Assembly (NCBI GenBank): GCA_009840175.1
Contig: VXOI01000141.1
Location: 1-62,307 of the forward strand
From: Chloroflexota bacterium
GTDB taxonomy: Bacteria > Chloroflexota > Dehalococcoidia > Lucifugimonadales > UBA3495
Direction of reading: 5' to 3'
Length of the DNA stretch: 62,307 nt
Under the pieces are notes generated by a model. It was not told the DNA's origin. It was given only the letters and a program-made list of their open reading frames with translations, and did no database searches. Below are positions 1-62,307 of this stretch, one piece after another. Every line of letters begins with the position of its first letter. Positions within the stretch are counted from its first letter, which is position 1. The translations under genes were made by a program, and so were the position numbers.

Positions 1-63
1 ATCCCCGCCACGATTGCCCATTGTCAATCACGCCGCCGCCTTTTTCAATGGCCCGGCAGAGAG

Positions 64-1197
64 CTAAAGTTCCCCTGCTTCCTCTACCCCCGCTGATTCC
101 CATTCCCGGCCCACGTACTGGAGCACCCGGTATGCCGCCCCGGTCACCGGCGCCGCCACCAGCGCCCCGAGTATCCCGAAGAACATCCCGAAGATTGCCA
201 GGGACAGCACCAGCGCCATCGGATGCACGCCCAGGGCCATCCCGTGGAGGCGTGGCGTAACCAGGCTGTTCTGGATGACCTGCACCAGGAAGTAGAACAC
301 TAGGGCCAGAGGCAGCAGCCGCAGGTCTGTCAGCGCCACCGCGATGACCATTAGCAGCAGAAACAGCGTAGTCCCTATGACTGGCACCAACTCAGTGACT
401 GCCGCAAGCATCCCCAGGGGCAGCGCCAGCTTGATGCCCACGGCCCAATACAGCAGCCAGAGAGTCACGCCCACCATGATCGCCCCTACCAACTGAACGC
501 GGATATAGGCGATGACAGTCGTTCCGGCAAGTCTTCCCATCTCGCTGAGGTCGTCCCGTATCGGCGCGGGAATCAACCGCCTCGCCGCTTGGGGTACCGC
601 GCTCGGCTGGTAGAGGAACTGGAACACGGCAATGGGCGTCGCCAGCAGCGTTACGAATTGGCCGATGTTGCTCTGGATGAGGTTGGCTACATTCTCCACC
701 GCCGAGACGCCGGAATCGTAGATGGAATCTCGTAACGATTCCAGGCGCGGGTCCACTTGCTCCTGAATCGTCTCCGGCACTCGCTCCCGGTATGCCTCCG
801 CTATCTGGGCAAACGCGCTGTCGGCTTCCTCGATGATTGCAGGCGCCACCTCCGCAATGGTAGTCGCGCCGCCCACCAGCGCATAGGCTCCTATGCCGAT
901 GACGGTCAGGGCTATGACGACGCCCAGCAGCGTGGCGATTCCCGCCACCATCACCCGGTTGAATCGTGGCCAGCGTCGCGCCAGTGGCGTCCGTTCTCCC
1001 AGACGCATCAACGGGATAAGCAGGGAGGCAATGACGGCGCTGACCGCCAGAGGCACCAGTACGAGAAGCAGTTGCCACGCCACAACCAGCAGGGCAACCG
1101 CCACGAGCAGGGCTGCAACAAGCCGGATTCGCCGCTGGGTAGAAGGGGGCAACTCGTCGAGTTGCTTGAGCATATATGCAGGCGCTTGATTCCCCAA
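64..1197 (-). CDS. AI-2E family transporter (membrane permease-like)
   Basis: 377-aa ORF with multiple hydrophobic helices and the AI-2E/PerM-like C-terminal pattern (LPLGMLAAVTELVPVIGTTLFLLLM...VTPRLHGMALGVHPMALVLSLAIFGMFFGILGALVAAPV). Confidence 0.9.
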   Translation of the reverse strand: MGNQAPAYMLKQLDELPPSTQRRIRLVAALLVAVALLVVAWQLLLVLVPLAVSAVIASLLIPLMRLGERTPLARRWPRFNRVMVAGIATLLGVVIALTVIGIGAYALVGGATTIAEVAPAIIEEADSAFAQIAEAYRERVPETIQEQVDPRLESLRDSIYDSGVSAVENVANLIQSNIGQFVTLLATPIAVFQFLYQPSAVPQAARRLIPAPIRDDLSEMGRLAGTTVIAYIRVQLVGAIMVGVTLWLLYWAVGIKLALPLGMLAAVTELVPVIGTTLFLLLMVIAVALTDLRLLPLALVFYFLVQVIQNSLVTPRLHGMALGVHPMALVLSLAIFGMFFGILGALVAAPVTGAAYRVLQYVGREWESAGVEEAGEL

Positions 1198-1431
1198 AGC
1201 GGCGGTCCCGGCAGGACCTGCTTACGGGAATCCACAAAGACTCTCGGAAGAATTGACCTGCGCGATTATAGCACCGCCGGGTGTTGGGTAGGACGAATGC
1301 AAAGTCAGGCAACCCCGATTTTGTCTGAATCAGGATTTACAGGATTCAAGGATTTTCAGGATAAGGCCGCCGCTTTTTCAATGGCCGGGCAGCAAGCTAT
1401 ACTGGCTTAGCGGCAGGGACTTTCGATTCTT

Positions 1432-1519
1432 CGTCTGAACTGTGATTTTTCTGATTCCAAGATTGCCATGATTGAGAAATCATGCCAATCCATTAATCAC
1501 ATGAATCACAGTTCAGACG
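1432..1519. repeat. Dispersed palindromic repeat family A, copy 1
   Basis: CGTCTGAACTGTGATT (1432-1447) is perfectly complementary to AATCACAGTTCAGACG (1504-1519); inner arms GATTGCCATGATT / AATCATGCCAATC. Confidence 0.9.
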
Positions 1520-1534
1520 ACCGGAACACGAGAA

Positions 1535-1987
1535 ATGAAGCCCGAAGAATTCGTCGCCAAGTGGCGCAATGTCCAGTTCGGAGAGAAGCAGGCATCTCAG
1601 GAGATGTTCCTGGACATCTGCGCCCTGGTGGGGCATGACACGCCCGTCGCATTTGGCAACCCCGAGGTATTCACCTTCGAGAAGTGGGTGCCGGGCGGCT
1701 TCGCCGACGCCTATTACGAAGAGCATTTCGGCTGGGGGTTCAAGGGTGACGACGCCGACCTGGACGCCGGGCTGAACCAACTGCTGCGCTACCAGGTACA
1801 CCTGAAGACGCCGCCGCTGCTCATCGTATCCTCCTTCCGCTCCGTACAATGAATTCTTGCGTTGCTGGCCAACGCCCACGCGACGCTGGATGCCGCCGTA
1901 GCCGCCGCCTACGGCTGGCCGGCCACGCTGCCGGACGCCGAGATACTGGAGCGGCTGCTGGCGCCGAACCTGGAACGGAGCGAATGA
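1535..1987 (+). pseudogene. Internally deleted MmeI-like type IIL restriction-modification enzyme relic: N-terminal domain followed in the same frame by the C-terminal tail
   Basis: 1535-1852 encodes MKPEEFVAKWRNVQFGEKQASQEMFLDICALVGH...FTFEKWVPGGFADAYYEEHFGWGFKG..LDAGLNQLLRYQVHLKTPPLLIVSSF (MmeI N-domain pattern). After TGA at 1850-1852 the same frame reads ILALLANAHATLDAAVAAAYGWPATLPDAEILERLLAPNLERSE*, resembling the C-terminal end of the same family. The central methylase region is absent. Confidence 0.8.
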
Positions 1988-1990
1988 ACC

Positions 1991-2332
1991 ATGCAACCGA
2001 AAACACAGAAGACGGAAGAACTGGAAGCCAAGTTCAACGAGCTAGCGGAGCAAATCAGAAGGGACACCGGCTTTTCATCCCATATCGCCGATAGGGTCAA
2101 ACATCCGGCGTACCAGGAAGTCGTCGGGATGGGTGAAGCAGTGCTCCCGCTGATTTTCCGCTACATGGAAGAAGGCAAGGGCGGCTTCTGGTTCCACGCC
2201 CTCAGCGCTATCACTGGGGCAGACCCAACGACTCCTCCCCGACGCATTAACGAGGATTTCGTAGCGTTGAATATCTCAGAAATGGAGCAAGCCTGGCTGA
2301 TCTGGGCCCGGCAACAGGGGTATCGTTGGTAA
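1991..2332 (+). CDS. Conserved hypothetical protein, 113 aa (module protein P, copy 1)
   Basis: ORF with pattern FNELAEQ...HPAYQEVVGMGEAVLPLIFRYMEE..FWFHALSAITG...AWLIWARQQGYRW; paralogous to 2821-3162. Confidence 0.85.
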   Translation: MQPKTQKTEELEAKFNELAEQIRRDTGFSSHIADRVKHPAYQEVVGMGEAVLPLIFRYMEEGKGGFWFHALSAITGADPTTPPRRINEDFVALNISEMEQAWLIWARQQGYRW

Positions 2333-2335
2333 AGT

Positions 2336-2764
2336 ATGGAGTTGTACTTTGAAGAGTTTTTCCCAAACTTGGCGGCAAGCGGATACGAAATCACCAGCGA
2401 AGCCAGCTCAATATATAACTGCATCGCTTGGGCTGCGGGAGATACCACGGATTGGTGGGACTTGCATCCGCGGGCGTATTGGCCTCCCTCCGTCCCACGA
2501 TCATGGAGAGTCGAAGCGCTGGTGCAAGTCTTTACCGAGAGAGGGTATTCGATTTGCGAGAATACCGAAAAGGAAACGGGATACGAAAAAGTCGCCATTT
2601 GCGCCAGAAACGGCCTCTGGGAGCACGAGGCGAGACAACTCGATGATGGTCGGTGGACCAGCAAGATAGGCGAGTTTGAAGACATTACCCATCCGTCTCC
2701 GGAAGACCTGACCGGCGAGCTTTACGGCGAGGTGCATTGCATCATACGCCGTCCGTCGGCGTAA
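2336..2764 (+). CDS. Conserved hypothetical protein, 142 aa, DUF7689-like (module protein Q, copy 1)
   Basis: FPNLAASGYEITSEASSIYNCIAWAAGDT...YWPPSVPR...GYEKVAICARNGLWEHEARQLDDGRWTSKIGEFEDITHP...YGEVHCIIRRP; starts 3 nt after the stop of P; paralogous to 3163-3594. Confidence 0.85.
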   Translation: MELYFEEFFPNLAASGYEITSEASSIYNCIAWAAGDTTDWWDLHPRAYWPPSVPRSWRVEALVQVFTERGYSICENTEKETGYEKVAICARNGLWEHEARQLDDGRWTSKIGEFEDITHPSPEDLTGELYGEVHCIIRRPSA

Positions 2765-2820
2765 CCGGGTGTCCGACTCAACAGGAACGGCCCCTTCGAC
2801 AAACCCAGGAGGGATAGACG

Positions 2821-3162
2821 ATGCAACCGAAGACGCAGAAGACGGAAGAACTGGAATCCAGTTTCAACGCGCTGGCGGATAAGTGGGAAAAAGACATGGC
2901 GTTCTATTCCCTCATGGCGCAAAGGTCTCAGCATTACGCATATCAGCTAATCCTTGGCATGGGAAAGGAAGCCATCCCGCTCATCCTGCGCCGAATGGAG
3001 CGGCAGGGCGGTCACTGGTATCACGCCCTGGAAACCATCACGGGAATGCCGTCTCCGACCGGCAAAACCAAGCTGAAAACCGAGGGATGGTATTCGGTCG
3101 ATGTAAAGGAAGTAAGCGCCGCCTGGCTGCAATGGGGCCGTGAACAGGGGTATAGCTGGTAG
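2821..3162 (+). CDS. Conserved hypothetical protein, 113 aa (module protein P, copy 2)
   Basis: Same first 12 residues (MQPKTQKTEELE) and same GMGKEAIPLILRRMER..HWYHALETITG...AWLQWGREQGYSW pattern as 1991-2332. Confidence 0.85.
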   Translation: MQPKTQKTEELESSFNALADKWEKDMAFYSLMAQRSQHYAYQLILGMGKEAIPLILRRMERQGGHWYHALETITGMPSPTGKTKLKTEGWYSVDVKEVSAAWLQWGREQGYSW

Positions 3163-3594
3163 ATGAGCGTCGAAGAGATAGAAAGCGCCTTCCCGAATCT
3201 GGCCGGTTCCGGGTACGAAGTCACCGGCGACGCTTCAGCGGAATACAACTGCACCGCTTGCGCCCTTGGGACTACTAATCGGCAGTGGGACTACGATCGT
3301 CCGCACGGTTACTGGCCGCCGTCTCTACCCCGGAATCAGGAAGTAGGTACGCTGATGAGGTTGTTCGCCAGTGAAGGCTTTTCGCTTTGCGAAGACGACG
3401 CGCCGGACCCTAGTTACGAAAAGATCGCTCTCTACGCCTTCGTCGGCCAGTTTACCCACGTGGCAAGACAGCTTGAAGACGGCCAGTGGACCAGCAAGCT
3501 GGGCGACCTGGAGGTTATCACCCACCCTTCTCTGTCCAGTCTGGCCGGGGGCATTTACGGCAACATCCACTGCATAATGCGCCGCCCGTTATAA
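3163..3594 (+). CDS. Conserved hypothetical protein, 143 aa, DUF7689-like (module protein Q, copy 2)
   Basis: Start codon directly abuts the stop of P copy 2; FPNLAGSGYEVTGDASAEYNCTACALGTT...YWPPSLPR...SYEKIALYAFVGQFTHVARQLEDGQWTSKLGDLEVITHP...YGNIHCIMRRP. Confidence 0.85.
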   Translation: MSVEEIESAFPNLAGSGYEVTGDASAEYNCTACALGTTNRQWDYDRPHGYWPPSLPRNQEVGTLMRLFASEGFSLCEDDAPDPSYEKIALYAFVGQFTHVARQLEDGQWTSKLGDLEVITHPSLSSLAGGIYGNIHCIMRRPL

Positions 3595-3683
3595 TCGCCG
3601 CACCCGGTTGCGCGATTGCGCCGCGAGTGCCATTATCAGCCGCAGGGTCTGAACCCGAAAAGCCGACCCGTTCAGGAGTCGTT

Positions 3684-5099
<1,416 letters not shown>

Positions 5100-5104
5100 T
5101 GTCT

Positions 5105-5183
5105 AATTGACCACAGAGTTCGCAGAGAACACAGAGAGAAAATATAAAAATCTCTGCGGCCTCTGTGTTCTCTGTGGTTAATT
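5105..5183. repeat. Dispersed palindromic repeat family C (ACCACAGAG...CTCTGTGGT), copy 1
   Basis: AATTGACCACAGAG at 5105-5118 and CTCTGTGGTTAATT at the far end; AT-rich loop. Confidence 0.85.
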
Positions 5184-6293
5184 CCCGGCCAGCTTCTCCC
5201 GCAGGCGGGGCAACACTTCGTCCGAAACTCTCCGGCATTCCTCTACGTGAGGGAAGCCGGAGAGTATGAATTCCTGGAAGCCGAGTTGCGCGTAGTCATA
5301 CAGGGTATCGGCAACCTGTCGCGGCGTGCCGACGATGGCAGTGCCGCAGTTGACCCGCACTTCGGAGAGACCGTTCCACAGGTGCCGCCCGACACGATGG
5401 TCGGGGACCTCTCGGGCCTGGGCCTGCTGCCCCACCATCTGCGTGCCAACGATGGCCTTCTGCCGCTGGGCCTTCACCGCCGGGTCGGCGTGGGCGATTA
5501 GCTCGTTGGCGGCGTCCCACGCCTCGGCTTCGGTCTTGCGGACTACCAGGTGAGTGCGTAGACCCAGCTCCGGTGTCCTTCCCGCCTTGTCGAACTCGGC
5601 GGCCACGTCTATGTTGCGGCGGGCGGTGTCCTCCAGCGGCTCGATCCAGGACAGATGCACGTCGGCCTGCCGCCCCGACAGTCCCAGTGCCCGCGGCGAC
5701 GCCCCGCCGAGGTAGAAGCGCGGCCCCGCTCCTGAGCTTGTCGAAGGGCCGGGGTGCGGCGCGCAGTAGGCGTCGCGCAGCCGGTAGTATTCGCCGTCGA
5801 AGTCCACCGGGCCGGGCTGCGTCCACAGCTTGCGGCAGGCGGCGATGAACTCCTCGGCCCGCTCGTAGCGGGTCTCGTGGGTGCTTTCCTCGCCCACGCG
5901 CTCGAAGTCATTCTGGATGCCGCCGGGGACGATGTTGATGTCCACCCGCCCCTTGGAGATTTGGTGCAACGCCGCCGCCATCTGCGCGAACAGCCCCAGC
6001 GCGATGAAGCCAGGCCGGACGGCAATCAGGAACCGGATGCGGCTGGTCACCGCCGCGAGAGCCGTGGCGGTGGTCCAGGTTTCGGCCAGCGGCGCGTCCT
6101 CGCCAAACAGCCCGTTGGCGAAGCGGGTAGGGATGAGCAGCGAGTAGTAGCCGTACTCCTCCGCCGTCTCCACTACCCGGCGCAGGTAGTCGAAATCCGG
6201 CGGCTGCTCCGCCCGCATCGTCCCGGCCCGGCTGCCGTCGCCGTCTATGGGAATGAACCAGCTAAAGCGTACTCCGTCCTTGCCATCAAGCAT
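5178..6293 (-). CDS. LLM class flavin-dependent oxidoreductase (SsuD/alkanesulfonate monooxygenase-like)
   Basis: RFSWFIPIDGDG...LIPTRFANGLFGEDAPLAETWTTATALAAVTSRIRFLIAVRPGFIALGLFAQMAAALHQISKGRVDINIVPGG. Confidence 0.92.
   Translation of the reverse strand: MLDGKDGVRFSWFIPIDGDGSRAGTMRAEQPPDFDYLRRVVETAEEYGYYSLLIPTRFANGLFGEDAPLAETWTTATALAAVTSRIRFLIAVRPGFIALGLFAQMAAALHQISKGRVDINIVPGGIQNDFERVGEESTHETRYERAEEFIAACRKLWTQPGPVDFDGEYYRLRDAYCAPHPGPSTSSGAGPRFYLGGASPRALGLSGRQADVHLSWIEPLEDTARRNIDVAAEFDKAGRTPELGLRTHLVVRKTEAEAWDAANELIAHADPAVKAQRQKAIVGTQMVGQQAQAREVPDHRVGRHLWNGLSEVRVNCGTAIVGTPRQVADTLYDYAQLGFQEFILSGFPHVEECRRVSDEVLPRLREKLAGN
5731..5750. repeat. Dispersed short repeat family D (CCTGAGCTTGTCGAAGG), inside a CDS
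   Basis: cctgagcttgtcgaagggcc within the LLM gene, encoding PSTSSGAG in minus frame. Confidence 0.8.
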
Positions 6294-6322
6294 GGTTGGG
6301 CCTTCCCTTCCGAATGGATAAT

Positions 6323-6351
6323 TCCCTCTCCCTCAGGGAGAGGGTGAGGGC
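6323..6351. repeat. Dispersed repeat family E (CCCTCTCCC...GGGAGAGGGTGAGGG)
   Basis: tccctctccctcagggagagggtgagggc between LLM and ctaG-like genes. Confidence 0.75.
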
Positions 6352-6361
6352 GTAATGCCGC

Positions 6362-7369
6362 CTACCGCGCTCGCGCCTCGGCCCGGTGCTGCCCCTCTTC
6401 CCGCTGATACCACATAATCATCACGATGCCGGCGGCGACTATGCTCATCATATCGCCGGGAACCCAGAGCATCAGCCCGCCCAGTTGCTGGTCAATATGC
6501 CACTCCAGGCCGTAGGGCTGGACCACCTCGGTATAGGCTTCGTACAGATGCTTGCCCGGTTGGCTGGAGAAGGTGATGGCCGCGCCCAGCAGCGTGTTTG
6601 GCAGCACTATCAGCCCCAGGTACAGCACCCGCAGCCCGTAGTGCAGCCGCGAGCGATGGGGCGGCGGGTCTATCACTACCCACCAGAACAGGAACCCTGA
6701 AGCGCTCATAGTCAGGTGCATCAGCGCGTGTACCTCGTCGTTGCGGAGCGCCAGGTTGAAGGCCCCCGGGAACTGCCACAGGTACAGGCTTCCGAGGAAG
6801 AAGAAGATGGTGAAGATGGGGTTGGTCAGCAGCCGGTAAAGCTGGCGGACATATTGGTTGCGAGCCATGGGCCGGATGATGCCCTGCCGCGTCCAGGACG
6901 GCATTCCCCGCAGCATGGGCGTCAGCGGCGCGCCCAGCAGGATGAACATGGGGGCGACCATCCGCAGGATGAAGTGCTGCACCTGGTGGAAGGAAAGCAG
7001 ATGGTCCGACAGCGGGTCCAGCGGCGACTGGAGGGCGAAGAAAATCAGGAACAGCCCGAACAGGAAGGACGCCTTCTGCCAGTTGTTCACCGGGTGGCTG
7101 GGGCGGTCCCAGTTGTTCAGCCCGTTCAGGTAGATATAGGCGGCTAACAGGACCAGGATAGTCGGCAGCGGATTGGTGTTCCACGCCGTCCACGGCTCCT
7201 GCCCGGCGTCAATGCCGCCGTGGGCCAGCGCCGCCGGGGCAATCCACAACGCCGCCAACAGGCCGGCGGCCACGGCAAACGCCATCAGCAGCCAGCGGCG
7301 GCTGGGAGTTCGCCCCCACCCTAACCCTCCCCCGAAGAGAGTGGGAATAACTTGCTGGGCGGCCTTCAC
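6362..7369 (-). CDS. ctaG: Cytochrome c oxidase assembly protein, CtaG family
   Basis: Multi-TM protein with HQVQHFILRMVAPMFILLGAPLTPMLRGMP...NDEVHALMHLTMSASGFLFWWVVIDPPP; N-terminus of the ORF reads through a family-E repeat (7312-7345), so the true start may be internal. Confidence 0.88.
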   Translation of the reverse strand: MKAAQQVIPTLFGGGLGWGRTPSRRWLLMAFAVAAGLLAALWIAPAALAHGGIDAGQEPWTAWNTNPLPTILVLLAAYIYLNGLNNWDRPSHPVNNWQKASFLFGLFLIFFALQSPLDPLSDHLLSFHQVQHFILRMVAPMFILLGAPLTPMLRGMPSWTRQGIIRPMARNQYVRQLYRLLTNPIFTIFFFLGSLYLWQFPGAFNLALRNDEVHALMHLTMSASGFLFWWVVIDPPPHRSRLHYGLRVLYLGLIVLPNTLLGAAITFSSQPGKHLYEAYTEVVQPYGLEWHIDQQLGGLMLWVPGDMMSIVAAGIVMIMWYQREEGQHRAEARAR

Positions 7370-7953
7370 GGGGAGTCAGCCTGCGCCGCTGCCCGCTTGC
7401 GGCGGTAATTGCGGCGCGCGCTCCACCAGACGTAAGCAATGCCCAGAATGATAATCCCGAACATACCGAAGAAGACCCACGACCCTTGGGTCAGGCGGTT
7501 GAGCGAAGGCACTTTCAGCGTAGTCACGTCGGCCAGGTCTGCGCCGAGAGATGAAGAAACGTCCACCTTGATGTCCCACTCTCCGGTAGAGTCCAGTTTC
7601 AGATGAACGATGTACCGCTCGGGCGTTGCGGGGGAGTTCGTGGCGAAGGCCCAGCCCGGATTCCCCTCCTCGGCGCTTTCCGCGAGCATCACCACTCTGG
7701 CGTCGGACACCGGCTCTCCCGTGGCCGGGTCGGTGACAAATACCGCGAACTGGGCGGAGCCTACCCCCAGGTTGTAGTTGACGGGCACGACCCGGATATC
7801 GTGCGCCCCAACGTAGCGCACTTCCTCTTTCGTGGAATCCTGCGCAGTCGCCGTAGCGGTCAACAGGGAGAAAGCGGCCAACACCAGCAGCGCGGCGAGG
7901 GCCGCGAGGGCAATCCGGCGCGGGGATAGCCGCAGGGAGGTGATGGGAGTCAT
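7366..7953 (-). CDS. Membrane-anchored FixH/YtkA-like protein
   Basis: Signal sequence, beta-rich region VPVNYNLGVGSAQFAVFVTDPATGEPVSDARVVMLAE...GEWDIKVDVSSSLG and C-terminal TM; start chosen at MTPITS. Confidence 0.65.
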   Translation of the reverse strand: MTPITSLRLSPRRIALAALAALLVLAAFSLLTATATAQDSTKEEVRYVGAHDIRVVPVNYNLGVGSAQFAVFVTDPATGEPVSDARVVMLAESAEEGNPGWAFATNSPATPERYIVHLKLDSTGEWDIKVDVSSSLGADLADVTTLKVPSLNRLTQGSWVFFGMFGIIILGIAYVWWSARRNYRRKRAAAQADSP

Positions 7954-8018
7954 TTCGCGCTCGCGTCCGCCGTATGCGCTGGGGAGGGCTGTGAGCTTGA
8001 TGCCTGATTCCAGTATAA

Positions 8019-8047
8019 CGCGCCGTGTCGGATTCCGCACGGCGCGT
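8019..8047. terminator. Perfect 10-bp stem hairpin downstream of the CDF gene
   Basis: ACGCGCCGTG / CACGGCGCGT; no strong T-tract on the minus strand. Confidence 0.45.
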
Positions 8048-8243
8048 TTCTATAGCGATACCGTTCCGGTTTAGGTGGTCTTCCGCCAGACAACCCGTCA
8101 ATCCCGCGAGAGTGGGAATCCAAACCCGCGTCGCCTGTCGTTTTGACCTCCTGATTCGGAACCCTGCCACGGCCAGATGTCATGTTAGCGCATTCTGAAT
8201 CGAGCGATATGTTACGGCTTTTTGCTAACGCGGACTTTCTTTG

Positions 8244-9203
8244 TCACCCGTCGAACCGGGACCTGGCTTCCAGGTGGCTGAGGTGATGGTCTTCAAGGCA
8301 TTCAGACGCCGATTCTTCGAACTGGAGCGTCAAATGGCGGACGCCATGCTTTTCATAGACGAGCTGTCGCATCCTAGACAAAAGTTCTTCGGTGTTCCCG
8401 GTGTACCCTGGTTCCACGATAACGTGAGCGGTAAAGGCGTCGTTGTTATCCGAGATGCTCCAGGCGTGAACGTCGTGAATCAGCGTGACGCCTGGAACGT
8501 CCTCAATGTCGGCGCAGAGCTGGTAAAGGTCTATATGCTCCGGTGTACCTTCCAGCAGGGTATGGAACACTTGGAGAATCAGCCGCCAAGAACTGGCGGC
8601 GGTAAGCGCCGCGACACCTATGGATATTATCGGGTCAACAACCGTCCAGCCGTTGACCAGCACCAATATGGCGGCAACCACCACACCAACCGATGCCAGC
8701 AGGTCGGCAAGAAGATGGCGCAAAGCGTCGCCTGCTCTCTCGCTGCGGCGGCCTCCCCACCGGAGAACCAGCGCGGCGAGGACGTTGACCCCCAGCCCGA
8801 TGGCCCCGATGACCAGCATCAGCCCGCCCTCGATTTCCAGTTCGGAGCGGTCGCGCAGGCGGTTGATGGACTCGAAAAGCACCCACGCGGCCACCAGCCA
8901 CAGGGCCAGGGCGCTGAGCATGGCGCCGACTACCTCGGCCCGATGGTATCCGAAGGTGCGCTCAATGGAAGCCGGGCGGCTTTCGGCCCACGCCACGAAC
9001 AACGCAATGGCGATGGCCGAGGCGGTGGCCAGCATATGCCCGGCGTCGGCCAGCAGGACCAGGCTGCCGGACAGCAGCCCTCCGATGATTTCGGCAATCA
9101 TTATGCCGAGAACCAGGACCAGCGCGATAATCAGGCTGCGGCGGCCAGCGCCACCCCCTTCTTCACCGCCGCCGGTGTTCTGCCATTGGAGGCCAGTCGC
9201 CAT
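8244..9203 (-). CDS. Cation diffusion facilitator (CDF) family transporter
   Basis: GLLSGSLVLLADAGHMLATASAIAIALFVAW...RTFGYHRAEVVGAMLSALALWLVAAWVLFESINRL...HDVHAWSISDNNDAFTAHVIVE. Confidence 0.93.
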   Translation of the reverse strand: MATGLQWQNTGGGEEGGGAGRRSLIIALVLVLGIMIAEIIGGLLSGSLVLLADAGHMLATASAIAIALFVAWAESRPASIERTFGYHRAEVVGAMLSALALWLVAAWVLFESINRLRDRSELEIEGGLMLVIGAIGLGVNVLAALVLRWGGRRSERAGDALRHLLADLLASVGVVVAAILVLVNGWTVVDPIISIGVAALTAASSWRLILQVFHTLLEGTPEHIDLYQLCADIEDVPGVTLIHDVHAWSISDNNDAFTAHVIVEPGYTGNTEELLSRMRQLVYEKHGVRHLTLQFEESASECLEDHHLSHLEARSRFDG

Positions 9204-9251
9204 TGCGGTTCTCCGTCAGGGCGTGGGATGGGAAGTGTGGGAGGTGGGACT

Positions 9252-9920
9252 TTACAACTGGAAAGTCTTTTTCCAGATGCCGGGGGAGCCGGGAGCGTGG
9301 GTCATCGCATCCCTCATCCGCTGGTTGTCGGGGTGGATGTCGCGCTGTTCCAGCCACTCGGCGGTCTGCGAGATGTTTTCGTTCTCAAACTCGTATACGA
9401 CGGCATAGGAAGGCGCGCCCCGGACAGCCTTCCAGCGACGGCCCCGGATGCAGCCGGGAACCTTCTCATAGTTGGGCACGTAAACGCCGGAGTACCAGTC
9501 GTTCCACCCTGCTTCCTGTTCGGCGGGAACGTCCATCCGCCCGATTTGCAGCGCGGGAGCCATGCCGCTGTTGGCGATGTCGTCGGTCAGCCCCGCCGGG
9601 TGAATCATCTCGTAGACGTTGTTTATGAAGTTGGTGCCGATAATGCTGGGGCTGACCCGGCTGCCCCATTCCGTGCGGGGGCGGCTGGTGAACGCCTCGG
9701 TCTCCACCACTGCCGGGCTTTCCAGCTCATAGACCGCCATGTGCTTGGGGCCGCTGCTGGTGGCCTCGTAGCGGGCGGCGCTCAACACGCCCGGCACCGA
9801 AAGCAACTCGGCCAGATGTTCCTCGTTGTACCAGCGGTTGAAATCGTCTTCCATTTCCGCAGGAATGTCGGCCCACACAATCATCAGTCCGGTGCCTTTC
9901 TTAGCCATGCCTACCTCCAA
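9252..9920 (-). CDS. EthD-like/DUF4286-type dimeric alpha-beta barrel protein, paralog 1
   Basis: Two internal copies of a DABB-like motif: DIPAEMEDDFNRWYNEEHLAELLSVPGVLSAARYEA and DVPAEQEAGWNDWYSGVYVPNYEKVPGCIRGRRW. Confidence 0.75.
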   Translation of the reverse strand: MEVGMAKKGTGLMIVWADIPAEMEDDFNRWYNEEHLAELLSVPGVLSAARYEATSSGPKHMAVYELESPAVVETEAFTSRPRTEWGSRVSPSIIGTNFINNVYEMIHPAGLTDDIANSGMAPALQIGRMDVPAEQEAGWNDWYSGVYVPNYEKVPGCIRGRRWKAVRGAPSYAVVYEFENENISQTAEWLEQRDIHPDNQRMRDAMTHAPGSPGIWKKTFQL

Positions 9921-9944
9921 AGCGCTGTACGCATTGAATAAGTT

Positions 9945-10037
9945 GTGAGAATGATAACCGCGAATCAGAGCCAGCGCGATAACCAGGCTGCGGTTCTCCG
10001 TCGCGGTGTGGAATGAGAAGCCAGAAGGGATGAGGCG
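9945..10037. pseudogene. Decayed duplicate of the start of the CDF gene, between the two EthD-like paralogs
   Basis: GAATCAGAGCCAGCGCGATAACCAGGCTGCGG plus CGGTTCTCCGTCGCGGTGTGGAATGAGAAG match 9113-9150 and 9205-9235 of the CDF 5' region, with the ~55 nt between them missing. Confidence 0.7.
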
Positions 10038-10694
10038 CTACAACTGGAATGCCTTTTTCCAAATGCCGGGGGAGCCGGGGGCGTGGGTCATAATGTCCCG
10101 CATCCGCTGGTTGTCAGGGTGGATTTCCCGCTGCCGCAGCCATTCCTCCGTCTGCGAGACATTTTCGTCGTCGAATTCATAGACCGTTGCGTATGCCGGG
10201 CTACCCCTTACGGCTCTCACCCGGCGGCCCCGGATGCACCCTGGAACCTTCTCGTAATTCGGCACGTAGACGCCCGAATACCACTCGTTCCATTCCGCAT
10301 CGTTCTCCGCAGGCACGTCCATCCGGCCGATTTGCAGGGCGGGCGCCATGTCGCTATTGGCAATTTCGTCGGTGAGCTGGGCCGGGTGAATCATCTCGTA
10401 GACGTTGCTGATATAAACGGTGCCGATGACACTGGGGGCTATCCGCTTGCCCCACTCGGTACGCGGACGGCTGGTCCATGCCTCGGACTCGACGACCGCA
10501 GGACTCTCCAGCTCGTAGACCACCAGGTGCTTGGGGCCGCTGCTGGTGGCCTCATAGCGGGCGGCGTTGAGAACTCCGGGAACGGCCATCACCTCGGCCA
10601 GGTGCTCCTCATCGTACCAGTGCCGGAGTTCGTCCTCCAATTCCGCCGGAATTTCCGCCCACATAATCAAAATTCCGGTGCCTTTCTTCGGCAT
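10038..10694 (-). CDS. EthD-like/DUF4286-type dimeric alpha-beta barrel protein, paralog 2
   Basis: High identity over full length to 9252-9920 (shared PGVLxAARYEATSSGPKHxxVYELESPAVVExEAxTSRPRTEWG). Confidence 0.75.
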   Translation of the reverse strand: MPKKGTGILIMWAEIPAELEDELRHWYDEEHLAEVMAVPGVLNAARYEATSSGPKHLVVYELESPAVVESEAWTSRPRTEWGKRIAPSVIGTVYISNVYEMIHPAQLTDEIANSDMAPALQIGRMDVPAENDAEWNEWYSGVYVPNYEKVPGCIRGRRVRAVRGSPAYATVYEFDDENVSQTEEWLRQREIHPDNQRMRDIMTHAPGSPGIWKKAFQL

Positions 10695-10793
10695 AGCAAC
10701 CTCTCCGTCTCGGCTGCGCCTATGATAACCGCGCCGCCGGAAATTTGCATTAAACCGATGCGCCTTGCCGGAACAATCGCGCCCGGGCCAACG

Positions 10794-12023
10794 CTACCAG
10801 ATGATCTGGGCCTGTTCCAGTTCTAGCACTTCATCCTCAGGCAGTCCGAGGATGCCGGAAAACACGTCTAGGTTGTGTTGACCGAGGGTTGGCGTCCACT
10901 GGTCTACGCGGGCCGGGGTTTCCGAAAAACGCCAGGGCGGAGTCACCGCCCGCTGCCGCTCGCCGGTATCGTCGTTGTAGACCGTGGGAAAAGCTTTCCG
11001 AGCCAACAGGTGCGTATCCCGCATCATCGCATCCGGAGCCAGTGATGGGTGGGCCGCCACGCCACAGGCTTGCAGTTTTTGCGTGACTTCCTCTGCGGTG
11101 TGACAGCGAGTCCATTCCTCGATATGAGCATCCAGTTCATCGTGCTTTCGCCAGCGGCGGAAAGCGTCGCCGTAGTCATCGCCGACAGCCCAAGCCGGAC
11201 TGCCGACAGCCTTGACGAAACCCTGCCATTCCGCCTCCGACGCTACCGAAATGCTAACCCACTCGTCCTCTCCTAGGCAGCGGTAAACGCCTTGAGGGGC
11301 CGCGGAGACATCCCGATTGCCGTTCCGGTGCGGCTCACGGGAGTTCATGGCGACGTCCAGCAGTTCAGGCCCGATGAAGGAGGTCGCCAGGTCCCGCACG
11401 GAAACGTCCACGTGCTGTCCTATCCCGGTGCGCTGGCGGGCCGACAGAGCGGCTACGGCGGCAAAGGCGGCCAGCATCCCGCCGGTGTGGTCCATAGCGT
11501 GGCGCAACTCCACGGGCGGGCCGTCGGGATAGCCGGTCAGGTGGCCCAACCCGCCTAGGGCGGAGAACATCGGAGCGTATCCGGCGTAGTTGCTCTCGGG
11601 CCCGGTCTGCCCGTTGGACGACAGCGATACTAGTATGATGTCGGGGCGAACTTCCCGCATCGCCTCGTAGCCCAGCCCCAGTCGGCTCAATACGCCGGGA
11701 CGGAAGTTTTCCAAGGCCAGCTCGGATATACTGACCAGTTCCAGCGCCAGTTCGACCGCCCGCGGCTCCTTGAGGTTGAGGCAGACCGACATCTTGTTGG
11801 CGTTAATCTGTTCGAAGCTGGAGGGCGGCTTGCCGTACATCGCGTGGGGGCGGCGGGTGATGTCGAGTCGGGCGGAGCTTTCAATCTTGATAACCTGCGC
11901 GCCCATCTCGGCCAGCATCAGCCCGGCGAAGGGCCCAGCGGCGTGAACCGAGAAGTCGGCCACGCGGATTCCGGCCAGTGGGCCCGGGCGTTCCGTCCCT
12001 GGGTTTCCTTGTGTTGATTCCAT
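10794..12023 (-). CDS. CaiB/BaiF family CoA-transferase
   Basis: PLAGIRVADFSVHAAGPFAGLMLAEMGAQVIKIES...NANKMSVCLNL...ENFRPGVLSRLGLGYEAM...GIGQHVDVSVRDL...PTLGQHNLDVF; start chosen at MESTQG (12023). Confidence 0.95.
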   Translation of the reverse strand: MESTQGNPGTERPGPLAGIRVADFSVHAAGPFAGLMLAEMGAQVIKIESSARLDITRRPHAMYGKPPSSFEQINANKMSVCLNLKEPRAVELALELVSISELALENFRPGVLSRLGLGYEAMREVRPDIILVSLSSNGQTGPESNYAGYAPMFSALGGLGHLTGYPDGPPVELRHAMDHTGGMLAAFAAVAALSARQRTGIGQHVDVSVRDLATSFIGPELLDVAMNSREPHRNGNRDVSAAPQGVYRCLGEDEWVSISVASEAEWQGFVKAVGSPAWAVGDDYGDAFRRWRKHDELDAHIEEWTRCHTAEEVTQKLQACGVAAHPSLAPDAMMRDTHLLARKAFPTVYNDDTGERQRAVTPPWRFSETPARVDQWTPTLGQHNLDVFSGILGLPEDEVLELEQAQIIW

Positions 12024-12028
12024 TTGAA

Positions 12029-12604
12029 CTACCTCGTCGTGGGCGCTCTTTCTTCCCTGAGGGATGGCCGTCCGTCGCGGACAATTATGGCCGCGAGTGC
12101 TCCCGCCGCCAACCCGCACAGATGGCCCTCCCAGGAAACGTAAGCGTTGGTAGGCAGAATACCGGACAGCATCGCCCAGCCGAAAACCCCGGCGACAACA
12201 ACCGCCACGAGAATCGACAGGATGCTCTTGTCCAGCAAGCCCTTGACCAACAGGTATCCGAACAGGCCAAAGACCAAGCCGCTGGCCCCGACATGGGTTG
12301 CCGACCTGCCGATTAGCCACACGCCCAAGCCCCCAAACAGGATGATAACCAGGCAGACCCACGGGAAGCGCTCTCGGCTCCGAATGACAGCCAGGCACCC
12401 CAGCGCCAAGAGTCCCACCGCGTTGGACTGGACGTGCAGGAAGCTGCCGTGCAGGAAGGGACTCAGCGGAATGCCTACCAGCCCGCTGGTAGTGCGGGGA
12501 ACCAGGCCGTAGACGTTCAGCGAGTGGTCGATGAGGCCGTTCAACACCTCCACAACCATTATCAGCCCGATGAATCCAATGAGCAGGTAGAGGCTTGAGT
12601 TCAC
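12029..12604 (-). CDS. Rhomboid family intramembrane serine protease
   Basis: HGSFLHVQSNAVGLLALG...HVGASGLVFGLFGYLL...EGHLCGLAAGALAAI (GASG catalytic Ser and C-terminal His). Confidence 0.88.
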   Translation of the reverse strand: MNSSLYLLIGFIGLIMVVEVLNGLIDHSLNVYGLVPRTTSGLVGIPLSPFLHGSFLHVQSNAVGLLALGCLAVIRSRERFPWVCLVIILFGGLGVWLIGRSATHVGASGLVFGLFGYLLVKGLLDKSILSILVAVVVAGVFGWAMLSGILPTNAYVSWEGHLCGLAAGALAAIIVRDGRPSLREERAPTTR

Positions 12605-12645
12605 ACCCTACCCCTGCCTTCTCCTAAGCTTTTCGAAAGGCGGCA

Positions 12646-13869
12646 TCAGATAACTTCGGCTCTGGCCAGCACAGTTAGTTGTTCCGGCGAGTAGCCCAGC
12701 GCGCCGTAGACTTCAGCGTTATGCTCGCCCAATAACGGAGCTCTCGTTAGTACGGGCGGCGTCTCGCTCATACGAAAGGGCAGCCCGGCATAATCGTGGG
12801 TTCCTTCCTCGGGATGCGCCACTTCCACGAAAAAGTCGCGTTCCCGTTGCTGCGGGCTGTCAAAGACTTCGCCGGGCGTGAGATAAGGGGCGATGGGCAC
12901 TCCGTGGGCCTGGCCTTCGCGGTAGAGCCACTCCCGAGTATGCTCCGCTGTCCACTGTTGCAGGTTCTCGTTGATGGCCGGGCCGTGCGTTGCCGGATCT
13001 CGGAATTTGTCGACAGATGCCCATTCCGGCTCTCCCAGCAGGCGTGCCAATCCTTCCCACTGGCGGGGTTCCAGGGTCAACAGCTCCACGTAGCCGTCGG
13101 CGGCCGGCAAGACCCCGCCCATTCTGAAAAACCGCGAGAACCGTGTTTCCACGAAATCCTCCGCTTCCAGCCTTTGGATGGGCAGATAGCCGATGGCGAT
13201 CTGCGCTTCCTGCATCGAGCAGTCCACCGACTGCCCGATGCCGCCGTTCCACTGTGCTATCACCGTGCCCAGCACCCCCACCGCCGCGGTCAGCCCGCTC
13301 TGGTACGACGCCATCATTCCTCCGGCTGCGATTGGAGCGCGGTCGGGGAATGTATCTAGGGCCAGGCCATTGGGCAGCAGGTTGCCCTCTCCCCCGGCGT
13401 GGAACACGTTCACGTCATGGGCAGCGTACCCGGCATTGGGGCCGCTGGAGCCGAAGGGGGTCATCGCCGCGACGATGAGGCGGGGGTTGATTTCGGCCAG
13501 CGCTTCCTGTTCCAGCCCTCGCGCCACGGCCAAGGCGGGCGGCGAGTCGTGGATGATGACGTCGGCTCCTGCGGCCAACTGCTTCAGAATCTCGCGGCCC
13601 TGCGGGTCATCAAGGTCCAGCGTTACGCCGCGCTTGCCGGTGTTCAGGTACAGGAACATCCCGCTGCGTTCCGGGTGGGGGGCGTCATCGGGGAATGGGC
13701 CGCGGCGGCGCGAGGGATCACCCGACTTGGGCGGCTCAACCTTCACCACGTCCGCGCCTAGCGAGGCCAGCAGCTTACCGCAATACGGCGCGGCCACCAT
13801 CGCGCCCAGCTCGAGGACGCGGAGGCCGGCGAGGGCGGCGGGCGTATGCGTTGGGGTTACCATCGTCAT
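12646..13869 (-). CDS. CaiB/BaiF family CoA-transferase
   Basis: LAGLRVLELGAMVAAPYCGKLLASLGADVVKVEPPKSGDPSRRRGPF...LNTGKRGVTLDL...GQSVDCSMQEAQ...LLGEHNAEVYG. Confidence 0.95.
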   Translation of the reverse strand: MTMVTPTHTPAALAGLRVLELGAMVAAPYCGKLLASLGADVVKVEPPKSGDPSRRRGPFPDDAPHPERSGMFLYLNTGKRGVTLDLDDPQGREILKQLAAGADVIIHDSPPALAVARGLEQEALAEINPRLIVAAMTPFGSSGPNAGYAAHDVNVFHAGGEGNLLPNGLALDTFPDRAPIAAGGMMASYQSGLTAAVGVLGTVIAQWNGGIGQSVDCSMQEAQIAIGYLPIQRLEAEDFVETRFSRFFRMGGVLPAADGYVELLTLEPRQWEGLARLLGEPEWASVDKFRDPATHGPAINENLQQWTAEHTREWLYREGQAHGVPIAPYLTPGEVFDSPQQRERDFFVEVAHPEEGTHDYAGLPFRMSETPPVLTRAPLLGEHNAEVYGALGYSPEQLTVLARAEVI

Positions 13870-13884
13870 TTCAGCGCGCCGCTT

Positions 13885-14268
13885 CTAACTGAACCTGCTG
13901 ATCATATACGGTGGATGGATTTCGTCGTCCGGCACTTCTTCGACTTCTTCACTGACCGGGTTGACCCTCAGCCGCATATTTTGCAGCATTTCATATCCCA
14001 CCAACGGAATCGGGCATGGAGCAACCATCGTGGCGAAACCCCGCCCACGTATCTCGCCGTCAATCCGGTAAGTCTCAAATTCGGCCACGCCGTTGGCAGT
14101 TATGAAACGCCTTCTGCCGTTAGGAATTTCTTCCAGCCCCAATGCCTCTATTTCCTCAACCGGCAGGCCCATGAGGGCAGATCCCGTGTCCACGAAGAAG
14201 CTGTACTGCCTCGTCTCGGATGGGCCGGTGATTACTCCCTCTACAAATGTTCTGCCCATAGGCTGCAA
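13885..14268 (-). CDS. Clan AA (retropepsin-like) aspartic protease family protein
   Basis: FFVDTGSALMGLPVEEIEALGLEEI...GFATMVAPCPIPLVGYEMLQNMRLRVNP; VDTGS active-site motif. Confidence 0.8.
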   Translation of the reverse strand: MQPMGRTFVEGVITGPSETRQYSFFVDTGSALMGLPVEEIEALGLEEIPNGRRRFITANGVAEFETYRIDGEIRGRGFATMVAPCPIPLVGYEMLQNMRLRVNPVSEEVEEVPDDEIHPPYMISRFS

Positions 14269-14309
14269 TCCTCTAGTGTGTTATTGTTCAGGCCATCATA
14301 TCACCGCGG

Positions 14310-15545
14310 CTACTCAGGCAATATAGGCGGCATCTGCTCGCTGCGGGGCGCGTTGTGCAAGTTGAGGGCGCGGCCGTCGGTAAACCAGGGGACGCGGGAA
14401 TCGCGGGATGGCAGCATCACGGTGGCTTGCCCCGGCGCTGTGACCTCGCCGCGCTGGTTTTCGGCCCAGATTTCCAGGTCCACCAGCGGCGCGCCGTCGT
14501 GGATGCGCTTGCCGATGACGCGGCCCTTGCACCACTGGGTATCACCGTAGACGTTGAAGCGGCGGCATTCCACCCGGAGGCGTTTGAGGAAGGCGTCGTC
14601 GCCCATCCAGTTGGTAACCAGAGTTCCCATCCACGACACCCGCTGCGGGCCGTAGTCGTAAGCGCCGGGAACGCCCACCGCCTCTGCCACCGAGTCGCGC
14701 AGGTGTCCGATGCCGGTGTATTCCAACCCTCCACCCGATTCCGGGTTGCGGAAGAAGTGGTCGGGATGCCGCAGGGCTTCCCGCAGCAGCACGCCGTGGG
14801 CGCTGGAGCGTCCGGTGCCCACCAGAAAGGCCGAAACGTCCTGCAAGGACAGCGGCCCACGCACCACCGGCTCCAACTCGTCGCCGATGTTGGTGTCCTC
14901 GTAGTAGCGGGTCTGGCTGCCGCGAGCCTTTTCCGCCAGCACATGCTGGTCTATGGCCTCCAGTTCCTCAGGTGTGTACTCATGACGGCGGGGGACGCTG
15001 GCATACTTGCCCCGCTCGCGGGATGCCCGGCGCTGGTGGCGGGTGCACCAGCCGACGACTCGGGCGACCACCTCATCCCGCTGATTGGTGTAGGTGGTTT
15101 CCACGAACTGTATGACCAGCGTTTCCGAGTAGCGGCTCTGGCGTTCCTGCACGTCCAGCACCCGCTCGACGCAGTTGACGGCATCGCCGGGGCGGAGATT
15201 GCGGAAATACTCCCAGTCGTTGCCGGCGAAGAAGCCGTGGACGCCGGGCAACCCCCAGCGAGTGCGCCCGGACCAGTGGCGCATATACGGGGCGCAGGGA
15301 TGGCCAATGATGGAGCCGTACTTTGAGTAAGCGGCGTATTCCTGGTCGCGGAAGATGGGGTTGGTGTCCCCGATGCCATTGACGAAGTTCAGCAACGCAC
15401 CTAGCGAAGCGTCGCGGACGAAATTCTCGGTGCGCATCCGTGTGCCAATCATCGCCTTGGCGCGGGCGATTGCCTCCGGCGAGATGCCGCCTTCCACCTC
15501 CGGCAATGTTTCGACTACGCGCTCACGCTCGTTCTGGCTGGTCAT
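14310..15545 (-). CDS. FAS1-like dehydratase / MaoC-like domain protein
   Basis: FVNGIGDTNPIFRDQEYAAYSKYGSIIGHPCAPYM...NDWEYFRNLRPGDAVNCVERVLDVQERQSRYSETLVIQFVETTYTNQRDEVVAR. Confidence 0.85.
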   Translation of the reverse strand: MTSQNERERVVETLPEVEGGISPEAIARAKAMIGTRMRTENFVRDASLGALLNFVNGIGDTNPIFRDQEYAAYSKYGSIIGHPCAPYMRHWSGRTRWGLPGVHGFFAGNDWEYFRNLRPGDAVNCVERVLDVQERQSRYSETLVIQFVETTYTNQRDEVVARVVGWCTRHQRRASRERGKYASVPRRHEYTPEELEAIDQHVLAEKARGSQTRYYEDTNIGDELEPVVRGPLSLQDVSAFLVGTGRSSAHGVLLREALRHPDHFFRNPESGGGLEYTGIGHLRDSVAEAVGVPGAYDYGPQRVSWMGTLVTNWMGDDAFLKRLRVECRRFNVYGDTQWCKGRVIGKRIHDGAPLVDLEIWAENQRGEVTAPGQATVMLPSRDSRVPWFTDGRALNLHNAPRSEQMPPILPE

Positions 15546-15570
15546 AGGTCTATCTCCGTTTGTCAGCTTG

Positions 15571-16812
15571 CTACCAGATTACCTGCTCTTCTTCCAGCCG
15601 CGACACCTCCGCATCATCCATGCCCAGCAATCCGCAGAACACCTCGCGGTTGTGTTCGCCCAGCAACGGGGCATGGCGCTGTATGCGCGGCGGCGTGCGG
15701 CTGAGTTGCCACATCAGATTGAAGATAGGCTCCGTCCCCAACGCCGGGTGTTCGATGTCCGAGTATAGGCCGCGCTCCTGGAAATGCGGATCGAACAGCC
15801 GTCCCTCGGCGTCCAGTACCGGGAAGGCCGCTACGCCGTGGTTTTGCAGAAGCTCAGTGGCTTCCCACGGCGTCCGTTCCCGCGTCCACTCCGACAACCG
15901 GGCGTCCAGCTCCCGGCGGTGATTCAGGCGGGCGTAGCGGCTGGCGAAAATCGGCTCATCGGCCCATGCCGGGTTGCCCATCGCCCTCACCAGTCCTTGC
16001 CATTCGGCTTCAGTACGCACGGCGATGGACACCCATTGGTCTTCACCCTGGCAAGGGTAGTTGCCGTAGGGGGCCATCACCGGATCATAGTTACCCCTCG
16101 GCTGGGGAACCCGGCCGGTAAATTCGTACTCCATCAGCCCCGTGCCCATGGTTGCCACCGTGGCCCGCAGCATCGAAACGTCAATATACTGTCCGCGCCC
16201 GGTGCGCCGCCGCTGATGCAGCGCGGAGGTGATAGCGAAGACGGCGTGCAATGCGCCACACAGGTCGGCGTAGGCGTGCTTCAGGCCCAAGGGACGCCCT
16301 GTCTCGCCCTCGGCGGGTTCGTAGCCCATGGTGCTGTCCAGTCCCGACAGCGCCCCGATGGACGGGGCGTAGGCCCGCAGGTCGCGCAGCGGCCCGGTCT
16401 GGCCGTTGGACGTGATGGACGCCATAACCAGCCGGGGGTTGTCGCCGCTCAGCATTTCATAGCCCAGCCCTATACGCTCCATTACCCCGGGAGAAAAGTT
16501 TTCTATGACGACATCGCACTTTGCGGCTAGCCCACGTGCCAGCTCCACCGCTTCCGGTTGCGTGGTGTTGAGGGTGATGCTGCGCTTGCCCCGGTTCACG
16601 TTGTGGAACATCGGATTCTGTTCCGGGTCGGGCTGGTCGCCGATGATGGGCCGTCCCAGGCGCATATAGTCCATGCGCTGGCGGGTTTCCACCTTGATGA
16701 CCTCGGCCCCCATATCGGCCAGGATCATGCCCGGCACCGCCCCGGCCAGCACCCAGCCGAAGTCCAGCACTCGATAGCCGCTGAGGGGACCTTGCTGTGC
16801 GTTCACGGTCAT
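15571..16812 (-). CDS. CaiB/BaiF family CoA-transferase
   Basis: LSGYRVLDFGWVLAGAVPGMILADMGAEVIKVETRQRMDYMR...NVNRGKRSITLNTTQPEAVELARGLAAKCDVVIENFSPGVMERIGLGYE. Confidence 0.95.
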   Translation of the reverse strand: MTVNAQQGPLSGYRVLDFGWVLAGAVPGMILADMGAEVIKVETRQRMDYMRLGRPIIGDQPDPEQNPMFHNVNRGKRSITLNTTQPEAVELARGLAAKCDVVIENFSPGVMERIGLGYEMLSGDNPRLVMASITSNGQTGPLRDLRAYAPSIGALSGLDSTMGYEPAEGETGRPLGLKHAYADLCGALHAVFAITSALHQRRRTGRGQYIDVSMLRATVATMGTGLMEYEFTGRVPQPRGNYDPVMAPYGNYPCQGEDQWVSIAVRTEAEWQGLVRAMGNPAWADEPIFASRYARLNHRRELDARLSEWTRERTPWEATELLQNHGVAAFPVLDAEGRLFDPHFQERGLYSDIEHPALGTEPIFNLMWQLSRTPPRIQRHAPLLGEHNREVFCGLLGMDDAEVSRLEEEQVIW

Positions 16813-16813
16813 G

Positions 16814-17398
16814 CTAGTCGAAACTGAAGGGCGGATAGGCGTCCACCAGCAGCCAGCCGTAGGCGTTGGCGCGATATATCCACCGGTTCAGCCCCATAAT
16901 GATGTTGAACAAATCCTGGGAATAACGCCCGGTAAACAGCAGGAATAACAGGGCAAAAAGGACCAGGATATTCACGATTTCCGAAAGTATTGCGGCGATA
17001 ATCCAGTGCGGGATTATGAGGATCCAGCGGAATAACCCCGTAAGGCGCGATGAGCTTTCCGGGTATTCTATTATCAAGTCTGCCGGGTATTCTTCCTGGG
17101 ATTGAAAGGAGAAAGGCGGGTACTGGTCGGTGTTGCCCGCGGAATACGAGTAGAAGTTGACGCGCCAGCCCCACCGCAACAGCCCGGTGTGGTAATTCCA
17201 AAGAAAAGAGGGATTGCGTCCCCAAATTACCACGGCCAGCCACGAGATCGGAAGGGTGACAATCAATGGTATCGAGAGAAGCCACAAGACTACAATGTGA
17301 GGGATGAGAAGCAGCCATTTGATCAGCCACAGGAAGCGGTTGACTCTTTCCGCGTACTCACCAACCAATTCCACAGGATAATTGGTGCTTGCAGCCAT
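16814..17398 (-). CDS. DUF4389 domain-containing membrane protein
   Basis: YPVELVGEYAERVNRFLWLIKWLLLIPHIVVLWLL...YSQDLFNIIMGLNRWIYRANAYGWLLVDAYPPFSFD; start at MAASTN. Confidence 0.85.
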   Translation of the reverse strand: MAASTNYPVELVGEYAERVNRFLWLIKWLLLIPHIVVLWLLSIPLIVTLPISWLAVVIWGRNPSFLWNYHTGLLRWGWRVNFYSYSAGNTDQYPPFSFQSQEEYPADLIIEYPESSSRLTGLFRWILIIPHWIIAAILSEIVNILVLFALLFLLFTGRYSQDLFNIIMGLNRWIYRANAYGWLLVDAYPPFSFD

Positions 17399-17499
17399 TG
17401 AGAAACCTCCTGCCCCGCAAGAACGCCTCACCAATTAGGGCCACCCAAACTGCTGTCCGGCGGGCGTTTAGTATACCCCACGCCCTGACGATTAAGCCG

Positions 17500-18777
17500 T
17501 CAGATAATCCCTGTCCGGTAGAGTTGGGCCACCTCTTCCGGTGTATAGCCCAGCTCGCCGCAGTAGACCTCGCTGTTGTGCTGACCCAATGTTGGCGCAG
17601 GTCGAGGGAGTTCTTCGACAGGCTCAGGACAAGCATTCTCGCCGGACATTGCATAAGGCGGGCCTGGGATGGTGACCGGGCCGGTATCGGAACGGTCAAT
17701 TTCAGTAAACAGGGTAGACAGGCTGGGGTCGTGGCGCACTTCGTCGAAGCCGCGCACCGGGGCCAGGGGGATGCGATGTTCCAAAGCCATTTCCAGCAGT
17801 TCGGCCTTGGTATGCTTTAGCAGCCATTCCTCGACGTAGCCGTCCACCTCGTCGGCGTACTCGTTGTTCATAACCGTGCGGTTGCGGAAGCGGGGTTCCT
17901 GAGACCACTCCGGGCTGCCCATCAGTTCCAACAGGCGCCGCCATTGGCGGCCCTCCGGCGAGCCAACGAAGATGTAGCCGTCTTTGCAGCGCAGGATGCA
18001 GTTGGGATAGGGGAAGTCCAGCGCGTGATGCCCGGTGCGACGGGTGACACGCCACTGGTAGACGGCCATCAGCGCCTCGGGGCCGTTGTACAGCCCGGCC
18101 ATCGTCTCGATTTCGGCGATGTCTATGTGCTGGCCGGGGTGTGTTGGCGGGATTTCTCCCTCACTCCAACCCTCTCCCGCTGGGAGATGGGGCAGATTGT
18201 CTTGGGCCAGTAGCGCCATCACGATGGACGACGCTGCGGCGGCTCCCGCGAAGTAGCCCACCTCGGGCGTACCGAAAGTCAGCGGCTGGCGCTCCGGGCT
18301 GCCCAGCCCTTCGCAGATGCCGCCACCGGCTGCCAGGTTGATGTCGTAGGCTTTCCAGTTGCGGTAGGGGCCGGTCAGACCGAATGGGGTGATGGACGCC
18401 ATCACCAGCCCGTCGTTGTGGACGCGCAGGGTGTCGTAGTCCAGACCCACCCTGTCCATCTCGGTCGGGTGCAGGTTATGAACCAGAACGTCGAAGCGGG
18501 AGAGCAGCCCGGCAAGGATTTCCCGTCCGGTAGGCGTGTCCAGATTGAGGGTTACGCCGCGCTTGTTGGCGTTGAGGTAGAGGAACAACCCGCTGCATTC
18601 ACGATGGGGCAATTCATTGGGGTACGGGCCGTAGTCACGGGCCCAGTCCCCACCGTCGGCCCGCTCCACCTTCAGCACGTCGGCCCCCATGTCGGCCAGC
18701 AGCTTGACGCAGTAGGGCGCGGATATGAACTCGCCCAACTCCAGCACCCGCAGTCCGTTCAGCAGCCCGTAGGTCAT
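17500..18777 (-). CDS. CaiB/BaiF family CoA-transferase carrying two in-frame repeat insertions
   Basis: LNGLRVLELGEFISAPYCVKLLADMGADVLKVERADGGDWARDYGPYPNELPHRECSGLFLYLNANKRGVTLNL; insertions encode LPHLPAGEGWSEGEIPP and NACPEPVEE. Confidence 0.93.
   Translation of the reverse strand: MTYGLLNGLRVLELGEFISAPYCVKLLADMGADVLKVERADGGDWARDYGPYPNELPHRECSGLFLYLNANKRGVTLNLDTPTGREILAGLLSRFDVLVHNLHPTEMDRVGLDYDTLRVHNDGLVMASITPFGLTGPYRNWKAYDINLAAGGGICEGLGSPERQPLTFGTPEVGYFAGAAAASSIVMALLAQDNLPHLPAGEGWSEGEIPPTHPGQHIDIAEIETMAGLYNGPEALMAVYQWRVTRRTGHHALDFPYPNCILRCKDGYIFVGSPEGRQWRRLLELMGSPEWSQEPRFRNRTVMNNEYADEVDGYVEEWLLKHTKAELLEMALEHRIPLAPVRGFDEVRHDPSLSTLFTEIDRSDTGPVTIPGPPYAMSGENACPEPVEELPRPAPTLGQHNSEVYCGELGYTPEEVAQLYRTGII
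17612..17628. repeat. Dispersed short repeat family D (TTCGACAGGCTCAGG), inside a CDS
   Basis: ttcttcgacaggctcaggac within CaiB gene. Confidence 0.8.
18155..18195. repeat. Dispersed repeat family E, inside a CDS
   Basis: tctccctcactccaaccctctcccgctgggagatgggg within CaiB gene. Confidence 0.8.
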
Positions 18778-19529
18778 GCCGCCGTACCTGCCACGGCGTA
18801 TCGCGCCAGTGCGTCCAGGCGCCGGGCCAGTTCCTCCGGCGCGGACAGGAAGGGCGAGTGCCCGGTCTGCATTTCGATGACCTCGGCGCAAGGGAGGGCA
18901 GTGTACATCGCGCGGGCAAATTCCGGCGCAACCGCGTTGTCCAGAGCGCACTCGATGTATACTCGCGGCACGCGCCCGAAGTTGCCGTCGGTGATTCGCA
19001 TTGGCGAAACTAGGGGGCCGACGGGCTGCGGAACTATCTTGGACTTGGCCCATTCAACATCTTCAGGCGTACAATCGTTGTAGAAGCGATGCTGCGCCAG
19101 TTCCGGCTTGTAGACTACGTGGCTGCGGTCTTCGGCCAGGTCCCAGCTTGGCCGTTCCCGTAGCGCTTTCTCCACGTCCGATTCCCCTGAAACGGTTCCC
19201 ATGAATGTCGCCCCGTCCGGCAACAGAACCGCTGTGAGGTACACCAGCACCGCGACCTTATCGGGCCGCAACTCTGCTGTACGGCTAATGGAGATTCCGC
19301 CCAGGCTGTGTCCTACCAGCACCGACGGCCCGTCCTGCGAGTCCAGCAAGCCGCACAGGTATTCGGCATAGGATTCCAGAGTAACCTTGGCCAGAGGCGT
19401 TTCGTCGTGTCCGTTGCCTGGCAAATCCACCGCCGTAACCGTGTGGCCCTGCTCTTGCAGCAGCGGCACGACCCGCTCCCAGCACCATGAACCGTGGGCC
19501 GAGCCGTGAACCAGAACATAGTTCGCCAT
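18774..19529 (-). CDS. Alpha/beta hydrolase (salicylate esterase / hydroxynitrile lyase-like)
   Basis: YVLVHGSAHGSWCWERVVPLLQEQGHTVTAVDLPGNG...VLVGHSLGGISIS...MQTGHSPFLSAPEELARRL. Confidence 0.92.
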   Translation of the reverse strand: MANYVLVHGSAHGSWCWERVVPLLQEQGHTVTAVDLPGNGHDETPLAKVTLESYAEYLCGLLDSQDGPSVLVGHSLGGISISRTAELRPDKVAVLVYLTAVLLPDGATFMGTVSGESDVEKALRERPSWDLAEDRSHVVYKPELAQHRFYNDCTPEDVEWAKSKIVPQPVGPLVSPMRITDGNFGRVPRVYIECALDNAVAPEFARAMYTALPCAEVIEMQTGHSPFLSAPEELARRLDALARYAVAGTAA

Positions 19530-19547
19530 ATCGCCGTCCTTTACAAT

Positions 19548-19590
19548 GTCCCCTCTCCCTCCGGGAGAGGGTTAGGGTGAGGGCACACCC
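19548..19590. repeat. Dispersed repeat family E
   Basis: gtcccctctccctccgggagagggttagggtgagggc between two CDSs. Confidence 0.8.
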
Positions 19591-19593
19591 CAA

Positions 19594-20352
19594 CTACTCC
19601 AGCAGGTTGCCCCGCAGCCACTCCAGTGCTTCGTCTGTCACGCCATGAAGCCGCAAATACGACTCCGCGCCTCCGTACTGTTGATGCAACGTATCCTGAA
19701 AACCCTGGAATGCCAATGGCTGGGCGGCCAGCGACTGCGTCGTGGGCGAGGCGTCGGGCTGCATCCCCTTGATGCGTCTCAGTATTCCTTCGACCGCCTG
19801 GTTGGTCAGCAGGTAGTCGGCCTTGATGGTTTCGGCGTCCACTCCTAGGACTTCCAGTATCATTGCGGAGAGCAACCCGGTGCGGTCCTTGCCCGCGCTA
19901 CAGTGGAACACAACCCCGCTCCCGTTCGCGGCTGCGATGGCGTTGACCGCATCTGCAACACGAGGGCCCGAGTTGTGAATCAACCATTGGTAGGTGGACG
20001 AAAGCCGCTCCACCACATCGCCGCCGGTGAAGGGCGGGAAGCCGCGCTCCCGTAGCAGCGGATGGTGAGTGTAACCGGCGCCCAACCCCGGTAGCGGCCC
20101 AGTTCCGTCGCGCTCCGCTTCATCGGGGTTGCGCAAGTCAACCACCAGCCGAATGTGCAAGTCTTCGATGGCATAGGCAGCGTCGGAAGCAGTCATGTCT
20201 TGCAATGCGTCGCTTCTGAAAAGCCTTCGCCACCGGACGGTCTGCCCCTGCGAGTTGCGGTAGCCCCCCAAGTCGCGGAAGTTGACACAACCCTCGATAG
20301 GCAGCCACCGCTGCTGATTCCCGCTTTCGTGGGAATGACGGGTATCTCTCAT
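19594..20352 (-). CDS. Tyrosine-protein phosphatase (DSP/PTP-like)
   Basis: GCVNFRDLGGYRNSQGQTVRWRRLFRSDAL...VVDLRNPDEAERDG...VVFHCSAGKDRTGLLSAMILEVLGV (CX5R signature); first residues MRDTRHSHESGNQQ come from a repeat. Confidence 0.92.
   Translation of the reverse strand: MRDTRHSHESGNQQRWLPIEGCVNFRDLGGYRNSQGQTVRWRRLFRSDALQDMTASDAAYAIEDLHIRLVVDLRNPDEAERDGTGPLPGLGAGYTHHPLLRERGFPPFTGGDVVERLSSTYQWLIHNSGPRVADAVNAIAAANGSGVVFHCSAGKDRTGLLSAMILEVLGVDAETIKADYLLTNQAVEGILRRIKGMQPDASPTTQSLAAQPLAFQGFQDTLHQQYGGAESYLRLHGVTDEALEWLRGNLLE
20312..20341. repeat. Dispersed repeat family F (ATTCCCGCTTTCGTGGGAATGACG)
   Basis: tgctgattcccgctttcgtgggaatgacgg at the 5' end of the phosphatase gene. Confidence 0.85.
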
Positions 20353-21296
20353 GCTCCCGGCACTCCCATCTCGCGGGCGATTTCGAGCATGGCCCGCGCT
20401 GTTTCCTCGTGGGCGATGTCCACCATGTCGCCGCCGAAGGTGACCGCCGCGCCACCCTGGGCGCGAGTCTCCTCCATCGCCTCGATCAGCCCCTTGTAGT
20501 GGGCGACTTCCTCTTCGGACGGAGTGAAGACCTCGTTGACCACCGGAACGTGCGACGGGTGAATCAGGTGCATCCCGGTGTAACCCAACTGCTTGGCCTG
20601 CTGGGCCGATCTGCGCAGCCCTTCCAGGTCGTGAATGTCCATCCAGCCGCCGCTCATCGGATAGGGAATCCCGGCGGCCCGCACGTCCACCAGCACCTTG
20701 GAGCGCAGGAACAGAGTTTCCATGCCCTCCGGCGTCCACTGGAAGCCGATGGAGCGGGCGGTGTCGCCGCCCTTGCCGCCGCTGGCGCCCATGTGGGCCA
20801 CTCGCGGCGATGCGTTGGCGATTTCCCACGATTGCCGGATGCCTGAGGCGGTTTCCAGCGCCGGGTCAATGAAGATTTTGCCAACCTCCAGCCCCTTCTC
20901 GCGCTCAAAGTGGCGCAGCAAGATGTCCACTTCCACCACGTCGTCCGGCCCCTCGACCTTGGGCAGCAGCACGCAGTACAAGTGCGGGCCTACAATGGCC
21001 TCCAGGTCTCCGCCGGTCAGCCCCGTTTCCAACCGGTTCACCCGCACCACGATGGTCTGGCCCGCCTCGCCCAACTCCTGCACCATCCGGCCCACCGACT
21101 CGCGGGCCGCAGATTTCTCCGGTGGCGGCACCGAGTCTTCCAGGTCCAGGATATAGGCGTCGGCGTTGAAGCGCGGCGCCCGGCGCATCCAGTCTTCCTT
21201 GTTCCCCGGAACGAACAGCTCGGTCCGGATGGGTTTGGCCTTGAATCTCACCTGTGTTCCTCCAAATACGACTAACAACGGAGAACACAGGGGCAC
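20349..21296 (-). CDS. HpcH/HpaI aldolase / CitE-like citrate lyase beta subunit family protein
   Basis: RTELFVPGNKEDWMRRAPRFNADAYILDLEDSVPPPEKSAARESV...VVRVNRLETGLTGGDLEAIVGPHLYCVLLPKVEG; real start probably near 21251 (VRFKAKPIRTELF) since the ORF N-terminus reads a repeat. Confidence 0.9.
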   Translation of the reverse strand: MPLCSPLLVVFGGTQVRFKAKPIRTELFVPGNKEDWMRRAPRFNADAYILDLEDSVPPPEKSAARESVGRMVQELGEAGQTIVVRVNRLETGLTGGDLEAIVGPHLYCVLLPKVEGPDDVVEVDILLRHFEREKGLEVGKIFIDPALETASGIRQSWEIANASPRVAHMGASGGKGGDTARSIGFQWTPEGMETLFLRSKVLVDVRAAGIPYPMSGGWMDIHDLEGLRRSAQQAKQLGYTGMHLIHPSHVPVVNEVFTPSEEEVAHYKGLIEAMEETRAQGGAAVTFGGDMVDIAHEETARAMLEIAREMGVPGA

Positions 21297-21346
21297 AGAG
21301 AGGGAAAAGAAAAGCTCCGCGCTCCTTGTGTCCTCTGTGGTTAATT
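21277..21346. repeat. Dispersed palindromic repeat family C, copy 2
   Basis: acggagaacacaggggcacagagagg...ctccttgtgtcctctgtggttaatt. Confidence 0.75.
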
Positions 21347-21351
21347 GATGT

Positions 21352-22581
21352 CTAGACTACCCCCTGCGCCCTCAACTCATCCAGTTCGGAATCGCTGAGG
21401 CCCAGAATCCCGGACAGGATTTCGTCGTTGTGCATCCCCAGGGTCGGCGCGCCCGGGAGTGGGGGCAGTTCGCCGCCGGAGAAGCGGACCGGGAACCCGG
21501 CGCCGACCGCTCCAGCCACCGGCTCGTTCATCGCGCCGTGATTCATAGGCACCAGGCTGCCCCGGTCCCAGAAGTGCTGGTCGTTCATCACCTGCTCGGC
21601 AGTGCGGACAGGAGCGCACGGCACATCATGGCCTTCGAGACATTCCTGCGCTTCATTCAGGGTCATCTTGCCGATGCGTTGCTGGATTTCCTGCCGGGCC
21701 TCCTCCACGTTGTCGGTGCGCTTGACATAAGTGTCAAACCGGGGGTCATCCAGCAGTTCCGGGCATTCGAGCGCGTTGCACATCCGTCGCCACTGGTCGT
21801 CGCTGGTTACGGTGATGGAGATGTCCCCGCCGATGGCGCTGTACAGCCCCGTCGGCCCGCTCCGGCTGATGTTGCCGGTGCGCAGGGGCAGTCCGGCCTC
21901 AATGCTCTCTTCCAGGTTTTCCATGAACATCAGGGAGACCAGCGTGTCCATCATCGAAACATCGAGATACTGCCCTTTGCCGGTGCGGTCTTTCTCCCGC
22001 AGCGCCGCCAGTATCGAGTAGCAGGCGAACATCGGAGTGACCAGGTCGCCGATGTAGAAGCCCACCTTGACGGGCGGACGGCCCTCTTCCCCATTAATGT
22101 CCATCAGCCCGCTCATCCCCTGAATCTGCGGATCATGGGCCGGCTTGTCCTTGTATGCCCCGGTTTGCCCGTAGCCTGAGATGGAGGCGTAGACGATGCC
22201 GGGGTTGACGGCAGCCACCTCTTCGTAGCCCAGCCCGGCGCGGCGCAGCGAACCCGGGGCCAGGTTCTCCAGCACCACATCGCTCTGCTTCGCCAGTTCC
22301 AGGAACAGTTCCTTGCCTCGCTCGGTCTTCAGGTCCAGCGTGACGCTCTTGACCCCTTGCGTACGCTTCAGGAATCGAGTAGATATGTCCTCGTCGGAAT
22401 TCCGCCCGGCGTGAGTGCCTTCCGGCCCGGCGAAGGGGCCGTTTCCCCGCACCGGGTCGCCGCGCCCCGGAATCTCCACCTTGATGACCTCCGCGCCGAG
22501 ACGGGCAAGGCTCATTGATGCGAACGGCCCCGCCAGGTATACAGTGACGGCAAGGACGCGAATTCCGGCGAGTGGTTGCAT
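21352..22581 (-). CDS. CaiB/BaiF family CoA-transferase
   Basis: LAGIRVLAVTVYLAGPFASMSLARLGAEVIKVEIPGRGDPVRGNGPF...RTQGVKSVTLDLKTERGKELFLELAKQSDVVLENLAPGSLRRAGLGYEEV. Confidence 0.95.
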   Translation of the reverse strand: MQPLAGIRVLAVTVYLAGPFASMSLARLGAEVIKVEIPGRGDPVRGNGPFAGPEGTHAGRNSDEDISTRFLKRTQGVKSVTLDLKTERGKELFLELAKQSDVVLENLAPGSLRRAGLGYEEVAAVNPGIVYASISGYGQTGAYKDKPAHDPQIQGMSGLMDINGEEGRPPVKVGFYIGDLVTPMFACYSILAALREKDRTGKGQYLDVSMMDTLVSLMFMENLEESIEAGLPLRTGNISRSGPTGLYSAIGGDISITVTSDDQWRRMCNALECPELLDDPRFDTYVKRTDNVEEARQEIQQRIGKMTLNEAQECLEGHDVPCAPVRTAEQVMNDQHFWDRGSLVPMNHGAMNEPVAGAVGAGFPVRFSGGELPPLPGAPTLGMHNDEILSGILGLSDSELDELRAQGVV

Positions 22582-22651
22582 AGAAGCCTCCGGTAGCGGA
22601 TGTGGCTCTTTGGTTAAGAGGTTCGCCTGGGATTATACACCGGCAAGGAAA

Positions 22652-22676
22652 AGCCCCGCCGGGGTAGAGCGGGGCT
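22652..22676 (-). terminator. Rho-independent-type terminator for the Uma2 gene
   Basis: Minus strand AGCCCCGCTCTACCCCGGCGGGGCTTTTCC: 8-bp GC stem followed by TTTT. Confidence 0.7.
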
Positions 22677-22701
22677 GATATAGCAAGCAGAGACAGGCAG
22701 G

Positions 22702-23508
22702 CTACGGCGTTTCCGTCTGGCCGGGATTCTGTAGTCTGCGAAGTTGATCTTCCAGTTCTCTGACACGCGCTTCTGCGGCGGCGCGTTGCTCCATGGCGGC
22801 GTCGCGCTGTTCTTCGGCGGCAACGCGACGACCCTCGGCGGCAATGCGCCTGCCCTCGGCAACGTCTATCGCCTCATCGTAGCTGGGCAGATACAGTTGC
22901 TCCACCGGATCGAACCAGAGCAGACTGCCGCTTTCCCAGCGCAGTTCCAGGTTCAGTACCCCGCTATGGCCCCGGTAGTCCCCTTCGTCCGTCCGGTGGA
23001 TGGGGAAAGGCTCATAGCGGCCATTCACCAGTCGGTCGCCGGCCAGGGCCGCCCCCGGCAATGACGGGCTCCGGTGATAGAGACCCCCGGATGGATCGAA
23101 ACGCCAGTATTCTGGGATGCCCAATGCGGCGTATCCTTCCCTTTTTGCGCCGACGTCTCTGCGTCCCGTGGTTTCAGAACCGACCTCCAGCACGAAGTCC
23201 GGCGGCTTGCCCTGCTCGTTGATGACGAATCCCTTGCGGGCGATGATGGCTTCCATATCAATGTCGAAAGCGATGACAAGGTCGGGATAAAACAATCCCC
23301 TTTGCGTGGCGGGGAGTTCTTGGGAAATGTAAATCCCGGCCATAACCGCGGTGGTATCCGGGCGCCCCAAATGCCTTATCAATGCAGGCGGGTAGCCCGG
23401 AACGGATAGGAAAAGATAATCGTTCACGTCTTCCTTCGGTGGCGCGTCGGGAAAGTTGTAGGGAGCGCGGCGTACCGCCTCGCTGACGGGGAAAATTCTG
23501 GTGGTCAT
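22702..23508 (-). CDS. Uma2 family endonuclease-like protein (DUF820) with C-terminal coiled coil
   Basis: YPDLVIAFDID...FVINEQGKPPDFVLEVGSETTGRRDVGAKREGYAALGIPEYWRFDPSGG; heptad-like AAEGRRVAAEEQRDAAMEQRAAAEARVRELEDQLRRLQ. Confidence 0.92.
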   Translation of the reverse strand: MTTRIFPVSEAVRRAPYNFPDAPPKEDVNDYLFLSVPGYPPALIRHLGRPDTTAVMAGIYISQELPATQRGLFYPDLVIAFDIDMEAIIARKGFVINEQGKPPDFVLEVGSETTGRRDVGAKREGYAALGIPEYWRFDPSGGLYHRSPSLPGAALAGDRLVNGRYEPFPIHRTDEGDYRGHSGVLNLELRWESGSLLWFDPVEQLYLPSYDEAIDVAEGRRIAAEGRRVAAEEQRDAAMEQRAAAEARVRELEDQLRRLQNPGQTETP

Positions 23509-23738
23509 AGGCGGCCTCGCGGACGAGGGTAAGATTTGCTTGCTTCCAGCGCATTATAAACTGAAAGGCGGGCAGGACAAATGTGTGGCTGTCAGCAATA
23601 TCAGGTTGAACGAAGATGGTTCTGGATATGGTTGATCATGCTCGCCCCGCGCATCGCCCCTTGTGGTACAATCCTGCTGCCCGCCCGGCAGGCGAACCTA
23701 CGCCGGGCCACCAATACTCCGCGCCAGGAGGATTGCCA

Positions 23739-26003
23739 ATGGCATCCAACATCGTACTGTCCAATACCGACTTCAAGGTCGTCGGCACTCGGCCCGTGCG
23801 CCACGATGGCACCGACAAGGTCACCGGCCGCGCCAAATATGGGGCCGACTTCGATGCGGCCGGACTGCTGTTCGCCAAAGTGCTTCGCAGCCCTCATGCC
23901 CACGCCCGCATCAAGTCCATAAACACCGGCAAGGCCGAGGCCGCGTCGGGCGTCCGCGCCGTCATTACAGGAGCTGACGTGCCCACGGACAGCGCCGCCG
24001 CCCGCAAGGTGATGGCCAAGGACAAGGTGCTTTACAAGGGCCACCCGGTTGCCGCCGTCGCCGCGACCAGCGCCCACGACGCCGAGCAGGCCCTGGCTCT
24101 CATTGAGGTGGAGTATGAAATCCTGAAGGCTGCCACCGAGGTCCGCGAGGCGATGGCCGACGACGCCGAACTGCTCCACGAAGACCAGACTACCGATGAA
24201 CTGGGCGAAAAGAGCGATACTCACAGCAACATCGCCACTCACTTCCGGTACGAGCAAGGCGACCTCGACCAGGGTTTCGCCGCTGCCGACATCATCGTCG
24301 AGAAGGAGTATTCCACCGCCACCGTGCATCAGGGCTACATCGAGCCCCAGAACGGAGCGGCCTTCTGGAACATGAACGGCGAGCTCACCATCTGGGTCAG
24401 CACCCAGGGAGCTTTCACCACCCGCGACGCCCTGGCCGGTGTGCTGGACCTGCCCGTTTCCAAGGTCAAGGTCATCCCCATGGAAATCGGCGGTGGATTC
24501 GGCGGGATGATTCCCATCTACCTGGAGCCCCTGACCGCCCTGCTGTCCAGGAAGGCGGGCGCCCCGGTCAAGTCGGCCATGACCCGCGCCGAGGTCTTTG
24601 AGGCCACCGGCCCCACCTCCGGCTCCTATATGCACATCAAGATGGGGGCCACCAACGACGGCAAGATAGTGGCCGCTGAAGCGATGCTGGCCTTCGACGC
24701 CGGCGCATTCCCCGGCTCTCCGGTGACCGCCGGGGCCCAGTGTATGTTCGCCTGCTACGACATCGAAAACGCCCGCGTTGACGGCTACGATGTGGTCGCC
24801 AACAAGCCGCCGGTGGCCGCCTACCGCGCGCCCGGCGCGCCTATCGCCGCCTTCGCCTGCGAGACAGTGGTGGACGAGCTGGCCGAGAAGCTGGGCATAG
24901 ACCCCATCGAATTTCGCCTCCGCAACGCTTCCAGGGAAGGCACCCGTCGTGTTGACGGCCCGGTCTTCCCGGTAATAGGCAACGTCGAGCAACTGGAAGC
25001 CTCCCGCGAGTCTGAGCAGTACCAGCGTCCGCTTGAAGGCCCCAACCGCGGGCGCGGCGTGGCCTCCGGCTTCTGGTTCAACATCGGACTCCAGTCCAGC
25101 GCGTCCATCAGTGTGCAGGCCGACGGCACCATCTCCCTGGTCGAAGGCTCCACCGACATCGGCGGCACCCGCGCCTCCATCGCTATGCAGGCCGCCGAAG
25201 TCTTGGGCATCCCCGCCGAAGACGTGGACCCGGCCGTGGGAGACACCGACTCCGTGGGCTACACCTTCCTCACTGGCGGCAGCCGGACCACCTTCGCCAC
25301 TGGCTGGGCCGCCTATGAGTGCGCCCAGGAAATCAAGCAGAAGATGATTGACCGCGCGGCCAGCATCTGGGACGTCGAGGCCACCGACGTTGACCTGGTG
25401 GACGGCGTATTCCAGCACGCCTCCGACCAGGAACTGAGCATGACCTTCAAGGAACTGGCCGGCCAGCTCAACCGCACCGGCGGTCCCATCTCCGCTCAGG
25501 TCAGCGTTGACCCCCGCGGCGCGGGCGGCGCATTCGCCACCCACATCGTGGACGTGGAGGTTGACCCCGACACCGGCAAGGTCACCATCCTCGACTACAC
25601 CGCGATTCAGGATGTCGGGAAGGCCATCCACCCCAGCTACGTCGAAGGCCAGATCCAGGGTGGCGTCGTTCAGGGTATCGGCTGGGCGCTCAACGAGGAA
25701 TACCGCTTCAACGCCGACGGGCGGATGGAGAACTCCTCCTTCCTCGACTACCGGATGCCCACCAGCCTCGACCTTCCCATGATTGGCACGGTAATCGTCG
25801 AGGTCGCCAACCCCGGCCACCCCTACGGCGTCCGCGGCGTCGGCGAGGTGCCCATAGTGCCTCCCATGGCTGCCATAGCCAACGCCATCTACCACGCTGT
25901 CGGCGTGCGGATGAACCAGCTCCCCATGTCCCCCGACGCCATCTTGGAGAGCCTCTGGGCCAAGGACGGCGAACCGGCAGGTCTGGCGCAGGCCGCCGAC
26001 TAA
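23739..26003 (+). CDS. Xanthine dehydrogenase family molybdopterin-binding (large) subunit
   Basis: VVGTRPVRHDGTDKVTGRAKYGADFDAAGLLFAKVLRSPHAHARIKSIN...GGGFGGMIPIYLEPLTALLSRKAGAPVKSAMTRAEVFEATGP...AAYRAPGAPIAAFACETVVDELA...GVRGVGEVPIVPPMAAIANAI; RBS-like ccaggagg upstream. Confidence 0.95.
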   Translation: MASNIVLSNTDFKVVGTRPVRHDGTDKVTGRAKYGADFDAAGLLFAKVLRSPHAHARIKSINTGKAEAASGVRAVITGADVPTDSAAARKVMAKDKVLYKGHPVAAVAATSAHDAEQALALIEVEYEILKAATEVREAMADDAELLHEDQTTDELGEKSDTHSNIATHFRYEQGDLDQGFAAADIIVEKEYSTATVHQGYIEPQNGAAFWNMNGELTIWVSTQGAFTTRDALAGVLDLPVSKVKVIPMEIGGGFGGMIPIYLEPLTALLSRKAGAPVKSAMTRAEVFEATGPTSGSYMHIKMGATNDGKIVAAEAMLAFDAGAFPGSPVTAGAQCMFACYDIENARVDGYDVVANKPPVAAYRAPGAPIAAFACETVVDELAEKLGIDPIEFRLRNASREGTRRVDGPVFPVIGNVEQLEASRESEQYQRPLEGPNRGRGVASGFWFNIGLQSSASISVQADGTISLVEGSTDIGGTRASIAMQAAEVLGIPAEDVDPAVGDTDSVGYTFLTGGSRTTFATGWAAYECAQEIKQKMIDRAASIWDVEATDVDLVDGVFQHASDQELSMTFKELAGQLNRTGGPISAQVSVDPRGAGGAFATHIVDVEVDPDTGKVTILDYTAIQDVGKAIHPSYVEGQIQGGVVQGIGWALNEEYRFNADGRMENSSFLDYRMPTSLDLPMIGTVIVEVANPGHPYGVRGVGEVPIVPPMAAIANAIYHAVGVRMNQLPMSPDAILESLWAKDGEPAGLAQAAD

Positions 26004-26035
26004 CCTTTGGCCGTACCAGACCATCGGAAATCATA

Positions 26036-26061
26036 TAGGGGCGCACCGTCGTGCGCCCCTA
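26036..26061. terminator. Perfect 11-bp hairpin just downstream of the XDH-type gene (may also be a dispersed repeat)
   Basis: TAGGGGCGCAC-CGTC-GTGCGCCCCTA. Confidence 0.6.
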
Positions 26062-26090
26062 AGGTATTATTGGTGTTAACCGTTTTCTCG

Positions 26091-26282
26091 TCTGAATCAG
26101 GATTTTCGGGATTCAAGGATGCTCCGAATCGGGAACTGCCGTCCTGAAAGTCCTCTGATCCGGTGAATCCTGTAGGACTTATGCAGTTCAGCATGGAAGC
26201 CCTCAACCGCATACCCGTCATTCCCGCGAAAGCGGGAATCCAGTGGCCCAACTGCGTAACTCCTGTCCTGATTCAGACAATC
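26091..26282. repeat. Dispersed palindromic repeat family B (TCTGAATCAGGATT...) with a nested family-F repeat
   Basis: TCTGAATCAGGATT at 26091 and TCCTGATTCAGACA at ~26267-26279; family F CCGTCATTCCCGCGAAAGCGGGAATCCAG at 26215-26243 lies inside. Confidence 0.8.
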
Positions 26283-26305
26283 TGGGTCAAGAAAGGAGAA
26301 TCGCA

Positions 26306-26854
26306 ATGACCAGAGTACCGTTTGCCACCCGTGAAGCTATGGATGCCGCCGGTCAGGCCATCTGGGACGAGATCGAGACCAGCCGCGGCGGCGTGGCCCG
26401 CAACTACGCCGCGCTGCTGAACAACCCGCAGGCCGCCGGCGCCATGGCCGGGCTGGGCGGCTACGCCCGCTACGAAACTCCGCTGCCCGCCCGCGTCAAG
26501 GCCCTGGCGGTGCTGACCGCCGCCCGTGAAGCCTGCGGACACTATGTCTGGACGGTCAACCAGGGACCAGCCAGAGAAGCAGGGCTGACGGACGAAATCA
26601 TCGCCGCCATCCGCGAGTACCGCGCTCCCGCGGGCTTCGACGACGCCGACGCCACGGTGGTCCAGTTCGTCCTCGAACTGCTGCGCCAGCACCGAATCTC
26701 CGACGCCACCTTCGAGGCGATGCGCGCTCTGGTGGGCAATGCCGGGGCCGTGGACGTTCTGATAGTAAGCGGCTACTACCATACCCTCGCCCACTGCCTG
26801 CAAGCCCTCGAAGTGGAACTGCCCGAAGGCACCACTACCGCGCTGACCTACTAG
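26306..26854 (+). CDS. Carboxymuconolactone decarboxylase (AhpD-like) family protein
   Basis: LGGYARYETPLPARVKALAVLTAAREACGHYVWTVNQGPAREAGLTDEIIAAI; start at ATG 26306 with aaaggag upstream. Confidence 0.85.
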   Translation: MTRVPFATREAMDAAGQAIWDEIETSRGGVARNYAALLNNPQAAGAMAGLGGYARYETPLPARVKALAVLTAAREACGHYVWTVNQGPAREAGLTDEIIAAIREYRAPAGFDDADATVVQFVLELLRQHRISDATFEAMRALVGNAGAVDVLIVSGYYHTLAHCLQALEVELPEGTTTALTY

Positions 26855-26996
26855 CTGCAGGCGAAGGGGAAGCAGACGAGGAGCAAAAAGAGCGGCCCAT
26901 GAGCCGAAGCGATTGGGTCGCTGAGATGCTGTTGGGTGGAGAAATTCGTCCACGTTAGTTGGTTTCGACTTTAAGGGAAGGCGGTTGCCAACGGAA

Positions 26997-27037
26997 AAAC
27001 CCGTTCATCTCGCTCCAGTCGGGAGATGAACGGGTTT
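26997..27037 (-). terminator. Strong hairpin terminator
   Basis: 15-bp perfect stem AAACCCGTTCATCTC / GAGATGAACGGGTTT, followed by TTTTT on the minus strand, downstream of the NIPSNAP gene. Confidence 0.85.
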
Positions 27038-27081
27038 CGTAGAACGGGTGCAATCCCCGGACGATGAGTGAACGCCTGCAT

Positions 27082-27393
27082 TTACGCAGTGGCGGGCACC
27101 TTCATCACCGAGGTCATCGCCTGTACCTCAAGGCGGGCGATGTGGCTGCGGGCGTGGTCCATCACGCCTTGCCACTCCGGCGAGGAATAGAAAGCCTCTT
27201 CCCTGGGTGCAACCTCGTCGGCGCTGGGGAAGGAGCGAATCCAGATGAACTGGTTGGCATCCGCGTTGACCCACATCCCGTCTACTGTGATCCCGTACTT
27301 CGCTTGGATTCCCACCAGTTGGTCGTTGAACAGGTCCACCCAGGCATCCATCATGCCCCGGTTGATGGTGTAGGTCCGCAATTGGTAAAGCAT
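27082..27393 (-). CDS. NIPSNAP family protein
   Basis: MLYQLRTYTINRGMMDAWVDLFNDQLVGIQAKYGITVDGMWVNADANQFIWIRSFPSADE. Confidence 0.88.
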   Translation of the reverse strand: MLYQLRTYTINRGMMDAWVDLFNDQLVGIQAKYGITVDGMWVNADANQFIWIRSFPSADEVAPREEAFYSSPEWQGVMDHARSHIARLEVQAMTSVMKVPATA

Positions 27394-27482
27394 TGTGCCC
27401 TCCTATTCTGATTCTTGGAATTTCCTTCTCCCTTGAGAGGGAAGGTTAGGATGTAGGTGAAAACCCGACTGCCGCGCATCCC

Positions 27483-27713
27483 CTATGCAGCGACACAGGT
27501 GATGGTGCGCTCCACTCCTTCGATGTTCTGCACCTGCGCTGTAACCAGGTCCACCAGCGCCACCATGTCGTCGGCCTCGGCCAGGGCAATTAGGTCGTAG
27601 GTTCCGGTGATGATGTCGGCCTCCGGGACGTTGTCCATGGCGCGTAGCGCCGTCAGGACATCCCTTGCGGCGCCCACTTTGGTCTCAATCAGGATGTATG
27701 CTCGCGTCGCCAT
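27483..27713 (-). CDS. Stand-alone Lrp/AsnC ligand-binding (RAM) domain protein
   Basis: AYILIETKVGAARDVLTALRAMDNVPEADIITGTYDLIALAEADDMVALVDLVTAQVQNIEGVERTITCVA; no HTH. Confidence 0.88.
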   Translation of the reverse strand: MATRAYILIETKVGAARDVLTALRAMDNVPEADIITGTYDLIALAEADDMVALVDLVTAQVQNIEGVERTITCVAA

Positions 27714-27757
27714 CGCAATGCCTTTGCTGCGCTCTGCGGCTTCTGGGACGAGCTGTG

Positions 27758-28144
27758 CTATTCCGAAATGGCGGCGGTGCTGGTGATTTCCACCAAGTTG
27801 TCAGGTGCGCCGAAGTTGACTACGACCGTAGTTCGCGCCGGGCGGTCTGCGGGGAAAAACTCGGCGTAGACCTCGTTGAACCCCGGCAGGTCTTCCCGGT
27901 TGGTCACATAGCAGGTGTTGGTCAACACCTGGTCCAGCGACGAACCAGACGCTTCAAGGATGGCGGATATGCGTTGCAGGGCGTAGCGAGTCTGCTCCCG
28001 GATGTCCGCGCCCACGCTGTTGTCCGTGGGGTGACGTCCGGTGCAGCCGGCCACGAAGACCAGGTTGCCGTAGCGGACTCCCTGCGACAGCGGCGCATTC
28101 CCGGAGGTAATAGCGTCCGTCGAAATGATTTCCTTCTTGGGCAT
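27758..28144 (-). CDS. RidA family protein (Rid/YjgF)
   Basis: APLSQGVRYGNLVFVAGCTGRHP...DIREQTRYALQRISAILEASGSSLDQVLTNTCYVTNREDLPGFNEVYAEFFPADRPARTTVVV. Confidence 0.92.
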   Translation of the reverse strand: MPKKEIISTDAITSGNAPLSQGVRYGNLVFVAGCTGRHPTDNSVGADIREQTRYALQRISAILEASGSSLDQVLTNTCYVTNREDLPGFNEVYAEFFPADRPARTTVVVNFGAPDNLVEITSTAAISE

Positions 28145-28248
28145 AAATAGGGCCTCCGAGGGAGTTGTTTCAATCCGTATCTAGTCTTTCACCGGATGCA
28201 ATACACCGAACCCGGCCGCTCGTCCTGAGTCTGCCAAAGGCCAGTCCG

Positions 28249-28488
28249 CTAGTCATCATCGCCGGACTCCGGCGCAGTTCCACGCAACTCAAATAGACGG
28301 TCTATCCGCGAGACGATATGGGCAGTGTCGGCGCGGCGGGCTTCCGATTCCGCCCTCTGGGATTCCGTCAAGGCATCAAGTCGGCCTTCCAACCGGCCCA
28401 TCCTGTACCACAATCCGCCCGCCATTCCCAGTAGGGCCAGCAGGATCGCGCCCACGGCGGCAATCAGTCTCACATCGTCGGCAGACAC
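28249..28488 (-). CDS. Small hypothetical membrane protein with coiled coil
   Basis: One hydrophobic segment (VRLIAAVGAILLALLGMAGGLWYRM) followed by a charged helix. Confidence 0.5.
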   Translation of the reverse strand: MSADDVRLIAAVGAILLALLGMAGGLWYRMGRLEGRLDALTESQRAESEARRADTAHIVSRIDRLFELRGTAPESGDDD

Positions 28489-28503
28489 GCCATCAATCTC
28501 CGG

Positions 28504-28521
28504 CCTGAGCTTGTCGAAGGG
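28504..28521. repeat. Dispersed short repeat family D
   Basis: cctgagcttgtcgaaggg. Confidence 0.75.
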
Positions 28522-28556
28522 CTAGTCGAATCATTATATCGGCGCGGCCCCGGCTG

Positions 28557-29693
28557 TCAATTCGCGCTATCGGGCGCAGCGACGAACTCTGCGCCCAGCT
28601 CTTCGATAAACTCTGGGAAGGTTTCAGTCCCGTTCCACCGCACCGTGCCGCCCTTGCTTAGCTCCCCGCTTACGGACACGTCGCCGGTTTCCAAGAGAAG
28701 CTCGACGTGGCTCATCACTTCGGTCAGTGCAAGGAAGAAGTTGCTGTCGGTGAGCTCACGGTGGGAGAAGTGGTCGCGTGTAAGGGAGACTAGGTCGCAC
28801 GGCCATCGCTTGAGAATGTTCACCAGGTCCTGACAGCGCAGGAGGTGATGCTCGACGATTTCGCTGGCCCGCTCCAGTCCTACCAGGTTGAACCGTCCCC
28901 GGTAATAGGCCCGGTGCGCTGGTAGCACTGCATGGCCTGTATCCAGCGCGGCCACCCGCAGCAGCGAGCGGAGCATAGCCTTCAAGCCGTAGATTTCATT
29001 GGTGCCCCGGTATCTTTCGGGCAAATTGGCGCGGAAGCTGACGTGGCTTCGCGCCACCGACGGGTGCGGCGTTATCTGCGGAAGCACGTGATCGCCGGTG
29101 AACATAAATTTGTCGAACTGGATGCAAAGCTCGTCTGGAGAATGCCCGGGAGTGTAATAGTAGGTCAGACCGTCTGAGCGCAGGCCGTCAGTAACTCTCT
29201 TGTCCAGCTTTAACTCAAGGGCGCGCTGGTGATGCTCCTTCACCCGTTCCACGGTCTCGGAGTTCTCGAAAGCCTGGAAACCGCTCACCTGCTTGCGCCA
29301 ACTCATCTCCCGTTCCCAGCGGTCCTCCAGCAGCAGGCTGCCGTAGACCTCGTGGGCCCACAGTTCGGCTCCGCTGGCCCGCACAACGTCGAGGCAACCG
29401 CCATCGTGGTCCATGTGTCCGTGGGTAACGACGATGCGCTGTACTGAGTCCAGCGAATATCCTAGGTATTCCAGCCCCTCGGCGAGGTAGTGTTCCGACC
29501 CGTGGCAGCCTGGGTCTATGACCGTCAACTGCTCGCCCTCGACCACGTAGCACCACGTCGGCCCCAGGGGAGTCTCCCACGCCTGAGGAATGCCCAGGGC
29601 CCACACCTCCGCCCCTGTCGTGGCGGACTTGTACTTGACGGCCATCCGGTTGCCCGCATCGTCGCCTTTCTTCAATATCTCAGGTTCCAGCAT
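28557..29693 (-). CDS. MBL-fold metallo-hydrolase
   Basis: VTHGHMDHDGGCLDVVRASGAELWAHE...LTYYYTPGHSPDELCIQFDKFMFTGDHVLPQITPH. Confidence 0.93.
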   Translation of the reverse strand: MLEPEILKKGDDAGNRMAVKYKSATTGAEVWALGIPQAWETPLGPTWCYVVEGEQLTVIDPGCHGSEHYLAEGLEYLGYSLDSVQRIVVTHGHMDHDGGCLDVVRASGAELWAHEVYGSLLLEDRWEREMSWRKQVSGFQAFENSETVERVKEHHQRALELKLDKRVTDGLRSDGLTYYYTPGHSPDELCIQFDKFMFTGDHVLPQITPHPSVARSHVSFRANLPERYRGTNEIYGLKAMLRSLLRVAALDTGHAVLPAHRAYYRGRFNLVGLERASEIVEHHLLRCQDLVNILKRWPCDLVSLTRDHFSHRELTDSNFFLALTEVMSHVELLLETGDVSVSGELSKGGTVRWNGTETFPEFIEELGAEFVAAPDSAN

Positions 29694-29770
29694 TAAGACC
29701 GCCGGTTAGAAATTTTAGTGGAATGGTTATGCCGCTGCTGAATCACAGGAAATTTCGGGCGGAGGGTGAT

Positions 29771-32700
29771 TCATTGCGACTCCCCCGCTACGCTGCTGCC
29801 TTCGTCCAGGCTGATTCTCGTTGCGAGGAGTATGCCTTCTCGTATCACTCCCTCCACAATCACCGAATTACCGGCGGCGACCTCGTCCTGGAACACGGTT
29901 AATGCCTCCACAATGATCCGCTCGCCGGAAACCAGCAGGCGGTCGGGCCGGCCGGCGCTGTCCAGATTGGCTTCCTGTATGACGCCTTTGATCCTGAAGC
30001 GAGCCGATGCCCCGTCATCCTGCGGGTCGTAGGCTGGCAGGCGCTCAATTTCCTCGACCAGGAAAACACCGCCGGTAACTTTGCCGGTTGCTCTTACCAC
30101 GGCTCCCTCGGTCAGCGAACCGATGATATGCGTTCCGCTGGAAATGCGGATCGTGACACCGTTGATAGTAACATCAAGGGGCAAGGGTACCGGTCTGGAG
30201 GGCATATTTTCCACTATTCCCTGCATCTGAACCCTGGGCAGGACGCCTACGTTACCGATGGGTTGGGACTCAACCGTCACTGCGAGGATTTCGCCGCTGA
30301 TAACGATTCCCTGGACTGCAAGGGCTATCCCGATAGTCGGCTCTACTGCCAGACGTGTCAGGCGGTCTACGGTCACTGGAATGCCGCCTATTGAGAAGCC
30401 GGACACGCGGCCGTTCGTTTCTGTTGCGACCTCAGTGACCAGTCCCTCGATGCTGGCCTCGGTGCCAGCGGTGATTCCAGGCCCGTATCCCAGGATTTCG
30501 CGGGCCAGCACTGTGCCGTCGCGCTGCAACAGTCCGCGTACCTGCACCGGAGAACCCACTTGTAGCGCGGCGTCTATTTCGGTCAGCGCGCTGATGTCCA
30601 CTGGAATGCCGTTCACCAGCAGCCTGTCGTCAGCCTCTACCCGCTCGATGCGGCCTTCAATGTCCACCGGATTGGCCCTGGTTTCGCCGGTTTGGTCGTC
30701 CGGGTCGGTTGTGGCCACCTCGCGCGCGATGAGGGACCCGTCGGGCTGTATCTCCGCCTTGACGATTACCGTGGAGCCAATGGCGACGTTGCCCAGTGTC
30801 TTGGTGAGGTCGCTCAACACGATTCTCATACCGTCCACGACCAGCCAAATGCCCCGAAACTCCTGCTCGACGATTCCCTGTATGCTGACCCTGCGGATGG
30901 CTTCATTGGTTTCCGATGGAGCGGCGGAAACTTCAGTGGCCAGCAAGGCGCTTTCGCTGTAGGCAGCGGTCACGGAGACACGACTGCCTACCGAGGGCCG
31001 CCCCGAGAGCGCGGTATCAGCGTTGACCTCTACCGGGACGCCGCCTATGTCCCACGCGCCTCTGCCGGTGATTTCACGGAAAATCCCTTCCAGCCAGACC
31101 GTGTGCTCGCCTTCGGGATTCTCGGTCTCCGTTTGGTTTTCTACCTCTCGGGCATGAAGGGAACCGTCTTCCCGCAGAGTCGCGATCACCTTCACCCGCT
31201 GGCCCGGGCGCGGCAGGGCATCAATGTAGGCGTGCCGGTCAACCAGCACCTCTGTCCCGCTAATCTTCCAATGCCCTGCTATGGAGTCGCGTCCCTGGAA
31301 AACGCCGCGTATTGTGGTCCGGGCGGCAGTCTGGCCTATTCCCTCATCCTGCCCAACCCGGCGGGCCAGCAGCGAGCCGTCGGGACGCAGCAGTGCCTCC
31401 ACTACCAGCACTTCACCTACGGACAGCCCTGTTTCCATGACTGTATTTACATCGAGAGACACTTCGGTATAGGACATGATGATGTTCGCGTTGTCCTGGT
31501 TGATGCCCTGAAATACGCCACTCACTACTGCCACGTTGCGGGAATCCTGTGGCCCCTCAGTCGCCTCCGTTGACTCTTCTGCCTCGCGGCCAGGAATTCC
31601 ATTGATTTCACTGACTGTTGGAATAGACTCCCCATCTGCCACCATTGAGGACAAAATGATGAAGGAGCCTTCCGCCAACTCGGGTACGCCCAGGTGCAGC
31701 TTGACTTCCACTGAACTGGTAAGAGGCATGGTAACCGGTTCACTTTCTCCGTCAGCGGGCTGGATGACGATTTCGCTATCGTTGACGGCGATTACCCTGC
31801 CGGCAAGGTGCCGGTTCCGGGTCCTTGACGGCACGAGGTGGATCTGGCGGGCTCCGGCGCCGTCCGGTTTGAGGGATACCGCCACTTGATCTCCAGTCTC
31901 CAGGTTGTTCAGCCCGGGATCCTGGCGGTTGGGAACGGCGATTTCCGTGTCGGGTGCGACATCCACGTCCACCCTGCCCCTGTCCGTGCTGACCGATAAC
32001 CGCCCGCCGCCTCCGAAATCCCGGCGTACCTCCAGGACACCGCCGAAGAAATCCAGTTTTGGTGGAACGATGTTTGATGGCCCGGATTCGTTGCCCGCCA
32101 AGTCTATAACGGTAACCGAGTAGGTAAAATCTCCCTCGGCAGGCAAGGTCCAGTCTTCAAACCCGGTGCCAAACAGAAGAGCGGTTATCGGAGTGCTCGG
32201 GCCCTCTCCGTCCTGGCGGTACAGGCGGTAGCCCCTGATGGTGTCTCCCCTGCTGATGTTCCACTCCAGCCGGGCCCTTCCGGCGCTGCGGTCTGAACTG
32301 ACCAGCCGAAGACCGGTGGGGGGATCAGGGGCCGTTACGTCAATGGACGTGACTTCCGCAACTGCCGACATGGGAGACTCCAGCCCCCACGAGTTGATGG
32401 CGCTTACCGCATAGAAATAAGTCGTGCCGTCCCCTGTCCTCACGTCGGTGAAGGAGGAATCAGGAAGCAGCCAGGCCAGCCTGGTGAAAGGGCCGGAGGC
32501 ATTTTGGGCGAAGTATACGGCATATCCTGATACTTCAGACTCGGCGCTGTCTTCCCAGTCAAGGGTTACCACCCCGGGCTGAGCGTCCGATACCTCGGCC
32601 TCGAGACTGCTGGGCGCTCCTGGGCCTTCGGGCAGCAGACGGTTGCTTTGCTCGCAAGGCGACTCTGTAACCACGGCGAGACTTCCGGCGACGGCGCCGC

Positions 32701-34321
32701 CGTTGCCGCCGAAGTTGAATTCTATGGCTCCGTGGTCTACTTCCGCTTCCGGCGGTTCCGCTCGGCTTGAGAGAGCGTTGATGTAGACAGACTCGAAAGA
32801 GCCAACCTGGTCAAGGACGACACGATTGCCGGAAGTCAATCCCGGAACTGGCTGGGAGCAGGCCAGACCGTTGGCGGGCAAAGGGTTGTCTCGACCCAGG
32901 AGTCTTCCTTGATGCCAGAACTGTACCGGGGACTCAGAGACGCCAGAACCATTGGCGTCGAAACCGATAGCGGCTGAAACGATGCTGACGCTGCCAGTGT
33001 TCCGCAGGGTCACCACCGGCCCTTCGGCAGCCGCAGGCCAGGGTTCAGTAGGGGAGGTCTTGACCACCAGAATATCCCTGTTGCCCTGTGCTGCCATGGT
33101 CCATCCGGCAATGATGAATCCCCTGTCTTCCGTCTGCCGGATGGCCCGCGCCCCGGAGGACGCCGGGACCGCTCCAATCCCGGCGTCCGCGGAGCTGATT
33201 TGCGTGTAGGCCCTGTTCCATTCTTGCCTGCCGGCTGGGCCGGTTTTGACTACCCAGAAGCGGTCACCTCTACTGAACGATTCAGACCAGCCAGCCAGTA
33301 CATAGCCATCGTCGCTGGTCTGGGCCAGCGAGTGCGCGGCATCCCTGGCGACGCCTCCGAAGGTGCGCTGCCACTCCAGTCTGCCTTCGCCGTCAGTCTT
33401 GACCAACCAGAAGTCAGACAGCCCGGCGCTGTCCGACCAACTGAACCCGCCCAGGGCATAGCCGCCGTCGCTGGTCAGGACCAGGGAGCGGGCCTCGTCG
33501 TTGAATTCGCCTCCGAAGGACCTGGTCCATCTCGTATCCCCGTCGGAATCGGTCTTGATTAGAATGGCCTCGCTGCCGCGAAGAACGGAGTCGGCGCTGC
33601 CCGCAACGATGAATCCATTGTCGGGAGTCTCGGCAGCGTCGTATGCTACCGCGCCCGTGGCTATGCCGGGGTTTCGGCTCCATAACAGTTCGCCGCCACT
33701 GTCAGTCCTAAGCAGCCACACGCCGGTGCCGGAGGAACTCGATGAACTTCCAGCCAGGACGTACCCTCCGTCCCTCGTCTGCCTCACGGAGTGGGCTACG
33801 TCGGAGGTATCCGGCGTTGTGATTGTCAGGGATTGTTCCGAGTTGCCGAAACTGCGTTCCCATTCCGGTTTTCCATCGGCATCTGTCTTGACCAGCCAGT
33901 AGTCGCTTTGAGCGGCTGTCGCTCCATCCGAAGAGTGCGTTTCACCAGCGAGTATATAGCCGCCGTCTTCGGTTTTCTGCACGGCATAAATGACGTCGCT
34001 TTCGGGCCCTCCGTATGTCTGCGACCATTGTTGCTCGCCGAGGACGTTCAGCTTGACGAGCCAGCCGTCTTGCGACCCTGACCCGAAGGATCGCATTTCG
34101 CCCGCGATGACATATCCCCCGTCATCGGACAGTGCCACGGCATGGGCGAACTCGTCCTCGCCGCCCCCCAGCACAGTGCGCCATTCCGCCACGGGCTGGG
34201 CCGACGCCGTGCCGGGGTTGACAAGGGCGAAGGCAGCCATGGCCAGCAGGCTCGCAAATAGCACGGGCAACCGCCATACCTTGGCTCCCCGTTCGAGAAG
34301 GTTGATATTCCCTGGCGTCAA
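29771..34321 (-). CDS. Large secreted protein: 7 propeller-like repeats, 2 FN3-like domains, about 9-10 DUF5666-like modules
   Basis: Signal peptide ending ASAQ; seven [TS]xDxGYxLAG...WLVKTDxxGxxxWxxxFGG repeats; FN3 pattern LDWEDSAESEVSGYAVYFAQ; repeated xxxGxxxxxxxxxWxIxGxxVxVxxxTxIxxxxxVGxxVxVxAxLxxDGSLxAREV modules. Confidence 0.88.
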   Translation of the reverse strand: MTPGNINLLERGAKVWRLPVLFASLLAMAAFALVNPGTASAQPVAEWRTVLGGGEDEFAHAVALSDDGGYVIAGEMRSFGSGSQDGWLVKLNVLGEQQWSQTYGGPESDVIYAVQKTEDGGYILAGETHSSDGATAAQSDYWLVKTDADGKPEWERSFGNSEQSLTITTPDTSDVAHSVRQTRDGGYVLAGSSSSSSGTGVWLLRTDSGGELLWSRNPGIATGAVAYDAAETPDNGFIVAGSADSVLRGSEAILIKTDSDGDTRWTRSFGGEFNDEARSLVLTSDGGYALGGFSWSDSAGLSDFWLVKTDGEGRLEWQRTFGGVARDAAHSLAQTSDDGYVLAGWSESFSRGDRFWVVKTGPAGRQEWNRAYTQISSADAGIGAVPASSGARAIRQTEDRGFIIAGWTMAAQGNRDILVVKTSPTEPWPAAAEGPVVTLRNTGSVSIVSAAIGFDANGSGVSESPVQFWHQGRLLGRDNPLPANGLACSQPVPGLTSGNRVVLDQVGSFESVYINALSSRAEPPEAEVDHGAIEFNFGGNGGAVAGSLAVVTESPCEQSNRLLPEGPGAPSSLEAEVSDAQPGVVTLDWEDSAESEVSGYAVYFAQNASGPFTRLAWLLPDSSFTDVRTGDGTTYFYAVSAINSWGLESPMSAVAEVTSIDVTAPDPPTGLRLVSSDRSAGRARLEWNISRGDTIRGYRLYRQDGEGPSTPITALLFGTGFEDWTLPAEGDFTYSVTVIDLAGNESGPSNIVPPKLDFFGGVLEVRRDFGGGGRLSVSTDRGRVDVDVAPDTEIAVPNRQDPGLNNLETGDQVAVSLKPDGAGARQIHLVPSRTRNRHLAGRVIAVNDSEIVIQPADGESEPVTMPLTSSVEVKLHLGVPELAEGSFIILSSMVADGESIPTVSEINGIPGREAEESTEATEGPQDSRNVAVVSGVFQGINQDNANIIMSYTEVSLDVNTVMETGLSVGEVLVVEALLRPDGSLLARRVGQDEGIGQTAARTTIRGVFQGRDSIAGHWKISGTEVLVDRHAYIDALPRPGQRVKVIATLREDGSLHAREVENQTETENPEGEHTVWLEGIFREITGRGAWDIGGVPVEVNADTALSGRPSVGSRVSVTAAYSESALLATEVSAAPSETNEAIRRVSIQGIVEQEFRGIWLVVDGMRIVLSDLTKTLGNVAIGSTVIVKAEIQPDGSLIAREVATTDPDDQTGETRANPVDIEGRIERVEADDRLLVNGIPVDISALTEIDAALQVGSPVQVRGLLQRDGTVLAREILGYGPGITAGTEASIEGLVTEVATETNGRVSGFSIGGIPVTVDRLTRLAVEPTIGIALAVQGIVISGEILAVTVESQPIGNVGVLPRVQMQGIVENMPSRPVPLPLDVTINGVTIRISSGTHIIGSLTEGAVVRATGKVTGGVFLVEEIERLPAYDPQDDGASARFRIKGVIQEANLDSAGRPDRLLVSGERIIVEALTVFQDEVAAGNSVIVEGVIREGILLATRISLDEGSSVAGESQ

Positions 34322-34413
34322 TCAGGTCCTCACGGACTACAGCGGGCAAGCTGTAGCCTCTCAAATCACGGCCTCGCCTGGTCGCTGCTGCGTTATGCCT
34401 CTGCCGTCCGTCT

Positions 34414-35253
34414 CTATTCGCTGGGCGGGCGGTAGATTACGGCCACGACCTCGCTGAGAGTCTGCCCGTCATCATTGGTGGCGACCACGTCTATGAAGTT
34501 GGGGCCTTCGACCAGCAGCATTGTGGTGGAGAAGTACCCGAAACGGTCAATCGGCGCCGACCGGCCGTTTATGCTGATTATGGCATTGGGGCCGGTACGT
34601 CCGGACAACGGCAGGCGCGAACTGGAAACGACGCTCTGGTTTTCCGGTTCGGTAATCAGCAACAGGAAGGGCGAGGCCAGTGATGTCACCCGGCGCGAAA
34701 TATAGCTGCGAGCGCCGTCCTCACTGCTGGCCGTAACTTCCACCAGGTTCTCACCCTGCTCCAGAGACACTTCTGCCCGAAACCCCCCTCGGCTGTCCAC
34801 CACGGCCTCCTCCTCCGAGACGACGACCCTGGCTCCCGGTTCTGTTTGACCATAAACAACAACGGAATTGCCGGGCACTATGGATTCGTCCTCGGGTGCA
34901 TAGACTGCCAGGAACAGGTCTCCCTGGGTGGTTGTGCTTGGAGGGAGAAGTGTGGGCGTCTCCGTAGGACTGGCCGGCGTGGGCGGTTCCGTCGGCGTCG
35001 GCGTGGCCGTAGGCGTTGGCTTGGGAGTGGCCGTAGCCTGTAGTGTCGGAAGCGGTGTCGGCGTAAGCGTGGGTGTCGGCGACTGCGTCGGGAACGGAAG
35101 GGTGGGAGCCGGGGTTGACTCTGCGTCTGGGCGCGGCAAAGTTGTGACACAACCCATCAGAACAGCCATAGCCAGCGCGGCCAGAACCAGCCATGCCGGG
35201 CGTCCTGAGACGATTGGGGGCGTCCCATCGCCGCCAGAGGACGAACGCTTCAC
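34414..35253 (-). CDS. Lipoprotein with Thr/Pro-rich linker and two Ig-like/glucodextranase-B-like domains
   Basis: Lipobox-like AVLMGC; TPAPTLPFPTQSPTPTLTPTPLPT... linker; YAPEDESIVPGNSVVVYGQTEPGARVVVSEEEAVVDSRGGFRAEVSLEQGENLVEVTASSEDG. Confidence 0.8.
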   Translation of the reverse strand: MKRSSSGGDGTPPIVSGRPAWLVLAALAMAVLMGCVTTLPRPDAESTPAPTLPFPTQSPTPTLTPTPLPTLQATATPKPTPTATPTPTEPPTPASPTETPTLLPPSTTTQGDLFLAVYAPEDESIVPGNSVVVYGQTEPGARVVVSEEEAVVDSRGGFRAEVSLEQGENLVEVTASSEDGARSYISRRVTSLASPFLLLITEPENQSVVSSSRLPLSGRTGPNAIISINGRSAPIDRFGYFSTTMLLVEGPNFIDVVATNDDGQTLSEVVAVIYRPPSE

Positions 35254-36272
35254 TGTCCCTTCAGCGGCAGGGCCAGCAAGAATGCCGTGTGGTGATCAGT
35301 TTGCGGTTCGGCCACGGATTCCACCGTCAGCTCGCCGCCGCAACGCTGGGCCAGCCTTCGAGCGATAAACAGGCCCAGCCCGGAGCTGGTCTTCTCCTCT
35401 CGTCTCCCTACTTCCGGTGTCCACCCCCGGTCGAAGAGGTATTCCAAGTAGTGCGATGCGATACCCGGCCCGTCGTCCCACACATGGACATAGAAGCTGG
35501 AATCGTCCTTGCTCAGAGAAATCTCCACGTTGCCGGAAGCGTGGGTAACGGCATTGTCCACCAGATTGGCGACGATATGTTCGATAGCGTGGGAATCGGA
35601 GGAAACTATGCCGAAGTCCGGCGGCTCGGCCCACCATGTCAATTCCTTGCCCGCCTCGGCTGCTACAGGGAAGTAACGGTCGGCGATGCGCCGCACCACC
35701 TCCGCGGGTTCCACGGGGCCTGTGGGTGGCGGGAGTTCCGGCGACTCCAGATATACCAGTACCTGTATGTTGGAGAGCATCAGCCGGTAATTGACGGTTT
35801 GACGCTCGATTTCGTCCAGCAGTTCCAGCACTTCGGAAGCGGACGGCTCGCCTGAAGTCCGCATGGCTACCCTCAATTCCCTCTCCTTGCCGGCTATGCG
35901 GCGTAGAGGACGCCCCAGGTCATGGTCAAACAGCTCGAAGAACTGCCTGGTAGTTTCCGTCCACTGGTGTGAGAGTTCCAGCCCCGGAGGGGCGTCCTGG
36001 CGCCTTGCCATTCCTGCCCCCAGCGCAACGGCAAACAGTCCAACGATGAGCAGTACGCCCCCTATGTATGCCAGCGGCTCTACCCCCCAGAGGTAATCAA
36101 AAACAACAGGGCCGGTAAAGAAAGAAAGAATAAGGCAGGCAAACCCCGCAGCTGCCGCCGTCAGGCCAAACAGCCGCATCATCAGAAGGAGGCGTTGGGG
36201 CAGTCGAAAACCTGGCGGAATGCTGATATGAGGCCCCGGCCAAACCGGGCCTTCTCCGGCAGCCATGCTCAC
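35250..36272 (-). CDS. Sensor histidine kinase with two TM helices and almost no extracytoplasmic sensor domain
   Basis: H-box-like FFELFDHDLGRPLRRI, N-box HIVANLVDNAVTHA, G boxes VWDDGPGIA and SSGLGLFIARRLAQRCGGELTVES. Confidence 0.9.
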   Translation of the reverse strand: MSMAAGEGPVWPGPHISIPPGFRLPQRLLLMMRLFGLTAAAAGFACLILSFFTGPVVFDYLWGVEPLAYIGGVLLIVGLFAVALGAGMARRQDAPPGLELSHQWTETTRQFFELFDHDLGRPLRRIAGKERELRVAMRTSGEPSASEVLELLDEIERQTVNYRLMLSNIQVLVYLESPELPPPTGPVEPAEVVRRIADRYFPVAAEAGKELTWWAEPPDFGIVSSDSHAIEHIVANLVDNAVTHASGNVEISLSKDDSSFYVHVWDDGPGIASHYLEYLFDRGWTPEVGRREEKTSSGLGLFIARRLAQRCGGELTVESVAEPQTDHHTAFLLALPLKGQ

Positions 36273-37057
36273 TCCCGGGGAGGGGACAAGCGGTATCCCT
36301 TGTCACGCACGTTGAGGATCAGTTCCGAAGGACCGAAGCGCACTCCCAGCGCCCGGCCCAGGGATACTTTAATCTCCCGAATACGCACACGCAGGGACGC
36401 TCGCGGGTCTTCCCCTTCTGAGTAGCGCTCCAGTCTTGAAAAGGGAACCAGGCCGCCGGAGCCACGGTGCCACGCTGTTGCCAGTTCCCGGAATATCTCG
36501 AATTTCATCCCCTGAATATCGGTGACCGGGCGTCGCTCTCCGTCCTGCTCCACGTAGACTGTCTGTGAAGCCGCGTCAAGAGAAATGCCTCCGCCCACGG
36601 AAATGACTTCCGGCGCGGCGCCTATCAGCCGCCGCAGCCTCAGCACCACCTCATCGGTGCCGGCCAGCTTGTCTATGAAGTCCACCTGCGCATCCCACTT
36701 CAGCGCGCCCCTGGCCGCAGTCTCCCGGTCCGGGCCTTGGGCGTACTGGGTGAACATCAGGACTGGCAGCTTGGGCCAGCGGTTGACGATTTCGTCCAGG
36801 ATGCCCAGCCCCTTGAAGCGGTCATCGCGATGGTCGCCGAAACGCACGTCCAGCAAGACCGCGTCCGGGCGTTCCTCTTCGATGTCCCACAAGGCCGCCG
36901 CTTCGAATTCCTCGCCCAGCGCGCCGCCTGGAGTGGGCTGCACCACCGCGGTCCGCCAGCCTTCTTCCTCCAGCCGCTGTCGCACCGTGCGGAGAATCGA
37001 AGACTCGGCTTCGTCATCCACGATCAGTATTTTCTGGGCTGTTTGGTTAGACGCCAT
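36269..37057 (-). CDS. Response regulator: receiver plus winged-helix DNA-binding domain
   Basis: ILIVDDEAESS...PDAVLLDVRFG...LPVLMFTQYA...VDFIDKLAG; C-terminal LRVRIREIKVSLGRALGVRFGPSELILNVRDKGYRLSP. Confidence 0.9.
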   Translation of the reverse strand: MASNQTAQKILIVDDEAESSILRTVRQRLEEEGWRTAVVQPTPGGALGEEFEAAALWDIEEERPDAVLLDVRFGDHRDDRFKGLGILDEIVNRWPKLPVLMFTQYAQGPDRETAARGALKWDAQVDFIDKLAGTDEVVLRLRRLIGAAPEVISVGGGISLDAASQTVYVEQDGERRPVTDIQGMKFEIFRELATAWHRGSGGLVPFSRLERYSEGEDPRASLRVRIREIKVSLGRALGVRFGPSELILNVRDKGYRLSPPRE

Positions 37058-37257
37058 CTATCTGACTCCATCCACACCTTGTGCCGGTGCAAAGCAGCCC
37101 GGTTGGCCCAACATTGTCTATTCTATCAAACCCTGCGCGAATTCCACTTAGCTTGACCACAGCGTTTTCCGCAGGTTGACATGGCTACCCGCCCCTTTAC
37201 AATTGCGTCAAAATGGATTCCAGGCGCCCCGCTCTACAACACCGCAGGAGGCAATTG

Positions 37258-38430
37258 ATGATTACCAAATTCGGCAGCCTTTTCGCCGGGCACGTTGACC
37301 TGGACAACATCGGGCTGGATGGCACCCCGGTCAACGACCGCTGGCTCCCGGACAGCCAGCTCGCAGGCGTGTTCGACAAGACAGAAGCCATCGTCCTGAA
37401 AATGGAGGAAATGGGCTATGACACTTTCTGGACGGCGGAACATCACTTCCAGCGCGAAGGCTACGAATGCCTGCCCAACCTCTTGCTGCTCTACGTGCAC
37501 CTGGCCCATCTGACGAAGAACCTCAAGTTCGGCTGCGGCTTCAACATCAACCCCATGTGGCACCCCCTGCGCCTGGCTGAAGACTATGCCACCGCCGACA
37601 TCCTCACTGGCGGCCGGGTCATTTTCGGCGTTGGGCGCGGCTACCACTCGCGGGAGGTTGACACCTTCGGCGTGCCGAGCACCAATTCCGACAACGAAGC
37701 GAACCGCGAGATGTTCGAGGAACAGGTGGAAGTCATAATGAAAGCCTTTCACCAGGAATCATTTTCCCATGAAGGCAAGTTCTACCAGATCCCGCCGGAG
37801 GTCCCGTATCGCGGCTATACGCTGAAGGAAATCACCCTGGTTCCCCGGCCCGTCAACCTTCCAGTCGAGACTTGGCAGCCGGTGGTGAGCGCCAGCAAGC
37901 GGGCCATGGAATTTATGGCGAAGCACAACATGAAGGGCCTCGTGGGCGGCGGCGCGGCGCCCGGCGGCGCCATCGAGGGCGTGATGCGCCAGTGGCAGGA
38001 AACACAGGCTGAACACGGGCGCGACACCGAACTCGGTGAAGGCTTGGCCGTCGGCTTCACTATCCACATCGCCGAAACCGAGGAAAAGGCCGTTAAGGAG
38101 GCCCGCAGTTTCTTTGAAGAAAACATGAAGATGTTCGCTCCCCTTGGCTTCGTCCGCGGCCTGTCCGAGGAGCAGATTCGGGCCGTGGAAGACCCGCGCC
38201 GGGCCCGTTCCGCCGGACTGCCCACCCTGGAGGACGGCATCAAGGCCGGTTCCTGGCTCTGCGGCCCGCCGGAACTGGTGACCGAGAGACTGGAGGCCGT
38301 ACAGGACGCCTACCCGGGACTTAATCAAATCAACGTCGGTTCGGTTATCGGAACGCCCCAGAGCGTGATTCTCGAACAGTTGGAAGCCTTCGGCAAGGAC
38401 GTGATGCCCAAGTTCAAGGCGCAGGGATAG
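37258..38430 (+). CDS. LLM class flavin-dependent oxidoreductase (luciferase-like)
   Basis: AIVLKMEEMGYDTFWTAEHHFQREGYECLPNLLLLYVHLAHLTKNLKFGCGFNINPMWHPLRLAEDYATADILTGGRVIFGVGRGYHSREVDTFG; RBS aggagg upstream of ATG 37258. Confidence 0.95.
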   Translation: MITKFGSLFAGHVDLDNIGLDGTPVNDRWLPDSQLAGVFDKTEAIVLKMEEMGYDTFWTAEHHFQREGYECLPNLLLLYVHLAHLTKNLKFGCGFNINPMWHPLRLAEDYATADILTGGRVIFGVGRGYHSREVDTFGVPSTNSDNEANREMFEEQVEVIMKAFHQESFSHEGKFYQIPPEVPYRGYTLKEITLVPRPVNLPVETWQPVVSASKRAMEFMAKHNMKGLVGGGAAPGGAIEGVMRQWQETQAEHGRDTELGEGLAVGFTIHIAETEEKAVKEARSFFEENMKMFAPLGFVRGLSEEQIRAVEDPRRARSAGLPTLEDGIKAGSWLCGPPELVTERLEAVQDAYPGLNQINVGSVIGTPQSVILEQLEAFGKDVMPKFKAQG

Positions 38431-38540
38431 TCTGAACTGTGATTCGTCTGATTTTATGATGGGCATGATTAGGGCAGCCAATAATCACGGCCATCAGACA
38501 AATCAAAAAAAATCACAGTTCAGAAATCACAGTTCAGACA
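38431..38540. repeat. Dispersed palindromic repeat family A, copy 2, with duplicated right terminus
   Basis: TCTGAACTGTGATTCGTCTGATT ... AATCACAGTTCAGAAATCACAGTTCAGACA; starts directly after the LLM stop codon. Confidence 0.88.
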
Positions 38541-38551
38541 AAGGGGGAACC

Positions 38552-39856
38552 ATGCCCGAGGAATATACCGAGGCCGAGTTACTGGAAATGGCGCGGAAGT
38601 ACAGCTTCCGCAGCCGCATAGACAAGAACGTGGTCACCGGCCCCATCATGGTTTGGGGCCGTGGTTCGGTGGTGCGCGACGTTAACGGCAAGGAGTATCT
38701 CGATTTCAACTCCGGCCAGATGTGCGCCGCGCTAGGCCACAACCACCCGCGCATCGTACAGGCCCTGCACGAAAGCGGCGAGACGCTCATTCACAGCCAC
38801 ATGAGTATGTTCAACGACCGGGAAATCATCCTGGCGGTGCGGTTGGCGGAAATATCCCCCGAAGGTATGAACCGCTCGATGTTCCTCACCTCCGGCAGCG
38901 ATTCCAACGAAGCGGCAATGGCCATCGCCAAGCGTTATACCGGAGGCTACGAGTTCGCCAGCCCGGCGGTCAGCTTCCACGGCATGAACGACTCCACCCG
39001 CGCCGTTACCTTTTCCGGCTGGCATGAAGGCTATGGCCCCTACGCGCCCGGCCACTACCCCATCATCGCGCCCTACCGCTATCGCTGCCGCTTCTGCCAG
39101 GACCGTCCGGCCTGCGACTATTCCTGCCTTGACACCAGCTTCGAGCTGCTGGACGCCCAGGCCGATGGCCCGCTGGCCGGGGTCATCACCGAGCCGCTGT
39201 TCAGCGCCGGCGGCGTCATAGACCTGCCCTACGGCTGGCTGGCTGAACTGAAACGCCGTTGCGAGGCCCGAGGCGCGCTGCTCATCGTGGATGAAGCCCA
39301 GACCGGCCTGGCCAAGCTGGGCACGATGTGGGCCTTCGAGCAGGAAGGTGTCGTGCCCGACATCTTCACCATATCCAAGCACTTCGGCGGCGGGGTAGCC
39401 ATCAGCGCGGCCATAACCACCGACGCCATTGAGGAGAAGGCATCGGAAACGGGTATGGTGGTGGGCCACTCCCACTCCAACGACCCCATGCCCTGCCACG
39501 CCGCCATCGCCAGCATAGACATAATCCTGGAGGAATTGCTGACCGACGTGGCCCAGCGCATCGGAGCCTACTGGCGGGAACACCTGGAACGGCTGGCGTC
39601 GCGCCACGAAATCATCGGCGATATACGGGGGCGCGGGCTGCTTCAAGGCATCGAGCTGGTCACCGACCGCGCCACCCGCGAACCAGCCTACGCGCAGGGC
39701 CGCGAGATAGGCCGCCGTTGCCTGGAAAACGGGCTTATTATGAGCGTCCGGCGCAGCGGTTCCGTATTCCGCTTCGTGCCACCCTTCACCACCACCGAGG
39801 CGCAAATGGACGAAGCTGCGGAGATACTGGACGACGCTATCGTGCAGTCTGTATGA
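38552..39856 (+). CDS. Class III PLP-dependent aminotransferase (dialkylglycine decarboxylase-like)
   Basis: GKEYLDFNSGQMCAALGHNHPRIVQAL...SGSDSNEAAMAIAKRYTGGYEFASPAVSFHGMNDSTRAVT...LLIVDEAQTGLAKLGTMWAFEQEGVVPDIFTISKHFGGG; start at ATG 38552. Confidence 0.93.
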   Translation: MPEEYTEAELLEMARKYSFRSRIDKNVVTGPIMVWGRGSVVRDVNGKEYLDFNSGQMCAALGHNHPRIVQALHESGETLIHSHMSMFNDREIILAVRLAEISPEGMNRSMFLTSGSDSNEAAMAIAKRYTGGYEFASPAVSFHGMNDSTRAVTFSGWHEGYGPYAPGHYPIIAPYRYRCRFCQDRPACDYSCLDTSFELLDAQADGPLAGVITEPLFSAGGVIDLPYGWLAELKRRCEARGALLIVDEAQTGLAKLGTMWAFEQEGVVPDIFTISKHFGGGVAISAAITTDAIEEKASETGMVVGHSHSNDPMPCHAAIASIDIILEELLTDVAQRIGAYWREHLERLASRHEIIGDIRGRGLLQGIELVTDRATREPAYAQGREIGRRCLENGLIMSVRRSGSVFRFVPPFTTTEAQMDEAAEILDDAIVQSV

Positions 39857-39949
39857 GGCCCACAAGTCTGCTTCGCTATGCTTTGCGGGTAAGCTCTGAG
39901 CGTCTCGGAGAGAGCAAGGGAAGATGCTTCTCAAGGTTTGCTTGGGCAG

Positions 39950-41185
39950 CTACCGTTCAGGCGAATCGGGCCACAATGTATCCCAAGCCATTTCGAACTC
40001 AGATTCGGCAGGTGGGAGCCGGCCAGTCAGCAAGTCCAGGTGTTGCGGGGTAGGTAAAGGCGTAGGCATCCGCTCCGTTAAATCTGTCGCTTTACCGGAG
40101 GCGTGGAACCCCCGTAGTTCCGGCTTGCCTGCGTTCTTTCCCTGCGCTAAAACCTTGAAGTCGCCCAACCCCCCCGGTTTCGCCAGTTCCCGCATCCCGA
40201 CGCGGCTGGTCTGCGCCTGTCGAGGCGAGCCGGCCGGCAGGCGTTGCTCCAGGCGCCCCAACCCCAGATTACGCAGAAACGCCGCCTGGGTGGTATAGCC
40301 AAGGAAGTCCAGCCCGGCTTGAGATCCGGCCCTTGCCAGCGTGGTGAAGTCCACCTGGGCCGACATATCCTGCTGCCCAATGCGCTCGAGGGGCCGGTCC
40401 GTTTGCAGGTGGGCGGCGAAGGTGGTCAAGGTTCCCCTGAACCGCTCTGCTGCCGAGTACAAGTCCTCGGCAGGCCGCCCGTAATCTATGGTCAGCACGA
40501 ACCCGCGCTCCAGGGATTGGGATGTCGCCTTAATCCAGTCGTCCAGGGCTAGGTTGACCTCAGCGGTCTGCCCTTCGCTCAGCTCAATGTCCAGGCTATC
40601 CAGCCGCTGGGCCAGCAGTGGGGTTGACGGCTTTCCGGTGTTCAGGGCGAGCTCATCGCCGTCCAGCGTCACATACACCTCCCGCAGCCGGCCTTGCTCC
40701 ACCGTTACCTGATGCACAGGTATGGCGTCCAGCAGTTCGTTGGACAGCACGCAGCCCGTAACCCCTCGCAGCGGCAGCCCGGACGCAGCCAGGCGGCTGA
40801 CGCCCGGCAGCCTGCGTTCGTGACCGCTGTTGCCTCGCCGGTCTAGGCACACGTAGCGCAGGCTGTGGGCGAACCCGCCGGGGAGCCCGGCGGCGGCCCT
40901 CACGATGTCGCGGCAGAGCAGCCCGTTGCCCGCCCCCGCCTCGGCGATGGTGAACGGCTCAGGTCGCCCCAGCAACTCCCACATCTGGAACAACTGCACG
41001 GCCAGCAACGTCCCGAACGCTGGGTGCACCGACGGACTGGTATAGAAGTCACCCGCTGCCCCAACTCGTTCTCCGGATGTGTAGTAGCCGCCGTCAGGGT
41101 GGTAGAGAGCCACGTCCATGAACTCGGCGAAGGTGATAGGGCCGCGCTCGGCGATGCGGCGGCGTATTTCGGCTTCGGCTGTCAT
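39950..41185 (-). CDS. SAM-dependent methyltransferase, MidA/NDUFAF7 family (DUF185)
   Basis: ITFAEFMDVALYHPDGGYYTSGERVGAAGDFYTSPSVHPAFGTLLAVQLFQMWELLGRPEPFTIAEAGAGNGLLCRDIV...VLSNELLDAIPVHQV...VLTIDYGRPAEDLYS. Confidence 0.93.
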   Translation of the reverse strand: MTAEAEIRRRIAERGPITFAEFMDVALYHPDGGYYTSGERVGAAGDFYTSPSVHPAFGTLLAVQLFQMWELLGRPEPFTIAEAGAGNGLLCRDIVRAAAGLPGGFAHSLRYVCLDRRGNSGHERRLPGVSRLAASGLPLRGVTGCVLSNELLDAIPVHQVTVEQGRLREVYVTLDGDELALNTGKPSTPLLAQRLDSLDIELSEGQTAEVNLALDDWIKATSQSLERGFVLTIDYGRPAEDLYSAAERFRGTLTTFAAHLQTDRPLERIGQQDMSAQVDFTTLARAGSQAGLDFLGYTTQAAFLRNLGLGRLEQRLPAGSPRQAQTSRVGMRELAKPGGLGDFKVLAQGKNAGKPELRGFHASGKATDLTERMPTPLPTPQHLDLLTGRLPPAESEFEMAWDTLWPDSPER

Positions 41186-41263
41186 GTAGATGAAGTGACT
41201 CTACACACATTATGTCCCGTTCGCCAGAACCCGACCCACAAAAGCATGGCCAACCCGAGGCAA

Positions 41264-41290
41264 TGAAAAAGGGGCCTGTCATGGCCCCTT
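41264..41290 (-). terminator. Rho-independent terminator for citrate synthase
   Basis: Minus strand AAGGGGCCATGACAGGCCCCTTTTTC. Confidence 0.8.
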
Positions 41291-41320
41291 GTCGTGTGCT
41301 CTGTTGATTGAGCCGTCACG

Positions 41321-42454
41321 CTATGCCCTCTGTTCTATCGGCACGTATTCCAGGTCCATCTCGCCGGTGTACTCCAGCAGCGGGCGGATTAGGATGTTGT
41401 CCTGGTACTGTTCCACGCACTGGAGCGTCCAACCGGGTATGCGGCCCAGGGCGAATATAGAAATGAACAGGTCGTCGGGTATGTCCAGCAGGTAGTAGAT
41501 TGCCCCGGCGAAGAAGTCCACGTTGACGCAGATGCCCCGGTCGCGGTACGGCATCATCGTGTTCTGTTCGAGGTGGGAGAGAATCTGGAACCAGCGCGGC
41601 TCGCCCTTCTTCTCGCCCAGGACACGCGCACGCTCCCGCAGGTGCCTGGCGCGAGGGTCCTCGGCGCGATAGACGCGGTGGCCGAAACCCATGATACGTC
41701 CCCCCGACTCCAGGTGATTGCGGGCGTACTCCTCGGCGTTCTCCGGATTGCCGATCTCCAGCGACATCTTCATCACTTCTTCCGCAGCCCCGCCGTGGGC
41801 CGGGCCTTTCAGCGTGCCCACTCCGGTGACCACCGCCGAGTGCAGGTCGGAAATGGTGGAGGCGGTGACCCGGGCTGCGAAGGCTGAGGCGTTGGCGCCG
41901 TGCTCTGCGTGAAGGATGAAGTCCACGTCCAGCAGGCCGGTGGTCTCTTCGTCGGGAACCTCACCGAACATCATGTAGAGGAAGTTGCCGGCGTGGTTGA
42001 GTTCAGGATTGGGAGCGATGGGTTCCAGGCCCTGCCGCAGACGGTGATGCGCCGCGACGATGGTCGGCCCCTGGGCGGTGAGGCGGATGCCCTTGCGGAT
42101 AGTGGCCTCGGTGGAGTTATCGGCCACCTCTTCCACGTCGTAACCGGCCAGCGCCGAAATGCCTGTGCGCAGGGCATCCATGGGATGGGCGTCCTTCATC
42201 ACTTCCAGTACCGTGATGATGCCGTCGGGGATGCGGCGGCTGGCCCGCAACTCCGTGTCGAAGTCGGCCAACTGCTGTTGCGTGGGCAGGCTGCCGTAGA
42301 GTAGCAGGTAGATGACTTCCTCGAAGGTGGACTTTTCGGCCAGGTCGTGGATGTTGTAGCCGCGGTATAGCAGCTTGCCTACCTGACCGTCGATGAAGCT
42401 GGCCTCAGTGGTGTCCAGGTAGACATCCTTGAGTCCCTTCACGATTTCTGGCAT
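41321..42454 (-). CDS. Citrate synthase
   Basis: LLYRGYNIHDLAEKSTFEEVIYLLLYGSLPT...LILHAEHGANASAFAARVTASTISDLHSAVVTGVGTLKGPAHGGAAEEVMKM...IMGFGHRVYRAEDPRARHLRE. Confidence 0.97.
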   Translation of the reverse strand: MPEIVKGLKDVYLDTTEASFIDGQVGKLLYRGYNIHDLAEKSTFEEVIYLLLYGSLPTQQQLADFDTELRASRRIPDGIITVLEVMKDAHPMDALRTGISALAGYDVEEVADNSTEATIRKGIRLTAQGPTIVAAHHRLRQGLEPIAPNPELNHAGNFLYMMFGEVPDEETTGLLDVDFILHAEHGANASAFAARVTASTISDLHSAVVTGVGTLKGPAHGGAAEEVMKMSLEIGNPENAEEYARNHLESGGRIMGFGHRVYRAEDPRARHLRERARVLGEKKGEPRWFQILSHLEQNTMMPYRDRGICVNVDFFAGAIYYLLDIPDDLFISIFALGRIPGWTLQCVEQYQDNILIRPLLEYTGEMDLEYVPIEQRA

Positions 42455-42787
42455 GGCCTATTCTCCTTGCGGGCTTGCACTGGCCCTTCGACAGACTCAG
42501 GGTGTTCATCGACCGCTGACTGAACATATCCGACGCTGGCGACCGAGGCGAAGGTGCCACTGGTAAGCAACACGAAACCGCCCATAAGGCAAGCTCAGTG
42601 CAAGCTGAGGACGGCTACGAAATTGCCCGGATTCTAGCTTGGAATTCATTGAATGTCAACTTGAGTGTCGCTCCGCGGCCGCTCCGATGCTCCTTTAAAG
42701 TACACCGGCGCGCCGTGGCTTTAGGTTTCCGCCAGCTTTCGCGGAAAGCCACAAGAGGCTACAATATGGAAGGTTGCCACCGCCCGC

Positions 42788-42877
42788 GGAGGGATGGCCG
42801 AGTGGACGATGGCGGCGGTCTTGAAAACCGTTATGCAGGCGACTGTATCGTGGGTTCGAATCCCACTCCCTCCGCCA
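42788..42877 (+). tRNA. tRNA-Ser (anticodon UGA), CCA encoded
   Basis: Acceptor GGAGGGA / TCCCTCC-G-CCA; D-arm TGGCCGAGTGG; anticodon stem-loop GCGGTCTTGAAAACCGT; long variable arm; TPsiC GGGTTCGAATCCC. Confidence 0.95.
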
Positions 42878-43016
42878 CTTTACCTGCTCTCGTTCATGAT
42901 TTTATTTTCTCTCAGCGGCCAGGTTTATGGTGCAGTCTCTTGAGGTTCAGACAACACCGAGAGCGATGACGGATTAAAATGCTACCCGGAATTTCAAAAA
43001 AGCAGGAGAGGGCCAT

Positions 43017-43355
43017 ATGGCATCTATAAGGTTGTATTCCGGCGAAGACGGCGAATCTCACATTGAAGTGATAGATCCGTCCTCCCACCCGGACTGGACC
43101 GAGTTGCACAACGCCAAGGGAATCGTGTTCCGGGCTTTGCCCCCGGGCTTCTTCAGCGACTGGCATGTCGCCCCCCGCCGCCAGTACATCATCACCCTCT
43201 CGGGCGAGGCGGAAATCGGCCTGGGCGACGGCACGGTTCACCGGCTTGGCCCCGGCGACGTCAACCTTGCCGAAGACCTGACCGGACGCGGGCACACCAC
43301 CCGCGTTGTCGGCGATGCCCCCAGGGTAGTCGCCACCGTCCACCTCGACGACTAA
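43017..43355 (+). CDS. Cupin domain protein
   Basis: FSDWHVAPRRQYIITLSGEAEIGLGDGTVHRLGPGDVNLAEDLTGRGHTTRVV. Confidence 0.85.
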   Translation: MASIRLYSGEDGESHIEVIDPSSHPDWTELHNAKGIVFRALPPGFFSDWHVAPRRQYIITLSGEAEIGLGDGTVHRLGPGDVNLAEDLTGRGHTTRVVGDAPRVVATVHLDD

Positions 43356-43448
43356 CCACAGAGGCCGACGATAGGTTGTTTTAGACACCAGGTCCCCTCG
43401 ACCGCAATCGAGAGGACTCGGTGTTGCATAGTCTGTACTTGGCGAAAG

Positions 43449-44861
43449 TTACGCCGTCCGCTCCGGCCATACCGGGTCGTGGTAGCCCAGCGGCACCGTG
43501 GGCCTCGCCCAGTGCGGCGGCGTCTCGGAAAGCTCCACCACCGGCGCAAGATGGCGGAGCCGACCCGCTGGAACGTCGGTCGCCGTGGACCAGCGCTTAA
43601 CTTCGTCAGATGTGAATTCCTCCGGCACGTCCCGCAGTTCTGCTTCCGGCACCTGCCCCCGGTCCACCAGCCAGCGCCCCGTCTGCGCCAGCGATGCCCG
43701 CACCAGCCAGCTCCCCCCTTCCGTGGCCCGTCTGACTAGGGCAACCATCACGCCGAAGGCCATAAGGTAGCCGGTCAGGTAGTCTATGGCCGAGACTGGA
43801 TAGAACTGCGGTCCCGGCTCCGCGCCGGGAAACAGCTCGCCCTGCCTGTGGGTAATGCCGCTCACCGTCTGCACCACCGTGTCGAAACCTCGGCGATGGG
43901 CCCATGGCCCCACCCGGCCAAAGGCGGACAGTGAGACGTACACGATACCTGGCCGCAGCTTGGCCAGGTCTTTCGGCGACAAGCCTCGTCGCGCCAGCGT
44001 CCCCGGACGGTAGCCCTGCGAGAACACGTCGGCTTGAGACACCAGCTCACGAAGCGTTTCCACTTCATCGTTCTTGCGCAGGTCAATGTGGGCTGACAGT
44101 TTCCCGTGCCCCGTGTCCAGTTCCTGCGATGGACTGAAGGGCAGGTGTGGCCCGCTGATTTTCATCACATCGGCCCCGTGTTCTGCCAGCGTGCGGGCGC
44201 AGGACGGCCCGGCCAGCACCCGCGTCAGGTCCAGCACCCGTATCCCTGACAGCGGCCTGTCGCCATCAGGCAAGGCTTCCGGCGGACAGTCGCCGATCTT
44301 CTCTATTTCCAGCAGAGGCAGGGAAGCGACTGCTGCCGACTGTGGGTGCTGCGCCCACTCCGCCATCGAGCGCACCATCCCGCCAGCGCCCTTCGCGGCG
44401 ATGATGGCCTCCTCCAGTTCCAGCGCGTCCCACTTCGCCACTGCCCGGCGCACCGCCTCCCGGTCTTCCTCCACGCCCAGCACGCCGAGGGCCGCGTCGC
44501 GGTGGTTGGGGAAGTTGCAATGTAGATAGCTCCAGCGTCCGTTTTTGGCTGGGTACACCCCCATCACCGGAGTCCGCTCGGCGGCGACGGGAGTCCCGTC
44601 CATCTCCAGGTACTTGCCGCTGCGTAGCGAGGCCGTCGCCCGGCGGGCATCAACATTCACCTCCTGCCCCCGTCCCGTCCTCAGCTCCCACAAGTCCGAT
44701 ACGGCCAGGCCCACTGCGGCCAGGCTGGCAGCCGCAGTCTCGCCGATGCGAAAAGGTGTCGGCAGAATCGGGTCTGCGCCGCCGGTGAACTCCGGTTCGG
44801 CAGCCCGGCCTGTATCCCAGCCCACGTTGGAAAGAATCGTCGCTAAAGTCTTGTCACTCAC
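43449..44861 (-). CDS. CaiB/BaiF-type CoA-transferase with atypical (partial-duplicate) arrangement
   Basis: RPLSGIRVLDLTRVLAGPSCARTLAEHGADVMKISGP...YVSLSAFGRVGPWAHRRGFDTVVQTVSGI; preceded by a segment resembling the CaiB middle/C-terminal half; GTG start at 44861 proposed because the ORF N-terminus (FHPHPNPPPQGGGN) is a family-E repeat. Confidence 0.85.
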   Translation of the reverse strand: MSDKTLATILSNVGWDTGRAAEPEFTGGADPILPTPFRIGETAAASLAAVGLAVSDLWELRTGRGQEVNVDARRATASLRSGKYLEMDGTPVAAERTPVMGVYPAKNGRWSYLHCNFPNHRDAALGVLGVEEDREAVRRAVAKWDALELEEAIIAAKGAGGMVRSMAEWAQHPQSAAVASLPLLEIEKIGDCPPEALPDGDRPLSGIRVLDLTRVLAGPSCARTLAEHGADVMKISGPHLPFSPSQELDTGHGKLSAHIDLRKNDEVETLRELVSQADVFSQGYRPGTLARRGLSPKDLAKLRPGIVYVSLSAFGRVGPWAHRRGFDTVVQTVSGITHRQGELFPGAEPGPQFYPVSAIDYLTGYLMAFGVMVALVRRATEGGSWLVRASLAQTGRWLVDRGQVPEAELRDVPEEFTSDEVKRWSTATDVPAGRLRHLAPVVELSETPPHWARPTVPLGYHDPVWPERTA

Positions 44862-44896
44862 GCCGGAAGCTACTCCTGTCAGTCCCCTTGTCTTGT

Positions 44897-44938
44897 TCCC
44901 TCCCCCTTGAGGGGGAGGGTTAGGGTGGGGGTGAAATT
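44897..44938. repeat. Dispersed repeat family E
   Basis: ttccctcccccttgagggggagggttagggtgggggtgaaa. Confidence 0.8.
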
Positions 44939-44982
44939 CTCGCAACAGAAACGGTCTTCGGAATAGATTACTGCCCAACACC

Positions 44983-45954
44983 CTAATTGGGAACCCAGAC
45001 CATCGCCCCTATCTCGCTGAACTCCCGCTTCAGCTTGTCCCACGAGTCCCCGGCGTCGGTGCTCCGGTACACCTCTCCCAGCAGGCTGGAAGCAAGCACA
45101 AAGTCGGGATCCGCCGGGTGCGTGACGATGTTCCAGATGTTGGAATTCGGCTCCACCGGCAGGGGCCGCGTCTCCCAACTCTCCCCGGCGTCCGTGGAGC
45201 GCTGGACGGCTCCGATGCTGCCGATGGCCGTGTCTCCGACGGCGGCAAACAGCACGTTGGGGTCGTCTGGCTTGAATGCGATGCCCCGGCTGTACGGCAG
45301 CACGAACTTGTCCGTGGTCACCACCGATTGCCAGCTTTCGCCCATGTCGGTGGTGGCGTAGATTTCGCGCGGCGTGCTGGCCAGAACCTTATTGGAAGCC
45401 TCGGGGCTGATGGCCATGCCGTGAATGTCGGGATGCACCCCGCCTTGGACGTGCGTCCAGGTGTCGCCGCCGTCCAGGCTGCGGTAAACGCCGTCCACCT
45501 CGACACCCGCCCAGACGGTGCGGCTGTCCTGCGGGTCCACCATCAGCATGGTCACCATCGGCGGCCCGATGTGGCATTCCTGGGCCATCTGCACCGACAA
45601 CTTTGCCCAGCTCTGGCCGCCGTCCTGCGAGCGGAACAGGGCGGCGGGCTTTATCCCCACGAAGATGTTGTCCGTATTCTGCGGGTCAATGGCGATGGAC
45701 CATATTGGCATACCTTCCATGGGCGACCACATCTTTTTCCAGGTGGCCCCGCAGTCCTCCGTCCGGTAGATGCCGTGTTCCGAGCCTGCCAGGATGCGGT
45801 TGGGGTTGTCTGGGTACACGGCCATCCCCCTCACCTGGCTGCCCAATGGGAAGGGGTCCCTGATGCGGTTCCAGTTGTCGCCGCCGTCCGGGCTGTGCCA
45901 CACCCCGCCGCCGAATCCGACGGCTCCCACGCAGATGCTGTAGTCCTTTCCCAT
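44983..45954 (-). CDS. Asp-box (BNR/sortilin-like) beta-propeller protein
   Basis: Seven SxDxGxxW motifs: SPDGGDNW, TEDCGATW, SQDGGQSW, SLDGGDTW, TTDMGESW, STDAGESW, STDAGDSW. Confidence 0.9.
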   Translation of the reverse strand: MGKDYSICVGAVGFGGGVWHSPDGGDNWNRIRDPFPLGSQVRGMAVYPDNPNRILAGSEHGIYRTEDCGATWKKMWSPMEGMPIWSIAIDPQNTDNIFVGIKPAALFRSQDGGQSWAKLSVQMAQECHIGPPMVTMLMVDPQDSRTVWAGVEVDGVYRSLDGGDTWTHVQGGVHPDIHGMAISPEASNKVLASTPREIYATTDMGESWQSVVTTDKFVLPYSRGIAFKPDDPNVLFAAVGDTAIGSIGAVQRSTDAGESWETRPLPVEPNSNIWNIVTHPADPDFVLASSLLGEVYRSTDAGDSWDKLKREFSEIGAMVWVPN

Positions 45955-46140
45955 AGCGATTACCCTCCTTAACCTGCTTTCTCATTGATGTTAAGCGAAT
46001 ATATGTAGCTTTCCAGCAGTATACGAAATAAGCTGTCCGAAATCCATTTAGTTTTTCCGCAAATGACCCTGATGGCAGGCTGTCAACGTATTGGCTTGAC
46101 ACTTCGTTTGCTTCGTTCAAGAATGTACTGGCAGTCAGGC

Positions 46141-46146
46141 TATAAT
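46141..46146 (+). promoter_or_regulatory. Possible -10 box (TATAAT) upstream of the alpha/beta hydrolase
   Basis: Exact TATAAT in a locally AT-rich intergenic stretch; a TTGACA at 46096 is too far for normal spacing, so support is weak. Confidence 0.3.
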
Positions 46147-46187
46147 TAAACCGAATTTCGCCAGCATTGCCGGGGAGGCGTCGTAAA

Positions 46188-46982
46188 ATGACAGCATCCA
46201 CCAACGGGTACACCGAAAGCACCATCCACGTCGGCGGCACTGGCGTAACCCTACTGCGCGGCGGCTCCGGCGCACCGCTGCTGGTGTTGCACGAGGAACT
46301 GGGTCACCCCGGCTGGCTGGCTTGGCATCAGGATCTGGCCCAAGACCGCTCGCTGCTATTGCCGGTGCATCCGGGGTTCGGTCAACTCCCGCGGGCCGAC
46401 TGGATCGCCAACGTCCGCGACCTGGCAGGCTTCTACTCCCGGATGCTGCGGGAGATGGCCCTTGGCCCGATTGACGTCATTGGCTTCTCCCTCGGCGGCT
46501 GGATCGCAGCGGAAATGGCGGCGGCGGACGCCGGGCAATTCCGGCGCATGGCCCTGGTTGCTCCCACGGGGGTCAGGCCCCCGGAGGGCGAAATCCTCGA
46601 CCTCTTCATCCTCACGGCGCGGGCCTATCTGGACGCCAGCGTAAACGACGCCGCGGCCACCCCGGAATTCGCGTCTCTATACGGCGAGGAAACGGCGGAG
46701 CAGTTCGAGGCCTGGGAGGACGGCCGGGCCGAGTCTGCTCGCCTGGCCTGGAAGCCCTATATGCACAATCCCAGCCTGCCCCACCTGCTGGAGGGCGTAC
46801 AGGGGCTGCCCACCCTGATAGTCTGGGGCCGCGAGGACCGGATTGTCCCCGTTTCGGCGGGCCACGCCTACAGCCGCGCCATCGCTGGCTCCGAACTGCT
46901 GGTCCTGGACAACTGCGGACACCGGCCGGAAATCGAGCACACCTCCAGATTCGTCAACCGCGTTCGAGATTTCCTGGCGTAA
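46188..46982 (+). CDS. Alpha/beta hydrolase
   Basis: LLVLHEELGHPGWLAWHQDLAQDRSLLLPVHPGFG...IDVIGFSLGGWIAAEMAAADAGQFRRMALVAPTGVRP...LIVWGREDRIVPVSAGHAY...LDNCGHRPEIEHTSRFVNRVRDFL. Confidence 0.93.
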   Translation: MTASTNGYTESTIHVGGTGVTLLRGGSGAPLLVLHEELGHPGWLAWHQDLAQDRSLLLPVHPGFGQLPRADWIANVRDLAGFYSRMLREMALGPIDVIGFSLGGWIAAEMAAADAGQFRRMALVAPTGVRPPEGEILDLFILTARAYLDASVNDAAATPEFASLYGEETAEQFEAWEDGRAESARLAWKPYMHNPSLPHLLEGVQGLPTLIVWGREDRIVPVSAGHAYSRAIAGSELLVLDNCGHRPEIEHTSRFVNRVRDFLA

Positions 46983-47006
46983 TAGTAAGTCTCAGGAGGC
47001 ATCGCC

Positions 47007-48272
47007 ATGCACATTATGATGTTCACCGAGCGCCCCTACTACGACGTTCCCGAAGACGAAATTATCAAGAACGCCGGCTATTTCGGCATCCCCAACGAAC
47101 ACTTCAACCCGGAAATCGGAGGACAGCTTTTCAATTCGTACTTCGACGAAGCTGTTTACGCCGAGCAGGTGGGTTTCGACGGGGTAATGCTCAACGAGCA
47201 CCACGGCACCCCCTTTTGCATGGGTTCAGTGATGAACATTGAGGCGGCAGTGCTGGCTCGCATTACCGAGCGGGTCAAGATAGTGCTGCTGGGCAACCCT
47301 CTCCCGGTGGCCGACCCGCTTCGCCTGGCCGAAGAGCTGGCGATGATAGACATGATTTCCGGCGGGCGTCTTGTGCCCGGCTGGGTGCGGGGCGCTGGCA
47401 GCGAGTCCATCTACAACAACGCCAACCCGGCCTACAACCGCGAACTGTTCAACGAGGCCCACGACTTCGTGGTCAAGGCATGGACAACTCCCGGCCCCTT
47501 CCGATTCGAGGGCAAGCACTACCACTACCGCCACGTCAACCCCTGGGTGCTGCCGGTGCAGAAGCCGCATCCTCAGATGTGGATACCGGGCCTCGTAAGC
47601 CAAGAAACGGTGGTCTGGTGCGCCCGTCACAGGTACCCCTATCTGGCCCTCGCCACCTTCCTCGAACCAACGCTGGAGATGGTGAAGCTGTACCGGGACA
47701 CGGCTGCCGAGGAAGGCTACGAGTCCGGCCCGGAAAACTTCGGCTACCTGCAACGGGTCGTGGTGGCGGAAACCGAGGAGAAGGCCCAGGAAATGGGCCG
47801 CGCCTTCATGTACGGCGGCGGCATCAGCGCCTTCGCCCGCCCGGAGTGGATGTTCCCGCCGGGCTACAACTCCAAGGCCGCCACCCGCCGGCTCGCCCGC
47901 GTCTCTGTTGACCCCAGCAGCGGCGAGGATGCGCTGGTGCTGAAGCCGACCAACACCCAGGAAGAACTGGAGGCCAGCCGCAACGAAATCTATCGCCGGT
48001 TCCAGGGTGAGCAGGACAATCTGCAACTCATCTGCGGCACCCCCGACACCGTCATCCCCAAGATACGCCACATCATGGAGACCATCCGGCCCGGAATCTT
48101 CTCCATGTGGCACCACCACGGCCCGGTCAGCCACGAAGACCGCATGACCAGCATCCGCCTCCTTGGTGAGGAAGTCCTACCCGCCATGCGCAGCATTGCC
48201 GAGGAACTGGATCTCCCCGGCCCCTACGAACGCCTCCCTGGCTCCCGCCCCTTGGCAACGCCCGTGGCATAA
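47007..48272 (+). CDS. LLM class flavin-dependent oxidoreductase (luciferase-like)
   Basis: EQVGFDGVMLNEHHGTPFCMGSVMNIEAAVLARITERVKIVLLGNPLPVADPLRLAEELAMIDMISGGRLVPGWVRGAGSE. Confidence 0.95.
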   Translation: MHIMMFTERPYYDVPEDEIIKNAGYFGIPNEHFNPEIGGQLFNSYFDEAVYAEQVGFDGVMLNEHHGTPFCMGSVMNIEAAVLARITERVKIVLLGNPLPVADPLRLAEELAMIDMISGGRLVPGWVRGAGSESIYNNANPAYNRELFNEAHDFVVKAWTTPGPFRFEGKHYHYRHVNPWVLPVQKPHPQMWIPGLVSQETVVWCARHRYPYLALATFLEPTLEMVKLYRDTAAEEGYESGPENFGYLQRVVVAETEEKAQEMGRAFMYGGGISAFARPEWMFPPGYNSKAATRRLARVSVDPSSGEDALVLKPTNTQEELEASRNEIYRRFQGEQDNLQLICGTPDTVIPKIRHIMETIRPGIFSMWHHHGPVSHEDRMTSIRLLGEEVLPAMRSIAEELDLPGPYERLPGSRPLATPVA

Positions 48273-48292
48273 CCCGTCGGCAAGCGTGTCGC

Positions 48293-48331
48293 AAGATGCC
48301 CCACCCTTTCACGGAGAGAGGGTGGGGCATC
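48293..48331. terminator. Hairpin between convergent genes (related to repeat family E)
   Basis: GATGCCCCACCC...GGGTGGGGCATC, 12-bp perfect stem. Confidence 0.65.
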
Positions 48332-48358
48332 TCCTTGCCCTCGGCAGAACAATGAAGT

Positions 48359-49708
48359 CTAGCCCGCCAGCGACCCCATCGGGTCCCACGGCGGCAGCAC
48401 CACTGGCTCCAGGTCGAGGGCCCGTTGCAGGTCTTCCGGCAGGTAGCTCTTGGGCGCGGCTATCTCGAACATATACTCAGCGAACCAGGAGTCGTTCATC
48501 AGGAAGAACCCCTTGTTGCCCACCTTGTCGTCCCAACTGTTTTCCACCCTCCACCGGCGCGGCTTTCCGTCCACGACGTCCACCCCGGTGAACAGCATGG
48601 CGTGGGTCATTGCCGTTTGGTGGTACTCCAGCCGTTCCTCCTTGTTCATCGAAAACTCGGCGTCATAGACGCTGCCATAGTCGAACAGCTCCGCGTCCCA
48701 CAGTCCCTTGTCGCGGTGCATCTGCTTGCCGGTGTCGCAGCCCATCCACACCGGCTGGCCGTCCTGGAGCATCCGCATCGTGATGTCCTTCATCAGCTCG
48801 ATGTCCACGTTCAGGTACTTGATTCGGGTCCCGTCCACCACGTTGCCGAGATACTGCACGGTGTAGGTGCGGCCCGGCGGGTTGGACTTCCGTGGGTCGT
48901 GGACTAGGCAGACGTACTCCTCCATCGGCGTGGAGATATACTTCTCGGCGAACTCCAGCGGGGTCATTGACCCGTCGCGGCGGAACTCTCCGTCCTTGTC
49001 CTTCCACTGCCAGTCGAAGTTGGATGGCGGGTTCCCCAGGTGCGTGCAGAGGATCTGATAGACGGAACGCAGGGCCTCCTCTTTGACCACTCGCATTTCA
49101 TCCAGCCCGCCCTCTTCCGCGTATATGCGCCGGATGTTCCGCGCACCCTGCCGCACTTGATAGTTGAGGCTGGCGTTCATCCGCATGGAGTTGCCCGAGC
49201 TTTCCGTCTCCGGCATGACCGTCTTGGGCACCACCCCGTGCTTCCTGATCAGGCTGACGAACATATCCCACTGGCCGCCGTCGCCCAGAGGCTGGTGCAG
49301 CAGCCAGGCCACCACCCGGTCGTCCACCGGGCGGTCGGCGGTCTCTATCACCGCTTCGAGGATATAGTTGGCCCGCTCCATCTTGTCCCAGAACATTACG
49401 TAGCTCTGGCTGAACTCAAACTCCTTGACGTTCAGCAGGTCCTTGGTCTCCGACCGGAACAGGTTCAGCCCGGCGAACATCCAGCACCGCCCGGAACGTG
49501 CCTGGTTGGTGACGCTCCAGTCGTCGAGAACCGTCGAGAAGCTATGCACTGCCTCGGCCACAATGTTGCGGTTGAGGGCCACGTCGTTCACGTCATGCTG
49601 CGTGACCACGTTCTGCATCAACTGGTGGTGTGGTTTCGAATCGAAGGCTTCCTGAAAGCCGGCCATCGTTGCGGAGTTCAGTGCTCCCGGGTTGGTCTCT
49701 GTTGTCAT
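48359..49708 (-). CDS. pepC: C1 family peptidase (aminopeptidase C / bleomycin hydrolase)
   Basis: VTNQARSGRCWMFAGLNLFR...HAMLFTGVDVVDGKPRRWRVENSWDDKVGNKGFFLMNDSWFAEYMFEIAAPK (Cys, His, Asn residues). Confidence 0.95.
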   Translation of the reverse strand: MTTETNPGALNSATMAGFQEAFDSKPHHQLMQNVVTQHDVNDVALNRNIVAEAVHSFSTVLDDWSVTNQARSGRCWMFAGLNLFRSETKDLLNVKEFEFSQSYVMFWDKMERANYILEAVIETADRPVDDRVVAWLLHQPLGDGGQWDMFVSLIRKHGVVPKTVMPETESSGNSMRMNASLNYQVRQGARNIRRIYAEEGGLDEMRVVKEEALRSVYQILCTHLGNPPSNFDWQWKDKDGEFRRDGSMTPLEFAEKYISTPMEEYVCLVHDPRKSNPPGRTYTVQYLGNVVDGTRIKYLNVDIELMKDITMRMLQDGQPVWMGCDTGKQMHRDKGLWDAELFDYGSVYDAEFSMNKEERLEYHQTAMTHAMLFTGVDVVDGKPRRWRVENSWDDKVGNKGFFLMNDSWFAEYMFEIAAPKSYLPEDLQRALDLEPVVLPPWDPMGSLAG

Positions 49709-49751
49709 AATTCAATCCTTCACGTCAGGTTTTCTGCCTGTTGTAGTTGCC

Positions 49752-49840
49752 AGAACTGTGATTTATATGATTCCGGGATCGTAATGATTCAGCACCTTAA
49801 TCATGGTCATCCTGTAATCACACAAATCACAGTTCAGACT
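49752..49840. repeat. Dispersed palindromic repeat family A, copy 3
   Basis: AGAACTGTGATT ... AATCACAGTTCAGACT. Confidence 0.88.
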
Positions 49841-49843
49841 ATC

Positions 49844-51007
49844 TTAGTCAGCCGCCGAATGTACGGGAGCGAAGTTCCCTACCACTTCCTGAATTTCGGC
49901 AATCGCCCGGTCAATCTCCTCCTCCGTCGTAAACCGCCCCACGGTCAGCCGGAGGGTACCCATGGCGTACTCCTCGGGAACATTCATCGCCGCCAGAACG
50001 TGCGATATCTCAACCTGATCGCTGTGGCAGGCCGCACCGGCCGACGCTGCCACCGTGGGCAGGCTGGCCAGAACGCGGTCAGCCTCAACCCCTCGGAAGC
50101 TGATGCTGAGGGTGTTGGGCAGCCGCTTGTCGGGGTGGCCGTTGATTCGCGCATCCATCCCGGCTTGCATCAGCCCGCGTTCCAGCCGGTCGCGCATCGC
50201 CGCCATGCGACGGGCGTAAAGGTTGAGGTTCTGCTCAATTAGTTCGCAGGCTTTCCCCAACCCGGCCATCTCGATTACGTTCTCCGTCCCCGCCCGGCGG
50301 TCCTGCTCGTGGCTGGCTCCGTGCATCAGCTTCTCCAGCCTGACGCCGGGGCGGATGTACAGAGCACCGATGCCCTTAGGGGCGTACAGCTTGTGCCCTG
50401 CAATGGAGAGCAGGTCAACTCCCAGCTCGTCCACACGCACCGGAATCTTCCCCACCGACTGGGCGCAGTCGCTGTGCATCAGCGCGCCGTGGCGGTGAGC
50501 GATCGCCGCGATTTCCGCAATGGGCTGTATCGTTCCGACCTCGTTGTTGGCGTGCATTATGCTGACCAGCAGCGTCTCGGAGGTGATGGCCTCCTCTACC
50601 TGCTGCGGGTCCACCAACCCGTACTCGTCCACCGGCAGATAGCTTACTCGAAACCCTTGGGTTTCCAGGTAACGGCACACCTCGGTCACTGCCGGATGCT
50701 CGATGGCTGACGTAATGATATGACTCCCGCGTTCCCGATACCCCCCGGCCACGCCCTTGATGGCGTGGTTGTTGGCTTCCGTGCCGCCGCTGGTGAAAAT
50801 CAGGTCATCTATGTCGCAGCCCAGCATCCCGGCCACCTGCTGCCGGGCCAGGTCAACTCCCTGCCGCGCCGCCAGCCCGAAAGAGTGCCCGCTGGAGGGG
50901 TTGCCGAAGAGACCGTGAACATAGGGAAGCATGGCCTCGGCAACCTGCGGGTCAATGGGCGTGGTGGCGTTGTAGTCAAGGTAAATGTCGGTCATCGTCG
51001 GCTCCAA
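49844..51007 (-). CDS. Cysteine desulfurase (NifS/IscS-type)
   Basis: IYLDYNATTPIDPQVAEAMLPYVHGLFGNPSSGHSFG...IISTAIEHPAV-like IITSAIEHPAV; SIAGHKLYAPKGIGALYIRPGV; SAGAACHSDQVEISHVLAAM. Confidence 0.95.
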   Translation of the reverse strand: MEPTMTDIYLDYNATTPIDPQVAEAMLPYVHGLFGNPSSGHSFGLAARQGVDLARQQVAGMLGCDIDDLIFTSGGTEANNHAIKGVAGGYRERGSHIITSAIEHPAVTEVCRYLETQGFRVSYLPVDEYGLVDPQQVEEAITSETLLVSIMHANNEVGTIQPIAEIAAIAHRHGALMHSDCAQSVGKIPVRVDELGVDLLSIAGHKLYAPKGIGALYIRPGVRLEKLMHGASHEQDRRAGTENVIEMAGLGKACELIEQNLNLYARRMAAMRDRLERGLMQAGMDARINGHPDKRLPNTLSISFRGVEADRVLASLPTVAASAGAACHSDQVEISHVLAAMNVPEEYAMGTLRLTVGRFTTEEEIDRAIAEIQEVVGNFAPVHSAAD

Positions 51008-51050
51008 AGTGGATACGAGCTCGGCCCTTCGCTGACTGAGACCCTCAACC

Positions 51051-51746
51051 TCAACTGCCCATATCCTTCAGAGCATCCCTGACTTCGGCTTGCAGCATAC
51101 GGAAAACGTCGCCCACGCTTCCCCTCCCGTCCACGGTCACGAATTCATGCTGCTTGGCGAGGCTGCGGAACTCCTCGATCAGCGCACCCTGGTAGCGGAT
51201 GAAGTTGTCGTACAGGTCCGGCCCTCGCAGGAAGTCCTCGCCCGATTCCCAGTGGTCGAGCTGCCGTACCGAAAGCACCCTGGGCAGCAGATGTTCCACG
51301 TCCACGTCGAGAAAAAGCACTCGGTCCGGCACCAGGGCAAACTCAAAGACGTCGTCCAGCCAGCCCGTAGGCACTCCCCGCACCCGCGCCCGGGCTATGA
51401 TGGAGAATATGTACCTGTCCACCAGTGCCACCATTCCGGTGCGCAGGGCTGGCACGATGCTCTTTTCCATCCGGTCCCAGAAATCGGTGGCGTAGAACAG
51501 GTTCAGGGTCAGGGCATCCAGCGTGTTTCCCCGCATGGCCCGGTCTATTCCCGATGCGGCCAGTTCGGATCGGCGGAACCCCGTGACCAGCACGGCATAT
51601 CCCTCTGCCTCCAGCCATTCCTGCAACATGGCGATCTGCGTTGACCGGCCCACGCCGTCGGTTCCCTCAATCACGATGAGACGGCCCGGTACCGATTCCG
51701 CGCCTATCCCCGGAGGAGTGTGGCCATAGAAGCTCAACGTACTCAT
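51051..51746 (-). CDS. Thymidylate-kinase-like P-loop protein with Arg in place of the Walker A Lys
   Basis: GRLIVIEGTDGVGRSTQIAMLQEWLEAEGY...VALVDRYIFSIIARARVRG. Confidence 0.85.
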   Translation of the reverse strand: MSTLSFYGHTPPGIGAESVPGRLIVIEGTDGVGRSTQIAMLQEWLEAEGYAVLVTGFRRSELAASGIDRAMRGNTLDALTLNLFYATDFWDRMEKSIVPALRTGMVALVDRYIFSIIARARVRGVPTGWLDDVFEFALVPDRVLFLDVDVEHLLPRVLSVRQLDHWESGEDFLRGPDLYDNFIRYQGALIEEFRSLAKQHEFVTVDGRGSVGDVFRMLQAEVRDALKDMGS

Positions 51747-51790
51747 TTCACTGCCCCCGCTTTCCTGGGCTTACCCTGTACCTGTCTTTA

Positions 51791-51809
51791 TCCTGAGCCT
51801 GTCGAAGGA
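51791..51809. repeat. Dispersed short repeat family D
   Basis: tcctgagcctgtcgaagga. Confidence 0.75.
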
Positions 51810-51831
51810 TGCCAAACCAGAGATACAATCC

Positions 51832-52677
51832 CTATCCTTGGCCGAGTCCCTGACGCAGAACGTCCTGCTCGGTGAGTCTCCGCCGTGGTGGTTCCGTGAT
51901 GTAGCGCCCGGACAGACCTGCGCCGCCCAGTGCCTCCGGGACCGTTTGCCCTCCGGCTTCCATCGCGTCCTCGATCAGCGGCTCAACGTACCGGCGCACC
52001 TGTTGCTGCTGCACCGAAATGGGCAGCGTGGCGTCAATGGTCATCAATCCGTACTCTTCAGTCATGACCTCGTATTCATCCAGCAGTTTGCTCTGGAAGA
52101 TTCGGAAGGACTCCTCCCGGTCGTTGGAAAATCCCATATCCTGGCCCGCCTCATAATACTTGAGCTCGGCCCGCCCGGCGCTTAGACGTTCGATGGACAC
52201 TTCCAGGGGAACCCTGAAGTATAGACCCAGCGAAGGCTTGACCGCAAACGAGTAAATGCGCCTCACCCAGTCGCGGTTCACGCCGCGTGTTGCATCCCGG
52301 GCAAAGGCGGTATAAACGTAGCGGTCTGCCAGCACGATTGCCCCGGCCCGCAGCGCCGGCAGGATCTGCGCGTGCACCCGGCTGGCAAAATCGGCGGCAT
52401 GAATCAGGCTGAAAGACATCGGAGTCAGCAGTTCCTTCACCTTCGCCTGCTTGGTAGTGCGCTTCACAATGGGTGACGAATTCCACTCGGTATACACCGT
52501 TACAAGGTTCCGGCTGCGCAGCCATTTTTGCAGCAGGTCAATCTGGGTGCTTTTGCCGGAGCCGTCAATGCCTTCAACGATAATCAGAGTCCCCGGATAC
52601 TGGTCGTCGTCCGGGTGTTCCCCGTAACGCTCACCCATCCGGTATGCCGGATGACCTTGCAGCGTAGCCATGTTCAC
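51832..52677 (-). CDS. Thymidylate-kinase-like protein
   Basis: GTLIIVEGIDGSGKSTQIDLLQKWLRSRNLVTVYTEWNSSP...AIVLADRYVYTAFARDATRGV. Confidence 0.85.
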   Translation of the reverse strand: MNMATLQGHPAYRMGERYGEHPDDDQYPGTLIIVEGIDGSGKSTQIDLLQKWLRSRNLVTVYTEWNSSPIVKRTTKQAKVKELLTPMSFSLIHAADFASRVHAQILPALRAGAIVLADRYVYTAFARDATRGVNRDWVRRIYSFAVKPSLGLYFRVPLEVSIERLSAGRAELKYYEAGQDMGFSNDREESFRIFQSKLLDEYEVMTEEYGLMTIDATLPISVQQQQVRRYVEPLIEDAMEAGGQTVPEALGGAGLSGRYITEPPRRRLTEQDVLRQGLGQG

Positions 52678-52918
52678 CTCTGCCGTTTCGATTCTGAGAA
52701 AAAAGACAATGAGCTATTTTAACGCCTTCAACTGATTTTGGCGCGGTGGGGTTACGTCTTGTCAAAATCCCGTTCATCCAGGTAAACGAACTCCCCAAAA
52801 CGGAAGGCAACCCTGCACATACAGCGGGTGTCATGCCGTGTCCGTCTTATCCCCCCATTGTGTCAAATCGCGGTTAGCCATATCATAGCTACCGGCCAGC
52901 ACTGACGGCGGAGGCAAT

Positions 52919-53833
52919 ATGGCCCAGTATTCCTTCCGGCTCCCCAACGCAGACTATCTCGGCTTCCCGGCTACCACCGAGGCCATCGTCCAGACGGCCT
53001 GCAAGGCCGAGGAACTCGGCTTCGACGCCCTGTTCGTCAACGACCACGTAATCGTGGACGACTCACCCCGCAACGAGCCGTGGCGGAACGTCTACGACCC
53101 CCTGATGGCGCTGTCCTACGTCGCGGCGCGGACTTCCACCATAAAGCTGGGAACCTCCGTACTGATAATGCCCTACCGCAATCCCATCGTCACCGCCAAG
53201 ATGTTCGCCACCCTCGACCAGATGTCCGGCGGACGCGCCATCGCCGGAATCGGCGCGGGTTGGAACGCAGAGGAATACGACGCCCTGGGAGTCACCTTCC
53301 GACAGCGCGGCGCTCGCACCAACGAGTACCTGCGCCTCTGGAAAGCTTGCTGGGAACCTGGCCCCACCACCTTCCACGGCCGTTTCTTCTCCTTCGACAA
53401 TATGCACGTCAACCCCAAGCCGGTCCAGCAGCCCCATCCGCCCATCTGGATTGGCGGTTCCGGCAAGCTCTCCCTGCGCCGCGCCGCACGCTACGCTGAT
53501 GTGTGGCAGCCGACGCCCACGGCATTGGCAGACCTGATAAGCAACCGGGCCTATCTGCACGACCTGTCTGCCGAGATGGACCGGGAACCGCCCCGTACTC
53601 GCATGAGCTTCCGCGTCAACTTCAGCAATATCACCGGCAGCTCCGGCTCCGACAGCGACCGTCCCACCGGGCAGGGCACCCCCGATCAGGTCGCCTCCGA
53701 CATGAAACGCTACCGTCAGGAAGCGGGACTTGAGGAATTTCAGATAAACTTCAACGGCTCCGGAAGCCTCCAGAACCTCCTAGACTCAATGGACGTTCTC
53801 GTCGAGGAAGTCATCCCCAAAGTGGACGCTTGA
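52919..53833 (+). CDS. LLM class F420-dependent oxidoreductase
   Basis: EELGFDALFVNDHVIVDD...LSYVAARTSTIKLGTSVLIMPYRNPIVTAKMFATLDQMSGGRAIAGIGAGWNAEEYDALGVTFRQRGARTNEYLRLWKA. Confidence 0.95.
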   Translation: MAQYSFRLPNADYLGFPATTEAIVQTACKAEELGFDALFVNDHVIVDDSPRNEPWRNVYDPLMALSYVAARTSTIKLGTSVLIMPYRNPIVTAKMFATLDQMSGGRAIAGIGAGWNAEEYDALGVTFRQRGARTNEYLRLWKACWEPGPTTFHGRFFSFDNMHVNPKPVQQPHPPIWIGGSGKLSLRRAARYADVWQPTPTALADLISNRAYLHDLSAEMDREPPRTRMSFRVNFSNITGSSGSDSDRPTGQGTPDQVASDMKRYRQEAGLEEFQINFNGSGSLQNLLDSMDVLVEEVIPKVDA

Positions 53834-53850
53834 AGATCACCCCAGATAAA

Positions 53851-53892
53851 TCCCTTCCCCCTTGAGGGGGAAGGTTAGGATGGGGGTGAAAA
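53851..53892. repeat. Dispersed repeat family E
   Basis: tcccttcccccttgagggggaaggttaggatgggggtgaaaa. Confidence 0.8.
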
Positions 53893-53930
53893 CCAGATTG
53901 CCACACACCCTTTGAGACGCCGACGGTTTC

Positions 53931-55115
53931 GTGAGCGAATTGAATCCCTTCCCCGCAGAAAAAGAAGCCAAGCGCCGCGCCCTCATGGACGCCGTGGAAA
54001 GTGTGCGCGACACACTCGAAGCCGGCGCAGAGGAAGGCGAAGAGACCGGCACCCTGCCCCAGTCCTCCGTTGATGCCCTCTACGATTCCGGCCTCCTTCG
54101 CCTCAAGATGCCCTACGTGTTGGGTGGTGCAGAAGCCGACCTCGTCACCCAGCTCGATGTGCTGGAAGCGGTGTGCGAGATAGAGCCGTCGGCGGGCTGG
54201 TGCCTTATGATTGGCGCGGCCAGCATGGGTGGCGTCGGTGCTTTCCTGCCCGACGACGCCATCGAGGAAATCTTCGCCGACGGCAATCCGCCCAAGACCG
54301 CCGGTGTCTTCGCGCCCTTCGGCAAGGCCGTGCCAGTGGATGGCGGTTACCTTCTCAGCGGCCGGTGGTCCTTCGCCAGCGGCATCCGCCACTCAAACTG
54401 GATTTCTGCTGGCGCCCGCGTGATAACTGAGAAACCGGGGCACCCATCGCAGGTCAGGGCCACCGTCCGCACCGCCGACGTCAAGATTCACGACAACTGG
54501 CACGTTATGGGCCTGCGTGGCACCGGAAGCTGCGACTTCAGTGTCGAAAACCTGTTCGTCCCCACTAGTTTCGCTTACGACGTGTCCCTGACCGAACCCC
54601 TGCGCGGCGGCCCAATATACCGTCTCGGCAGACCCGGCTTCGTCACCAACGAACATTCCGCCTTCGCCCTGGGCGTCGCCCGGCGCGCCCTCAACACCGC
54701 GCTGGAGGTTGGCCAGTCCAAGACCCGCGGCTACACCTCGGTCAACCCCCTGGCTCGCCGTCCTGCCTTCCAGCGGATGCTCAGCGAGGCCGACCTGCGC
54801 CTGCGGGCCACCAGGCTCCTCAATGTGGAGGTACTGGAAGGGGCATCGCGGGCGGTGAACGAAGGCCATCCACCCGACCCGCTGTTGCAGACGGAAATGC
54901 GGAGCCTGTGCAGCTACACCACCGACGTGGCCGTTGACATAGTGACCCAGGCCTTCCGCTTCGCCGGAGGCGCGGCCCTCTTCGACGACAGCATTCTGCA
55001 ACGCTGCCTGCGCGACATCAACGCCGGGGCGCAACACCAGATGGTCAGCGATGCCGCCTACGAGAACCACGGCCAGTTCATGCTCAACCTGCCCGACGCC
55101 AGGGTCATGGAATAG
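53931..55115 (+). CDS. Acyl-CoA dehydrogenase / flavin-dependent monooxygenase (HsaA-like) family protein
   Basis: LYDSGLLRLKMPYVLGGAEADLVTQLDVLEAVCEIEPSAGWCLMIGAASMGGVGAFLPDDAIEEIFADGNPPKTAGVFAPFGKAVPVDGGYLLSGRWSFASGIRHSNWI. Confidence 0.92.
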   Translation: MSELNPFPAEKEAKRRALMDAVESVRDTLEAGAEEGEETGTLPQSSVDALYDSGLLRLKMPYVLGGAEADLVTQLDVLEAVCEIEPSAGWCLMIGAASMGGVGAFLPDDAIEEIFADGNPPKTAGVFAPFGKAVPVDGGYLLSGRWSFASGIRHSNWISAGARVITEKPGHPSQVRATVRTADVKIHDNWHVMGLRGTGSCDFSVENLFVPTSFAYDVSLTEPLRGGPIYRLGRPGFVTNEHSAFALGVARRALNTALEVGQSKTRGYTSVNPLARRPAFQRMLSEADLRLRATRLLNVEVLEGASRAVNEGHPPDPLLQTEMRSLCSYTTDVAVDIVTQAFRFAGGAALFDDSILQRCLRDINAGAQHQMVSDAAYENHGQFMLNLPDARVME

Positions 55116-55152
55116 CGGCCCGGTACTCCCAGAGACAGAACACGGAGGCACA

Positions 55153-56205
55153 ATGCGCTTCGGCCACTTTTTCTACCCCATGAAATTCGACGACTCCAAC
55201 GACGAGCAGGCCATACAGGAATGCCTTGACGAGGCCGTGCTGGTCGAAGCACTGGGCTTCGACGCCATCTGGATTGCCGAACACTACTTCACCGGCGAAT
55301 GCGTCTACGGCGACCCGCTGGTATTTGCCAGCGCCGTCGCGGTCAAGACCAGCCGCATCGAACTGGGCTTCGGCATCCTCGAGCTTCCCCTCCACAACCC
55401 GGTGCGGGTGGCTATCCAGACCGCCCTCCTCGACAACCTGTGCCAGGGCCGCCTGATAGTAGGCACCGCCAAAGGCTCCAACTACAACGCCTACGAATAC
55501 ATCGGCTTCGGTACCAACCCCGACCTCGGCGCGGACCAGATGGAAGAAGCTGAAGAGCTGCTGATCAAGGCCTGGACCACCGACAACCTCGAATTCAAGG
55601 GCAAGCACTACCAGGCATCCTTCCCGATGGTGCGCCCCCGTCCCTACCAGAAGCCTCACCCCCGCCTGGCCCGCGCCTGCCTCAACCCAGACTCTGTCCG
55701 TGAGATGGGTCGCATAGGCCGCCCCGTCCTGCTGCGGGGCCGCTCCACCAGCGCCACCGCCGCCAACATCGGCGTCTACCGCGAGGCTATGGAAGAGGCG
55801 GGACACGACGAAGCCACCATTGGGCGCAACCTAGACCAGGTCTGGGTCTGGCGCGAAATGCACCTGGCAGAGACCGACGAACAGGCCTTTGAGGAATTTC
55901 TGCCAGCGCAGTATGACGCCTTCACCCGCATGGAGCACTACCGCACCCGCTGGAACCCCGCCGAGTACCCCATGGAGCGCCAGACACCGCCTATGAACCG
56001 CGAGGGCTACGCCGAAACCCCCGACCCGGACGCCGCCGAAAACATCATAGGCAGCCCCAAGCGAGTGGCCGAGCAGCTAACCCAGATGCGCGAATCAGGC
56101 ATCCGCAACCTGATGCTTACCAACCGCGGCCTCATGTCAAAGGAAAAGACGGAGAAGTCCCTGAGACTATTCAGCGAACAGGTAATGCCCCACTTCCGGA
56201 ACTGA
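55153..56205 (+). CDS. LLM class flavin-dependent oxidoreductase (luciferase-like)
   Basis: MRFGHFFYPMKFDDSNDEQAIQECLDEAVLVEALGFDAIWIAEHYFTGECVYGDPLVFASAVAVKTSRIELGFGILELPLHNPVRVAIQTALLDNLCQGRLIVGTAKG; start at ATG 55153. Confidence 0.95.
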   Translation: MRFGHFFYPMKFDDSNDEQAIQECLDEAVLVEALGFDAIWIAEHYFTGECVYGDPLVFASAVAVKTSRIELGFGILELPLHNPVRVAIQTALLDNLCQGRLIVGTAKGSNYNAYEYIGFGTNPDLGADQMEEAEELLIKAWTTDNLEFKGKHYQASFPMVRPRPYQKPHPRLARACLNPDSVREMGRIGRPVLLRGRSTSATAANIGVYREAMEEAGHDEATIGRNLDQVWVWREMHLAETDEQAFEEFLPAQYDAFTRMEHYRTRWNPAEYPMERQTPPMNREGYAETPDPDAAENIIGSPKRVAEQLTQMRESGIRNLMLTNRGLMSKEKTEKSLRLFSEQVMPHFRN

Positions 56206-56220
56206 TCACCTGCCTCAAAA

Positions 56221-56264
56221 GTCCCTTCCCCCTCAGGGGGAAGGTTAGGATGGGGGTGAAATCC
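56221..56264. repeat. Dispersed repeat family E
   Basis: gtcccttccccctcagggggaaggttaggatgggggtgaaatcc. Confidence 0.8.
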
Positions 56265-56329
56265 TTCCAGCCGTGTACGCCCAGAACTCACCCTCACCTC
56301 TCGGCGTGACACCTCGGCGTCCTCTGCGT

Positions 56330-57718
56330 TTAACCCCGTCCCTCGAACCCCGCGTCAAACGCCGCCACCCACCCCAGCTCAACCTGCGCCTCCAGCGGCA
56401 CCTGCGACGGCGCCCGCCCCCCAATCGGCTCGACGCCGGTAACCTCCTGTTCCGCCAGCGTCTCCACCCGCTCCGCCGGCAACCCCAAGAGACTCCGCAG
56501 CGCGTAGTCGTTGGCCTCGCCCAGCAGAGGCGCAGGCCCGCCGACCCCGGCCTTGCTCCCCGAGAACTTCCACCCGCGACCGATGTACTCCTTCGTCCCC
56601 AGCCCGGTATCCGCTGGATGGTCAACCCTCTCGAAGAACCCCCGCTGCCGGAAATGCGGATCCGCCAGCGCCTGCCCCGCCGTCAGCACCGGCCCGGCTG
56701 GCACCCTTGCGTCTTGCAGAATCTCCATCACCTGGTACGAAGTACGCTGCCCCGTCCACTCCGAAACGATGGCATCCAGCGCATCCTGCCACTCCAGCCT
56801 TCCCCGGACGGTCGCGTACCGTGCGTCCGCCGCCAGTTCCGGCGCCCCGATGGCTCCGCAGAACGCCCGCCAGTCCGCGTCGTCGCGCACCGCGATGGTC
56901 ACCCACTGGTCCTCGCCAACACACGGATAACACCCGTGCGGAGCCATCGCCGGGTGCCGGTTGCCCATCCGCCGCACTCGCTCGCCGTTCAAGGCGTAGG
57001 CCAGCAGCCCCTCGCCGACAAACGCCGCGCCATTCTGGTACATCGCCAGGTCAATCCACGTCCCGCGTCCGGTCTTGGCCCGGTGCAGCAGCGCCGCCAT
57101 CACCGACACCAGCGCCGTCCACGTCGCCAGGAAGTCCGTGTATGAGTTCCCCACCTTGTTGGGGACGCCCCCGTGCTGCAATTTCCCCGAACCGTCATCT
57201 TCGAGGTAGCCCATGTACGCTCCGGTGCCATGTGCGGGTTCCAGCGCCGACGCCATCGCCCCGAAGTTGCTCCACGGCCCCGAATGTCCGTACCCCGTGT
57301 TGGATACCATTATCAGGTCCGGCTTCACCGCCCGCAGTGATTCGTAGTCCAGCCCGAACCGCGCCATCACTCTCGGCGTGAAGTTCTCCAGCACGATGTC
57401 GCTCACCGACACTAGTTCCTTCACGATGCGCTGCGCCTCTTCTGACCGCAAATCCAGCGTCAGGCTGCGCTTGCCCCGGTTCAGCGTCTGGAACGTCCCG
57501 CCCTGCTCCCACCAAAGCGCCCCCGGCTCGTTGTCCGGGAACGGCCCGGTGATGGTGCGGGTAGTCTCCATGAACTGGGCCTGGCAGGTATCTATCTTGA
57601 TGACCTCCGCGCCCAGGTCCGCCAGGTTCGCCCCGGCGAAGGGCATGGCGAACACCCGGCTCAGGTCCACCACGCGGATGTTTTCCAGCGGCGGCCCGCC
57701 CCGTACAGATGTTGTCAT
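56330..57718 (-). CDS. CaiB/BaiF family CoA-transferase
   Basis: LENIRVVDLSRVFAMPFAGANLADLGAEVIKIDTCQAQFMETTRTITGPFPDNEPG...LNRGKRSLTLDLRSEEAQRIVKELVSVSDIVLENFTPRVMARFGLDYESL; start at MTTSVRG (57718). Confidence 0.95.
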   Translation of the reverse strand: MTTSVRGGPPLENIRVVDLSRVFAMPFAGANLADLGAEVIKIDTCQAQFMETTRTITGPFPDNEPGALWWEQGGTFQTLNRGKRSLTLDLRSEEAQRIVKELVSVSDIVLENFTPRVMARFGLDYESLRAVKPDLIMVSNTGYGHSGPWSNFGAMASALEPAHGTGAYMGYLEDDGSGKLQHGGVPNKVGNSYTDFLATWTALVSVMAALLHRAKTGRGTWIDLAMYQNGAAFVGEGLLAYALNGERVRRMGNRHPAMAPHGCYPCVGEDQWVTIAVRDDADWRAFCGAIGAPELAADARYATVRGRLEWQDALDAIVSEWTGQRTSYQVMEILQDARVPAGPVLTAGQALADPHFRQRGFFERVDHPADTGLGTKEYIGRGWKFSGSKAGVGGPAPLLGEANDYALRSLLGLPAERVETLAEQEVTGVEPIGGRAPSQVPLEAQVELGWVAAFDAGFEGRG

Positions 57719-58923
57719 ATCACCCCCGCGTACCGCAGCGCCGCCAGTTCGTCGCCGCTGTACCCCAGCTCCCTGCCATAAACCTCGGCGTTGTGTTGAC
57801 CAAGCAGCGGCGCTGGCTTCGGCACATCCACCACCCGCTCGGCTACCCCCGGCCCGTCCGCCTCCAGCAGTCGCGCCCCCATGCCCGCGTATGCTGCCCG
57901 CCCGGTCACCGGATGCTCCACCTCCCGGAAAAACCCCCGCGCTTCCAGGTGCGGGCAAGCGACCAGGTCACCGGCGTCCTGCGCCATTCCGAACACCAGC
58001 CGACGCTCCCCCGACGCCACAAACAGCGGCAGCCGGTCCCACTGCGCCAACCCCTCGATGAGCAGCGCCTTCAACTCCTCCCCATTGGCGATGCGCCCTG
58101 CTCCCGAAGCAAAGCGCGGGTCGTGCAACTCCTCCAGCCCGATGAGGTCGGCCACCGTCTCCCACGGCTGAGACCCCTGCACCGAAGGCACCACGTAGCC
58201 GTCCCGCGCCGGCATAAGCTCTTCGAACCCGGAGCCGCGCACCGGACGCCGTCCCTTCGTCGCCCCCATGTAGTTGTAATAAGGCACCGGCTGCACTAGG
58301 TGGGCCGCAAAGCACTCCGCCACCGAAACGTCCACCTGCTGCCCTTCCCCCGACGCCATCCGGGCGAACACCGCCACCAGCGTGGCCGCTGCCGCGTTGG
58401 CCCCCGCTACGTATAGCGATTGGTCCAGCGCGTTCCGCAGCGGCTCCCGGTCCGAGTCGCCGGAGTGATACATCAGCCCGCTCATGGCGCAGGTAATGAT
58501 GTCCGTAGCCTGGAAGTCCCGGTAAGGCCCGTCCTGCCCAAAGGGCGTAACCGACGTCACCACCAGACGAGGATGCGACTTCGACAGCACCTTGTAGCTG
58601 ACTGCCGACTGTTCTTCTTCTGATGGAGTGAATCCCTCCACCAAAACGTCGGCCTCGTCCAGCAGCTTGCGGAGCAAGGCGCGGCCCGACTCGCTCGAAT
58701 AGTCCAGCGTGACGCCCCGCTTGCCCGTATTCAGGTACAGGAATGGAATGCTCTTCTCAGGATGCGGGTCGTCCCCCACGAAAGGCCCCATGCTCCGGGC
58801 TGGGTCACCCTGTCCCGGAGGCTCCACCTTGACCACTTCGGCCCCGTAGTCCGCCAGCAGCTTGGCGCAGAAAGACGGGGCGACACCCGGCCCCATGTCC
58901 AGCACTCGCAGTCCGTCCAGCAC
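57715..58923 (-). CDS. CaiB/BaiF family CoA-transferase
   Basis: LDGLRVLDMGPGVAPSFCAKLLADYGAEVVKVEPPGQGDPARSMGPFVGDDPHPEKSIPFLYLNTGKRGVTLDYSSESGRALLRKLLDEADVLVEGFTP. Confidence 0.95.
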   Translation of the reverse strand: MLDGLRVLDMGPGVAPSFCAKLLADYGAEVVKVEPPGQGDPARSMGPFVGDDPHPEKSIPFLYLNTGKRGVTLDYSSESGRALLRKLLDEADVLVEGFTPSEEEQSAVSYKVLSKSHPRLVVTSVTPFGQDGPYRDFQATDIITCAMSGLMYHSGDSDREPLRNALDQSLYVAGANAAAATLVAVFARMASGEGQQVDVSVAECFAAHLVQPVPYYNYMGATKGRRPVRGSGFEELMPARDGYVVPSVQGSQPWETVADLIGLEELHDPRFASGAGRIANGEELKALLIEGLAQWDRLPLFVASGERRLVFGMAQDAGDLVACPHLEARGFFREVEHPVTGRAAYAGMGARLLEADGPGVAERVVDVPKPAPLLGQHNAEVYGRELGYSGDELAALRYAGVI

Positions 58924-58924
58924 C

Positions 58925-60013
58925 CTATTCCTCCGGTTGCCAGACCAGCGGCAGTTCCTGCCCCCGGCGGGGCAGCGCCACGGTGCCGACGCCCGACGCC
59001 GTCTGGTGTCCCCTGCTGTTCGTCAGCGTCACCGTGCAGTCCACGTGGCCGATGCCTTCCTCCTCGCGCACTCCGCTGACGATGCCGTTGGCCGTCAGCA
59101 CGTCGCCCGGGTAGTCCATTCCCCGGTGCTGCACGTAGAACCGCCGCAGCCAGCCCCCATGACCGGCGAAGTCCACCAGCAGTTGCCCCAGATACTGGTT
59201 CTTCAGCGACCCGTTGACCACCACGTTTTCCAGCCCCTGTTGCATCTGCGCGAAGGGCAGGTCCCAGTGGATGCGGGCATAGTTACCGTTGGCCGCCGCC
59301 CAGCGCACCAGGTGCGTCGTCGTCAGCGGCCCCTTCACCACCGGAGGCAGGCTCATCCCCTCCGACACATCCTCGAAGTAAAGCTGCGGGCTGTCCGAAG
59401 GTTGTGGCCGGGGCACCTCCTCGCCCGGCCCCGGCGGCGACAGGTTCACCGTCTGCAGTTCATTGGCCACCGTCGCCCCCTGCTGCGGAGCCGATGCGTC
59501 CTGGTCCAGCGCCCGGTGTATGCTGACCCTCCGGGCCAGAAGTATCACCTGGTCGTGCTGGTCGGTCTGCGTCTCCAGACGCTCCACGAACACCAGCGGT
59601 CCCGAGCGGCCCTGCTTCTGGAAGATGTCCAGTATCTTGAACTGTCTTGTTATCCAGCTATCCACGTAGGGCGGACGCAGAAACTGCCAGTCGCTTCCCC
59701 CGTTCAGGCCGTAGCTGTTGAAGGGCAATGGCACCTCAAAGTGCGATTCCTGCCCCGCCCCGAAGTACCCGATGGGCGGCGTAATATCCTTCCACGTCGC
59801 CAGCGGAGGACAGATGATGCCCCTGAACCTGCTGGTCTCGGCGGCCTCCCGGTCAACGTACAGCGGGTTCGGGTCTTCGGTGGCGTCGGCCAGGTCGTAG
59901 ATCATCTCCTCGCTGATGGCGAAGCGGTTCCGCTCCGGCGGCGTTTCCGTGCCAATAAGGGCGCGTACCTCGTCGGTAATCAAGCTGTCGGCCAACCTGT
60001 CCCTCCGCTCCAT
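58925..60013 (-). CDS. FAS1-like dehydratase / MaoC family protein
   Basis: LIGTETPPERNRFAISEEMIYDLADATEDPNPLYVDREAAETSRFRGIICPPLATWKDITPP...KGPLTTTHLVRWAAANGNYARIHWD. Confidence 0.9.
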   Translation of the reverse strand: MERRDRLADSLITDEVRALIGTETPPERNRFAISEEMIYDLADATEDPNPLYVDREAAETSRFRGIICPPLATWKDITPPIGYFGAGQESHFEVPLPFNSYGLNGGSDWQFLRPPYVDSWITRQFKILDIFQKQGRSGPLVFVERLETQTDQHDQVILLARRVSIHRALDQDASAPQQGATVANELQTVNLSPPGPGEEVPRPQPSDSPQLYFEDVSEGMSLPPVVKGPLTTTHLVRWAAANGNYARIHWDLPFAQMQQGLENVVVNGSLKNQYLGQLLVDFAGHGGWLRRFYVQHRGMDYPGDVLTANGIVSGVREEEGIGHVDCTVTLTNSRGHQTASGVGTVALPRRGQELPLVWQPEE

Positions 60014-60110
60014 TCTAGGCCGCAGGACTGCGGCCTTTCATCTGATTCACGGCAGTTTACCATACCGAAAGAAGACGGCGGCGGCAGGACTTTCTATTCC
60101 CGGCGCAAAT

Positions 60111-60205
60111 GTCTGAACTGTGATTCGCCTGATTCACTTGATTGCCATGATTCCCGGATCAAAAATCATGGCAATCATCAAAATCAAATAAATCACAGTT
60201 CAGAC
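60111..60205. repeat. Dispersed palindromic repeat family A, copy 4
   Basis: GTCTGAACTGTGATT ... AATCACAGTTCAGAC with inner GATTGCCATGATT / AATCATGGCAATC perfect. Confidence 0.92.
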
Positions 60206-60301
60206 GAAGAATCTGGGAGTCTGAGGCGGCAGGGAGCCTGTTTCCCTCTCAGAGGTTTTGCGGGATAATGATGGGCAGAATCCCCGTACCGCATCTGAGA
60301 G

Positions 60302-60802
60302 GTGGCGATTATGTCCCAACTAAGTGAAATAGCAGCGCCAGTCGGCGCGCTCCTGAAGGAGACTGGCCAGAGCATCAGCGTGGCCGAATCCTCCTGCGGC
60401 GGGCTGATGTCGGCGGCGTTGGTGGCCATCCCCGGCGCATCGGCCTACTATGTCGGCGGCAGCGTCATCTATACGCGGGTGGCCCAGAGAGGCTTGCTGC
60501 TGGTCCCCGACATAGCAATGGAGGGCCTGAGGGCCAGCTCCGAACCCTACGCCCTGCTCAACGCCCGCACTACCCGGCGGTCTCTCGGCACCACCTGGGG
60601 ACTCGCCGAGACCGGCGCCAGCGGCCCCACCGGCAACCGATATGGCGACAACTACGGCCACGCCTGCGTCGCTGTCGCCGGCCCGGTCGAGAAGGTCATC
60701 ACCATTGAGACCGGCGACCCCGACCGCGAGGCCAATATGTGGGTCTTTGCCGAGCGCGCCTTCCAGCTATTGGAAGAGTGCATCCGCGAGTCGCAGCAAT
60801 AG
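60302..60802 (+). CDS. CinA C-terminal domain (PncC-like nicotinamide-nucleotide amidase) family protein
   Basis: LLKETGQSISVAESSCGGLMSAALVAIPGASAYYVGGSVIYT...WGLAETGASGPTGNRYGDNYGHACVAVAGP; start GTG 60302 or ATG 60311. Confidence 0.88.
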   Translation: MAIMSQLSEIAAPVGALLKETGQSISVAESSCGGLMSAALVAIPGASAYYVGGSVIYTRVAQRGLLLVPDIAMEGLRASSEPYALLNARTTRRSLGTTWGLAETGASGPTGNRYGDNYGHACVAVAGPVEKVITIETGDPDREANMWVFAERAFQLLEECIRESQQ

Positions 60803-60814
60803 AAGAGGACGTCA

Positions 60815-61282
60815 ATGGCGAAAGTTGAAGCAAAACTGGCGGAGTTGGGTTACGTACTCCCGCCTCCGCCAGACCCGGTGGGAAACTACCTGCCCCTGGC
60901 TCGCAGCGGCAACATAATGTGGCTGGCCGGCGTCGGCTCGCGGCTGGCAACCGGCGAGCGCATATCCGGTAAACTCGGCGCTGGCCTCACCGTCGAGCAG
61001 GGCTACGAAGCCGCTCGCTGGGCCGCCCTGAACCTGCTGGCCCGAATGAAGGCCGAGCTGGGCGACCTGGACCGCGTGACCCGCATCCTGAAGGTCGTGG
61101 GGATGGTAAACAGCGCCCCCTCCTTCACCGAGCAGGCCGCCGTGGTGGACGGCGCGTCCGACCTCTTCGTCGCCCTCTACGGCGACCCCGGCCGCCACGC
61201 CCGCTCCGCCCCCGGCATGGCCGCCCTCCCCGGCGACACCGCCGTAATCTGCGACTGCGTTATAGAGGTGGATGGGGGCTAA
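60815..61282 (+). CDS. RidA family protein
   Basis: LPPPPDPVGNYLPLARSGNIMWLAGVGSRLATGERISGKLGAGLTVEQGYEAARWAALNLLARMKAELGDLDRVTRILKVVGMVNSAPSFTEQAAVVDGASDLFVALYGDPGRHARSAPGMAALPGDTAV. Confidence 0.93.
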   Translation: MAKVEAKLAELGYVLPPPPDPVGNYLPLARSGNIMWLAGVGSRLATGERISGKLGAGLTVEQGYEAARWAALNLLARMKAELGDLDRVTRILKVVGMVNSAPSFTEQAAVVDGASDLFVALYGDPGRHARSAPGMAALPGDTAVICDCVIEVDGG

Positions 61283-61307
61283 AATGGCCTGGTCTAAACA
61301 GTTGGCC

Positions 61308-61390
61308 TAATCAGGATCAGCCGGATTCGATGATTTTCAGGATATTCCCAATCCTGTGCATCCTTTAATCCCGAAAATCCTGATTCAGAC
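61308..61390. repeat. Dispersed palindromic repeat family B
   Basis: taatcaggatcagccggattcgatgattttcaggat...atcctttaatcccgaaaatcctgattcagac. Confidence 0.8.
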
Positions 61391-61404
61391 AAGAAGGCGT
61401 ATCA

Positions 61405-62148
61405 ATGCAAGACATCATCCTTTACGACAAGCTGGCCTACCTCTGGCCCGTAATCAGCCCCCCGGAGGACTACGTTGAGGAAGCCGTCCACTGGCGGATG
61501 GCCATACGCGCCAAGCTGGGAGAGGGACGCCACCGATTGCTGGAGTTGGGTGTTGGCGGTGGACACAACCTGTCGCACCTGACGGCCGACTTCGACGCGG
61601 CGGCGGTTGATATATCACCCAGGATGCTGGAGCTTTCCCGCCGTCTGAACCCCTCGGTCGAACACTACCTGGGCGATATGCGGAAATTCCGCCTGCTCGG
61701 TCGCACCTTCGACGCCGTCTTGATTCACGACGCCATCTGCTATATGCGTACCGAGGACGATCTGAGGGCCGCTTTCACTACGGCAAAGGCCCATCTGCGG
61801 CCCGGCGGACTGTTTCTGGTAGCGCCCGACCTCGTGCGCGACACCTTTCGGCCAGGTATGAGCCTTCGTTGGTCAACGCAGCGGGATGGCGTGGAAATCA
61901 TTACCGAAGAGACGGTCTACGACGAAAACCCGGCCGACACGCTGGTCGAGTCCCAATTCACCTACACCATCACCGAGAACGGAGCCGTCCGCGTTGAGCG
62001 CGACATCCACGTGACCGGCATCTTCCCCATCGCCACTTGGATGTCCTTGCTCGAAGAGACCGGTTTCACTACCGACCGCATCCCTTTGCCGGGAGACGGC
62101 GACGGCTGCGGCGAGCACCTCTTCTGCGGCGTCCTCCGCCCTGAGTAG
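61405..62148 (+). CDS. Class I SAM-dependent methyltransferase
   Basis: HRLLELGVGGGHNLSHLTADFDAAAVDISPRMLELSRRLNPSVEHYLGDMRKFRLLGRTFDAVLIHDAICYMRTEDDLRAAFTTAKAHLRPGGLFLVAPDL. Confidence 0.93.
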   Translation: MQDIILYDKLAYLWPVISPPEDYVEEAVHWRMAIRAKLGEGRHRLLELGVGGGHNLSHLTADFDAAAVDISPRMLELSRRLNPSVEHYLGDMRKFRLLGRTFDAVLIHDAICYMRTEDDLRAAFTTAKAHLRPGGLFLVAPDLVRDTFRPGMSLRWSTQRDGVEIITEETVYDENPADTLVESQFTYTITENGAVRVERDIHVTGIFPIATWMSLLEETGFTTDRIPLPGDGDGCGEHLFCGVLRPE

Positions 62149-62193
62149 GTGCATCACCTGGCGGACTCGCCTGCCGCCATCGTCTCGCCAAAT

Positions 62194-62224
62194 CGTAGGG
62201 GCGGGTTTGAAACCCGTCCCTACG
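62194..62224. repeat. Palindromic repeat / terminator-like hairpin
   Basis: CGTAGGGGCGGGTTT-GA-AACCCGTCCCTACG. Confidence 0.75.
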
Positions 62225-62307
62225 CAGGCTGCCACTGGGGTAGTATACAAAAGGACGAGCCCCCGAGACGGAGACGATAAGGGGGGGGAGGGCGGTGTGT
62301 GGGTAAA

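What the first reader, a model, noticed from the sequence alone, without database searches (positions are those of the whole stretch)
1991..3594. Tandemly duplicated, tightly coupled two-gene module (P-Q)-(P-Q) of uncharacterised small proteins
Seen in sequence: a ~113-aa protein (P) is followed at once by a ~142-aa protein (Q), and the pair occurs twice in a row. The P-to-Q junction is 3 nt in copy 1 and 0 nt in copy 2. The first 36 nt of both P genes differ at only 2 positions, while the rest of P and Q has diverged to moderate identity by eye. P resembles a short HEAT-like helical protein (GMGxxxxPLIxRxMExxxxFWxHALxxITG); Q looks like the DUF7689-type family. Inference: such obligate small-gene coupling, duplication with divergence, and a location against a restriction-modification relic fit a defence, toxin-immunity or toxin-antitoxin-like pair. 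This is my best candidate for an undescribed system in the window.
Basis: partly seen in the sequence, partly recalled or inferred. Interest (0 to 1): 0.72.

Follow-up and report, generated by a model that had tools for sequence, protein, structure and literature searches.

The report
Protein pair docked onto restriction enzymes
Two small proteins, a helical 'holder' and a likely cysteine enzyme, are always encoded side by side in many bacteria; in this bacterium's relatives the holder is repeatedly welded onto different DNA-restriction enzymes, which suggests a little-known add-on weapon or lock of anti-virus defence (not yet tested in the lab).

Summary
In detail: P1-Q1-P2-Q2 lie at 1991-3594 (P 49%, Q 52% identical between copies; junctions 3 and 0 nt). 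Q is DUF7689 (Pfam E 1.8e-36); P matches no library family. P lies directly upstream of Q in 80/80 genome contigs and 18/18 viral contigs, in many phyla, usually with overlapping or abutting reading frames. Q has invariant Cys29 and His97 (94/94) and a confident model (pLDDT 95) whose weak best fold matches are papain/NlpC-P60-type cysteine hydrolases. The unexpected part: in 18 of the 80 genome contigs, and in 10 loci of the window's own family (some the same records), P is the C-terminal domain of a restriction-modification (RM) enzyme, across at least five RM architectures. The window's pairs follow an internally deleted type IIG RM gene; a same-genus genome keeps it intact immediately before P. 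Intact Q was never found without P, whereas P survives Q's loss, and in the family Q stayed intact in 10/10 RM-fused loci but decayed in 7/11 unfused ones. Best reading: P tethers and restrains Q, a latent thiol-hydrolase effector docked on RM enzymes (guard or addiction module). Pairing and RM docking are shown; toxicity and trigger are inferred.

The parts
1535..1852 (+). Relic: first 105 codons of a type IIG restriction-modification gene, ended by TGA
   Evidence: 68% identical to residues 2-106 of the intact type IIG enzyme L142:4154-6850; PADLOC REase_MTase_IIG E 1.6e-8
1863..1987 (+). Relic: last ~41 codons of the same type IIG gene, same frame; its stop lies 3 nt before the ATG of P1
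   Evidence: 74% identical to residues 859-897 of L142 IIG
1991..2332 (+). P1, 113-aa all-helical protein (adaptor/inhibitor candidate)
   Evidence: no Pfam, NCBIfam or PHROGs hit; helices in model of P1-Q1 read-through
2336..2764 (+). Q1, 142-aa DUF7689 protein with invariant Cys29 and His97 (putative papain/NlpC-P60-like thiol hydrolase)
   Evidence: Pfam PF24738 E 1.8e-36; invariance 94/94; AlphaFold2 pLDDT 94.6; Foldseek
2807..2813 (+). AGGAGGG, probable ribosome-binding site of P2; Q2 has no intergenic space for one of its own
   Evidence: read from sequence
2821..3162 (+). P2, second copy of P, 49% identical to P1
3163..3594 (+). Q2, second copy of Q, 52% identical to Q1; ATG abuts the TAG of P2; Cys and His conserved
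   Evidence: sister of Q1 in the tree, SH-aLRT 86

Best explanation
P and Q form an obligate two-protein module. P is a small helical adaptor that binds Q and holds it in check; Q is a divergent papain/NlpC-P60-fold cysteine hydrolase (Cys29-His97) acting as a latent, costly effector. In the window's lineage P serves as the dock that places Q on restriction-modification enzymes, either as the C-terminal domain of the RM protein or as the gene right behind it. The likely purpose is a guard or addiction device: while the RM-P complex is intact Q is silent; when a phage anti-restriction factor disables RM, or the RM gene is lost, Q is freed and stops growth. In the window the type IIG gene has been deleted internally and the duplicated pairs persist because P is a separate gene here and can still restrain Q. 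Shown: obligate pairing, P-RM fusions, conserved Cys/His, orphan-P/no-orphan-Q asymmetry, relic. Inferred: P-Q binding, hydrolase activity, toxicity, trigger.
For: P directly before Q in 80/80 genome and 18/18 viral contigs, 11/11 in a cyanobacterial sample, 10/11 in Planctomycetota, the exception being a Q fragment without Cys. P and Q fused in one polypeptide, in reverse order, on Bacteroides plasmids. P fused to the C-terminus of RM enzymes: HSDR_N-N6_Mtase-Methylase_S, Mrr/ResIII-methylase, type IIG, type III Mod, Eco57I-like. All RM-linked Qs fall in one 29-row clade containing Q1 and Q2 (SH-aLRT 81) although their RM partners are of different kinds. The same-genus syntenic locus has an intact type IIG gene 4 nt before P. 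Own family: Q broken 7 times and absent 3 times with P intact, never the reverse; Q intact in 10/10 RM-fused versus 4/11 unfused loci, Fisher p 0.004. Q: C29 and H97 94/94; fold matches mostly NlpC/P60, DUB, CHAP. dN/dS 0.1-0.3 for P and Q. Precedents: PrrC silenced by a linked RM enzyme and released by a phage anti-restriction peptide (PMC2610378); a small papain-like protease acting as an antibacterial toxin (PMC12136450, abstract only).
Against: No test of toxicity, binding or catalysis. Fold matches to PDB are weak (best E 0.025, TM about 0.3-0.4). pTM of the P1-Q1 read-through model is only 0.73, so an interface is not established. About half of the sampled loci have no recurrent partner; 24 have TIGR04255 upstream rather than RM. 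The Bacteroides Q-P protein appears to be a lipoprotein, hard to reconcile with a cytoplasmic RM guard. Some Q frameshifts may be MAG sequencing errors; loci are not independent, and two of the truncated Qs look like one event.
Confidence: 0.4

Rival explanations
1. P-Q is a free-standing toxin-antitoxin-like pair (P antitoxin, Q thiol-hydrolase toxin) that repeatedly lands in defence loci; the RM fusions are one lineage's way of hitch-hiking and RM is neither sensor nor target.
For: Gene order, overlapping frames, orphan P but no orphan intact Q, patchy distribution, many solo pairs, partners other than RM.
Against: All RM-linked pairs form one clade that exchanged RM partners and Q stays intact preferentially when P is fused to RM, which suggests function together with RM. 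P shows no DNA-binding domain in Pfam.
Confidence: 0.25
2. Q is a regulatory protease or amidase that P recruits to its partner: it processes or removes the RM enzyme (restriction alleviation) or modifies the partner protein, and is not a killer.
For: P placed at the C-terminus of large multidomain RM enzymes, partners from several families, peptidase-like fold.
Against: Partners share no obvious common substrate; P-Q persists without any partner (window, solo pairs). Q decay where P is separate does not by itself distinguish this from the guard model.
Confidence: 0.2
3. P-Q is an ordinary accessory enzyme pair (for example a cell-wall or small-molecule amidase with its chaperone) and the RM link is a lineage-specific accident.
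For: Nearest folds are cell-wall NlpC/P60 endopeptidases; a Q-P lipoprotein exists in Bacteroides; many loci have housekeeping neighbours.
Against: P1 and Q1 show no signal peptide by eye; several RM architectures carry P as a fused domain; distribution is sporadic, not housekeeping.
Confidence: 0.1

Closest known systems
PF24738 (DUF7689)
   Same: Q1 and Q2 are clear members (125.9 and 114.2 bits against a cut-off of 22.6).
   Different: The family carries no function; the obligate partner P, the Cys/His dyad and the RM link are not described in it. No paper in the held library names DUF7689.
NlpC/P60 and papain-like cysteine peptidases
   Same: Cys at the start of a helix followed by His on a strand in a small alpha+beta fold; most best fold matches are of this kind.
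   Different: No sequence match to their Pfam models; best PDB E only 0.025; third catalytic residue unclear (S109, K110 or H119).
PrrC-EcoprrI (RM-linked anticodon nuclease)
   Same: A separate effector gene tied to an RM enzyme, proposed here to be kept silent by it as PrrC is (PMC2610378).
   Different: PrrC is a tRNase; Q has a hydrolase-like fold, needs P as dock, and occurs with several RM architectures and with no RM at all.
Type II toxin-antitoxin pairs
   Same: Two small translationally coupled genes; first gene found as orphan, intact second gene not.
   Different: No PADLOC, NCBIfam or Pfam toxin or antitoxin match; no DNA-binding domain in P; toxicity untested.
Type IIG RM enzyme (PADLOC REase_MTase_IIG)
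   Same: The gene upstream of P1 is a relic of one; the same-genus locus has the intact enzyme (E 3e-254).
   Different: In the window about 750 residues are deleted, so no RM function is expected from this gene.

Membership tests
DUF7689 (PF24738) | Pfam profile match above the gathering score | tested here: met
   Q1 125.9 bits, Q2 114.2 bits, cut-off 22.6
Papain-like / NlpC-P60 thiol hydrolase superfamily | Conserved nucleophile Cys and base His in order Cys-then-His | tested here: met
   C29 and H97 94 of 94
Papain-like / NlpC-P60 thiol hydrolase superfamily | Significant fold similarity | tested here: inconclusive
   PDB best E 0.025 (DUB), many NlpC/P60 below; BFVD best E 3.7e-4 to an unnamed protein
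Papain-like / NlpC-P60 thiol hydrolase superfamily | Catalytic activity | not testable with these tools
   needs enzyme assay
NlpC/P60 Pfam family | Sequence profile match | tested here: not met
   only DUF7689 reported at E up to 1
Type II toxin-antitoxin | Small, adjacent, coupled genes | tested here: met
   98/98 adjacency; most gaps between -17 and +4 nt
Type II toxin-antitoxin | Toxin gene not found intact without antitoxin; orphan antitoxins tolerated | tested here: met
   P-only loci L142, L219, L220; no intact Q without P
Type II toxin-antitoxin | Second gene toxic, first neutralises | not testable with these tools
   needs expression test
PrrC-type RM guard | Genetic linkage of effector to an RM enzyme | tested here: met
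   P fused to RM proteins or directly behind them
PrrC-type RM guard | Effector is a PrrC homologue (anticodon nuclease) | tested here: not met
   Q is DUF7689; no nuclease match
PrrC-type RM guard | Released by an anti-restriction factor | not testable with these tools
   needs phage or anti-restriction protein expression
Known anti-phage systems in PADLOC-DB 2.0.0 | Profile match of P or Q | tested here: not met
   no match for Q; P2 only 11 bits to part of PglZ
HEAT-repeat proteins | Tandem antiparallel helix pairs, recognisable by profile or fold | tested here: inconclusive
   P model all-helical; no Pfam hit and no fold match to the P part
Type IIG RM system (upstream gene) | Intact endonuclease-methyltransferase polypeptide | tested here: not met
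   only residues 2-106 and 859-897 remain in the window's genome

The most novel reading that the evidence does not exclude
P is a portable docking domain by which very different RM enzymes (type I-like, IIG, type III) carry the same cysteine-hydrolase effector Q, a general 'dead-man switch' that fires when restriction is inhibited or lost; TIGR04255 and other upstream proteins would be alternative sensors plugged into the same P-Q core.
Probability: 0.3. Interest if true: 0.85.

Novelty: new variant of a known kind. Interest (0 to 1): 0.62.

Why it matters
If right, it gives a function to an uncharacterised protein family, adds a cysteine hydrolase to the effectors tied to restriction systems (so far exemplified by the tRNase PrrC), and shows that unrelated RM enzymes share one plug-in back-up. 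It would also predict that phage anti-restriction proteins trigger these cells' own arrest, a directly testable claim. Even without the guard mechanism, an obligate pair whose first member is fused to at least five RM architectures is a clear lead for defence genomics.

Tried and rejected
Pfam, NCBIfam, PHROGs and PADLOC searches with P gave nothing usable: DUF1257 E 0.12 and part of PglZ E 0.02 are chance-level. Sequence profiles of P and Q against all PDB chains: no relative. Q was not found in the phage collection and P not on plasmids by direct search. Papers naming DUF7689 or TIGR04255: none held. I considered that TIGR04255 is the true obligate partner: rejected, only 3 of 42 TIGR04255 places in 199 Planctomycetota genomes lie by P-Q. 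I considered that the RM relic is an assembly break: the missing middle is not elsewhere in the 95%-complete genome, so a deletion is more likely, though a MAG error cannot be excluded. A Q remnant in the same-genus locus L142 was sought and not found. One Pfam call failed on frame coordinates and two genome searches on the centre argument.

Full report
What is there. The window carries P1 (1991-2332), Q1 (2336-2764), P2 (2821-3162) and Q2 (3163-3594) on the + strand. P1 and P2 are 49% identical and Q1 and Q2 52%. In each copy P and Q are in one frame, divided by a single stop codon. P2 has a good ribosome-binding site (AGGAGGG, 2807-2813); Q2 begins on the base after the stop of P2. dN/dS between copies is about 0.3, so both copies stayed under purifying selection. 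In a tree of 94 Qs the two window Qs are sisters (SH-aLRT 86): a local duplication.

What precedes it. 1535-1849 matches residues 2-106 and 1865-1981 residues 859-897 of a type IIG RM enzyme; the part between is nowhere else in the genome. In the same-genus genome G049 the syntenic locus (L142, same amidase and flavin-oxidoreductase genes downstream) has the intact 914-aa ORF (type IIG, PADLOC E 3e-254) with its stop 4 nt before a P, then a second P, and no Q. Another G049 P-Q copy (L141) is preceded by a short stretch resembling the tail of that RM gene and its Q is split by an insertion that carries a large ORF on the other strand, probably a transposase. So the window is a decayed member of an RM-P-Q arrangement.

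Obligate pairing. I searched Q as a profile. In all 80 genome contigs and all 18 viral contigs kept, P lies directly upstream of Q on the same strand (the one weak case, L129, was recovered with a deeper profile). The two frames usually overlap or abut (most gaps -17 to +4 nt). In an even sample of 146 cyanobacterial genomes all 11 Qs have P next to them, and 9 of the 10 P-bearing genomes have Q. In 199 Planctomycetota genomes 10 of 11 Qs have P; the exception is a fragment without the Cys. On Bacteroides conjugative plasmids one polypeptide holds Q then P behind a lipoprotein-like leader (P part E 3e-10, Q part E 6e-23). Fusion in the opposite order argues that the two proteins work in contact.

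RM docking. In 18 of the 80 genome contigs P is the C-terminal domain of a long ORF. These ORFs are RM enzymes: HSDR_N plus N6_Mtase plus Methylase_S (L037, L065; L047 and L068 cluster with them), Mrr plus ResIII helicase-methylase of about 1800 aa (L054 group, 12 loci), type III Mod (L096, where Q sits between Mod-P and a downstream ORF matching a type III Res model) and an Eco57I-like methylase (L076). In the window's own family 10 loci have P fused to an RM protein, including a further type IIG architecture (L154) and a 1742-aa enzyme (L155) that matches a type IIG model over its full length with P added after the model's end. Some of these family loci are the same records as database contigs, so the two counts are not additive. 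Unfused family loci often still have a methylase gene beside P, divergently oriented (L141, L158, L160). All RM-linked Qs fall into one 29-row clade together with Q1 and Q2 (SH-aLRT 81), in which the kind of RM partner changes. Members of that clade come from MAGs labelled Chloroflexota, Gammaproteobacteria, Entotheonella and Cyanobacteria, which fits horizontal transfer of the cassette (misbinning of MAGs is the alternative).

Other partners. 24 of the 98 loci have a TIGR04255 gene directly upstream (profile hits, cluster), 7 a ~227-270-aa protein of unknown family, mostly in cyanobacteria (two fused to P), 2 an AAA/HEC-04-like ATPase; the rest show no recurrent partner. TIGR04255 mostly occurs away from P-Q (3 of 42 places). 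The module is therefore not RM-specific in general; RM is the partner in the window's clade.

What Q is. 94 aligned Qs keep Y27, N28, C29, A31, W49, H97, S109, K110 and G131 without exception, and H119 in 93. AlphaFold2 gives pLDDT 94.6, with C29 at the start of a helix and H97 in the following sheet. Foldseek matches are weak but mostly of one kind: a chlamydial deubiquitinase, NlpC/P60 endopeptidases, a SUMO protease; in the viral library NlpC/P60 and CHAP proteins. I read Q as a divergent papain/NlpC-type thiol hydrolase; activity is not shown. P is predicted all-helical at high confidence; pTM of the joined model is 0.73, which leaves the P-Q interface open.

Selection pattern. In the family, P is intact while Q is broken in 7 loci (transposon, frameshift, truncation) and absent in 3 more; P broken with Q intact was not seen. 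With equal decay per codon about 44% of hits should fall in P. Q is intact in 10 of 10 RM-fused loci and broken in 7 of 11 unfused ones (Fisher p 0.004). The caveats are MAG sequencing errors and relatedness: L159 and L160 look like one event; leaving one out gives 6 of 10 against 0 of 10. The pattern says that Q is dispensable or costly on its own, P is harmless, and Q is kept when tied to RM.

Mechanism. The simplest account is that P binds and restrains Q and, as an RM domain, parks it on the restriction enzyme. Loss or inhibition of RM would free Q. That makes RM loss costly (addiction) and gives a second line when phages block restriction, as for PrrC, which is silenced by its linked RM enzyme and released by the phage T4 peptide Stp (PMC2610378). 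A small papain-like protease acting as an antibacterial toxin has a precedent (PMC12136450, seen as an abstract). The rivals are a plain toxin-antitoxin pair, a tethered protease that controls the RM protein itself, and an unrelated housekeeping enzyme. Present data cannot separate the first three; the tests listed can.

Verdict. I find no description of this module in the libraries and papers available here, but its logic resembles known RM-linked effectors and TA pairs, so I rate it a new variant of a known kind.

Noticed in passing
L162:6827-7825 (Bacteroides xylanisolvens plasmid NZ_CP041231.1; 11 Bacteroidaceae plasmids): A 332-aa lipoprotein-like protein joins Q then P in one chain, two genes upstream of a MAC/perforin gene on conjugative plasmids.
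   Followed up: partly
L096:2629-9455: Type III RM locus of a SAR202 MAG in which the Mod protein ends in P and Q sits between Mod and a downstream ORF that matches a type III Res model only in part.
   Followed up: partly
L063:4782-5528 and 23 other loci: TIGR04255 ('sporadic' family of unknown function) lies directly upstream of P-Q; in Planctomycetota most TIGR04255 genes are elsewhere, so what its other neighbours are is an open question.
   Followed up: partly
L095:4719-5402, L078:5132-5950, L107:5129-5950: An uncharacterised ~227-aa family upstream of P in cyanobacteria, in two genomes fused to P; no Pfam, NCBIfam or PADLOC match for L095.
   Followed up: no
L141:7651-9894: In the single-contig same-genus genome G049 Q is split by an insertion of about 1.8 kb while P is intact; none of this genome's P-Q loci keeps a full Q.
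   Followed up: yes
window 1991-2026 and 2821-2856; L142:6855; L141:7297: The first bases of P (ATGCAACC.AA.AC) are much more conserved between copies than the rest of the gene, together with the junction after the RM stop codon; gene conversion or a translation signal are possible causes.
   Followed up: partly
L219:4593-5540: P is fused to a 315-aa protein of unknown family downstream of a DPPF-motif DNA methylase gene, with no Q.
   Followed up: partly
L102, L108, L114, L064, L057, L070: Similar RM-P-Q cassettes in MAGs labelled Cyanobacteria, Entotheonella and Gammaproteobacteria: horizontal transfer or misbinning.
   Followed up: no
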